A stretch of DNA of 44,509 nucleotides, taken from contig JANXZF010000025.1 in assembly GCA_025355665.1 (NCBI GenBank), positions 1 through 44,509 of the forward strand, written 5' to 3'. Source of the DNA: Actinomycetes bacterium (GTDB lineage Bacteria > Actinomycetota > Actinomycetes > Nanopelagicales > Nanopelagicaceae). The translations under genes and the position numbers were made by a program. Positions 1 to 44,509 of this stretch are shown here, one piece after another; position 1 is the first letter of the stretch; every line of letters starts with the position of its first letter. The notes beneath the pieces are model-generated. The model searched no databases. It was not told the origin of the DNA and was given only the letters and a program-made list of their open reading frames with translations.

Positions 1-828
1 CTCGATACATCAAATGTCCAAGACATCTTTACTCAATACGATTTGATCGTCGATGGCACCGACAATTTTGCCACGCGGTATTTGGTGAACGACGCGTGCG
101 TTCTTCTTGGTAAGCCTTACGTTTGGGGTTCCATCTACCGCTTTGACGGACAGGCCAGTGTCTTTTGGGCCGAGTACGGGCCGTGTTACAGATGTCTCTA
201 CCCAGAACCTCCGCCACCGGGCATGGTTCCAAGTTGTGCCGAAGGCGGAGTCCTCGGAGTTCTCTGCGCTTCCATCGGTTCGATTCAAACGACCGAAGCG
301 ATCAAGTTGATTATAGGGATCGGTGAGCCTGTTATTGGTTCGCTCATGATTTATGACGCCCTCGAAATGTCCTATCGCAAAATCAAGGTACGGAAAGATC
401 CGAACTGCCCACTGTGCAGTGAGAATCCAACACAGACACAATTATTAGAAGACTATGAGGCCTTCTGTGGGGTCTTATCGGAGGGAGCCGAAATCGCCGT
501 GAAAGACTCAACGATCTCTGTTACAGAGCTAAAGTCCATGTTGGATGACAACCAGAATATTTTCCTCATAGATGTCCGCGAACCAAGCGAATGGGAAATC
601 GTTCGTATTCCCGGGGCAACGTTGATTCCTAAGCAGGAATTTCTCGACGGTCGCGCCCTTGTCAAATTGCCGCAGGACAAACAGATCATCCTGCATTGCA
701 AATCCGGTGTTCGATCCGCAGAGTGCTTGGCGATTGTGAAGAATGCAGGATTTGCCGATGCAGCTCACGTAAGTGGCGGAGTGATCGCATGGGTCAAGCA
801 GATCGATCCAACGTTGCCGGTGTATTGA
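1..828 (+). CDS. moeZ: MoeZ-type adenylyltransferase/sulfurtransferase, 5'-truncated
   Basis: The reading frame is open from base 1 and starts outside the window. The visible part is the C-terminal half of a ThiF/MoeB-like adenylating domain followed by a rhodanese domain, the MoeZ/MoeBR architecture. Such proteins adenylate the C-terminal glycine of a ubiquitin-like sulfur carrier (MoaD, ThiS, CysO) and then transfer sulfur to make the thiocarboxylate. Seen directly: a CYRC pair and a CPLC pair that form the structural zinc site, the GGVLGVL segment typical of the family, and the rhodanese loop CKSGVRS with its active-site cysteine near the end. Stop TGA at 826-828; mshB starts 2 bases later, so the two are probably co-transcribed. 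Family assignment is strong; which sulfur carrier it serves cannot be read from here. Confidence 0.93.
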
Positions 829-829
829 G

Positions 830-1702
830 ATGTCTCCGCGACCGTACTCGGGCTACAGGATGTTGCTTGTGCATGCGCATCCCGATGACGAGACGATTAA
901 CAACGGGGCAACGATGGCGATGTATGCCGACCTCGGCGTTCATGTCACTTTAGTGACATGCACACGGGGTGAAGAAGGCGAAGTACTCGTACCTGGCCTC
1001 AGTCACTTAGCTAGTTCCGAGACCGATCGGTTGGGTGAACATCGCATTTCTGAACTTGCAGCAGCGATGAATGAACTTGGAATTTCGGATTACCGATTCT
1101 TAGGTGCTGACAATATCAAGTTTCGAGATAGCGGCATGATGGGCACCGAGCCGAATAATCGGCCAGATGTTTTCTGGCAAGCCGATCTTGATGAAGCGGC
1201 CAAACTCCTTGTCGATGTCATTCATGAGGTGAAACCGCATGTTCTGCTCACTTACGATGAAAACGGAGGCTACGGCCACCCAGACCACATCCAAGCCCAC
1301 CGAGTCGCGATGCGTGCCGCAGAGCTTGCCGATAAGTGGAAGATTTCCAAAATCTATTGGAATGCGATTCCTAAATCCGTAATCGCTCAAGGGATTGAGG
1401 CTTTGAAGGAAAGCGGATCGAGTTTTTTTGGTGCCGACAGCGCAGATGACATCCCCTTCGCCAAAGACGATGCACTTGTAACCGCAGTCGTTGATGGAAC
1501 TGAATATGTAGATCGCAAGATGGCGGCAATGAAGGCTCACGAAACGCAGATCGCTCTCGACGGCCCGTTCTTTGCTCTTTCGAATAACTTGGGCAATCAA
1601 GTGTGGGGCAACGAGTATTACATACTCGTCAGTGGAAGTGCTGCGGCTCCATTCGATAAGGATGGACGAGAGACTGATCTATTCGCAGGATTAGTTCCCT
1701 AA
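830..1702 (+). CDS. mshB: N-acetyl-glucosaminyl-inositol deacetylase MshB (mycothiol biosynthesis)
   Basis: A 290-residue PIG-L family zinc deacetylase that removes the acetyl group from GlcNAc-Ins, the second chemical step toward mycothiol, in the cytoplasm. The AHPDDE motif sits at residues 16-21, giving His17 and Asp20 as zinc ligands and Asp19 as the likely base. GHPDH at 149-153 supplies the third ligand, His153. RDSGMMGT near 99 and the C-terminal ETDLFAGL also match MshB rather than the paralogue Mca, which acts on mycothiol S-conjugates. The ATG lies 2 bases after the moeZ stop, which implies coupling. Length is close to the usual ~300 residues. Mca activity as a side function cannot be excluded. 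Confidence 0.92.
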
Positions 1703-1710
1703 ACATTTAT

Positions 1711-2022
1711 ATGAAGTACATTGGTTCGCTGATCTGGGGCGCAGTTTTGGGTGCGGCGGCGGTGATGATTCACAACGCTTTCGTTCCCGCTGGTTTAGTA
1801 GTCGCGGTGCTCGGAACGGGAAGCGGCATCTGGATACTTGGCAGAGCCTGGGGTATGCGTCGGTACAAAGTGCTTGCGAGCCTTGTTTGGGCATACGTCG
1901 CATTGCGCGGAGGAACTTCAGGGGTCGGCGGAGAACTTCTGGTTGAAGGCAACATGGCAGGAAACACTCTCATTTATGCTGGCGTAGCAACCATTGCTCT
2001 TGCAATCGCGCTTCCACTTTAA
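1711..2022 (+). CDS. Small integral membrane protein (DUF6113-like)
   Basis: A 103-residue, very hydrophobic protein with three likely membrane spans: about residues 4-22, 27-47 and 82-102, with the second followed by a basic turn (RAWGMRRYK). It begins 8 bases after the mshB stop, so it is probably translated from the same mRNA. A small hydrophobic protein directly downstream of mshB is a recurring arrangement in actinobacteria (DUF6113-type proteins, Rv1171 in M. tuberculosis), and I assign it on that position plus the spans rather than on a motif. Function unknown. Its end is 1 base from the end of cysS on the other strand. Confidence 0.7.
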   Translation: MKYIGSLIWGAVLGAAAVMIHNAFVPAGLVVAVLGTGSGIWILGRAWGMRRYKVLASLVWAYVALRGGTSGVGGELLVEGNMAGNTLIYAGVATIALAIALPL

Positions 2023-2023
2023 C

Positions 2024-3388
2024 TTAGCGCCATTGCCAATCTTGGCGATCGGCCAAGTCCGCAATAACCAACCCCTGTTCTTCAAGCAGGTGGCGAAGTC
2101 GATCGCTCTCAGTCCAATTTTTATCCGAACGTGCTTTCCCGCGGAGCCTCAAGAGTTCTTCTAGTTCCGGTGTGAGCGCCCTGGTCTCTTCCTTCCGTGA
2201 AAGATCAAGCCCCAAAATTTTGTCAGCAAAAAGAAGCTGTTCCACCTTTGTTTTCAACTCTAAGTCGCGATCCTTTTCAAACGCTCGGATGATCTGAATC
2301 GCACGCGGCGTGTCCAGGTCTTCGCAGATGGCTTGGGTGATCTTCACGTTTTCTGTTGGAATTGCATTCACTTCTTGATTAACCAATTTCCTCCACCGCT
2401 TCAAGGTTTCATCCGCTGCCGCGATTGTTTCCCACGTTAGATCCATTTGACTTCTGTATCGGTTTTCAAGAAAGACCAATCTCAATGCGAGCGAGTCGTA
2501 GCCGTGTTCGACCACGTCTTTAATTAGAACAACATTGCCTGCGCTTTTGGACATCTTTCGCCCTTGGAACAACAGGTGCTCACCGTGTACCCAAAGATCA
2601 ACGGTCTCAGCGCCGGTGATCGCATTTGATTGGGCGCGTTCATTCTCGTGGTGCGGAAAGCGAAGATCGATGCCACCTACGTGGATATCGACGTGGCCAT
2701 CTAGGAATTGGATTGACATTGCCGAGCACTCAATATGCCAACCTGGAAATCCTGGTCCCCAGGGAGAGTCCCAAATCATTTCGGTTCGGTGGCCTGCCGC
2801 CTTCCAAAGGGCCCAATCAGCATGGAATTTTTTTCCACCTTCATCGGTGTATTCATATCGGTGACCAGGTTTGAGAGCCTCGAGGTGATTTCCGCTGATC
2901 ATTCCGTAGCCAGGAAATGACGACGCATCGAAATACACAGAACTATCGCTTCCGACGTAGGCATTTCCCTTTGCAATCAATCTGGCAATCAGATCCTGCA
3001 TGAGCGGAATGCACTCGCTCGCCTTTGGATATTTGTCAGCCGGAAGAATATTGAGATGGGCCAAATCAGTATGAAAGTGTTCTTCGTATTTTCTTGCCAC
3101 AGCAAGCGGGTCGATGTGCTCTGTCTTCGACTGGGCCAGCAGTTTGTCTTCTGCTTCGAAGTCCTCGCTCATATGTCCGACGTCGGTAATGTTTTGAACA
3201 ATGGATACTTGATAGCCCAACACAGTCAGAGTTCGGCGGATTAAATCTGAGAGGAGAAATGTGCGCATATTGCCCACGTGGGCATCCCTGTAGACGGTGG
3301 GCCCGCAGCAGTACATCTTGACTTTGTGATTAGATACGTGAACCGTTTGGACATCGCGGCTCTTGGTGTCGTAGAGGCGAAGTTCCAT
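2024..3388 (-). CDS. cysS: Cysteinyl-tRNA synthetase
   Basis: Class Ia aminoacyl-tRNA synthetase charging tRNA-Cys. Seen directly: a HIGH-type motif in the form HVGN, the zinc-ligand region MYCCGPTVY near the N-terminus, GWHIECSAM, FPHHENE and the KMSKS loop (KMSKSAGN), followed by a helical C-terminal tRNA-binding region of about 150 residues. MshC, the mycothiol cysteine ligase, derives from the same family, but the C-terminal extension and 454-residue length favour CysS. I chose the ATG at 3388, which is 2 bases after the upstream stop; a GTG at 3397 overlapping the upstream gene by 7 bases is the alternative. No clear Shine-Dalgarno, consistent with translational coupling to the acetyltransferase. 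Confidence 0.95.
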   Translation of the reverse strand: MELRLYDTKSRDVQTVHVSNHKVKMYCCGPTVYRDAHVGNMRTFLLSDLIRRTLTVLGYQVSIVQNITDVGHMSEDFEAEDKLLAQSKTEHIDPLAVARKYEEHFHTDLAHLNILPADKYPKASECIPLMQDLIARLIAKGNAYVGSDSSVYFDASSFPGYGMISGNHLEALKPGHRYEYTDEGGKKFHADWALWKAAGHRTEMIWDSPWGPGFPGWHIECSAMSIQFLDGHVDIHVGGIDLRFPHHENERAQSNAITGAETVDLWVHGEHLLFQGRKMSKSAGNVVLIKDVVEHGYDSLALRLVFLENRYRSQMDLTWETIAAADETLKRWRKLVNQEVNAIPTENVKITQAICEDLDTPRAIQIIRAFEKDRDLELKTKVEQLLFADKILGLDLSRKEETRALTPELEELLRLRGKARSDKNWTESDRLRHLLEEQGLVIADLADRQDWQWR

Positions 3389-3390
3389 CG

Positions 3391-4347
3391 TCAGCACTGG
3401 CTTTTCGTCGGCTGCGAAGTCAGAAGACGGTATTTGTATGCGTGGTGAAGAGCGAAACCCATCTTCTTGTAAAGGGCGATTGCGTTTTTATTTTTGGAGT
3501 CGACCTGCAGTAAGGCCTTTGTAGCACCTTGCATCGCGGCACCCTTCAGAAGATTAGTGACAAGGTCCTTGCCAAGTCCTTTGCCGCGATAATCCGGGTG
3601 GACGAAAAGCCTGGTTAGCACGGTCCATTTCTCATAATTGGCTGTCCTGCCCACGGCGATCAGTCTGCCGTCAACGCGAAGCCCCGCGTAAATAGCCGGA
3701 TAGCGCTTCATGATTTCCTTTGCCCCTTCATCTTTTTGAAGACCGATCCATTCATCACTCGGTTCCGTTGAGTATTCCCAGGTCCCGAGTCCGTCGTTCG
3801 TGGTTTCGCCGGCGTTGATATCACTCACCATCACGTGCACGACGATTTTTTCTGACCAACCTTTGCTGGCAAGTAAGGCGTCAAGTTCTACATACGTTGG
3901 CAATGCGACATGGATCGTGGGGGTGAGGTTTCTTATCTGGTAGAAAGCAACAACGCTGTCGATGGCCTCGGAAATCTCAATATGTGGGTCGCCCAAAGCG
4001 AGGGCGGAATTGGCGCGCATCGTGAATTTTCCGGTTGCTCGAAGAATCCAATCGCCCAGCGGGACTTGCTCTGCAGCGGGCCATGTGGCAGTGGCGGCTC
4101 TTTCAATCTCGTCGATGCGCATTGAAAGGGGAGAGCCTTTGCCCGCGCGATCTACACGGGGTTCGATTTTTCGCCAGAGGGCGATGCGATCAGGGTCGAA
4201 TGTAACGAGGGACCCATCTCGTTTTCGAATGCTGGTCGGTGACTCCAATATTCCGAGGATGTCCCGATAGCCTCCATCAGAGTCGTGCATACGCACCGTC
4301 ATACGCTGGCCCACGTCGCTCGGCCCGGGTCGGTCCATGAGAGGCAT
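3391..4347 (-). CDS. GNAT N-acetyltransferase, cg3035/Rv0428c type
   Basis: A 318-residue protein with an N-terminal small beta-barrel-like region (residues ~1-65, containing GILESPTSIRKRDGSLVTF) and a C-terminal GNAT fold. The acetyl-CoA loop is visible as HPDYRGKGLGKDL near residue 265, followed by the classic NKNAIALYKKMGF segment. This two-part architecture is that of the actinobacterial Rv0428c/cg3035 family, whose substrate is not established. The start is set by a leaderless signal: TATCGT, six bases, then ATG at 4347. A longer frame to 4389 would lack that support. The gene leads a two-gene minus-strand unit with cysS and is divergent from fdxA. Confidence 0.85.
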   Translation of the reverse strand: MPLMDRPGPSDVGQRMTVRMHDSDGGYRDILGILESPTSIRKRDGSLVTFDPDRIALWRKIEPRVDRAGKGSPLSMRIDEIERAATATWPAAEQVPLGDWILRATGKFTMRANSALALGDPHIEISEAIDSVVAFYQIRNLTPTIHVALPTYVELDALLASKGWSEKIVVHVMVSDINAGETTNDGLGTWEYSTEPSDEWIGLQKDEGAKEIMKRYPAIYAGLRVDGRLIAVGRTANYEKWTVLTRLFVHPDYRGKGLGKDLVTNLLKGAAMQGATKALLQVDSKNKNAIALYKKMGFALHHAYKYRLLTSQPTKSQC

Positions 4348-4353
4348 GACACA

Positions 4354-4359
4354 ACGATA
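4354..4359 (-). promoter_or_regulatory. Leaderless -10 box for the Rv0428c-type acetyltransferase
   Basis: On the minus strand TATCGT is followed by TGTGTC and then the ATG at 4347. The TANNNT-N6-ATG spacing places transcription start on the start codon. No Shine-Dalgarno is present. Confidence 0.6.
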
Positions 4360-4414
4360 ACTTGAGAACAAGGGCTCGTGGAGTGCCAAAATCGCCCCTA
4401 CGGGCCGTGGGGAT

Positions 4415-4420
4415 TAGAAT
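4415..4420 (+). promoter_or_regulatory. -10 box of fdxA
   Basis: TAGAAT matches the TANNNT consensus. Expected start near 4427 gives a leader of about 22 bases that contains GGAGG at 4438-4442, six bases before the TTG start. No convincing -35 hexamer. Confidence 0.5.
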
Positions 4421-4448
4421 GACGGCACTTACCATCTGGAGGTTTGCC

Positions 4449-4769
4449 TTGACTTACATAATTGCAGAGCCTTGTATCGATGTGAAAGATAAGTCATGCA
4501 TCGAAGAGTGCCCAGTTGATTGCATCTATGAGGGCACTCGAATGCTCTACATTCAACCCGATGAGTGCGTGGACTGTGGTGCTTGCGAACCAGTCTGCCC
4601 GGTCGAGGCGATCTATTACGAAGATGATGTTCCTTCGCAATGGAAAGATTACTCCAAAGTTAACACTGAATTTTTTGTGGAACTCGGATCCCCAGGTGGT
4701 GCGAGCAAGGTCGGACTCACAAACTCTGACCATCCAATTGTTGTAGCTGCTCCGCACAAAGAAGACTAA
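4449..4769 (+). CDS. fdxA: 7Fe-8S ferredoxin FdxA
   Basis: A 106-residue seven-iron ferredoxin, a soluble electron carrier. The cysteine pattern is visible in order: CIDVKDKSC with CPVDC for the 3Fe-4S cluster, then CVDCGACEPVCP for the 4Fe-4S cluster, with the acidic C-terminal part usual for actinobacterial FdxA. The start is TTG at 4449, chosen because GGAGG lies six bases upstream and because the mature family sequence begins with the following TYII. The frame is open further upstream but has no ribosome binding site there. dapC follows 11 bases downstream, an arrangement widely conserved in actinobacteria. Confidence 0.93.
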   Translation: MTYIIAEPCIDVKDKSCIEECPVDCIYEGTRMLYIQPDECVDCGACEPVCPVEAIYYEDDVPSQWKDYSKVNTEFFVELGSPGGASKVGLTNSDHPIVVAAPHKED

Positions 4770-4780
4770 GAAGTTTCACG

Positions 4781-5854
4781 CTGATACTTCCTGATTTTCC
4801 ATGGGATGCGTTGGCGCCCTTTGGTCAACGTGCCCGTGAACACCCGCGTGGCATAGTCGATCTCTCCGTCGGGACTCCGGTTGATCCAACCCCTGAATTC
4901 ATTCAAGCGGTTTTGCGCAAGAGTACGAATGCGCCCGGCTACCCACTGACTGCAGGCACACCAGAATTGCGTCAAGCAATTCGCGACTGGGCAACCAACA
5001 GGCTTGGCGCGAGTGGCGAATTCGATGTTTTACCCGTAATCGGGTCGAAGGAATTAGTCGCGTGGCTGCCAACCCTTTTGGAGGCCAAAAGCGTTCTTTA
5101 TCCCGATATCGCCTATCCAACGTACAGCGTTGGTGCGATCATCGGATCGGCAGTTGGAACTGCAGTCGCAGTGGATCCGTCGACTTGGCCAGAGGCTGAT
5201 CTTGCGTGGATCAACTCTCCTTCAAATCCGACGGGACGAGTTCATACCGAAGCAGAAATGGTTTCGGTTATTGATTGGGCTCGTCAAAGTGGATCAGTTG
5301 TAGCGTCGGATGAGTGTTATTTGGAATTCGGTCACGGTGTCGAGCCGCTCTCTATTCTGAGTCTGACTGAGGGAACCAATGACAATATCATTGCAGTGCA
5401 CTCATTATCTAAGCGTTCATCGATGGCGGGCTACCGCGCCGGTTTCATTGTTGGCGATTCAAAAATCATTGCTAAACTGCGCGAAGTCCGAAAGCACGCG
5501 GGCATGATGGTTCCGCAACCGATACAGATGGCAATGATTTCTGCCCTTTCTGATGACGTCCATGTCGCCGAGCAACGGAGCAGGTATAACTCTCGTCGCG
5601 AAAGGCTCCGTCCTGCTCTGGAGTCAGCAGGGTTTGAAGTGGAGGAATCGCGTGCGGGTCTGTACATCTGGTGTACTCGTCACGAAAAGGACTTAGATTC
5701 AATTGCCTGGCTTGCCGAATTAGGAATCCTGGCAACCCCTGGACATTTCTACGGGCCAAAAGGGCAATACCACATCCGCGTCGCAATGACCGCTACGGAT
5801 GCGAATATTGACGAAGCAGTCATGCGACTGACGCTGGCCGCAACTACATCTTGA
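4781..5854 (+). CDS. dapC: N-succinyl-diaminopimelate aminotransferase DapC
   Basis: PLP-dependent class I aminotransferase of the lysine/diaminopimelate pathway, which feeds peptidoglycan. Family features: VDLSVGTPVDPTP near the N-terminus, YPTYSVG, the NSPSNPTG asparagine motif, SDECYLEFG, and the PLP lysine in HSLSKRSSMAGYRAGF. The first canonical start codon is TTG at 4811, but the conserved family N-terminus (LPDFPWDALAPF) begins before it. The coding frame contains no ATG, GTG or TTG between the fdxA stop and 4811, so I place the start at CTG 4781; this is inference. Being directly behind fdxA supports the DapC identity over other aminotransferases. Confidence 0.88.
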   Translation: MILPDFPWDALAPFGQRAREHPRGIVDLSVGTPVDPTPEFIQAVLRKSTNAPGYPLTAGTPELRQAIRDWATNRLGASGEFDVLPVIGSKELVAWLPTLLEAKSVLYPDIAYPTYSVGAIIGSAVGTAVAVDPSTWPEADLAWINSPSNPTGRVHTEAEMVSVIDWARQSGSVVASDECYLEFGHGVEPLSILSLTEGTNDNIIAVHSLSKRSSMAGYRAGFIVGDSKIIAKLREVRKHAGMMVPQPIQMAMISALSDDVHVAEQRSRYNSRRERLRPALESAGFEVEESRAGLYIWCTRHEKDLDSIAWLAELGILATPGHFYGPKGQYHIRVAMTATDANIDEAVMRLTLAATTS

Positions 5855-5889
5855 ATCGTTTAGGAGTACCCAGTCGTATAGAGCCGATG

Positions 5890-5895
5890 TAGTCT
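5890..5895 (+). promoter_or_regulatory. Leaderless -10 box before GNAT gene
   Basis: TAGTCT, six bases, then GTG at 5902. Fits TANNNT-N6-start; no Shine-Dalgarno is visible. Confidence 0.55.
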
Positions 5896-5901
5896 GACGC
5901 G

Positions 5902-6453
5902 GTGGCTGAGATCAAGCAGTTCCCTTCCCAAGTCTTAGCACAGGGCACGATTTCTCTCCGACCGTTTCGCGATTCCGATGCCTCTTCTGTTGTGATCGCC
6001 GGTAGCGATACGGAAACTCAGAAGTGGCTACCTCTGCCAATGCCATACACACTCGATGATGCAAAACGGTTCATAAATGAGATTGCCATGGAGACCCAAG
6101 TGGCGGGCATCGGCGTCGTTTTCGCCATCGAGCATAAGAACGTATTCGTTGGTTGCATAGACGTGAAACGCGCTGAGTGGCTCAATGGAAATTGCGAAAT
6201 TGGTTATTGGATGATGCCAGAACACCGGGGCCGCGGTTTCATGACGCAGGCGCTTGATTTATTGAGCCGATGGGTTCTCCTTGAACAAGGATTCTCGAGG
6301 GTCGAAGTGCGAGTTGCGGCGGAAAACCATTCATCTCAAAGAGTTGCGGAAAAAGTGGGGTTCATTCGAGAAGGTATCGCTCGTCGAGCCGGGCGGGTAC
6401 ATGGCGGTCGCGTCGATTTGATAATTAATTCGAGAGTATTTGACGACTTATGA
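5902..6453 (+). CDS. RimJ/RimL-type GNAT acetyltransferase
   Basis: A 183-residue single-domain acetyltransferase of the ribosomal-protein-alanine type. Seen: SLRPFRDSDASSV at the N-terminus (the typical LRPxxxxDA opening), IGYWMMPEHRGRGFMTQAL holding the acetyl-CoA loop, and NHSSQRVAEKVGF with the usual SxxVAEKxGF helix. Members acetylate protein N-termini, amino acids or small amines; the substrate here cannot be told. The GTG start is chosen from the leaderless TAGTCT box. It lies between dapC and a sulfurtransferase gene on the same strand, with 47 and 13 bases of spacing. Confidence 0.85.
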   Translation: MAEIKQFPSQVLAQGTISLRPFRDSDASSVVIAGSDTETQKWLPLPMPYTLDDAKRFINEIAMETQVAGIGVVFAIEHKNVFVGCIDVKRAEWLNGNCEIGYWMMPEHRGRGFMTQALDLLSRWVLLEQGFSRVEVRVAAENHSSQRVAEKVGFIREGIARRAGRVHGGRVDLIINSRVFDDL

Positions 6454-6466
6454 AAGGGAGGAGATC

Positions 6467-7285
6467 GTGATAGCCCCCGTTGTTGATTATGCCTGGTTGA
6501 AAGAGCATGAAAACGAAGTGAAATTGGTGGACTCGCGCTGGTACTTGGACGGACGTTCTGGACGCGATGCGTACGTACAGGGGCATATTCCTGGTGCTGT
6601 GTTTATCGATCTAGATACATGGCTTTCTGGCCACGGCGGTGCAGATGTTGGAAGACATCCATTGCCTGAGTCTTCACTTTTTGCTCAAGGAATGTCGGAG
6701 AGTGGGATTGGTGACGGTGCCACCGTTGTTGCCTATGACGATGCTGGGGGAGTAATTGCCGCCCGACTTGTTTGGATGTTGCGTGCCCTTGGAGAAAATG
6801 CCGCCCTGCTTAATGGGGGACTTCACAGTTATAAGGGTGCCCTGCAAAAAGGTGGGCAGGGGTTGGATGCGGCTCATTTTTCAACGCGACCTTGGCCAGC
6901 AAATCGTCTTGCAAATATTGATGAAGCAAGTGATTCAAGAAATGTAGTAATCGACGCGCGTAATCGCGATCGCTTTAGAGGCGAAGCCGATCCGATTGAT
7001 CCACGTCCGGGTCACATACCTGGTGCGGTGAATGTGCCTTGTCGAGAAAACCTCAATAATGACGGTACTTTTTTGCCTCACGAGATTCTCAGAAGGCGGT
7101 TTGAAGAGGCTGGGGTCAAGGTAGGTGAGGACGTGATTTCGTATTGCGGTTCGGGTGTAACCGCATGTCACAACCTACTAACTATGGAATTCGTAGGTCT
7201 CGGACAGGGGAGGCTTTTCCCGGGATCATGGTCGCAGTACAGCCACGCGATGGAACGAGCGGTTTCAACTGGTGAGTCAACCTAA
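6467..7285 (+). CDS. sseA: 3-mercaptopyruvate/thiosulfate sulfurtransferase (two rhodanese domains)
   Basis: A 272-residue tandem rhodanese. The N-terminal domain (residues ~5-130) keeps the fold, including GHIPGAVFIDLD, but has no active-site cysteine loop. The C-terminal domain (~150-265) carries RPGHIPGAVNVP and the catalytic loop CGSGVTAC. A CGSGVT loop is typical of 3-mercaptopyruvate sulfurtransferases, whereas thiosulfate rhodaneses usually have CRxGxT. It would move sulfane sulfur from cysteine catabolism to thiol acceptors. Start GTG at 6467 is preceded by AGGGAGGAG at 6454-6462; an earlier in-frame TTG at 6440 would overlap the upstream gene and lacks such a site. Confidence 0.88.
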   Translation: MIAPVVDYAWLKEHENEVKLVDSRWYLDGRSGRDAYVQGHIPGAVFIDLDTWLSGHGGADVGRHPLPESSLFAQGMSESGIGDGATVVAYDDAGGVIAARLVWMLRALGENAALLNGGLHSYKGALQKGGQGLDAAHFSTRPWPANRLANIDEASDSRNVVIDARNRDRFRGEADPIDPRPGHIPGAVNVPCRENLNNDGTFLPHEILRRRFEEAGVKVGEDVISYCGSGVTACHNLLTMEFVGLGQGRLFPGSWSQYSHAMERAVSTGEST

Positions 7286-7301
7286 GTAGACTCAACAAAC
7301 T

Positions 7302-8312
7302 ATGGCCCAGGCAATACTTTTAGTCGGCGGATTGGGAACGCGGTTGATGCCGCTCACAAGCACCGTCCCTAAACCCATGCTTCCCATTGCTGGCCTGCCA
7401 GTCACCGAGCATCAATTGGCAATGGCCAAACGCGCCGGTATTACCTCTCTTGTTTTGGCAACTTCGTACATGTCCGAAGTTTTCATTCCCTACTTTGGTG
7501 ACGGATCTAAATGGGGGATGAAACTCCAATATGCCGTTGAGAAGGAGCCACTTGGAACCGGGGGAGCAATTCGAAATGCGGCCCAACTTCTGACTAAATC
7601 CGAGTCGATTGTGATCTTCAATGGCGACGTCCTGAGCTCTCATGATCTTTCCAAGCAAATCAAAATGCACGAATCTTTGGGGGCCGACGTCACCATCCAT
7701 CTGACCCATGTCGCAGACGCAAGAGCATTTGGGTGTGTGCCGATAGATGATGAGGGTCGCGTAACCGCATTTCTAGAAAAGATGGAAAAACCAGTAACTA
7801 ACACTATTAATGCTGGGTGCTACGTTTTCAATCCACGGATAATTGATTCCATCCCAGAGGGCAAGGTGGTCAGCGTTGAGAGGGAAATTTTTCCTCGACT
7901 AGTCGCCAACGGTCAGGCAATCTATGGAATGGTTGATGACTCTTACTGGATAGACATCGGCACACCGAGAGCCCTTCTGCAAAGCTCGGCCGATCTTGTT
8001 CGCGGATTAGCAAACCAGGGAGCCCTCGAGGCAGTACCACTCGTACATCGATCCGCGGAATACATTGCACACGAAGGCGCGGTAGTCGAGCCAGGTGCGA
8101 CCGTCACAGGTGGCTCGGCGATTGGTCGAGGTGCTCGTATACGTGTCGGGGCTTTGGTGGACGGCTCAATCGTCTCCGAAGGCGCAACAGTGATGCCTGG
8201 TGCGAGGATACGTAATTGCTTTGTAGCCGCACATGCCACTGTTACGTCGCAGTTAAATGTTGAAGATTCTTTTATTTCCGACGGCGAAGTTGTGAGCCTG
8301 TTTCCCCTATAG
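7302..8312 (+). CDS. Sugar-nucleotide pyrophosphorylase, mannose-1-phosphate guanylyltransferase type
   Basis: A 336-residue nucleotidyltransferase. Residues 1-235 form the catalytic domain with GGLGTRLMPLT, PKPMLPI, the EPLGTGGA loop, FNGDVL and DSYWIDIGTP. Residues ~255-330 form a left-handed beta-helix of hexapeptide-like repeats (GAVVEPGATVTGG and following). In this position, close to whiB2 and a phosphomannomutase, actinobacteria carry the enzyme that makes GDP-mannose from mannose-1-phosphate (Rv3264c-like), and I assign that by synteny. Sequence motifs alone would also allow glucose-1-phosphate substrates. A TAGACT box at 7287-7292 ends 9 bases before the ATG, so the leader is very short. 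Confidence 0.85.
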   Translation: MAQAILLVGGLGTRLMPLTSTVPKPMLPIAGLPVTEHQLAMAKRAGITSLVLATSYMSEVFIPYFGDGSKWGMKLQYAVEKEPLGTGGAIRNAAQLLTKSESIVIFNGDVLSSHDLSKQIKMHESLGADVTIHLTHVADARAFGCVPIDDEGRVTAFLEKMEKPVTNTINAGCYVFNPRIIDSIPEGKVVSVEREIFPRLVANGQAIYGMVDDSYWIDIGTPRALLQSSADLVRGLANQGALEAVPLVHRSAEYIAHEGAVVEPGATVTGGSAIGRGARIRVGALVDGSIVSEGATVMPGARIRNCFVAAHATVTSQLNVEDSFISDGEVVSLFPL

Positions 8313-8347
8313 CGTGAAATTAACCGTAGGTAAAGGCAGAAAATGAC

Positions 8348-8376
8348 TTGACTTCATCGACTTACACGCGTGTAAT
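8348..8376 (+). promoter_or_regulatory. whiB2 promoter with a 14-base palindrome over the -10 box
   Basis: TTGACT at 8348-8353, a 17-base spacer, and TGTAAT at 8371-8376 make a good housekeeping-type promoter. A perfect palindrome TTACACGCGTGTAA at 8362-8375 covers the 3' half of the spacer and most of the -10 box, which is the classic placement of a repressor operator. Expected transcription start near 8383 leaves a leader of about 100 bases before whiB2. Confidence 0.65.
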
Positions 8377-8482
8377 TCACTTATTGGATTTACGTCCGTA
8401 GGGCCTAATCCGACAACAGCCTTAATTTTGAAGTACAGAGTATTGATGCCAAAAGTTGTCAAAGAATTGAAGGAGTGTAGGA

Positions 8483-8758
8483 ATGTCAGATATTCGACCT
8501 GATGGTCCCAACATCCAACTCATCACAGGCGAGAACGTTGAACTTTCATGGCAAGAGCGCTCGCTCTGCGCCCAGACCGACCCAGAGGCATTCTTTCCTG
8601 AAAAGGGCGGTTCAACTCGTGAGGCAAAGCGAGTATGCATGTCCTGTGATGTTCGATCAGAGTGTTTGGATTACGCCCTCGCCCATGATGAGCGATTCGG
8701 AATTTGGGGCGGGCTATCAGAGCGCGAGCGCCGTCGACTTAAGCGTCGTCCCGCCTAA
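8483..8758 (+). CDS. whiB2: WhiB-family iron-sulfur regulator, WhiB2/WhmD type
   Basis: A 91-residue Wbl protein. The four cluster cysteines are Cys29, Cys52, Cys55 and Cys61 (C-x22-C-x2-C-x5-C), followed by the GIWGG turn and the basic tail ERRRLKRRPA. Wbl proteins bind a 4Fe-4S cluster sensitive to O2 and NO and act with the housekeeping sigma factor; the WhiB2/WhmD branch controls septation and cell division. Type is assigned from its place between the mannose pyrophosphorylase and DUF3499/manB, as in mycobacteria and Streptomyces. AAGGAG lies about 8 bases before the ATG. Its own promoter upstream carries a dyad that probably binds a regulator. Confidence 0.93.
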   Translation: MSDIRPDGPNIQLITGENVELSWQERSLCAQTDPEAFFPEKGGSTREAKRVCMSCDVRSECLDYALAHDERFGIWGGLSERERRRLKRRPA

Positions 8759-8761
8759 CCC

Positions 8762-8778
8762 GCGGACTGGCAGTCCGC
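8762..8778 (+). other. Perfect 7-base-pair hairpin touching the glycosyltransferase start codon
   Basis: GCGGACT at 8762-8768, loop GGC, AGTCCGC at 8772-8778; the ATG is at 8779. The stem fills the place where a Shine-Dalgarno would be. There is no T run behind it, so it is not a standard intrinsic terminator. Confidence 0.7.
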
Positions 8779-11700
8779 ATGGCTGACTCCAACCACAGCA
8801 GCCATCATGTAACGGCGATTCTTGTCGTCCATGATGGAGCGATGTGGCTTCCAGAAGTGGTTGCATCATTGGCCTCGCAAACTCGACCCATCGATTTCAC
8901 CCTCGCCGTAGATACTCATTCCGTTGATACCTCTTCGAAACTTTTGCGAAACGCTCGCGTTGCCTCGCTAACCATGCCTCGCGACACTGGCTTTGGCGCA
9001 GCCGTTTCCGCGGGTCTTGAAACTTTGCCAAAAAATTCAGACAAGACCGAATGGATCTGGTTGATCCATGATGACTGTGCTCCCCAGCCGAGCGCATTGG
9101 TAGCCCTTCTGAATGCGGTCGAAGACCGACCTCAAGTTGCAATCGCCGGTCCCAAATTGCGCGGCTGGTATGACAGATCCCATCTTCTCGAAGCTGGCGT
9201 GAGCATTGCCAACAACGGCGCTCGCTGGACCGGTCTTGAACCTCACGAGTACGACCAAGGTCAGCACGATGGAATAAGAGAAGTCTTGTCAGTTAGCACC
9301 GCGGGCATGCTGATTCGGCGTGATGTTTTTGAAGAACTTGGTGGCTTTGATCCGAACTTGACGCTCTTCCGCGACGACGTCGACCTTGGGTGGCGAGCCC
9401 ACGTTGCCGGATATTCAGTAATTGCCGCAACAGATGCCGTTGCTTTTCACGCAGAAGCTGCGGCATCCGAACGGCGAAAGCTGGATGTTAAGAGCGGGGC
9501 CCTCAGGCGACCTCTCATTCTTGATCGCCGAAACGCTGCCTATGTATTGCTCACGAATTCTTCGTGGTGGTTGCTTCCCTGGCTTTCTATCCAGATGCTA
9601 TTCAGCGCGATGGTGCGTGCGGGTGGATATTTACTGGCGAAATTGCCGGGGTACGCATCCGACGAGGTACTTGCGGTGGCCCTGCTATTGGTGCGCCCAG
9701 GGTTAATTCTCGAAGCGCGCAAATTCAGGAAAAAGAAAAGGATGATTTCCGCACGAGTGGTCTCAAGGTTTATTCCGCCGCGATGGTCGCAACTTCGGTT
9801 GGGGCTACTTAGAGCTTCCGAATCAATCCGGCAAACTTTGTTGCCAGCACGTCCCGAGTTCGTGGGAATTTTGAATGCTCCATCCGAAGATGAAGATCTT
9901 TTGGCACCTTCGCCGTCGAATTATTGGCGCAGCGCTTTTCGTCGTCCTGGGGTGCTGGGTGTAGTTGCACTTGTTGCCATCACCTCTCTTTGGTCGGCAC
10001 ACCGCTACGGATCTTTAGTTGGCGGTGCACTTCCTGGCTCTCCAATTGGGGCGAGTGATTTATGGAGCAGGTATGGGGAGTCTTGGCATCAGGTTGGAAT
10101 GGGAAGTTCCACGGCCACCCCCACATGGATACTCATCATCGCGATTCTCTCGACGCTCTTTTTCGGAAAAGCCTTTGCTCTTCTTGCTTTTCTCTTCTGG
10201 ATTGCGCCCCTGCTTTTCATGTGGTCCATGTATTCGCTCCTTCGAAAACTCTCGCGCAACGCTTGGCTCATCATGGGGGCAAGTTTTTCCTACGCGATTT
10301 CTCCCGTGGCAATTGCTGCTATCAACTCTGGCCGACTTGGAACCATCGCTGCATTAATAATTGGACCGCGGATCGCTTTCTTCTTAACTCGAATGCGAAA
10401 AGTCGAAGAAATCCATTGGCGGGCGATTTTTGGCTTCAGCCTTCTGCTCGGAGCGCTAACCGCATTTAGCTTCCAAGCCTTTATGGGGATTGCACTGATA
10501 TACATTCTTGGTTTGGCCTTGGACGTGCGCGATTTTAGAAAGGGAAGCAATCGATCGCTCCTTTTGAGAAGACTCAGCAAGCGAGCGACGTTGATAGTCA
10601 CACCTTTCGCCCTTTGCTTGCCGTGGTCCTTCGAAGCATTGGTGCACCCAAGCCGTTTATTAATTGAACCTGGGTTGCTCATTCCTGGAGGCGGGCCCAA
10701 TTTGGCATTTCTCGCCAACCCTGGCGGACCAGGTTCAATGCCTTGGTGGATCCTAAGTCCCGTGGCCTTTGTGCTGATCATTTCGGCGCTGTCATCTGGA
10801 ATGGCTCGAAAGTACGCCGAAATCGGATTAACCTTTTTGCTGATTGCCACACTATTAAGCGTTCTAACTATTTCCGGACACTCCAGCGCGAGGAGTGAAA
10901 TTCTTTGGACGGGAACACTTCTTGCCTATGCGACCATCGCATCTCTATGCGCTGGCGTTGTGATCTTGCATGGGCTGCGTCAGAAACTTACCAATGTCCG
11001 CTTCCATTATCGGCACGTACTTGCCGGTCTTGCGATTGGCACGACGATCTTTTACGGCTTTTCCGCTTCCATTTGGGTAATCACTTCAGGAGCGGCCTCG
11101 CCGGTTCGCGCGAATCATCCGAGTGTTCTGCCTCCTTTTTTGGCTGTTACTCCAGGAGTAAAAACGCTGGTTCTTCGAAATATCTCAGGTAGCAAAACAG
11201 ACACGATTTCGTTCTTTATTGCGCGTGAAAGCGATGCGATGCTTGCCGATCCTGATGTTGCCCCCGCAGACTCGAAGGATATAGAGGTTGCGGTGCGCGA
11301 AATTGTTGACGGTTCGGGTATCAGCAGTAGCAAGGTTTTGGCCGGGTATGGGATCAAATACCTGTTCATGAAGAAACCAGTGGATATTCAATTGACGAGA
11401 GAAGTCGACGGGCTTGGGGGGTTTCTCAGAACTTCATCGACTCAGGCAGGGATTGTTTGGAAAGTTGCAGGGATAAGTGATCGACTAGTTTTCACTGATT
11501 CAAAGGGTAAATCGGTGGCTCTTCCAACTCAGGATGTTTCAGCACGAGTTTCGGCACCAGGTCCTGGGATTTTGAGCTTGAGTGAAAATTATGACAATTC
11601 TTGGAAAGTGATTCAGAACGGAAAGCAGTTGCCGCGGTCGCGAAATTCTTATGGGCTGCCGCAATTCGAAGTTTCGCAAGCGGGCGATTTCTCACTTATT

Positions 11701-11823
11701 CATGACGGCACTTCCAGGCGCGCTTGGTTATCGCTGCAGATGATTATCTTCTTATTGGTGCTCGTAATGACTGTTCCAAGTGGGCGAAGACGCGGCGAGA
11801 TTGCTCTTGAGGAGCTCACATGA
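8779..11823 (+). CDS. Large membrane glycosyltransferase, family 2 N-terminal domain
   Basis: A 1014-residue protein. Residues ~10-240 are a GT-A family 2 domain: ILVVHDGAMWLPEVVASL, the metal-binding WLIHDDCAPQP, GGFDPNLTLFRDDVDLGWR. After an amphipathic stretch come many hydrophobic spans from about residue 275 to 765, then a C-terminal extracytoplasmic region of roughly 240 residues and a final span near 985-1005. This is the layout of envelope polysaccharide glycosyltransferases that use a lipid-linked donor or acceptor. Position after whiB2 and overlap with the DUF5719 gene by ATGA (11820-11823) are conserved in actinobacteria. The sugar is unknown; mannose is suggested by the flanking genes. 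No Shine-Dalgarno; a hairpin abuts the start. Confidence 0.88.
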   Translation: MADSNHSSHHVTAILVVHDGAMWLPEVVASLASQTRPIDFTLAVDTHSVDTSSKLLRNARVASLTMPRDTGFGAAVSAGLETLPKNSDKTEWIWLIHDDCAPQPSALVALLNAVEDRPQVAIAGPKLRGWYDRSHLLEAGVSIANNGARWTGLEPHEYDQGQHDGIREVLSVSTAGMLIRRDVFEELGGFDPNLTLFRDDVDLGWRAHVAGYSVIAATDAVAFHAEAAASERRKLDVKSGALRRPLILDRRNAAYVLLTNSSWWLLPWLSIQMLFSAMVRAGGYLLAKLPGYASDEVLAVALLLVRPGLILEARKFRKKKRMISARVVSRFIPPRWSQLRLGLLRASESIRQTLLPARPEFVGILNAPSEDEDLLAPSPSNYWRSAFRRPGVLGVVALVAITSLWSAHRYGSLVGGALPGSPIGASDLWSRYGESWHQVGMGSSTATPTWILIIAILSTLFFGKAFALLAFLFWIAPLLFMWSMYSLLRKLSRNAWLIMGASFSYAISPVAIAAINSGRLGTIAALIIGPRIAFFLTRMRKVEEIHWRAIFGFSLLLGALTAFSFQAFMGIALIYILGLALDVRDFRKGSNRSLLLRRLSKRATLIVTPFALCLPWSFEALVHPSRLLIEPGLLIPGGGPNLAFLANPGGPGSMPWWILSPVAFVLIISALSSGMARKYAEIGLTFLLIATLLSVLTISGHSSARSEILWTGTLLAYATIASLCAGVVILHGLRQKLTNVRFHYRHVLAGLAIGTTIFYGFSASIWVITSGAASPVRANHPSVLPPFLAVTPGVKTLVLRNISGSKTDTISFFIARESDAMLADPDVAPADSKDIEVAVREIVDGSGISSSKVLAGYGIKYLFMKKPVDIQLTREVDGLGGFLRTSSTQAGIVWKVAGISDRLVFTDSKGKSVALPTQDVSARVSAPGPGILSLSENYDNSWKVIQNGKQLPRSRNSYGLPQFEVSQAGDFSLIHDGTSRRAWLSLQMIIFLLVLVMTVPSGRRRGEIALEELT

Positions 11824-13121
11824 AATTTAGAAGAGCGCTGATAATTGCCGGAGCCGTGATGGTTGCCTTAGTGGCAGGTAATTTACTCACGACCAAAGGA
11901 GAACCTGCAAAGTTTTCGCAGAGCTATCCGGCTGTCGTGTGCCCGCCGACTGATCCCAATGTAACTTCGCAAGTTTCAATCGCCACTAAGAAAATTCCGT
12001 TTCGAATTATTTTCGGCAAGTCCACTGCGATGCTGCCAATTGGAACGACTCGATATGCGATCACAAAGGGCGCGATCTTGCTCGACCAGGGGGCAACTAG
12101 TTCGCTCGCATGGCAGAATCTGAGCGGCGTTTGGGCCGGTTCCACCTTATGTCGGGCACCTCAAGGTGACCAGTGGTTTGTGGGAGGCGCCGCAGATGTG
12201 ACCAGCAGGGGTCGGCTGTACGTAGTAAATAGTGGGCTAAGCGATGCGATTGTGGATGTCGCGGTCTGGACCGCCGACGGTCCTCAATCTGGAAAGGTTT
12301 TGACTGTTCGCGCGAACTCTTCGTCACGCGTTTCACTTGATATCTTGGCTGCAGGCGCTTCGCGTTTGGTCATCAGGGTCACCGCTCGATCTGGGCGTAT
12401 CAATTCATTCTTGGTCGATGAACGCGCCAAGGGATTGAAAACATTGGGCGGAGACGCGGTTAACTCGGTTGATTTCCCCCGAACTGATTTTGTAATTGCC
12501 GGAATACCTCATCAAGTCACGAAGGGTGTCGGCGGCCCCCACGTTCTCCGGCTACTAGTTCCCGGAAATGTAGACGCGAATATTCGAGTAGATTCGATTT
12601 CGAAAGACGGAGTCTTCGTGCCAGTCGGCTTTGATGGAAGAGTCGTACCTCACGGCCAGGTGATCGACTTGCCACTGGCTTCCACCATTGCCTTCAGCGC
12701 ATTCTCGCTTCGAATTCGATCTGATCAACCGTTGGTGGCGGGCGTATATTCGCCACTTCGGATGAGCGATCATCAAGACATCGTGTGGAACGCCATGAGC
12801 CCGCTGCTGGAACCGATGGAGATGGCGATCACGGGTCTGACACCCACATTGGTTTTCACTGGTGACGTTGTTGATCTGATTGTTTCGACACGCCTCACAA
12901 CTGGCAAGACGGTTACAGCACATATCTTCGGAAACGACAACGTGATCTGGAAGGTCCCGGACAAAGCGCAGTCGATCACTATTTCACGTATCAAATCTCC
13001 GGTGGCTGCCAGTGGTTTGATCACTTCGACGAGTGGGATTGGCGCCTTTCCGCTCGCAGTTGGAAGTACGTTGGCAAAGGCGCCAGTTCCTGTTTCCGAC
13101 ATCGCCGTGATCAGCCATTAG
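11820..13121 (+). CDS. Secreted/membrane-anchored DUF5719 family protein
   Basis: A 433-residue protein with an N-terminal signal anchor (residues ~5-22, KFRRALIIAGAVMVALVAG) and an otherwise hydrophilic beta-rich sequence predicted to lie outside the membrane. Typical repeated blocks are visible, such as LYVVNSGLSDAIVDVAVWTADGP followed by a Ser/Val-rich strand pattern. I place it in DUF5719 from these features and from its fixed position between the whiB2-linked glycosyltransferase and DUF3499. Its role is unknown; an accessory role for the upstream glycosyltransferase is a reasonable guess because the two reading frames overlap by four bases (ATGA), giving coupled translation. Confidence 0.8.
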   Translation: MKFRRALIIAGAVMVALVAGNLLTTKGEPAKFSQSYPAVVCPPTDPNVTSQVSIATKKIPFRIIFGKSTAMLPIGTTRYAITKGAILLDQGATSSLAWQNLSGVWAGSTLCRAPQGDQWFVGGAADVTSRGRLYVVNSGLSDAIVDVAVWTADGPQSGKVLTVRANSSSRVSLDILAAGASRLVIRVTARSGRINSFLVDERAKGLKTLGGDAVNSVDFPRTDFVIAGIPHQVTKGVGGPHVLRLLVPGNVDANIRVDSISKDGVFVPVGFDGRVVPHGQVIDLPLASTIAFSAFSLRIRSDQPLVAGVYSPLRMSDHQDIVWNAMSPLLEPMEMAITGLTPTLVFTGDVVDLIVSTRLTTGKTVTAHIFGNDNVIWKVPDKAQSITISRIKSPVAASGLITSTSGIGAFPLAVGSTLAKAPVPVSDIAVISH

Positions 13122-13159
13122 TAAACGGGTCATTGCAATCTAAAACGAGTTTCTCCCAC

Positions 13160-13165
13160 TAACCT
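13160..13165 (+). promoter_or_regulatory. Leaderless -10 box of the DUF3499 gene
   Basis: TAACCT, seven bases, then ATG at 13173, with no Shine-Dalgarno. Would drive DUF3499-manB independently of the long upstream genes. Confidence 0.5.
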
Positions 13166-13172
13166 GTATGGC

Positions 13173-13535
13173 ATGACATCTCGCGTCGGCCGTGGCTGCT
13201 CCCGTGGAGGCTGCCGTCGCAAAGCGGTTATGACCCTCACGTATGTGTACGCGGATTCGGTAGCGGTGGTTGGACCCTTGGCGACTTTTGCTGAACCGCA
13301 TGCCTACGATCTTTGCGAAGTCCATGCCCAGCGCTTGACCGTTCCCAATGGATGGAGCGTCATTCGACAAGAACTAACTGGCACCGAACCTGGCCCAACA
13401 GATGAAGACTTGATGGCAATAGCAGATGCCGTCCGCGAAGTAGCTCATCCCGTCAAAGCTGCAGATGAATCGGATTCTCCGACAGGTACCCAGGGCCTTG
13501 GTCGGCGCGGTCATTTGCGTGCCGTTCGTTCGTAA
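13173..13535 (+). CDS. DUF3499 family protein (Rv3258c-like)
   Basis: A 120-residue protein of an actinobacteria-specific family. Residues 1-70 hold the conserved part: the cysteines in RGCSRGGCRRKAVMTLTY and the YDLCEVHAQRL segment, together a likely zinc site (three Cys and one His). The C-terminal 50 residues are acidic then basic and low in complexity. It sits 2 bases before the manB start, as in mycobacteria. Function is not established; the zinc-ribbon look suggests nucleic-acid or protein binding. A leaderless TANNNT box precedes the ATG. Confidence 0.87.
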   Translation: MTSRVGRGCSRGGCRRKAVMTLTYVYADSVAVVGPLATFAEPHAYDLCEVHAQRLTVPNGWSVIRQELTGTEPGPTDEDLMAIADAVREVAHPVKAADESDSPTGTQGLGRRGHLRAVRS

Positions 13536-13537
13536 CC

Positions 13538-14902
13538 ATGAGTGACTATAAATCGCCCGATATTTTCAAAGCTTATGACATACGGGGACTGGTCGAAACG
13601 GAAATAACCCCTGATTTTGCTTTTCGCGTCGGTCTAGCCTTTGCAAGATTTCTGGAACAAGAGCGCGAACCCGGCACGATTGTGATCGGCGAAGATATGC
13701 GTCCATCGTCGCCAACCTTGGCAAGTGCATTCTCGGCTGGAGCCACGTCTAATGGGATGGACGTTATCCGAATCGGTCTGGCATCAACGGACATGCTCTA
13801 TTTTGCTTCAGGTAAATTGAATATGCCTGGGGCCATGTTCACGGCCAGTCATAACCCGGCTGAATACAACGGAATAAAATTGTGCAAAAGTGGTGCCCGC
13901 CCGATCGGCAAGGAATCCGGTTTACAAACCATAGAACGCAACGTGGTCGAGGGCAGTCCCATCATCATGCGTCCAGTTGGTCTTGAATCGCAACGAAATA
14001 TGTTGGACGATTACGCGAGTCACTTGCTATCACTGGTTGACGTTAACGATATCCGCCCGCTCAAGATAGTGATCGATGCTGGCAACGGAATGGCCGGGTA
14101 CACGGCCAGGCCAGTCTTCGACCGATTAAATGTGGAGATCATCGAATTGTTTTTCGAATTGGATGGCACTTTCCCCAACCACGATGCAAATCCAATCGAC
14201 CCCAACAATCTCGTAGATTTGCAGAAAGCGGTTCGCAAGCACCGTGCAGACATTGGATTGGCTTTTGATGGAGATGCAGATCGTTGTTTTTTAGTGGATG
14301 AGAAAGGTGAGATCGTAAATCCATCAACTCTTACAGGTTTAATAGCCGCACGCGAGTTGGCGAAGCACCCGAATTCAAGCGTGATTTATAATCTGATTTC
14401 ATCTCGTTCAGTTGCCGAAATCGTTGAGGAATCTGGTGGGACAGCCATAAGAAGCAGAGTGGGTCATTCCTACATTAAGAAACAGATGGCAGATACGGGT
14501 GCAGTATTTGGGGGAGAGCATTCAGGGCACTTTTACTTCCGAGATTTCTGGTGTGCAGATTCTGGGATGCTCGCTGCCCTTCACGCAGTTGCCGCCTTGG
14601 GTAATCAGACCAAGCCGCTGTCGAAGATCTTGAAGAACTATCAGCGATATTTTTCGAGTGGCGAAATCAACTCGACTGTCATTGATCCCGCATCCATTCT
14701 TTCCGATATCGAAGAGATTTACGGCGCAAAGGCGGGAGTGACTCTGGATCACCTTGATGGTCTGACGGTCAGTGCCGAAGGATGGTGGTTCAACGTGAGA
14801 CCCTCCAACACAGAACCACTGCTTCGCTTGAATGTTGAAGCAAAGACAAAGGCTCGGTTGGATCGGGTTCGGGATGAGGTTTTGGACCTTATCGGCCGCT
14901 GA
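13538..14902 (+). CDS. manB: Phosphomannomutase/phosphoglucomutase ManB
   Basis: A 454-residue alpha-D-phosphohexomutase interconverting mannose-6-phosphate and mannose-1-phosphate (and probably the glucose esters). The four signature loops are present in order: phosphoserine loop TASHNPAEYNG, metal loop DGDADRC, sugar-specificity loop GGEHSGHFYF, and phosphate loop RPSNTEP. Its product is the substrate of the pyrophosphorylase at 7302-8312, so the two bracket a GDP-mannose supply route for mannolipids or mannosylated envelope polymers. It begins 2 bases after DUF3499. The SIS-domain gene and manA that usually follow in mycobacteria are missing here. Confidence 0.94.
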   Translation: MSDYKSPDIFKAYDIRGLVETEITPDFAFRVGLAFARFLEQEREPGTIVIGEDMRPSSPTLASAFSAGATSNGMDVIRIGLASTDMLYFASGKLNMPGAMFTASHNPAEYNGIKLCKSGARPIGKESGLQTIERNVVEGSPIIMRPVGLESQRNMLDDYASHLLSLVDVNDIRPLKIVIDAGNGMAGYTARPVFDRLNVEIIELFFELDGTFPNHDANPIDPNNLVDLQKAVRKHRADIGLAFDGDADRCFLVDEKGEIVNPSTLTGLIAARELAKHPNSSVIYNLISSRSVAEIVEESGGTAIRSRVGHSYIKKQMADTGAVFGGEHSGHFYFRDFWCADSGMLAALHAVAALGNQTKPLSKILKNYQRYFSSGEINSTVIDPASILSDIEEIYGAKAGVTLDHLDGLTVSAEGWWFNVRPSNTEPLLRLNVEAKTKARLDRVRDEVLDLIGR

Positions 14903-14973
14903 GATGTGCTGTTCAGAGCCTGACCAAGTAACCTAGGAGCCTTAATAACGTTTCGTCCGAGAAGGAGTTTTTC

Positions 14974-16260
14974 GTGAGTTCATCAGCCACAGTCACACTG
15001 CCGAGACACGATATTGCAGATGCGAGTATTGCTGCAGAGGGCCGAAAGAGAATCGAATGGGCCGAGAGGAATATGCCCGTTCTTGCCCAAATACGCGAAC
15101 GTTTTGCCAAGAGTCAGCCATTCGCCGGAGTCCGAATCGCAGCCTGCATGCACGTGACGACAGAGACTGCAAACCTCATGCGCACTTTGAAAGTTGGCGG
15201 CGCCGAAATAGCACTTTGTGCATCTAATCCACTTTCCACGCAAGATGATGTAGCAGCGGCGCTAGTGCACGAATACGGAATTAGCGTTTTTGCCCGTAAT
15301 TCGGTTGACCGTGACGGTTACTACTCGCACATTAATGCTGCTTTGGATATTCAACCTCACCAAGTTTTTGATGATGGCTGCGATCTAGTAAATACCTTAC
15401 ACACAACACGTACCGAGCTGATTGCAGGAATTACGGGTGGTTGCGAAGAAACGACAACTGGCGTCATTCGTCTAAGTCAAATGGCAAAAGATGGCGCGCT
15501 GAAATTCCCGATGATTGCTGTGAATGACACCGACACCAAGCACATGTTCGACAACCGCTACGGCACCGGTCAGTCAAGTCTTGATGCGCTCTTCCGCTCG
15601 ACCAATTTCTTGCTGGCAGGTCGAATCCTGGTTGTTGCAGGATTTGGTTACTGCGGAAAAGGCGTTGCAGAGCGAGCTAAGGGTATGGGCGCCGATGTCA
15701 TCGTCACCGAAATCAACCCCACTAAAGCCCTCGATGCGATGATGCAGGGCTACAGAGTTATGCCAATGATCGATGCTGCGAAGCTAGGCGATGTATTCAT
15801 CACGGTCACCGGTAATCGTGACGTATTGCGCGAAGAGCATTTTGCCGTGATGAAGGATGGCGCAATCATGGCCAACTCAGGGCACTTCGACATTGAAATC
15901 GATGTTGCTTGGTTAGAGAAAAAATCGGCCAAGAAGAATTCAAAAATTCGCCATCAGACAGATGAATATGTAATGGCCGATGGCCGTCGCTTGTTGCTTC
16001 TGGCTGAAGGTCGTCTCGTGAACCTTGGTGCGGCGGAAGGACACCCAGCAGCAGTAATGGATATGTCCTTCTCAGATCAAGCCCTCACCGCTGAATGGCT
16101 CGTTGCAGAATCAAAGAATCTGCCGGCCGGCCTTCACAATGTTCCGACGCACATCGATCTTGAGGTTGCAAAGATGAAGCTCAAGAGCATGGGCGGTCAG
16201 ATTGATACCCTTACTCCCGCGCAAGATATGTACTTAAACTCTTGGGAACACGGTAGCTAA
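14974..16260 (+). CDS. sahH: S-adenosylhomocysteine hydrolase
   Basis: A 428-residue adenosylhomocysteinase splitting SAH to adenosine and homocysteine, relieving product inhibition of methyltransferases. Seen: HVTTETANLMRTL and CASNPLSTQDDVAAAL for substrate binding, the NAD-binding GFGYCGKGVAERAKGMGA, and the C-terminal tail with KMKLKSMGGQID. It is of the short form without the extra insert found in mycobacteria and plants. Start GTG at 14974 is preceded by GAGAAGGAG, about 6 bases upstream. The stop TAA shares its last base with the mtrA ATG, so SAH recycling and the MtrAB system are translationally linked, with no tmk in between. Confidence 0.95.
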   Translation: MSSSATVTLPRHDIADASIAAEGRKRIEWAERNMPVLAQIRERFAKSQPFAGVRIAACMHVTTETANLMRTLKVGGAEIALCASNPLSTQDDVAAALVHEYGISVFARNSVDRDGYYSHINAALDIQPHQVFDDGCDLVNTLHTTRTELIAGITGGCEETTTGVIRLSQMAKDGALKFPMIAVNDTDTKHMFDNRYGTGQSSLDALFRSTNFLLAGRILVVAGFGYCGKGVAERAKGMGADVIVTEINPTKALDAMMQGYRVMPMIDAAKLGDVFITVTGNRDVLREEHFAVMKDGAIMANSGHFDIEIDVAWLEKKSAKKNSKIRHQTDEYVMADGRRLLLLAEGRLVNLGAAEGHPAAVMDMSFSDQALTAEWLVAESKNLPAGLHNVPTHIDLEVAKMKLKSMGGQIDTLTPAQDMYLNSWEHGS

Positions 16261-16946
16261 TGACTTTGGTTATGGTCGTCGATGACGACCAAGACCTTGC
16301 CGAGATGCTCGGCATTGTTTTGACGAGCGCAGGAATTGATGTGGATTTAGTAAGTCGCGGGGATGAGGTCCTAGAAGTTTTTAGGGCAAATCCTCCCGAC
16401 CTTGTTCTTCTTGACGTTATGTTGCCGGGACTAACCGGCATTGAAGTGTGCAAACTTATTCGTGCCGAATCAATGGTGCCTATCGTGATGCTCAGCGCTA
16501 AAGGCGACACCTTAGATGTCGTCGAAGGTCTTGAGGCCGGCGCAGACGATTACATGATCAAGCCTTTCAAGCACCCGTCTGAACTGGTGGCGCGAATTCG
16601 CACTCGACTTCGTCGTTCATCCGCAGGGCTGTCAGGACGGCTTACTTTGGCCGACCTCGCAATTGATTTGGTGGCACACCAAGTCACACGCGGAGGAAAA
16701 GTAATTGCTCTAACTCGACTTGAGTTTGACCTACTGGTCGCCTTGGCGAAAGAACCTCGAAGAGTTTTTACCCGTGATGCCCTGTTGAGCGAAGTTTGGG
16801 GCTATCGCCATTCGACTGACACGCGTCTTGTAAACGTACACGTTCAAAGACTTCGTGCCAAAGTCGAACACGATCCGGAGAACCCAGAGATCGTCGTTAC
16901 TGTTCGCGGAGTGGGTTACAAAGCGGGAGTAACGGGCGGAGTGTGA
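16260..16946 (+). CDS. mtrA: Response regulator MtrA
   Basis: A 228-residue OmpR-type regulator. Receiver domain residues 1-~115 with the acidic pair VVDDDQD, phosphoacceptor in VLLDVMLPG, Ser/Thr in VIMLSAKGD and the lysine in DDYMIKPF; winged-helix DNA-binding domain ~130-225 with RVFTRDALLSEVWGY and the closing VRGVGYKAG. In actinobacteria MtrA ties cell division, peptidoglycan hydrolases and osmotic response together. Identity is fixed by sequence type plus the mtrB, comF and secA neighbours. The start overlaps the sahH stop by one base; mtrB starts 1 base after its stop. Confidence 0.95.
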   Translation: MTLVMVVDDDQDLAEMLGIVLTSAGIDVDLVSRGDEVLEVFRANPPDLVLLDVMLPGLTGIEVCKLIRAESMVPIVMLSAKGDTLDVVEGLEAGADDYMIKPFKHPSELVARIRTRLRRSSAGLSGRLTLADLAIDLVAHQVTRGGKVIALTRLEFDLLVALAKEPRRVFTRDALLSEVWGYRHSTDTRLVNVHVQRLRAKVEHDPENPEIVVTVRGVGYKAGVTGGV

Positions 16947-16947
16947 G

Positions 16948-18516
16948 GTGACTCGCTCGTCAAAGATTGCCAGTTTTCGAAATTCCCTCGCGTTTAAAGT
17001 CATTTTCTCAACTGTTCTTCTTTGCCTTGGTGTCGTGTGGCTGACAGGTTCAGCACTCTACGCACAACTTTCTGACGGCATCAAGAAGGTTAAAGTCGAA
17101 TCATCCGTCGCCGAAACGCGTTCGGCAATATTCAATGCGCAGTACCGAATTATTCTTGCTTCCGATTCGGAAGCCAAGGCAATCAAGCAGATTGTCGATG
17201 ACATAATCGTGAACTCTCCAAGTGTCATCGGCACGGCGATAAACGGGAGAGAAGTTGCACTTTTGCGAACGAAGCCCATGCCAAAGGGAGCCATTGATTA
17301 TCAACGAACTTCCAACCAGATGTTGCTCACTTCAATCCCGCAGGAATTGCGTTTGAGGGTTGACAAAGCTGTTTCCACTGAATGGTCTGAGACGATGATT
17401 CGCTATGCCGACGGATCAAAGGTTCCTGCTCTTGCTGTTGGCGAGAAGATCACAATCCCTAAGGCTGGCGATTACGAGATGTACTTGCTGTTCAGTTTAG
17501 AAAGCCAGAATGCAACCCTTGATCTGCTTAGTCGTTCGCTCCTCTTAACGGGCATTGCCCTTCTCTTGTTAATTACTCTCATTACTTCCCTCGTTGTACG
17601 CCAAATTGTTCGACCGGTTCGTGAGGCCGCGAGAATCGCCGAAGGATTTACCGCGGGTAATCTGAATCAGAGGATGCAGATCCGAGGGAAGGATGAAATC
17701 GCCAGGCTCGGTACAGCATTTAACGAAATGGCTCTGTCATTGCAGGATCAGATAACTCGGCTATCGAATCTATCTCGCGTCCAACAACGATTTGTTTCGG
17801 ATGTTTCGCACGAACTCCGAACGCCGTTAACCACATTGCGAATGGCCTCAGAAGTTATTCACTCGTCGCGAGATCAATTCGACCCAAATATTGCAAGGAG
17901 CGCCGAATTACTTGTCGCGCAAATTGATAGGTTTGAAAGACTTCTCGAGGATCTCCTGGAAGTAAGCCGCTTTGATGCAGAAGTTGCCGTCCTCGAAAGC
18001 GTTGAATTCGACATGACGGCACTTGCGACTCGATGCATTTCAGATCTTTTGCTATTAGCGAAGGAGCGATCGACATCTATCGAACTCACTCATCCCAAAG
18101 AACCAGTACTTATCAACGCAGATGTTCGACGCGTAGAACGTATATTGCGAAACCTATTGAGCAACGCCATTGAATATTCCGACAGAAAGCCGATCAGCGT
18201 GAAGATCGTGGCCTCTGATACAGAGGTAGCAGTAGGGGTTCGTGATTACGGTGTAGGACTTGAAGAGCAATCAGCGTTCAGGGTTTTCGATCGCTTTTGG
18301 CGCGCCGATCCTTCGCGTGCTCGTGTTCGGGGTGGAACCGGACTTGGACTCTCCATCGCCCTTGAAGACGCCAGGCTTCACAATGGCGAACTCGAAGCGT
18401 GGGGTAAACCGAACAAAGGCGCGCATTTTGTTCTGACACTTCCAAGGCGCGCCGGTGGGGAAATCGTCTCTCGGCTAATTCGTCTGCAACCAGAGGACTA
18501 TCCGTCCACAGTTTGA
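16948..18516 (+). CDS. mtrB: Sensor histidine kinase MtrB
   Basis: A 522-residue membrane kinase. First span ~15-35, extracytoplasmic region ~36-190, second span ~193-213, HAMP ~215-265, dimerisation/phosphoacceptor box VSDVSHELRTPLTTLRMASE near residue 285, and ATPase domain with NLLSNAIEYS, VRDYGVGL and GGTGLGLSIA. It phosphorylates MtrA. The sensing region is of ordinary size. The lipoprotein gene lpqB, which normally follows mtrB and modulates it, is absent; comF comes next instead. GTG start, 1 base after mtrA. Confidence 0.95.
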   Translation: MTRSSKIASFRNSLAFKVIFSTVLLCLGVVWLTGSALYAQLSDGIKKVKVESSVAETRSAIFNAQYRIILASDSEAKAIKQIVDDIIVNSPSVIGTAINGREVALLRTKPMPKGAIDYQRTSNQMLLTSIPQELRLRVDKAVSTEWSETMIRYADGSKVPALAVGEKITIPKAGDYEMYLLFSLESQNATLDLLSRSLLLTGIALLLLITLITSLVVRQIVRPVREAARIAEGFTAGNLNQRMQIRGKDEIARLGTAFNEMALSLQDQITRLSNLSRVQQRFVSDVSHELRTPLTTLRMASEVIHSSRDQFDPNIARSAELLVAQIDRFERLLEDLLEVSRFDAEVAVLESVEFDMTALATRCISDLLLLAKERSTSIELTHPKEPVLINADVRRVERILRNLLSNAIEYSDRKPISVKIVASDTEVAVGVRDYGVGLEEQSAFRVFDRFWRADPSRARVRGGTGLGLSIALEDARLHNGELEAWGKPNKGAHFVLTLPRRAGGEIVSRLIRLQPEDYPSTV

Positions 18517-18560
18517 TCTTGGCAGCCCAATTTTCTCCCTGAACTATCAACACTTTTGCC

Positions 18561-19199
18561 ATGAACATCTCAAACGGTTTGCGCGAACTCATTTTTCCGC
18601 CTCGATGTTTGTGTTGTTCTGTGTTAGGAAGGGAAATTTGTGGCACGTGTTCTATCGAACTCCAAATCCGAAATTATCGAACTCATGTCGGGAACGTGCC
18701 AGTCTTCTCTTCTATCAAATATGGCTCGAAAGCCGGGCGCATTCTCTTGGCTGCCAAGGAGGATGGAGTTCGAAGAGCCGACGAGTTGATGACGGAAGCA
18801 CTCAGGAATTCCTTGAGAACTGCAATCAAGACCTTTGGAATTCATCCGACCTTGATACCGATTCCTCATTCGAAGAAGGCACTTCGCAAGAGAGGTCGGA
18901 ATTTCGTCGAAGAAATTGCGAGTCACATAGCCAGCCAAGAAAACCTTCCAATTCGACAGGTCATTGGACACAACCGCAAAGTTCGCGACCAGTCTCAACT
19001 TGATGCACACTCACGAAGAGGGAATCTTTCTGGCTCGATGAGCGTTATAAGGCCGTTGGTTCGCCCATGTGAGGTGTTCCTGATTGATGACTTAATAACT
19101 ACCGGTGCCACCTTAGGCGAGGCTGTGAGGACACTGGAAATAGGCGGTTTTCACGTTATTGCTGCGGTTACCGCCTTCGTTGCTCTACCCCTACGATAG
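18561..19199 (+). CDS. ComF family phosphoribosyltransferase-like protein
   Basis: A 212-residue ComF/GntX-type protein. An N-terminal zinc-ribbon-like segment (CLCCSVLGREICGTC, residues ~14-28) precedes a phosphoribosyltransferase fold with RGRNFVEEIA and the PRPP loop VFLIDDLITTGATLGEA. In naturally competent bacteria ComF supports DNA uptake; in most actinobacteria the gene is kept next to mtrAB and secA without proof of that role. Start ATG at 18561; no clear Shine-Dalgarno. About 65 bases separate it from secA, while hpf normally stands in this gap in relatives. Confidence 0.88.
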   Translation: MNISNGLRELIFPPRCLCCSVLGREICGTCSIELQIRNYRTHVGNVPVFSSIKYGSKAGRILLAAKEDGVRRADELMTEALRNSLRTAIKTFGIHPTLIPIPHSKKALRKRGRNFVEEIASHIASQENLPIRQVIGHNRKVRDQSQLDAHSRRGNLSGSMSVIRPLVRPCEVFLIDDLITTGATLGEAVRTLEIGGFHVIAAVTAFVALPLR

Positions 19200-19264
19200 G
19201 ACAATGGGTTGGGGCAGTTCCCCTGTAAGGCACCGATTCGCGTGAGTATGAGAAAGGTTGTGGC

Positions 19265-21934
19265 ATGCCAGCATTTTTAGATCGAATCTTGCGGGCAGGA
19301 GAAGGACGAACTATCCGAGATTTGGGCAAAGTCGTCACGCTTGTTAACAGTCACGAGGCAGAGATTTCCTTGCTCAGCGATGAAGACCTACGAGCGATGA
19401 CTGGAAAATTCAAAGAGCGACTTTCCCAAGGTGCCACGTTAGATGATCTACTTCCCGAGGCGTTCGCTGTAGTGCGTGAAGCCGCAAAAAGAACTCTTGG
19501 ACAGCGTCATTACGATGTTCAGTTAATGGGTGGAACGGCGCTTCACCGAGGAAATATTGCTGAAATGCGTACTGGTGAAGGAAAGACTCTCGTTGCAACA
19601 CTTCCCTCATATTTGAACGCTCTTACGGGACGCGGAGTTCACGTAGTAACCGTTAATGATTATTTGGCCGAGCGAGACAGCGAGTGGATGGGTCGAATCC
19701 ACCGTTTCCTCGGGCTCACCGTTGGAGTGATTTTGGGCTCAATGGATCCAACTGAGCGTCGCATCGCTTACGCGGCAGACATTACCTACGGAACCAACAA
19801 TGAGTTCGGCTTCGACTATCTGCGCGACAACATGGCTTGGACTCTCGAAGAGTGCGTCCAGCGAGATCATTACTTTGCAGTCGTCGATGAAGTTGACTCG
19901 ATTCTCATTGACGAAGCGCGTACTCCTCTTATTATCAGTGGACCTGCCGATAAGGCCACTAAGTGGTACGTGGAGTTCAATAACATTGCTCAGAAGTTGG
20001 TTCGCGATGTGCACTATGAAGTGGATGAGAAAAAGCGCACTTCGGGCATTCTCGAAGAAGGCGTAACAAAAGTTGAAGAACTTCTTGGCATCAACAATCT
20101 TTACGAGGCTGCGAATACTCCGCTAATTAGCTACCTCAACAATGCTGTGCGAGCAAAGGAACTCTTCAAGCGCGATAAGGATTATGTCGTCATGAATGGC
20201 GAGCTTCTTATTGTTGATGAGCATACGGGCCGAATTCTCGCGGGCCGTCGCTATAGCGAGGGTATGCACCAGGCCCTCGAAGCAAAAGAACGCATTGAAA
20301 TTCAAGACGAGAACCAGACTTTGGCGACGATTACCCTTCAGAATTATTTCCGTCTTTACGAGAAGATCTCCGGTATGACCGGTACGGCGATGACCGAGGC
20401 CGCCGAATTCAGCCAGATTTACAAGTTGGGCGTAGTGCCTATTCCAACCAACCGCGAAATGATCCGTGCGGATCAAGCAGATCTCGTGTACAAATCCGAA
20501 ATCGGAAAGTTTGAAGCTGTCGCCAAAGACATTGTCGCGCGTCACCGCAAGGGCCAGCCTGTACTCGTAGGAACCGTCAGCGTTGAGAAGTCAGAAGAAC
20601 TTTCCGCAGTGTTGAAGAAAAACGGCGTTGCGCACGAAGTTCTTAACGCTAAACACCACGAACGAGAAGCCGCAATCATTGCAAGGGCCGGAACGGTTGG
20701 AGCGGTAACGGTTGCAACTAACATGGCCGGCCGCGGCACTGACATCATGCTTGGCGGAAACCCTGAATTCATGGCCGACTTCGAACTGCAGCGTCAAGGG
20801 CTTTCGCCAGTTGATACTCCCGAGGAGTATGAACGCGCTTGGCCGGCCGAACTTGCAAAGCAGAAGGCTGCCGTTGCCGCTCAGCACGAAGAAGTAATTT
20901 CTTTCGGTGGGCTTTACGTTCTCGGTACCGAGCGTCACGAATCCAGGCGTATCGATAATCAGCTTCGTGGTCGATCTGGTCGTCAAGGCGATCCAGGAGA
21001 GTCTCGTTTCTATCTTTCTCTTCAAGATGATTTGATGCGCCGCTTCAACTCAGGAATGGTCGAGCGTTTCCTTTCCGCCGCCGGTATTCCTGAAGATACA
21101 CCGATTGAATCCAAGATGGTCAGCAATGCGATCCGCTCAGCTCAAACACAAGTTGAGTCCCAGAACTTTGAAATTAGAAAAAACGTCCTTAAATACGATG
21201 ACGTGCTAAATCGCCAACGCCAAGTAATTTACGGCGAGCGCCGCCTAGTTCTCGAAGGAAAAGATATTCAAGACCAGGTGCAGGAATTCCTGAAGGAGAC
21301 CCTTGCTGCCTACATCACCGCCGCTACTTCTGGCGGGTATGCCGAAGATTGGGATCTGGAGACTCTCTGGGTCGCCTTGAAATCACTTTATCCAATCTCA
21401 TTTACCAACGAAGATTTGGACCGAGAACTAGGAAGCCGAAACGCTTTGGATGGCGATTACCTGGAGAACAAGGTCGTCGAGGATGCACTTCTTGCTTACA
21501 AAGCGCGCGAGGAATTTCTTGGTTCCGAGGTCATGCGCGAGCTTGAGCGCAAAGTTCTTCTATCAGTTCTCGATAGAAAATGGCGCGAGCACCTCTATGA
21601 AATGGACTATCTGCAAGAAGGAATTGGCCTTCGTGCGATGGCTCAGCGTGATCCTCTTGTCGAATATCAGAATGAAGGCTTTGAGCTTTTCTCGGCAATG
21701 ATGGATGCGATCAAGGAAGAAATCGCTGGCTACTTGTTCAACATAGAAGTTACTGTCGAAGAGAGCAGCAATGAAGTTACGGGCAAGGGCCTTGAAGCAC
21801 ATTCGGCTCCGACCGAACTCCAATACTCCGCTCCTGATGAATCGGGAACCAGCACCACTGGTGGGATCTCGAGAAACGCTCCGTGCCCGTGTGGATCAGG
21901 GAAGAAATACAAACGGTGCCACGGAGCGAAGTAA
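19265..21934 (+). CDS. secA: Preprotein translocase ATPase SecA
   Basis: An 889-residue SecA1, the motor that drives unfolded preproteins through SecYEG. Walker A is visible as MRTGEGKT near residue 105, Walker B as [16 protein letters not shown] near 210, NMAGRGTDI and [13 protein letters not shown] in the second helicase domain, the [11 protein letters not shown] linker helix, and the zinc-binding SEC-C tail [17 protein letters not shown] at the very end. The ATG at 19265 follows AAAGG with suitable spacing. Upstream, TACGAT near 19192 is a possible -10, and GGGG at 19211-19214 with CCCC at 19220-19223 can form a small hairpin in the leader. Most of the secreted proteins in this window would depend on it. 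Confidence 0.97.
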
Positions 21935-21939
21935 TTCGC

Positions 21940-22452
21940 CTATAACAATGTCAGCGCGGTGCAGAGCCAGCGACGGTCTACACCTTCAAAGCGCATGACC
22001 AATGATCTGATTCGATCATTGAACCTGACGGTGAGTGCTGATTCAGAAATACCATCTAGTGGTTGGCAGATATGTAGTTTTCGCACCTTGCCTACTTCTT
22101 TTAAGGACCCAACTCCTGAAACGAGTTGCGCGTATATGGCGTGGTGACACCACCTGGCAAGCTGACTTGGCTGCCTCTTCGCGGCCAATATTTCCAATGT
22201 GCTGATTGCGAATTTGAAAGTCCACTCGTGAAGTTCCGGAAGATCCGCAGCTGATGTCGGTTGAGGGGCAAACTCAGGGTCGAATTGTTCGCCGAAGTTG
22301 CTTGGTATGGAATAGAGCAATGGCTGACGCACAATGATTTTCTCTTGGTTCTGTCGAAACAGATCCAACATAGGGTGGTTCCAAATATCATCTTGCGTAC
22401 TTGAAATCTGAGGAAATGAAACGGGGCGGCAGATCAAAGTTGATGTAGTCAT
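21940..22452 (-). CDS. Rv3235 family protein (DUF6459)
   Basis: A 170-residue actinobacterial protein. The conserved C-terminal half is clear: the helix ISTLEILAAKRQPSQLARWC, HHAIYAQL, and the closing strand pattern ALTVRFNDRIRSLVMRFEG with VDRRWLCTAL. The N-terminal half is low in conservation and proline-rich. Families with this pattern sit beside secA in many actinobacteria (Rv3235 near Rv3240c). Function unknown. I start at ATG 22452; the frame also runs to a GTG at 22509, so 19 more residues are possible. It is convergent with secA, only 5 bases apart. Confidence 0.8.
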   Translation of the reverse strand: MTTSTLICRPVSFPQISSTQDDIWNHPMLDLFRQNQEKIIVRQPLLYSIPSNFGEQFDPEFAPQPTSAADLPELHEWTFKFAISTLEILAAKRQPSQLARWCHHAIYAQLVSGVGSLKEVGKVRKLHICQPLDGISESALTVRFNDRIRSLVMRFEGVDRRWLCTALTLL

Positions 22453-22577
22453 GGGTGAACCATTGCCCGATAGGTAGACGAGAACCTCAGCCCTTAGGCC
22501 GATCTTCACCTCATACCAAAGGATGACTGTGGGTAACTTTCGTTGAGAACTAGCTGGATGACCTTTAGTTGCTCACT

Positions 22578-23177
22578 ATGAGACAACCAAAACATAGGGT
22601 CCAGACACGAACGATCGCTGCGATTAGCCTTATTTGCGCATCATTTCTATCCGCATACGTGCTCTCGTCTATGGCCAATAGAACTGAACTTCTGTGGAGT
22701 GCAAAGACTCCACTTGCGCCGGGCGTTCGTATTTCACTCAGTAATCTGGTGCCGAAACGAATCGCAATTCCTGATGGCGTCCAGGCCTACGTCCGTGCGT
22801 CCGAGAACATAAATGATTTTGTCGTTGTGAGATCTGTTGGGGCAGGCGAACTCTTGCCGATCATGGCGGTTAGTTCAAATTCCCTGTCTCAACAGATGAG
22901 TTCGGTGCCGGTGAGTGTTCGTGCGTCGGATCTTCCAGCAGATTTAGCAGTCGGTGAGATCGTGAATCTCTACCATGTTGGGGATTCTCATCTCGCCAAA
23001 GAAATCGGACCTCCCAATTTAGTGATTTCCCATGCCTATATTCTGGCCGTTGATCGAAAAGGTCAGAACCTCGGAGGAGATCTCACGCTGACGTTGTCAG
23101 TGAATGCGAAGTTCATCATGCAAGTCTTGGATGCAACCGCATCGGGACGTGTCGTCGTGGTTAGAACGAATGGCTGA
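22578..23177 (+). CDS. SAF-domain membrane protein (CpaB/FlgA-like)
   Basis: A 199-residue protein with one N-terminal span (residues ~12-32, AISLICASFLSAYVLSSM) and an external SAF domain from about residue 42 (LWSAKTPLAPGVRISLSNL) to 108. This is the layout of CpaB/RcpC proteins of Tad-type pili and of related actinobacterial proteins of unknown use. The ATG at 22578 is preferred over the TTG at 22569 as the former starts the basic pre-span segment. It overlaps the next gene by 8 bases. No pilin, prepilin peptidase or CpaF secretion ATPase lies in the window, so a pilus role is not shown. Confidence 0.8.
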   Translation: MRQPKHRVQTRTIAAISLICASFLSAYVLSSMANRTELLWSAKTPLAPGVRISLSNLVPKRIAIPDGVQAYVRASENINDFVVVRSVGAGELLPIMAVSSNSLSQQMSSVPVSVRASDLPADLAVGEIVNLYHVGDSHLAKEIGPPNLVISHAYILAVDRKGQNLGGDLTLTLSVNAKFIMQVLDATASGRVVVVRTNG

Positions 23178-24270
23178 GATCGCCCTACCAATCGTTGTCA
23201 CTGCGATCGCCAATTCGGAAGTCGAAGGCTTTGTTGCTGGAACGCTCTTCAGCCAGGGATGGAATGTCGTCTTCAGGGCGCTGGATTTTGATTCACTTAC
23301 GAAATTTATCGATTCCGATCTCTCTGCCAATAAGAATGTGGTCATTATTTTTTCACCTGATCTTCCAGGGATATCGGCGAAATCGGTGGCTCCACTCCAG
23401 GCAAAGGTGCGGCAGATAGTTGGGTTTGTATCTGGAAATTCGGATGACCAAGAATATGCGGGTCTGTTCGGAGTTCCACGCGAAGCATCAGAACTTCTTA
23501 ATCTAGTTCGGGGATTCGTACGGGCCCCACTTATTCGAAGTGCGACCCGTGAGCGAACTGCGAAACGGCGCGCACACGTGATCGCCATCGGCTCTCCCAG
23601 TGGCGCTTCAGGTTGCACGAGTTTGGCGATGAATGTCGCCATGGAGTTGAGCGTCCTTGGCAAAGAGACCCTTCTAATGGATGCGGATATTCGACATCCA
23701 TCAATCGCGCCAATGCTTTCGCTTCATAAATTGGATGCCGAACAATATTCGCGAACGATCGCACCGCACCTAAGCGTGAGTGAATTCACCCGAGAGCACG
23801 TACTTCGGTTGGGCGACCATCTTGATGAAGTAGTAAGCAAGAACGATTTCGTGATTATCGACCTTGGATCGATCGAGGGTGTTGCTGATTCACTAACTGA
23901 CCGACGTTGGACTTCGACAATGATCCATTGGTCGTGCGAGCAAGCCGATGAACTTTGGCTCGTAAGCAAAGCGGACGTACTTGCGATTCATCGACTTGAG
24001 ACTTTAGTGAGGGAGTTCTCCCAGATCACGATTCATGCGCGGGTGAGCCTTGCCCTCAACATGAATGCAAGGGGAAAGAAAGGTAAGTATCGAGAAGCGC
24101 AATTTCTATCCGCCGCAGCGCCCTTGAATCCGAAGGGAGTCTTCACGTTGCCTCGAGACGGTGGTGCATTGACCCACGCTGAAGAGGAGAGGGCAACCTT
24201 ATTCGAGACCGATGATCGATCCTCGATTCGAAAATGCATAGCCAAGATCGCGGTCGAACTGTCCTCCTAG
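23170..24270 (+). CDS. CpaE/MinD-like P-loop ATPase with altered Walker A
   Basis: A 366-residue protein. Residues 1-~125 look like a degenerate receiver-type domain as in CpaE; residues ~140-360 are a SIMIBI/MinD-like domain. The Walker A region reads SPSGASGCTSLAMNVA: the deviant-motif lysine and the GK lysine of KGGxGKT are both missing. The Walker A' aspartate is kept in LLMDADIRHPSIAPML, and VIIDLGSIEG is the later Asp strand. Start ATG at 23170 lies inside the end of the SAF gene. CpaE proteins position pilus or secretion machines at the pole; ATP hydrolysis here is doubtful. The pair SAF plus MinD-like recurs next to secA-linked genes in actinobacteria. Confidence 0.82.
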   Translation: MAEIALPIVVTAIANSEVEGFVAGTLFSQGWNVVFRALDFDSLTKFIDSDLSANKNVVIIFSPDLPGISAKSVAPLQAKVRQIVGFVSGNSDDQEYAGLFGVPREASELLNLVRGFVRAPLIRSATRERTAKRRAHVIAIGSPSGASGCTSLAMNVAMELSVLGKETLLMDADIRHPSIAPMLSLHKLDAEQYSRTIAPHLSVSEFTREHVLRLGDHLDEVVSKNDFVIIDLGSIEGVADSLTDRRWTSTMIHWSCEQADELWLVSKADVLAIHRLETLVREFSQITIHARVSLALNMNARGKKGKYREAQFLSAAAPLNPKGVFTLPRDGGALTHAEEERATLFETDDRSSIRKCIAKIAVELSS

Positions 24271-24277
24271 ATGCTTA

Positions 24278-24283
24278 TATCCT
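24278..24283 (+). promoter_or_regulatory. Leaderless -10 box of the DUF6912 gene
   Basis: TATCCT, six bases (TGTGGC), then ATG at 24290; no Shine-Dalgarno. Confidence 0.6.
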
Positions 24284-24289
24284 TGTGGC

Positions 24290-24685
24290 ATGCGAGCATA
24301 TGTGCCAATCAGCCCTGTGGAACTTCAAAACTTCTTAAACGATGGAGAGTTCGAAGTAACCGAAGCGTTGATTGTTGAGCCCGGCGCGCTAGCGGCGGCC
24401 CAACTTGATGAAGCCGAACAAGAGGAATTGGAATTTGAAAGGTCTTGGCATGCCGCGCTCATCTCGAAGGAGAGGCAAGGTACTGAAGCGACTTTAGGCT
24501 TCGTGGTGGCTGCTGATTTAAAGAGCGAGCAAGCAGGAAAAATCGAAGGCGATCATGTGGCGTTGCTCTCAAAATTGGAATGGACTCAAGTCCAGTCCCT
24601 CCTTGTCGCTGAATCAGAGGAGGCAGAATTATCGTGGTTCGCTCCTCAAGAAATCTCAACGTATCTTTCGAAATGGTTGGCGTGA
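24290..24685 (+). CDS. DUF6912 family protein
   Basis: A 131-residue acidic protein of an actinobacterial family of unknown function. The conserved opening MRAYVPISPVELQNFL and the C-terminal aromatic segment LSWFAPQEISTYL are present; the middle is a run of Glu-rich helix (LDEAEQEELEFE). No catalytic motif is seen. It is transcribed from its own leaderless promoter and stands 12 bases before the PdtaS-like kinase, so the two may be co-expressed. Confidence 0.8.
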   Translation: MRAYVPISPVELQNFLNDGEFEVTEALIVEPGALAAAQLDEAEQEELEFERSWHAALISKERQGTEATLGFVVAADLKSEQAGKIEGDHVALLSKLEWTQVQSLLVAESEEAELSWFAPQEISTYLSKWLA

Positions 24686-24697
24686 GAGAGTTTACCT

Positions 24698-26167
24698 ATG
24701 GCGCAGATTGAAGATTTGCTAGAGGGACGCAGTCCTCTCACGACAGTACAGATCCATCGACTTCACGAACTTACTGCCGATTGGCAAATGCTTTCCGACC
24801 TTTCTTTTGCGGATTTGATTCTCTGGGTTCCACAACGCAAGGACAGCAAGAGTTGGCCAACGGGTCATATTGCCGTCGCGCACATTCGTCCAACAACGGC
24901 CGCGACCGTTTTCGCCCACGATGTAATTGGCGATGAAATCTCCTGGGGAGCGAAAGCGCGAATTGACGCAGCATTATCTAACGGCGAAATCATTCGAGAC
25001 TCTGAGCCAGAACTTGTTGGCGAGTTGATGATTAAGGAAGAAACGATCCCGGTTACATTTGAAGGACAGGTCATCGCAGTTATCTCAAGACATCGCAATG
25101 CCGATTTGATGCGTTCTCCCAGCAGGCTCGAATTGAATTACCGCGAGATCGCGCACAACTTATATCGAATGGTGGCCGAAGGCACTTTTCCGTACCCAGA
25201 TGCGATTTCAGTTTTCGATCCGCTGCCTCGTGTCGGCGATGGATTAATACGTCTCGACGTCAATGGCGTGATTTCCTACGCAAGCCCAAATGCCCGATCA
25301 GCATTTAGCAGATTGGGTTGGGCAAATGAACTCGAAAGTTATTCACTGGGCGATGTCGCAGAATCCTTGACCAAGGCCCGACAAGAAGCGCATGAGGAGG
25401 GACTTCGCAGTTCTCTCAGTGGTAGGGCATTGCGTCGAGTCGAATGCGAGAACCCTGCCGGAACAATTGATCTTCTGGTCATGCCGCTGATTCAGGGAAG
25501 TGATCGAATCGGTGCAATCGTCTTGCTCCACAACATCACAGAAGTTCGGCGCCGAGACCGCGAGTTGGTCACTAAAGATGCCACGATCAGAGAAATTCAC
25601 CACCGTGTGAAAAATAATCTTCAGACTGTTTCGGCCTTGCTTCGTCTCCAATCTCGCAGGATCGAGGACCCTTCTGCCAGCGCGGCGCTTGAGGAGGCTG
25701 TTCGCCGAATCGGCTCTATCGCTATGGTCCATGAGACCCTGTCGGGAAGTTCCGAGGAGACCGTGGCATTTGACGAGGTTCTAGATCGCCTGGTCTCAAA
25801 TGCCCGCGAACTAAGTCCCAGGGTCAACACAATCCGGATTGAGCGTGAGGGCCGAGTCGGCACCCTCGAACCCAGGTTGGCCACTCCGTTGGCCCTGGTC
25901 GTAACCGAGCTCATCCATAACGCCCTCGAGCACGGCCTGGCCGCGGAAGGGGATTCGTTGCGAATTGTGGTCGAACGCGATCAGACCGAGTGCTCGATCC
26001 GAATTTATGACAATGGGGTGGGGCTCCCGATCGACTTCGATCTGGGTTCATCCTCTAACTTAGGGTTGCAGATAGTCCGGACCCTGACCGAAAACGAACT
26101 CCGCGGACGCCTAGTACTTGAGGGCGCCCACGATGGCACTTCTGCGTTGGTGACCTTTCCGCTTTAG
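24698..26167 (+). CDS. pdtaS: Cytosolic sensor histidine kinase, PdtaS type
   Basis: A 489-residue kinase without membrane spans. An N-terminal GAF-like region (~1-150) is followed by a PAS domain (~175-285, GLIRLDVNGVISYASPNA), a HisKA_2 box REIHHRVKNNLQTVSALLRL near residue 303, and an HATPase domain (LVVTELIHNALEHG, YDNGVGLP, NLGLQIVRTL). PdtaS (Rv3220c) phosphorylates PdtaR, an RNA-binding ANTAR antiterminator, and has been linked to metal, NO and cyclic-di-GMP sensing. pdtaR is not in the window. It is convergent with whiB1, 15 bases apart; the same pair is adjacent in mycobacteria. Confidence 0.9.
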   Translation: MAQIEDLLEGRSPLTTVQIHRLHELTADWQMLSDLSFADLILWVPQRKDSKSWPTGHIAVAHIRPTTAATVFAHDVIGDEISWGAKARIDAALSNGEIIRDSEPELVGELMIKEETIPVTFEGQVIAVISRHRNADLMRSPSRLELNYREIAHNLYRMVAEGTFPYPDAISVFDPLPRVGDGLIRLDVNGVISYASPNARSAFSRLGWANELESYSLGDVAESLTKARQEAHEEGLRSSLSGRALRRVECENPAGTIDLLVMPLIQGSDRIGAIVLLHNITEVRRRDRELVTKDATIREIHHRVKNNLQTVSALLRLQSRRIEDPSASAALEEAVRRIGSIAMVHETLSGSSEETVAFDEVLDRLVSNARELSPRVNTIRIEREGRVGTLEPRLATPLALVVTELIHNALEHGLAAEGDSLRIVVERDQTECSIRIYDNGVGLPIDFDLGSSSNLGLQIVRTLTENELRGRLVLEGAHDGTSALVTFPL

Positions 26168-26182
26168 CGAATCTGGTCCGAT

Positions 26183-26455
26183 TTAGCGAATTTGGCTGGA
26201 TTGCTCCATGAGGCGGGCACGGTTTCGTGCGGCACGGCGCTTGAGGGCCCTGCGCTCGTCCTCGGATAGACCGCCCCAGACGCCAGCGTCTTGGCCGCTC
26301 TCGAGAGCCCAAGCCAAGCAAGCGTCTTTGACGATGCAACGGTTACAGACCTTTTTTGCCTCTTCTATCTGCGTGATCGCAGGGCCGGTGTTTCCAACCG
26401 GGAAGAACAGTTCTGGATCTTCGTCGCGGCATGCTGATTGATGTCGCCAGTCCAT
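26183..26455 (-). CDS. whiB1: WhiB-family iron-sulfur regulator, WhiB1 type
   Basis: A 90-residue Wbl protein. Cluster cysteines Cys9, Cys37, Cys40 and Cys46; GVWGG turn near 58-62; basic helix LSEDERRALKRRAARNRAR for DNA or RNA polymerase contact. The early first cysteine after MDWRHQSAC and the neighbouring pdtaS identify the WhiB1 branch, an NO-responsive essential regulator in mycobacteria. I start at ATG 26455, preceded by AAGGAAGGG on the minus strand; the frame extends 9 codons further but without support. Confidence 0.93.
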   Translation of the reverse strand: MDWRHQSACRDEDPELFFPVGNTGPAITQIEEAKKVCNRCIVKDACLAWALESGQDAGVWGGLSEDERRALKRRAARNRARLMEQSSQIR

Positions 26456-26678
26456 AGACCTACCCTTCCTTGTAATAGCCATACGGCAGCCGCTACGTTG
26501 CGCCCTGTATGTGGTGATGGGATCTAACTAATGTGATCCGAGAGACCAATTCTCCCTGCTCCCGTGTGTATTAACAAGGAGATGGGCCAAAAGATTTCCT
26601 TATAGCAAAGTGATTTATCTCGCCCAGCCTGTTTTACGCCAAATGGCATCAAATGAGTACCAAAAGTTGAGATTCGGG

Positions 26679-26750
26679 TGCCCCCGGCAGGATTCGAACC
26701 TGCGCTCCCGCCTCCGGAGGGCGGTGCTCTATCCCCTGAGCTACGGGGGC
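26679..26750 (-). tRNA. tRNA-Arg (anticodon CCG)
   Basis: A complete 72-base cloverleaf on the minus strand: acceptor GCCCCCG paired with CGGGGGC plus discriminator A, D-arm GCTC/GAGC, anticodon stem CCGCC/GGCGG around loop CTCCGGA (anticodon CCG), four-base variable loop GAGC, and T-arm GCAGG-TTCGAAT-CCTGC. The CCA end is not encoded. It reads the CGG arginine codon. Confidence 0.97.
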
Positions 26751-26815
26751 GCACATGTGGGTCATTTTCAGGAAATCAAGTGGTGCTTTCATCCTGAGGG
26801 CGAAAGAATACCCTG

Positions 26816-27343
26816 ATGTCATCGATAGTTTATTTTGCAACCGGCTGCTTCTGGGGTGCAGATCGCCGTTTTTGGAATATGCCAGGAGTGCTACGAACCA
26901 AAGTGGGTTACATGGGTGGTAGCACTTCCAATCCCACATACGAGCAAGTGTGTACTGGACTTACGGGTCACGCCGAGACCGTCTTGGTCGAATACGAAGC
27001 AGGTGACGCCATGCAGCCATATTTGCTCGGAGAATTCTGGGGGATGCACGATCCCACTTCTCTCAACGCACAGGGAAATGACATCGGGTCTCAATACCGC
27101 AGTGCGATTTTTTTCACCACGCCGGAACAAGAACGGATTGCTCTGGCAACAAAGTCGATCTACCAAGAATTGATCAGGCCAGTCGGTTACGGCAACATCG
27201 TCACAGAAATTGTTCCGGCCGATGGTCACATTTTCTGGCCTGCCGAGGAATACCACCAGCGCTATCTTGAAAAAAACCCCAACGGTTACGACTGCCACTC
27301 GAGCACTGGCGTTGCTTACCCCAAGGAGGGCTATGTCTTCTAA
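26816..27343 (+). CDS. msrA: Peptide-methionine (S)-S-oxide reductase MsrA
   Basis: A 175-residue MsrA repairing the S epimer of oxidised methionine. The catalytic GCFWG is at residues 10-14, followed by GVLRTKVGYMGGST and NPTYEQVCTGLTGHAE; the FWPAEEYHQRYLEKNP segment near the C-terminus is also diagnostic. Length is normal for the short class. The start lies 65 bases from the 5' end of the divergent tRNA gene. No good Shine-Dalgarno; AAGAAT six bases upstream of the ATG may be a leaderless -10. msrB overlaps its end by 11 bases. Confidence 0.96.
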   Translation: MSSIVYFATGCFWGADRRFWNMPGVLRTKVGYMGGSTSNPTYEQVCTGLTGHAETVLVEYEAGDAMQPYLLGEFWGMHDPTSLNAQGNDIGSQYRSAIFFTTPEQERIALATKSIYQELIRPVGYGNIVTEIVPADGHIFWPAEEYHQRYLEKNPNGYDCHSSTGVAYPKEGYVF

Positions 27344-27776
27344 GGACTACGACGGGGTGCGTCCTGATGGCGCGCCTTATCCAGTTGAATTGGATGAAGC
27401 GAAATTGAAAGAGACGTTGGACCCACTTTCCTTTGATGTTCTTCGAAAGGGAGCAACAGAGCGACCTTTCACTGGCGAGTACGTCGACACTGAAACAGTA
27501 GGAATCTATAAATGCAAAGCGTGTAATGCCGAACTATTCCGAAGTGAGACCAAATTTCATTCCGGGTGCGGGTGGCCGTCTTTTTACGCGCCTACAAAAG
27601 ATGACGCGGTTGTTCTGGTCGAGGACCGCTCTTTGGGAGCACGCGTCCGTACCGAAGTTCGGTGCGCGGGTTGCGGCTCGCATCTGGGGCACGTTTTCGA
27701 GGGCGAAGGCTATGACGTTCCAACAGATCAGCGGTGGTGCATTAATTCAGTTTCGATGTTCCTAGAGCCAAAATAG
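27333..27776 (+). CDS. msrB: Peptide-methionine (R)-S-oxide reductase MsrB
   Basis: A 147-residue MsrB, the partner of MsrA for the R epimer. Two zinc CxxC pairs are visible (YKCKACNAELF and CAGCGSHLGH), with FHSGCGWPSF in the active-site pocket and the catalytic cysteine in QRWCINSVSM. Start ATG at 27333 follows AAGGAGGG at 27323-27330 and lies inside the end of msrA, so the two are coupled and made in similar amounts. The longer frame from 27210 runs through msrA and is not used. Confidence 0.96.
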   Translation: MSSKDYDGVRPDGAPYPVELDEAKLKETLDPLSFDVLRKGATERPFTGEYVDTETVGIYKCKACNAELFRSETKFHSGCGWPSFYAPTKDDAVVLVEDRSLGARVRTEVRCAGCGSHLGHVFEGEGYDVPTDQRWCINSVSMFLEPK

Positions 27777-27777
27777 C

Positions 27778-28401
27778 CTATTCATTCTCAACCGCTCGCC
27801 AGCAGTACCAAGCAACAACGCTCCTGTGTGGACGGAACTTTTCGCCGCGAGTATGAAGTTTCTTAGGCTCGATCTGTTCTTTCAATCGGTGAATCTTCTC
27901 CCAACCTCTGCGCACGCCTAAATCTCCGGTTGGCCAAGTATCTAAACGCCCCAACTGAAACATCATGAACATGTCGACGGTCCAGGGCCCAATACCCCAC
28001 AGTGAATTGAGTTGCTGTGAAACTTCTTCATCTTCGAGCAAATGCAATTTGTTTATGTCAACTTCACGGCTTAGCGCGGCGCTCGCGAGGCCTTGAATTG
28101 TCTTGGCTTTTGCTCCGGAGAGTCCAGCAGAGCGAAGATCGGTCTCTTCCAATTTTGCAATTTTTGCTGCGGTGATTTTTCCACCGGCCAAGTTAACGAG
28201 CCTTGCATGAATTGTGTCTGCCGCGCGTATCGCCAGTTGTTGAGAGATGACCGATTCGACGAGGGATTCGAAATGAGTGCGTTCTGATTCACCAATCCCA
28301 ATGGGGCAGAGGGGACTGGCCTCAATGATGGGTATGAATTTCGGGTCGGCTTCGCAGATTTGAGCGACAGCGCGCTTCATCTGAGCGTTCGTCAATGTCA
28401 T
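27778..28401 (-). CDS. DNA-3-methyladenine glycosylase (AlkA/HhH-GPD)
   Basis: A 207-residue helix-hairpin-helix DNA glycosylase removing alkylated bases. The hairpin LWGIGPWTVDMFMMF and the catalytic-aspartate segment WPTGDLGVRRG are clear, as is the C-terminal RPHRSVVAWYCWR that closes the fold. It lacks the N-terminal mixed domain of E. coli AlkA, as do many short bacterial AlkA proteins. It begins 6 bases after the stop of the DUF4389 gene, likely in one transcript, and is convergent with msrB with one base between. Confidence 0.9.
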   Translation of the reverse strand: MTLTNAQMKRAVAQICEADPKFIPIIEASPLCPIGIGESERTHFESLVESVISQQLAIRAADTIHARLVNLAGGKITAAKIAKLEETDLRSAGLSGAKAKTIQGLASAALSREVDINKLHLLEDEEVSQQLNSLWGIGPWTVDMFMMFQLGRLDTWPTGDLGVRRGWEKIHRLKEQIEPKKLHTRGEKFRPHRSVVAWYCWRAVENE

Positions 28402-28407
28402 CGAAGG

Positions 28408-29025
28408 TTAAAGAGAAAAACTTGGGTACTCATCCGTCACTAGGGCGAATGCATAGCCTGTGACTCGATTCCAATAGGCGATTGTGCCGATAACTCCTTG
28501 GGCACACCATTCAGGGTAGGCACCGGTAATAACAATCGTGAACCAGGCGAGGATAGTGAGCATGATTGCGTAAACACCGTAGACAACCCCGACGATGTAC
28601 AGCGGAATTGCTAAGAGCCATTTAACCAGTGGTAGTCCCCGACTTAAAGTCTTGCCGCCTTGGATATCGGGGAATTCGATGCCGATCTTCTCGTTGGCCT
28701 CTATGGATGGGTAGTCATCTGTTAACAAGAGAAAGTAGGCCCCTATGCGCAGGGATAAGGCGAGGATTGCCTTATTAAATTGCAGAACATATGAGGGATA
28801 CACCCCTCGAAACAGAAGAGTAAGGACGACAGGCAAGATGAAGACCCCAGCGAAAAATGAGTTACTTGAGAAGTGTGAATTAATTGAGTTTCCAGAGGAG
28901 GAACTGTCGGCAAACGAGCCGGCGAAAATCGCCACGGGTATGATGAAAAAAGCGCGGAAGAAGACTGTAAATCGATCTCGATTGTTTACCTGCAATTGAA
29001 TATACGTTTTGATTTGCTGGCTCAT
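28408..29025 (-). CDS. DUF4389 integral membrane protein
   Basis: A 205-residue membrane protein with spans near residues 24-40, 57-75, 85-105, 137-158 and 158-175. The pattern RFTVFFRAFFIIPVAIFA at the start, the internal TDDYPSI and the closing VTGYAFALVTDEYPSFSL are typical of the DUF4389 family, in which the DEYP-type turn recurs. Function unknown. Transcribed from a leaderless minus-strand promoter shared back to back with the lacI-type gene. Confidence 0.85.
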   Translation of the reverse strand: MSQQIKTYIQLQVNNRDRFTVFFRAFFIIPVAIFAGSFADSSSSGNSINSHFSSNSFFAGVFILPVVLTLLFRGVYPSYVLQFNKAILALSLRIGAYFLLLTDDYPSIEANEKIGIEFPDIQGGKTLSRGLPLVKWLLAIPLYIVGVVYGVYAIMLTILAWFTIVITGAYPEWCAQGVIGTIAYWNRVTGYAFALVTDEYPSFSL

Positions 29026-29031
29026 ACGCCT

Positions 29032-29037
29032 AATCTA
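29032..29037 (-). promoter_or_regulatory. Leaderless -10 box of the DUF4389 gene
   Basis: Read on the minus strand: TAGATT, six bases (AGGCGT), then the ATG at 29025. No Shine-Dalgarno. Confidence 0.6.
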
Positions 29038-29075
29038 GCCTTGCCCTTGCCTCTAGTTCCACTCCTACTCTAGTT
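29034..29075. promoter_or_regulatory. Three evenly spaced TCTAG elements upstream of the lacI-type gene
   Basis: TCTAG begins at 29034, 29052 and 29069; the last two are part of an identical CTCTAGTT. The 17-18 base spacing in a divergent promoter region suggests protein-binding sites, possibly for the adjacent LacI-family protein. Confidence 0.35.
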
Positions 29076-29104
29076 TTAGCGAATTCTTTCAGGAGGTTGC
29101 ACGG

Positions 29105-30100
29105 ATGGCTGGAATCAAAGACGTCGCCGAATTAGCGGGCGTGTCTATGGCCACCGTTTCGCGAGCCCTCCGGGGTATGCAGCATGTCAATCAGGAAACG
29201 CGCGAGAGAATCATTGCCGCAGCGGAAAAATTGAATTATCCCCTCGAGGTCGCGTTGGCCAGCACTCGCATGCATAGTGTCGGTGTTGTCTCTCCGTTCA
29301 TCTCTAATTGGTATTACTCAAATGTTATTCACGGCGCCGAGCACGCCCTTCGAGAAGCTGGATATGACCTCCTGCTTTACAACTTTGGCCAAATGAAGGG
29401 CCGTGAGCGTCTTTTCCATCACAAATTGCTCAAAGGCAGGGTCGACGGAATCATCGTCATTAGTGTTCCCCCTAGCAAAGAAGAATTTGATTCGATGCTC
29501 AATCTGGGTATTCCCATCGCTCTAGTGGGTATGCACCATGAAGGTTGTGCAAGTGTTGCAATCGACGACATTGCCGGTGCACGAACTGCTACTCAACACC
29601 TGGTCAATCAAGGGCATAAGCAAATTGCGTTGATGTCTGGTAGCACTCACGACCCTTTCAATTTCAGCGTTCCGCAAGATCGGCGCCTTGGTTTTATGCA
29701 GGTGCTTGCAGAAAACAGATTGGAATGGTTGCCAAGTCGCGAAGTTCACGGGGATTTCACGATGCATGCTGGCGCAAGGGCTATGGATGAACTCTTGGCC
29801 CGTCCTAATCGCCCCACGGCAATATTCTGTGAATCAGATGAAATGGCAATCGGTGCAATGCAGGCGGTTCGGCGGCATGGACTTAAAGTTCCTGATGACA
29901 TGTCGATCATCGGATTCGATGGGCATGAGATGGCCGAATTCTCCGATCTCACAACAATTGAACAACCAGTCCAGTTGATGGGCGAACTCGCGGCGAGTGC
30001 GATTATGGATAAATTGCGTAGGCCAAATGCGGAATTGCCTTCCATCACCTTGCCGACGACGTTAATTGTTCGAAATTCGACGAGAAGGATCAACTCCTAG
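29105..30100 (+). CDS. LacI-family transcriptional regulator
   Basis: A 331-residue repressor-type protein. The N-terminal helix-turn-helix and hinge are textbook: IKDVAELAGVSMATVSRAL then ERIIAAAEKLNYPLE; the rest is a periplasmic-binding-protein-like effector domain with VDGIIVISVPP, the SIIGFDGHEMAEFSDLTTI segment and EQPVQLMGELAA. The start follows a strong CAGGAGGT. Effector unknown: most relatives bind sugars, yet the next two genes, 33 bases downstream, are PLP enzymes of sulfur amino-acid metabolism, so this regulator may control those instead. Confidence 0.92.
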   Translation: MAGIKDVAELAGVSMATVSRALRGMQHVNQETRERIIAAAEKLNYPLEVALASTRMHSVGVVSPFISNWYYSNVIHGAEHALREAGYDLLLYNFGQMKGRERLFHHKLLKGRVDGIIVISVPPSKEEFDSMLNLGIPIALVGMHHEGCASVAIDDIAGARTATQHLVNQGHKQIALMSGSTHDPFNFSVPQDRRLGFMQVLAENRLEWLPSREVHGDFTMHAGARAMDELLARPNRPTAIFCESDEMAIGAMQAVRRHGLKVPDDMSIIGFDGHEMAEFSDLTTIEQPVQLMGELAASAIMDKLRRPNAELPSITLPTTLIVRNSTRRINS

Positions 30101-30133
30101 CCCAAGACGCCTTCAAAATGGGATACTGACCCA

Positions 30134-31288
30134 ATGTCCGCTTTTGAAGTGAAAGCATTTGAACTCACAGAACTTCGTCATCATCGAAGTGAGAAATGGC
30201 GCGAATTTCCCGCTGACGTGTTGCCACTTCCCGTTGCCGAAATGGATTTTCCCGTTGCCGCACCCATTCGAAATCTGCTGATGGAAATGGTTTCTAGGTC
30301 AGATCTTGGATATTTAGGGCCGATACCAGAAGTTGCTCTTGGCTTTGAGAGTTTTGCAAAGAAGCGCTGGGGCTGGGTGGCGGATCCGAATCAGATTCAC
30401 ATTGCAACTGACGTCGGAGTGGGCGTCGTGGAGGTTCTTCGCTTATTCACTAGCCCGGGTGACCGTGTCCTTATTAATAGCCCCGTTTACCACAATTTCA
30501 ATACCTGGATCCAAGAAACACGTTTGGTCAAAGTTGACGTGCCATTTGTCCAAGATGGGGACGATTGGAAGCTCGATCTTGGCGCCGTTGAAGACGCTTA
30601 CAGATCTGGAGTGAAAGCGCATTTAGTGTGCAATCCTCATAATCCAATCGGATACGTATATTCAAAGTCTGAACTTTTGAAGATTGCCGAACTCGCTCGC
30701 GAATATTCAGTGATCGTCATTAGCGATGAGATCCATGGACCGCTTACATACTCGGAATCCACTTTCCTTCCATTTCTAACCTTAGGTCCCGTAGCGGAGG
30801 AAGTCGGAATTGTTGTAACTGCGGCGAGCAAGGCGTGGAATATTGCAGGATTGAAGTGCGCCATCGTGATCAGCCAGAGCGCGAAGATGGATGCGCTGTT
30901 GAAGAAACTTCCGATCGCTACGCATTACCGAGCATCGCTACTTGGTGGATTTGCAACTGCCGTCGCGTATTCCGAAGGAGAGGAATGGCTGGATGGGGTG
31001 CTGAAAACTCTTGATTCAAACCGATATCTTTTGCGAGATTTGCTAGACAAGAAACTTCCGGAAGTTAAGTACCGCGTCCCTAATTGCACCTATCTTGCGT
31101 GGTTAGATCTTGAAGCGCTCGACATCGGTAGGAACCCGTCGGAAATTCTGCTTGATCGAGGCAGGGTTGCTCTTTCGCCAGGCAAGGCTTTCAGCCCAAA
31201 GACTGCAAGCTTTGTCCGGCTTAATTTCGCGACTAGTCCAGAAATTCTCACCGAGGCAGTAGATCGAATGGTGGTTGCAATCTCATGA
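30134..31288 (+). CDS. MalY/PatB-type C-S lyase (PLP aminotransferase fold)
   Basis: A 384-residue fold-type I PLP enzyme of the MalY/PatB branch, which breaks the C-S bond of cystathionine or cysteine conjugates. Seen: LPLPVAEMDFPVAAPI near residue 30 (the family's WVADMDF-like segment), CNPHNPIGYVYS, VISDEIHGPLTY, and the PLP lysine in TAASKAWNIAGLKCA. The end overlaps the next gene by ATGA (31285-31288). With the downstream cystathionine-type enzyme it forms a two-step transsulfuration unit. Which sulfur substrate is used cannot be read from sequence. Confidence 0.87.
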   Translation: MSAFEVKAFELTELRHHRSEKWREFPADVLPLPVAEMDFPVAAPIRNLLMEMVSRSDLGYLGPIPEVALGFESFAKKRWGWVADPNQIHIATDVGVGVVEVLRLFTSPGDRVLINSPVYHNFNTWIQETRLVKVDVPFVQDGDDWKLDLGAVEDAYRSGVKAHLVCNPHNPIGYVYSKSELLKIAELAREYSVIVISDEIHGPLTYSESTFLPFLTLGPVAEEVGIVVTAASKAWNIAGLKCAIVISQSAKMDALLKKLPIATHYRASLLGGFATAVAYSEGEEWLDGVLKTLDSNRYLLRDLLDKKLPEVKYRVPNCTYLAWLDLEALDIGRNPSEILLDRGRVALSPGKAFSPKTASFVRLNFATSPEILTEAVDRMVVAIS

Positions 31289-32400
31289 GCACAACTAAGA
31301 AACCGAAACCTGCAACATTGGCGATTTCGGCCGGGCGTCCCGATCCCGCACCGGATGCACCACTTAACCCTCCGATCATTTTAAGTTCAACGTTCCATGC
31401 AGGAGGACCGCTCGGTTATGGTCGCTACGGCAACGAGTCGTGGAGTGCTTTGGAAAGCGCAATCGGTGCATTTGAATGCGGTTCCACTCTGGTTTTTTCT
31501 TCGGGAATGGCCGCCATAAGCGCAGTATTTTCGATCTTGCCAGTCGGCGCAGTTGTAACGGCTTCGCATCAGGGATACAGCGGCGTGATGACGCTTCTTG
31601 GAAGTTTGAATGCGAGCGGCAAAATTGAAGTGCGCTTCGTTGACGTATCTAACACCGAAGAAGTGTTGACCGCGCTACCTGGCACTGCGCTCTTGTGGTT
31701 GGAATCCCCGACAAACCCAACGTTGACTGTGGCAGATCTACCTCGAATCATTTCGGCGGCAAAGAAGGAGGGTTGTGGTGTTGCAGTTGATAACACCTTC
31801 GCAACTCCTCTGGTGCAGCAACCTCTTCTAATGGGCGCAGATATCGTCGTTCACTCCGTGACCAAATACTTTGCTGGCCACAGTGACCTAGTGATGGGTT
31901 CCCTTTCCACACAAGATCCTGCATTGCTCATTCGCCTCTCCGATGCTCGAAAGTTTGGCGGCGCCATCCCAGGGCCGTTTGAGGCCTGGTTGGCTCTTCG
32001 AGGTCTTAGGACTTTTCCATTGCGTTTTGAACGTGCACAGGCCAATGCACTCGAGCTCGCTACTCGACTCTCAACCCATCCAAAGGTGGATCGGGTTTTC
32101 TATCCTGGCCTTCCAACTGATCCCCAACATGTACGTGCCTCAAGTTTCATGAAGGGCTTTGGCGCGGTTCTATCTTTTAGTCTCAAATCGGGAGCGGAGC
32201 AGGCTGACCTGGTTTGTGAATCTTCGTTAATCATCACCTACGCAACAAGCCTCGGTGGAATTGAGTCCTTGTGGGAGAGGCGACGTCGCTGGGCTAATGA
32301 GAGTGCTAGCGTGCCTGAAAGTCTTATTCGGCTGTCGGTTGGCTGTGAAGATGTAGAGGATCTTTGGGAGGACATAGTTCAATCTCTAGAAAACGCATAA
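31285..32400 (+). CDS. Cys/Met metabolism PLP enzyme (cystathionine gamma-synthase/lyase family)
   Basis: A 371-residue member of the transsulfuration family. Seen: YGRYGNESWSALESAIGAFE near residue 45, LLWLESPTNPTL, VAVDNTFATPL and the PLP-lysine segment VHSVTKYFAGHSDLVMG. Gamma-synthase, gamma-lyase and beta-lyase cannot be told apart by these motifs. With the overlapping MalY/PatB gene, a methionine route (gamma-synthase then beta-lyase) is the simplest reading. Start ATG is fused to the previous stop. Confidence 0.88.
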   Translation: MSTTKKPKPATLAISAGRPDPAPDAPLNPPIILSSTFHAGGPLGYGRYGNESWSALESAIGAFECGSTLVFSSGMAAISAVFSILPVGAVVTASHQGYSGVMTLLGSLNASGKIEVRFVDVSNTEEVLTALPGTALLWLESPTNPTLTVADLPRIISAAKKEGCGVAVDNTFATPLVQQPLLMGADIVVHSVTKYFAGHSDLVMGSLSTQDPALLIRLSDARKFGGAIPGPFEAWLALRGLRTFPLRFERAQANALELATRLSTHPKVDRVFYPGLPTDPQHVRASSFMKGFGAVLSFSLKSGAEQADLVCESSLIITYATSLGGIESLWERRRRWANESASVPESLIRLSVGCEDVEDLWEDIVQSLENA

Positions 32401-32442
32401 AGGCCACAAGGTGATTAACGGGCGAGTAGGTTCGAACTAGAG

Positions 32443-32448
32443 TATTTT
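32443..32448 (+). promoter_or_regulatory. Leaderless -10 box of the 49-residue small protein
   Basis: TATTTT, six bases (AGTGTC), then ATG at 32455. Perfect TANNNT-N6-ATG spacing; no Shine-Dalgarno. It defines an otherwise overlooked start codon. Confidence 0.6.
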
Positions 32449-32454
32449 AGTGTC

Positions 32455-32604
32455 ATGTTCAAATTCGTCCGACGCCTTTCGGGAGTAGTTGTATTTACTA
32501 TTCTCTCGTTTCGCGCTGTCGGTTCATTTCTTTCTTGGGTGGAGCGGCAAGAAGATGGTCCGCAGAGTGTCTGGACCGACGAAGATGAATTTGAAGACGC
32601 CTAA
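32455..32604 (+). CDS. Small protein, 49 residues, hydrophobic N-terminus and acidic tail
   Basis: A short frame, below usual gene-length cut-offs, that starts exactly 6 bases after a TATTTT box. Residues 1-8 are basic (MFKFVRR), 9-29 are hydrophobic enough for a membrane segment or amphipathic helix (LSGVVVFTILSFRAVGSFL), and the last 20 are strongly acidic, ending DEDEFEDA. The alternation of basic, hydrophobic and acidic parts is not what a random frame gives. The next gene's ATG at 32585 lies inside its last codons, in another frame, suggesting translational coupling. No family recognised; function unknown. Confidence 0.6.
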   Translation: MFKFVRRLSGVVVFTILSFRAVGSFLSWVERQEDGPQSVWTDEDEFEDA

Positions 32605-32974
32605 ATATAACTCGGGTAGTTGTAACATCGGTGGTGCTGAGGTTCGCCGTCGCAGAGTCTCAGGAATCACTGGTGCAGTGGTTTCTGTAGTTTTTTACAT
32701 TTCCTGCATTTCTCTAAACGCGCCCAAGGGAATTCGAGCAATAATCTTCCTTCCCTTGGTGCTCGCATGGACAGGTTGGCTCCAATCGCGCAACAAGTTT
32801 TGTGTGGCCTTTGGTTTGATGGGCGTATTCAATTTCGGGGAATTGGGTCAGGCTTCTCGCATAGCAGAAGCCGACGCGCGTGCAGTCGATCGAAAACGCG
32901 CTTTGGTTCTGCTCGGCCAGGCAGTTGCATTGTCGATAGTGTCCGCACTATTTTTTACCCTCATTCCCGCGTAA
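32585..32974 (+). CDS. Hypothetical membrane protein, three spans
   Basis: A 129-residue protein with likely spans at ~22-43, ~48-66 and ~106-127 and a conserved-looking cytoplasmic middle, SRNKFCVAFGLMGVFNFGE followed by a charged helix (RIAEADARAVDRKRA). The ATG at 32585 overlaps the 49-residue gene by 20 bases; the frame is open back to 32489 but the upstream part resembles no protein start. The family is not recognised. Codon use and the span pattern support a real gene. Confidence 0.6.
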   Translation: MNLKTPKYNSGSCNIGGAEVRRRRVSGITGAVVSVVFYISCISLNAPKGIRAIIFLPLVLAWTGWLQSRNKFCVAFGLMGVFNFGELGQASRIAEADARAVDRKRALVLLGQAVALSIVSALFFTLIPA

Positions 32975-33008
32975 GTCTGTAAAGAATTCTCAGCACTTTC
33001 TCGGGACT

Positions 33009-33048
33009 TTGCCTACCACGAAGTGTCCGTTTGTGGCATTGTAGGCAA
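33009..33048 (+). promoter_or_regulatory. Inverted repeat in the hpf leader
   Basis: TTGCCTAC at 33009-33016 pairs with GTAGGCAA at 33041-33048, and CCAC at 33016-33019 can pair with GTGG at 33033-33036. The hairpin or operator ends 8 bases before the hpf ribosome binding site. Confidence 0.5.
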
Positions 33049-33067
33049 CAGAGACAGGGAGTGTTAC

Positions 33068-33409
33068 ATGAAAATCGTTGTCCACGCTCGTCAAGCTCAG
33101 CTAGCAGATGATTTCAAAATGATCGTAGAAGAAAAATTAAATTCGATGAATCGTTTTAGTATTACGATTGATCGTGTAGAAGTAGAAATAATTCATGAAG
33201 GAAATCCCAGACAAGGCAAATTCTCTCACAGGGTAATTCTGACCTCACATGGCGCAGGACCACTACTGCGCGCCCAAGCTGCTGCTTTCAATGATGTAGC
33301 TGCATTTGATCTAGCGGTCAAGAACTTTGAGTTACAGATTCGAAAAATACACGAGAGGGCGAAAGAAATTACTCACGACAGTGTTCGTCGCAAGGCGGTT
33401 TCGGAGTAA
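33068..33409 (+). CDS. hpf: Ribosome hibernation promoting factor, short form
   Basis: A 113-residue HPF/YfiA protein that binds the decoding region of the 30S subunit and silences ribosomes under stress. The beta-alpha-beta fold is visible: KIVVHARQAQLADDFKMIVE, the strand VEVEIIHEG, HRVILTSHGAGPLLRA, and the terminal helix AAFDLAVKNFELQIRKI. Actinobacteria usually carry the long form, with an extra C-terminal dimerisation domain that makes 100S ribosomes; here the protein ends after the first domain. Start ATG 33068 has AGGGAG six bases upstream. The gene is usually between comF and secA; here it is alone, 14 kb away, 3 bases from the convergent terC. Confidence 0.9.
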   Translation: MKIVVHARQAQLADDFKMIVEEKLNSMNRFSITIDRVEVEIIHEGNPRQGKFSHRVILTSHGAGPLLRAQAAAFNDVAAFDLAVKNFELQIRKIHERAKEITHDSVRRKAVSE

Positions 33410-33412
33410 TTT

Positions 33413-34321
33413 CTATTCAGCTCCTGCAATTCCGCGAGTAGCCGTAAGGCTGGCAACAGTCGTGATGATGAGGCAAGTAATGATTGAGCCGAGGCTAAAA
33501 GTAAGTGAGAACTCGGGTACATGAACGCCAAGAATTTTGTGAACACCCACTCCGTTGAGTGCCTCAAAGACCATCTTGACCCCGATAAATGCGAGGATGA
33601 TTGAAAGACCCTTGGAGAGATAAATCAGGCGTTTTAGAAGGTTTTCTAGCAAGAAGTAAAGTTGGCGAAGACCCATGAGAGCGAAGATGTTTGCCGTGGT
33701 AACAATGTAAGCGTTCTTTGTGAGACCGAAAATCGCCGGAATCGAATCGAGCGAAAAGACGAGGTTGGTAAGGCCCAAGGCGACTAGAGCTATCGTGAAG
33801 GTACTTAATCCCCTCTTCTTCATCTTCGCAACGACTTTCCCCTCTTTCCACTGCTCCTCATCGCTGCTTTCGCTGTAGAGCTTGAAGGCGGTGTAAAGTA
33901 AAAATGCTCCGAATAAGAAGAAGATGCTCGCGAATCGAGAAATTAGCGCCGCCCCGAGTGGGATCAGTGCGCCTCGCATCAATATCGTCAACATAATTCC
34001 TAGAAGTAGTACGAGTTGTTGCTTTTCCTTCTTTACATGCAGATGTCCCAAGATAATAATGAAGACAAATATGTTGTCGACTGAGAGTGCGTATTCAGTT
34101 AGCCATCCAGCAAAAAACTCTTGCTGCGCCTGTTGATTTGCGAACAAGGGAAGCAAGAAGAAGCCGAAAATAAGAGCGGCTCCAATGTAGACAGTTGTCC
34201 AGATGCCGGCCTCAAGAAGTGAAGTGTGGACATTCCTACGTAGTATTGCTAGCCACAAGTCAAAAAGGATAACTAAGGCTAAGACCCCAATTGTGACCAC
34301 CCACGTGGTTGTCGAGATCAT
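33413..34321 (-). CDS. TerC family membrane protein
   Basis: A 302-residue TerC/Alx-type transporter with about nine spans. Diagnostic segments are EFFAGWLTEYALSVDNIFVF near residue 90 and LGLTNLVFSLDSIPAIFGLT near 180, each with an acidic residue in the membrane (DN and DS) that binds Mn2+ in this family, and LMGLRQLYFLLENLL. Members export manganese or help metalate secreted proteins; no tellurite genes are nearby. Minus-strand CAGGAT lies six bases before the ATG and may be a leaderless -10. Cytoplasmic loop ~150-165 is charged. Confidence 0.92.
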   Translation of the reverse strand: MISTTTWVVTIGVLALVILFDLWLAILRRNVHTSLLEAGIWTTVYIGAALIFGFFLLPLFANQQAQQEFFAGWLTEYALSVDNIFVFIIILGHLHVKKEKQQLVLLLGIMLTILMRGALIPLGAALISRFASIFFLFGAFLLYTAFKLYSESSDEEQWKEGKVVAKMKKRGLSTFTIALVALGLTNLVFSLDSIPAIFGLTKNAYIVTTANIFALMGLRQLYFLLENLLKRLIYLSKGLSIILAFIGVKMVFEALNGVGVHKILGVHVPEFSLTFSLGSIITCLIITTVASLTATRGIAGAE

Positions 34322-34357
34322 GAGGGTATCCTGTCACACCACAAGCGAGTCAAAAAA

Positions 34358-34744
34358 CTAGGAAACGAGTTTCCCTTCAATATCTTTCAACACCCTATGG
34401 ACCTCGAAGGAAATCTTTTTCAGTTCGACAAGTTCCTCATTCGCTATTTTTCGGGCTTCTTTCGCTAGTTCAAATTCGCCAAGGCTTGCTTCATGCGTTT
34501 CATTGATCTTCTGTTCGACGCTCTTTGATTGAACGTCCTGTCCAACCATAATTATCGACAGTAAAACTAATTGGAGAAAGGTTTGGGCAACCCAGGCGAT
34601 GATTACCACCGTATCGTGCGATTTGATGGCTTGTGGAAGTGAAATAAGAGCGATAGCAGCGAAAAGGTAGGCACACCACATCGTGCCGACCAACTTTGTT
34701 ATTTGTGCTCCCAATTTCATATTGAATCTTGCAAGTGCGTTCAT
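34358..34744 (-). CDS. Small membrane protein with two spans and a coiled-coil tail
   Basis: A 128-residue protein: two hydrophobic spans (~22-38 and ~46-66), the segment LVLLSIIMVGQDVQSKSVEQ at the end of the second, then a charged helical tail (ETHEASLGEFELAKEARKIA and following) likely to form a coiled coil. It resembles DUF1003 or low-affinity-iron-permease-like small membrane proteins in layout, but I do not see a decisive motif. Start ATG 34744 is preceded by GAAGGAAG; an in-frame start at 34822 lacks a site. It lies 36 bases upstream of terC on the same strand. Confidence 0.7.
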   Translation of the reverse strand: MNALARFNMKLGAQITKLVGTMWCAYLFAAIALISLPQAIKSHDTVVIIAWVAQTFLQLVLLSIIMVGQDVQSKSVEQKINETHEASLGEFELAKEARKIANEELVELKKISFEVHRVLKDIEGKLVS

Positions 34745-34846
34745 AAGCGCTTCCTTCGTTAGGTTAACCAGAATCCTGAGATAAACGATATCGCCAACGC
34801 GCATTTTCGATCTGAGTAACACCCTTTATTGATACCCTCATCCATC

Positions 34847-35527
34847 ATGCATAGTGACGAGACCGCCAAAGCTGGGCCACATTGGCACCGACCGCACATG
34901 GGCGAGCATCGATGGCCAGTCGCCCTAGTCGTGTTGCTTGTTATATCGATGCAGTACATGTTGCCGCAGAAGCTCTCCCTTTCCTTTCAGACCCCAATCT
35001 GTTTCATTGAGGCGGCTCTCCTTCTTGCCGTTGTGGTAGTCAATCCAAAGCGGATTTCAGAGCACATAATGTCTGCCAGGGTTTTGGGAGTCCTCCTGAT
35101 CGCCATAATGACGCTTTCTAATACGGCTTCGGCGGTTAAATTGATTGACGCGATCATTGCTAAGGGTGTCACGGATGCGCGGAGCCTTCTTCTATCTGGC
35201 GGATCTATCTGGTTGACCAACGTGGTGGTTTTTGGACTTTGGTACTGGGAACTCGATAGAGGGGGACCAGGGAAGAGGGCGCAAGCGATTCATCCCTTCC
35301 CTGATTTCATGTTTCCCCAAATGTCGGATCCCCTTTATGCGCCGCACACATGGCATCCAAATTTCTTCGATTACTTGTACACCTCGTTCACTAACGCAAG
35401 TGCATTCAGCCCTACTGATGTCATGCCATTAACGCGGTGGGCGAAAATGTTGATGTTGGTTCAATCTATGACAGCGTTGTTGATGGTTGGATTAGTAATT
35501 GCAAGAGCAGTAAATATTCTCCACTGA
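34847..35527 (+). CDS. Integral membrane protein with C-terminal channel-like span pair
   Basis: A 226-residue protein with spans near 24-40, 48-67, 79-99, 122-140 and 203-223 and a conserved-looking loop HPNFFDYLYTSFTNASAFSPTDVMPLTRWAKML. That pairing of an aromatic re-entrant loop with a final span recalls DUF1345 and two-span ion-channel proteins, but no selectivity filter can be claimed. The N-terminus is rich in histidine (HWHRPHMGEH). Start ATG 34847, with TACCCT 8 bases upstream as a possible -10. It is divergent from the previous gene and ends 2 bases before the oxidase. Confidence 0.7.
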   Translation: MHSDETAKAGPHWHRPHMGEHRWPVALVVLLVISMQYMLPQKLSLSFQTPICFIEAALLLAVVVVNPKRISEHIMSARVLGVLLIAIMTLSNTASAVKLIDAIIAKGVTDARSLLLSGGSIWLTNVVVFGLWYWELDRGGPGKRAQAIHPFPDFMFPQMSDPLYAPHTWHPNFFDYLYTSFTNASAFSPTDVMPLTRWAKMLMLVQSMTALLMVGLVIARAVNILH

Positions 35528-35529
35528 CC

Positions 35530-36933
35530 ATGATAGAAAACAGGGTTGAACTAACACCTAGACAAATTTCTGATTTAGGATTAATTGTCGATGGGCGAAT
35601 ATCCACCAGCCAATCCGCACTTGACCAACACGGACACGACGAATCAGCGTTCCCAAGTTCGCCACCTTCCGCGGTTGTCATTGCCGCCTCAACGGAGGAA
35701 GTCTCGGAGATACTCCAGTACTGCAACAGTGAGGCTATTCCTGTGGTTGCATTTGGCGCAGGGACTTCACTTGAAGGCCATGTGGTGCCGCTGTTTGGCG
35801 GGATAAGTCTGGACCTTTCGAGTATGAATCGTGTTCTGGAAGTCAGACCAGATGATCTTTTGGCGCGAGTTCAAGCCGGAGTGCACCGAATCGCTTTGAA
35901 CGAAAAGTTAGCCAATGACGGACTCTTTTTCACGGTCGACCCCGGTGCGGATGCGACATTGGGTGGGATGGCAGCCACTGGTGCGGCCGGAACAACCACG
36001 GTCCGATATGGGTCAATGAGGGAGAACGTCCTTGCAATGACTGCGGTACTGGCAAGTGGCGAAATCATCCATACGGGGCGTAACACACGAAAACTGTCCG
36101 CTGGATATGACTTGACCAGACTCCTCGTTGGCTCTGAAGGAACCTTGGCGGTGATTACCGAGCTTTCACTTCGAGTATTTGGGATTCCGGAAAAGATGGC
36201 AGCGGCCACCGTGCGATTTTCATCAATGTCCGAGGGCGTACAAGCGGCGACCGAGATAGTGAAAGCAGGAATCTCAATTGCACGTTGTGAATTTCTTGAT
36301 GCGAAATGCATTCGCAATCTCAACGCATACGATTCAATGTCGCTAACTGAATTGCCGACGCTGTTCTTTGAATTCCACGGAACCCCTCGAAGTGTTGAAG
36401 AGGATGCCCTAGCGGTTCAAGAAATAGTTGCGGACTTTGGTGGAACCGAATTTGAGTGGACAAGTGATGAGGGTGAACGTCGCAAACTCTGGAGAGCACG
36501 CCACAACGCGCACTGGGCCGCAGTAGCCGCCCATCCAGGGAAGAAGAGCGTCAGTACGGACATGGCGGTTCCTTTGTCTAAATTGGCCAAGGCTGTTGCT
36601 TTAGCTGATGAGATGCTTGCAGCTCACGAATTTACACATTCGATCTTGGGGCACGTGGCTGATGGCAATTTCCATTGCCAGATAATCACAGATCCAAATA
36701 ATCCAGACGAGCTGGTGAATATTCGGCGTCTTGTGCACGAAATGACTTTGGAAATCATCGCAATGGGTGGAACTTGCACGGGGGAGCACGGAATAGGTGC
36801 CGGCAAGATCGATGCTTTGGAAGTTGAAGCCTCAGATTCGCTGAAGGTGATGCGGCGTATTAAGGACGCACTAGATCCAAAAGGGATTTTGAACCCCGGG
36901 AAGATATTCGCCGCGAAAACCAATCGGACGTAA
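35530..36933 (+). CDS. FAD-linked oxidase, D-lactate dehydrogenase/GlcD type
   Basis: A 467-residue flavoprotein. The N-terminal FAD (PCMH) domain shows VVAFGAGTSLEGHVVPLFGG and DPGADATLGGMAATGAAGT; the C-terminal FAD-oxidase domain shows HILGHVADGNFHCQI-type metal histidines, TCTGEHGIGAGK and the closing ALDPKGILNPGK. It would oxidise a 2-hydroxy acid (D-lactate, glycolate, D-2-hydroxyglutarate) and pass electrons to quinone or cytochrome; the substrate is open. The ATG is 2 bases after the stop of the membrane protein, so coupled translation is likely. The frame runs back to 35437 inside that gene, which I reject. Confidence 0.9.
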   Translation: MIENRVELTPRQISDLGLIVDGRISTSQSALDQHGHDESAFPSSPPSAVVIAASTEEVSEILQYCNSEAIPVVAFGAGTSLEGHVVPLFGGISLDLSSMNRVLEVRPDDLLARVQAGVHRIALNEKLANDGLFFTVDPGADATLGGMAATGAAGTTTVRYGSMRENVLAMTAVLASGEIIHTGRNTRKLSAGYDLTRLLVGSEGTLAVITELSLRVFGIPEKMAAATVRFSSMSEGVQAATEIVKAGISIARCEFLDAKCIRNLNAYDSMSLTELPTLFFEFHGTPRSVEEDALAVQEIVADFGGTEFEWTSDEGERRKLWRARHNAHWAAVAAHPGKKSVSTDMAVPLSKLAKAVALADEMLAAHEFTHSILGHVADGNFHCQIITDPNNPDELVNIRRLVHEMTLEIIAMGGTCTGEHGIGAGKIDALEVEASDSLKVMRRIKDALDPKGILNPGKIFAAKTNRT

Positions 36934-37010
36934 GAACATCCTTGGCAGGAATGATGCCACCCAAGGTCTTCTTATGTGGGAGACGTCAGGACGTCCAACT
37001 CTCCGTGAAA

Positions 37011-37658
37011 TCAGTTGTTCTTCTCGGCCTTCTTGCTGTTCGATTTCGGTGTATCCGATTTCGGAGTAGCTGTCTTGGCATTTGTGGTCGCGTTCAAAGT
37101 TGCTATCGGCTTAACAGGGGGGACTGGTTTAACAGGCTCTGCTGGCTTGACCGGCTTAGTTGGAATTATTGGGCGAACCAATTCAGGTCCAAGGGCATCA
37201 AGCGCGCTCTGTCGGGCAATAGCCGCTGCTGAGATAGCGGCGGTCAAAATAGTCTGGGCGGCGCTTTTCTGATCAGGTGATGTTGCAGCGGCGTCTGCGA
37301 TTTTCTTATCGGATCTCGCCTTGGCTATAGCAGCCTGAAAGGCAACGCTTATCGCCTTAATTTTTGCTTTTCGAAGTTCTTGGTCGGCCTGGAATTGAGT
37401 CGCCGCGGCCTTAAGGGCGGCGGTGTATTGGTCCATAGCCGTTTTCCACGCAGCCCGATACTGATCCATCGCAACTTGATACGCGGCTAGTGCAACTTTG
37501 TATTCAGCCAATTGCTCGGCATACGTGGTGGCTACAGGGGAAGGGGTTGCCACTGGAGTAGATGTGGGGGAGGGAAAGTCGGCATGAGCCACAGAGACAG
37601 AGCCCAGAATCAAACCGGCACTAAGAAGTGACGTTAAAAAGATTCTTTGGGTACTCAT
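37011..37658 (-). CDS. Secreted Ala/Lys/Gln-rich helical protein with proline-repeat tail
   Basis: A 215-residue exported protein. Signal peptide residues 1-26, ending SVSVAHADF with likely cleavage after AHA; a Pro/Thr-rich linker (27-43); a long helix from ~44 to 155 made of repeats of the form xxAxxQVAMDQYRAAW; a Pro-rich stretch with PVKP repeats (PTKPVKPAEPVKPVPPVKP, ~163-181); and a Lys/Asn/Ser tail. No cysteine and no anchor motif. It is divergent from the two-component genes, 156 bases apart, and may be an envelope stress or cell-wall-associated protein under their control. No family recognised. Confidence 0.75.
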   Translation of the reverse strand: MSTQRIFLTSLLSAGLILGSVSVAHADFPSPTSTPVATPSPVATTYAEQLAEYKVALAAYQVAMDQYRAAWKTAMDQYTAALKAAATQFQADQELRKAKIKAISVAFQAAIAKARSDKKIADAAATSPDQKSAAQTILTAAISAAAIARQSALDALGPELVRPIIPTKPVKPAEPVKPVPPVKPIATLNATTNAKTATPKSDTPKSNSKKAEKNN

Positions 37659-37814
37659 GGACCGCTCCTCGGGGCTACTTCTACTAGGTGGTTTTATGGG
37701 ATGATCTTGAATCCTGACTTTGTGCTTTTTCTGTGAAAACTCTCGACCGCTAGTGCGGAAGAGGAACTCACTCTATTCGCCGAACTGGCTATACGCTCAT
37801 TTTTGGAGGAACAG

Positions 37815-38510
37815 ATGACGAAACCTTTGATCCTGATCGTGGATGATGAAGTTGGAGTCCGCGAGTTGCTGACCGACGCCCTGAGCTTGGGTGGCTACGA
37901 CACCCTCGAGGCCAAAGATGGCATGAGCGCTTTGACCCTCATCCGCAAGAACAAACCTGACCTGCTCATCATAGACATCAACATGCCGATCATGGATGGC
38001 TTTGAACTTCTCGAGCGAGTGCGTGAAAGCAAGAATCTGGTGCCGGCGATTATGTTGACCGCACGCAAGGATCGAACCGATGTCTCTCGCGGATTGCGAC
38101 TTGGTGCCGATGACTACGTAACAAAGCCTTTCGGTCTTGAAGAATTGTTGTTGCGCGTGCAGGCAGTTTTACGGAGAAGTAATCCTGGAATCGAAGAATT
38201 CTCAATTCTGACCTGTGGCCCAATCTCTCTCAATGAGGAAACTTACGAAGTTTATCTCAACGACAATTTGGTCGAACTATCAAAGACTGAGTTTCGGCTT
38301 TTGCAATACTTGCTCCAAAACAAGGGCCGGGTCCTAACGAAATCAAGTCTCTTAAGTGCAGTGTGGGACATTGATTTTGCCTCTGATTCGGGAGTCGTTG
38401 ACACTTACATTTCATACCTTCGTAGAAAATTTCACTCGGATAGTTTTGATGGGATCAAAACGGTTCGCGGTGTTGGATTTCAGATAATCGAGCCTAAAGG
38501 CAAGAAATGA
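37815..38510 (+). CDS. OmpR/PhoB-type response regulator
   Basis: A 231-residue regulator. Receiver: acidic pair in LIVDDEVGVREL, phosphoacceptor in LLIIDINMPIMDGFE, threonine in IMLTARKD, lysine in DDYVTKPF; winged helix ~130-228 with LSKTEFRLLQYLLQNKGRVL and VRGVGFQI. The start ATG follows GGAGG at 37805-37809. The kinase gene begins on its stop codon (ATGA). The target is likely to include the divergent secreted protein gene and perhaps itself, by position. It is separate from MtrA. Confidence 0.93.
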   Translation: MTKPLILIVDDEVGVRELLTDALSLGGYDTLEAKDGMSALTLIRKNKPDLLIIDINMPIMDGFELLERVRESKNLVPAIMLTARKDRTDVSRGLRLGADDYVTKPFGLEELLLRVQAVLRRSNPGIEEFSILTCGPISLNEETYEVYLNDNLVELSKTEFRLLQYLLQNKGRVLTKSSLLSAVWDIDFASDSGVVDTYISYLRRKFHSDSFDGIKTVRGVGFQIIEPKGKK

Positions 38511-39868
38511 AATTAAGGACGAGGCTTACCCTTGCCTCGGCTGCCATAACGTCAATCAGCACACTGCTTATTGGTGGTTTCGCAGTAAATGCTTCACATA
38601 ATTCGGGGATCGCCCTTTTGGATAAGTCGCTAAACGCTGTCGCAACCTCGGTTCGCGGTAATCCAAATGCTGCACTATCGCAAGCGCTCTATTCAGTTCA
38701 GCAAAGTGATATTGCCTTGACTCTTGTCTACTACTCGAGCGCTAAGTCAGCCTCGGTTCTTGCCCAATCAAGGCTCACAGTGCTATCTAAACCATCAACT
38801 TCGGACTTGAAAGCGAGTATGGCGAGGCCGATCACAAAGTCCGGCCCCGAGGACTATCGGATGCGCTCGATCGATATCGCCAATGGTGAATATTTGGTTG
38901 TCGCCGCATCCCTTCACGACATCAACAAGAGATATCGCTCGGACATGTTGCATCTGGCCTACTTCCTTCTGCTATGTCTAGTTGGCGCGGGAATCGCGAC
39001 TTGGTTGATCGTGCGGCGAGATATGAAGAGGATTGAATCGCTCATCGCAACCGCCGGAGATATTTCAAGCGGAGATACAGATGTCCATATAGCACCCGCT
39101 CAGGGCAATTCGGAGATGGACAATCTCGCGCAGTCCCTGAACAAGATGGTCGTTGCATTGCGTCACACGGCGCAAGTTGAAGAGCAGGCATCCAAGCGAA
39201 TGCAGGACTTTTTGGGAGATGCATCCCACGAGCTTCGCACTCCACTAACCGTCGTAAAAGGTTACGTCGAATTGCTTGCCGGATCCGCAATGGCCGATCC
39301 AGCAAAGCGAGTTCGAGCTTTTGAACGAGTGGGGTCAGAAATTCTTCGCATGGAGAACTTGATTTCAGACCTGCTTTTCTTAGCTGAATTCGGCGATGTT
39401 CCAACTTTGGAATTATCGGAAGTTGATCTCTCACAACTTTTAATCTCACATTTGAATGATTTTTCGACGCTAAATACTTCGCGCAACTTAGAATCCAACA
39501 TCGAAGACCACGCCACCATTCAAGGTTCTGTGCCTCATCTCTCCAGACTCATTACAAATGTTCTGGCAAATATTTCTCGTCACACACCAGCTGATGCACC
39601 GGTCAAGGTGACCTTGAGGCGCGAAAGTGGCGGGGTCGATCTCTTGTTTGAAGATGGCGGACCAGGATTGCCAAATGGCGCATATCTCCAAGGAATGCAG
39701 AGTTTCCAAAGATTCGACAAATCGCGATCCCGTGAACACGGCGGCTCCGGACTTGGAATGAGTATTATTTTTGCGATCGCTCGCGAACATTCAGGGACGC
39801 TCACTTTGCAACCCAGTGCGCTTGGAGGTCTGGGCGTCCACGTATTTTTTGGTAACTTGCCAGCATGA
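38507..39868 (+). CDS. Sensor histidine kinase, partner of the preceding regulator
   Basis: A 453-residue membrane kinase. Span 1 ~10-28, extracytoplasmic region ~29-143, span 2 ~146-167 (YFLLLCLVGAGIATWLIV), HAMP ~168-222, phosphoacceptor box LGDASHELRTPLTVVKGY near 240, then an ATPase domain with VLANISRHTP (the N box), FEDGGPGLPNG and GGSGLGMSIIFA. Architecture matches MprB/TcrY-type actinobacterial kinases; the signal is unknown. It overlaps the methyltransferase gene by ATGA at 39865-39868, forming a three-gene chain. Confidence 0.92.
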   Translation: MKLRTRLTLASAAITSISTLLIGGFAVNASHNSGIALLDKSLNAVATSVRGNPNAALSQALYSVQQSDIALTLVYYSSAKSASVLAQSRLTVLSKPSTSDLKASMARPITKSGPEDYRMRSIDIANGEYLVVAASLHDINKRYRSDMLHLAYFLLLCLVGAGIATWLIVRRDMKRIESLIATAGDISSGDTDVHIAPAQGNSEMDNLAQSLNKMVVALRHTAQVEEQASKRMQDFLGDASHELRTPLTVVKGYVELLAGSAMADPAKRVRAFERVGSEILRMENLISDLLFLAEFGDVPTLELSEVDLSQLLISHLNDFSTLNTSRNLESNIEDHATIQGSVPHLSRLITNVLANISRHTPADAPVKVTLRRESGGVDLLFEDGGPGLPNGAYLQGMQSFQRFDKSRSREHGGSGLGMSIIFAIAREHSGTLTLQPSALGGLGVHVFFGNLPA

Positions 39869-41049
39869 CCACCGAATTGATTGATGCCTTCGATGAAGCA
39901 AGCAAAGTCATAGGACGAACAGAGACGTTGGTTCGCGTAGTTCTATCTGGCGCCAGACGGAACATGACTCCGGCCGCAGTACGAATCGATATTCGTCCCG
40001 TGCTCATAAAGGACAAAGTCCTACTTCAAGTTTCACAAAACGACGGTAGACAAACGACGACAAAGAACTACGTACCCAAAGAACTCAAAGTTCTCGAATT
40101 GCTTGAAAGCGGATTTTCCAACGTACTCGTCGAACATACCGACGGCTCCCTTTCCATTCGAGTGACGAAGAAAAACGGGGCATTAGTGCGTCGAGACAAA
40201 GGGGAAAATCTCCAACAACTTGATCATGATCAGAGCAAGAAACGTCTTCTTGATACTTCGGACCCTTTCCTCCGCGAAGTTGGGATTGCCGACGCTGGCG
40301 GCAAAATAAAGCCCACCCGACAAGATAAATACAAGCAAGTCGAAGAGTTTTTAAGGTTGCTCGCGCCGACACTTATCGCAGCAATTGAGGTTGGGCACAT
40401 ACATAAACCCACGATTTCTGAACCTTTAAGGGTCGTCGACCTCGGCTGTGGAAATGCGTATCTGACATTTGCGGCGCATCAATATTTGGCGTCGAAAAAT
40501 ATTCCCGTGCAAGTTGTTGGCATCGATGTCCGCCCAGATTCAAGAAAGAGAAATGCAGACATCGCCGAACGGTTGGGAATCAATTCGACTATCGAGTTTC
40601 GAGCGGAAGAAATTTCTCAGAGCACTGCAAAAGGTGCAGATGTCGTCATTGCCTTGCACGCCTGTGACACGGCTACTGATGACGCGATTGAATGGGCAGT
40701 AAAAAACAATGCAAAATTGATACTTGTGGCGCCGTGCTGCCATCATGAATTGCAAACCCAGATGGTTGCTTCGCCAGAGCCCTGGCAAATTGTGACGAAA
40801 TACGGTCTCTTGAACGAACGTTTTGCGGACCTACTTACCGACGCTTTGCGTGCGCACATCTTGAAGTTGGTCGGGTATCGATCGGAGGTAATCGAGTTCG
40901 TAGGGGGAGAGCACACGCCCCGGAATCTCATGATCCGCGCGGTGAAAACTGGAGCAACTCCCAATGCGGAAGATTTGAAGCGGTACGAGGAGATGGTTCA
41001 ACTCTGGAAAATCAAGCCCGCTTTGGCCCAGAGATTGTTGGATGAGTAG
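39865..41049 (+). CDS. SAM-dependent methyltransferase (Methyltransf_32-like)
   Basis: A 394-residue protein with an N-terminal region (~1-165) of unclear fold and a class I methyltransferase domain from ~185. The SAM loop is VVDLGCGNAYLTFAAHQYL, followed by VVGIDVRPDSRKRN, VVIALHACDTATDDAI and the diagnostic cysteine-histidine segment LVAPCCHHELQTQM. That PCCHHE pattern marks the family of METTL25/GSTCD-like proteins, often thought to act on RNA. Its translation is coupled to the kinase gene. Substrate unknown. Confidence 0.85.
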   Translation: MTTELIDAFDEASKVIGRTETLVRVVLSGARRNMTPAAVRIDIRPVLIKDKVLLQVSQNDGRQTTTKNYVPKELKVLELLESGFSNVLVEHTDGSLSIRVTKKNGALVRRDKGENLQQLDHDQSKKRLLDTSDPFLREVGIADAGGKIKPTRQDKYKQVEEFLRLLAPTLIAAIEVGHIHKPTISEPLRVVDLGCGNAYLTFAAHQYLASKNIPVQVVGIDVRPDSRKRNADIAERLGINSTIEFRAEEISQSTAKGADVVIALHACDTATDDAIEWAVKNNAKLILVAPCCHHELQTQMVASPEPWQIVTKYGLLNERFADLLTDALRAHILKLVGYRSEVIEFVGGEHTPRNLMIRAVKTGATPNAEDLKRYEEMVQLWKIKPALAQRLLDE

Positions 41050-41061
41050 TACAAATAGACC

Positions 41062-41784
41062 ATGAGTCCTCACAAGAGTTCAAAAGACGCTTCGAAAGAA
41101 TCGCTGCGCCGAATATTGATTGTTGAGAATTCCTACCGGCCAGGTATAGGTCTATTCATTGAAAAACTTTTCAAAAGTGAGAAAGACCCGATGCTGGAGT
41201 CTTTGGTGGTTGATTCTGACGATGTGACCAAATCATTGACCAAATACAAGCCAGACGTTGTGATTCTTGACGTGGATTCGCTTCGTCATTCCAATGCACT
41301 CGATGTGGCCATGAGTGTTCGCGAGCAATATCCGCACCAGGTAATTGTTTTTAGCTCAGACCGCGCAAATCCGGTCTTGGTGAAAGAGGGAATGGTCGCG
41401 GCACTCTGGTCTCGTGCCTACTGGTTAAACCAACCGACAAAACATCATGCTCACGTCCTGCCTGAAATTCGTTGGGCATTCCATGGCAAGAAACCGTTAA
41501 ATTCAAGGGTTTTGGAACACGCCGCCAGCGAAACCTCTCACGTTGGGCGACTAACGCCTCAGCAACACCGAGTAATGCGCTTGATGGCATTGGGTGCGAG
41601 CAATTCAAAGATAGCCCGCGATTGTAAAATGACGCTAAAAGCGGTCGAAAGAACGATTGCTACAGCTTCTAAACTCCTGGAAGTTGAACCCTCGTCGCCG
41701 GATAAGAACCATCGTGTGATGGCCGCGATGGTCTACCGCCGAGCCGTACTTTTCGCTGATATTTTAGAAGCCGAAGGAATGTGA
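41062..41784 (+). CDS. LuxR-type regulator with an atypical receiver-like domain
   Basis: A 240-residue protein. Residues ~12-130 look like a response-regulator receiver, with the aspartate strand VVILDVDSLRHSN. However the acidic pair is IVENS instead of DD, and the conserved lysine position reads YWLNQPTK, so phosphorylation is doubtful. Residues ~160-225 are a LuxR/GerE helix-turn-helix (LTPQQHRVMRLMALGASNSKIARDC, LKAVERTIATASKLLEV). It is 12 bases after the methyltransferase stop and just upstream of the collagen-like gene, which it may regulate. Phosphorylation-independent LuxR regulators of this kind occur in actinobacteria. Confidence 0.85.
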   Translation: MSPHKSSKDASKESLRRILIVENSYRPGIGLFIEKLFKSEKDPMLESLVVDSDDVTKSLTKYKPDVVILDVDSLRHSNALDVAMSVREQYPHQVIVFSSDRANPVLVKEGMVAALWSRAYWLNQPTKHHAHVLPEIRWAFHGKKPLNSRVLEHAASETSHVGRLTPQQHRVMRLMALGASNSKIARDCKMTLKAVERTIATASKLLEVEPSSPDKNHRVMAAMVYRRAVLFADILEAEGM

Positions 41785-41787
41785 GTT

Positions 41788-44507
<2,720 letters not shown>

Positions 44508-44509
44508 AC

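Follow-up and report, generated by a model that had tools for sequence, protein, structure and literature searches.

The 49-residue reading frame

Does a reading frame of only 49 codons, squeezed between a metabolic gene and a membrane protein gene in a freshwater actinobacterium, encode a protein, and if so, what could that protein do? The frame lies in a contig of the family Nanopelagicaceae (JANXZF010000025.1, 44,509 nucleotides); this whole stretch of DNA was analysed and is called the window here. A first-pass annotation, made from the sequence alone, had pointed to the frame as an overlooked gene. The features discussed below are the following:

31285..32400, + strand: upstream neighbour, a Cys/Met-metabolism PLP enzyme, cystathionine gamma-lyase-like; neighbour in most relatives
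32443..32448, + strand: TATTTT, putative -10 box (TANNNT) of a leaderless promoter, separated from the ATG by 6 bases; box present in 29/29 homologues
32455..32604, stop codon included, + strand: gene of a 49-residue, predicted single-helix membrane protein, based on homologues, selection, a frame test and a helix model
32585..32974, + strand: CNIG membrane protein of 129 aa, sharing 20 bases with the small gene; a frequent and not an obligate neighbour
33068..33409, + strand: downstream neighbour, ribosome hibernation-promoting factor (HPF/YfiA)

The open reading frame at 32455-32604 (+) translates as MFKFVRRLSGVVVFTILSFRAVGSFLSWVERQEDGPQSVWTDEDEFEDA, followed by the stop codon. The basic start, membrane-like segment and acidic tail read from it earlier were borne out: the first 8 residues carry a charge of +3 and the last 20 residues one of -8, with one hydrophobic helix in between, and AlphaFold predicted a single helix at residues 2-33 followed by a low-confidence tail. 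The best 19-residue hydropathy is 1.8, a borderline value because Arg20 lies within the helix; hydropathy was borderline in the window's genus and higher in several other genera. The protein probably has a membrane helix, and given the basic start its N-terminus should lie inside and its acidic tail outside. Searches of the small protein against Pfam, NCBIfam, PHROG and the PDB returned nothing convincing, with no family match in the first three.

The small gene was found in 20/20 congeners searched, full length and 65-96% identical in 19 of them and cut by a contig end in one. A profile search gave matches at E<=1 in 136 of 151 family genomes, a few of them weak and due to chance, and in 78 of the 83 good family genomes, again with a few weak chance matches included. 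In the other families of the class, the same profile search did not find the gene, and just weak partial matches appeared there, mostly inside longer frames. Most of the named records that carry it are actinobacterial MAGs from lakes and groundwater, and one is named Candidatus Nanopelagicaceae.

Selection on the frame was also evident. Comparison with the nearest relative gave a dN of 0.022 and a dS of 0.41, which indicates strongly purifying selection. Among 23 gapless homologues, the claimed frame was free of stops and the other two frames carried stops in nearly all; pooled pN/pS was 0.29 in the claimed frame and 1.1 and 1.8 in the others. Stops, frameshifts or a Ka/Ks near one in relatives, the signs proposed earlier as speaking against a gene, were looked for, and none of them appeared. 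The homologues across the family, the frame test and the purifying selection uphold the proposal of a real protein, and on these comparisons the 49-residue frame is almost certainly a real, strongly conserved gene. Judged by its sequence distribution, it is a lineage-specific gene for a small, predicted membrane protein of one freshwater actinobacterial clade. This clade thereby gains a nearly universal small membrane protein that is unseen by current family libraries.

Promoter and translation start

In 29/29 homologues with upstream sequence, a TANNNT box ends 6-7 bases ahead of the start codon, where about 9% would be expected for each, and 20 further homologues show the box too when read by eye. 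The most conserved upstream columns were -13 to -7 and -15, with G at -15 and -13, and no consistent Shine-Dalgarno sequence was found upstream of the small gene in the homologues compared. At other ATGs of these genomes, the box occurred at offset 6 in 24 of 223 cases and in about 2-3 at most other offsets. The conservation of the box in all 29 homologues agrees with the leaderless promoter claimed in the first-pass annotation, and the small gene is very probably leaderless. Such a promoter is ordinary for the group because leaderless genes are common in it: about a fifth of Actinobacteria genes are leaderless (PMC3160421), and among M. tuberculosis genes that have a primary start site, 26% are (PMC3898074). 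For Nanopelagicales, our literature search found no paper dealing with leaderless genes or with small proteins.

Mutual exclusion with DLW-39

A link to DLW-39 (NF038356) was first prompted by the tail of the protein, with its tryptophan and acidic residues. The literature search found no papers on DLW-39. This protein was detected in 46/60 genomes of the class and in 0/3 of the family genomes first sampled, and it was not found in the window's genome. Among 61 family genomes, DLW-39 scored above the cut-off in genera g5, g9 and g14, and in g12 it scored below the cut-off yet lay at the same site as in the other DLW-39 genera; the few further matches in these genomes were weak and fell within long frames. 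These four genera, g5, g9, g12 and g14, are the ones in which the 49-residue gene is missing; in the single g3 genome (78% complete), neither DLW-39 nor the 49-residue gene was found. Within the family, the 49-residue protein and DLW-39 are mutually exclusive by genus, and one switch is needed to account for the pattern. This genus-level exclusion is newly recognised here. The DLW-39 proteins of g9 and g12 have a long acidic tail, score near or below the NCBIfam cut-off and are encoded at the normal site (L127, L128, L129, L131, L132).

In this family, the DLW-39 gene is flanked by tRNA-Ile and tRNA-Ala, with gyrA ahead of the site and a cyclophilin gene following it. Genera that carry the 49-residue gene have a gap of 11-98 bases between the two tRNAs wherever both were found before the cyclophilin gene, a readout confined to genomes with these tRNAs in the fetched stretch; from these sequences, the site is closed up in these genera. 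DUF3566 (PF12089) was rejected as a landmark since it was absent in 19/19 family genomes, with or without DLW-39, and the cyclophilin gene was used; the two other actinomycetes searched both have DUF3566. In g5, the small-protein profile gave weak matches beside DLW-39; these overlap tRNA-Ile and were judged to be noise.

A GyrA tree of 27 rows, with g14 and several small-gene genera left out, grouped every included carrier of the 49-residue gene into a single clade (100/99); g9 and g12 together formed its sister group, and g5 was basal. This topology implies that DLW-39 is ancestral and that DLW-39 was lost and the new gene arose on one and the same branch. Because the exclusion amounts to a single evolutionary switch, on a branch that is fairly long, coincidence is possible.

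Profile comparisons with DLW-39

Against DLW-39 sequences from outside the family, the small protein gave no signal: 32/200 shuffles, and later 64/150 and 30/150, scored as high. Homology to DLW-39 based on outside-family sequences alone was rejected, as it was no better than shuffles. With the family's own DLW-39, hhalign gave a probability of 61% for diverse rows (1/150 shuffles as high) and of 30% for all rows (0/150 shuffles as high), and in the profile alignment W28 of the 49-residue protein falls on the DLW-39 tryptophan. Among divergent members, 18/20 outscored all 25 membrane-segment decoys and 13/20 beat all 60 of their own shuffles; within the window's own genus, scores against the family's DLW-39 were like those of shuffles. 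Plain HMMER scores were slightly above those of shuffles, no more, and when whole genomes were searched with the DLW-39 profile of the family, the small gene was picked up in none. As several forms of homology test were tried, the positive ones deserve caution. Taken with this caution, the profile comparison with the family's own DLW-39 suggests common descent; the whole-genome search does not.

These results also bear on a second explanation, namely that the small protein is a lineage-specific membrane protein whose job has nothing to do with DLW-39, and that DLW-39 was lost by coincidence in a gene-losing lineage. The single switch on the GyrA tree would be compatible with it, as would the failure of the whole-genome and HMMER tests to join the two families and the different genomic places of the two genes. 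Such a coincidence would, however, leave aside that the two proteins have the same size and build, that the exclusion holds in every well-covered genus tested, and that similarity rises towards the DLW-39 of the sister clade. We consider an unrelated job conceivable, if somewhat improbable.

Neighbouring genes and the CNIG protein

The gene of the CNIG protein, for which the model shows three long helices, begins inside the small gene. In most congeners, an ATG within GATGCCTGA overlaps the small gene's end and could serve as the CNIG start. Where that ATG would stand, the window and some relatives carry GAC and need a different start; the simplest choice in the window is the ATG at 32585. This ATG sits in another frame, as described in the first-pass annotation, and gives the 20-base overlap. 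In other genera, CNIG abuts the small gene or overlaps it by a few bases. No Pfam or NCBIfam family was found for the CNIG protein, and a fold search gave no match with E <= 0.001. Beyond the class, CNIG has relatives in two families of the same phylum (E 1e-27 to 1e-30; L116-L119), and two of these relatives lie in open frames 390-399 residues long that are perhaps fusions.

Although the two genes adjoin in most relatives, CNIG is deleted or broken in 4 of the 21 genomes of the genus: G005 and G015 lack it, G017 retains a short remnant and G014 has an internal deletion. The small gene is intact in all four, and the small protein of G014 is 96% identical. Furthermore, CNIG is located elsewhere in G023 and G030, which belong to two other genera and retain the small gene, and CNIG occurs without the 49-residue gene in genera g9 and g12. 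G014 is the closest relative, and its CNIG is reduced to the two ends (L102, about 3069-3160).

The coupled two-gene membrane unit proposed earlier therefore stands in part: overlap or abutment in most relatives speaks for it, and the loss of CNIG in four congeners and its relocation in two genera speak against it. In terms of gene order, the small gene and CNIG form a frequent neighbourhood and not an obligate unit. That the small protein is the partner of CNIG, joined to it by translational coupling in one shared membrane complex, would account for an adjacency, often an overlap, kept over many genera. Nevertheless, an intact small gene beside a lost, broken or relocated CNIG, together with a CNIG kept without the small gene in g9 and g12, makes this explanation unlikely. 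That the frame is a leader setting the translation of the downstream gene, with an unimportant peptide, as its overlap with the downstream start might suggest, is refuted for practical purposes, since its amino acids are conserved and its synonymous sites are not, and since the frame persists in genomes that have lost the downstream gene.

In Actinobacteria, the HPF gene usually lies between ComF-like and SecA-like genes. In the window, the ComF-like and SecA-like genes (18561-21934) adjoin without an HPF gene between them, and the HPF gene (33068-33409) is found behind the small gene, about 11 kb from this pair.

Proposed role

Our best explanation is that the 49-residue protein has taken over the role of DLW-39, a proposal that we regard as evenly balanced. 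The 49-residue gene would have arisen on the family branch where DLW-39 disappears and would most likely have taken over its job, either as a relocated, diverged copy or as a substitute. The first of these forms is put forward tentatively: in the ancestor of the crown clade, the DLW-39 gene may have moved from the tRNA-Ile/tRNA-Ala site to a position downstream of the cystathionine lyase gene, with a leaderless promoter of its own, and its sequence would have changed so far that the family models no longer recognise it.

The mRNA of the small gene probably starts at the ATG, from the gene's own TANNNT promoter, and would be translated without a leader. The overlapping CNIG gene downstream may be translated by coupling and is dispensable to the small gene. 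We infer that the protein most likely serves a membrane complex as a small accessory subunit. If replacement did take place, two dissimilar small proteins performing one job would constitute a natural complementation experiment, and such a pair would narrow what DLW-39 must do.

Comparison with known systems

In leaderless genes of Actinobacteria, a TANNNT box lies about 12 bases ahead of the start codon (PMC3160421, PMC3898074). The small gene resembles them in its TANNNT box 6-7 bases before the ATG and in having no consistent Shine-Dalgarno sequence, and no difference from them was seen at the sequence level.

The comparison with DLW-39 reveals both differences and likenesses. The two differ in place, DLW-39 being encoded between tRNA-Ile and tRNA-Ala behind gyrA and the small gene behind the cystathionine lyase gene. 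They also differ with respect to the family model, since none of 28 members of the 49-residue family matched NF038356. DLW-39 occurs in most other actinomycete genomes searched and in the other genera of this family, and it is a protein of 38-56 residues with a basic start, one N-terminal helix and a charged tail with a conserved tryptophan. The 49-residue protein has a build of the same type: it is small, its predicted helix is N-terminal and its charged tail contains a tryptophan.
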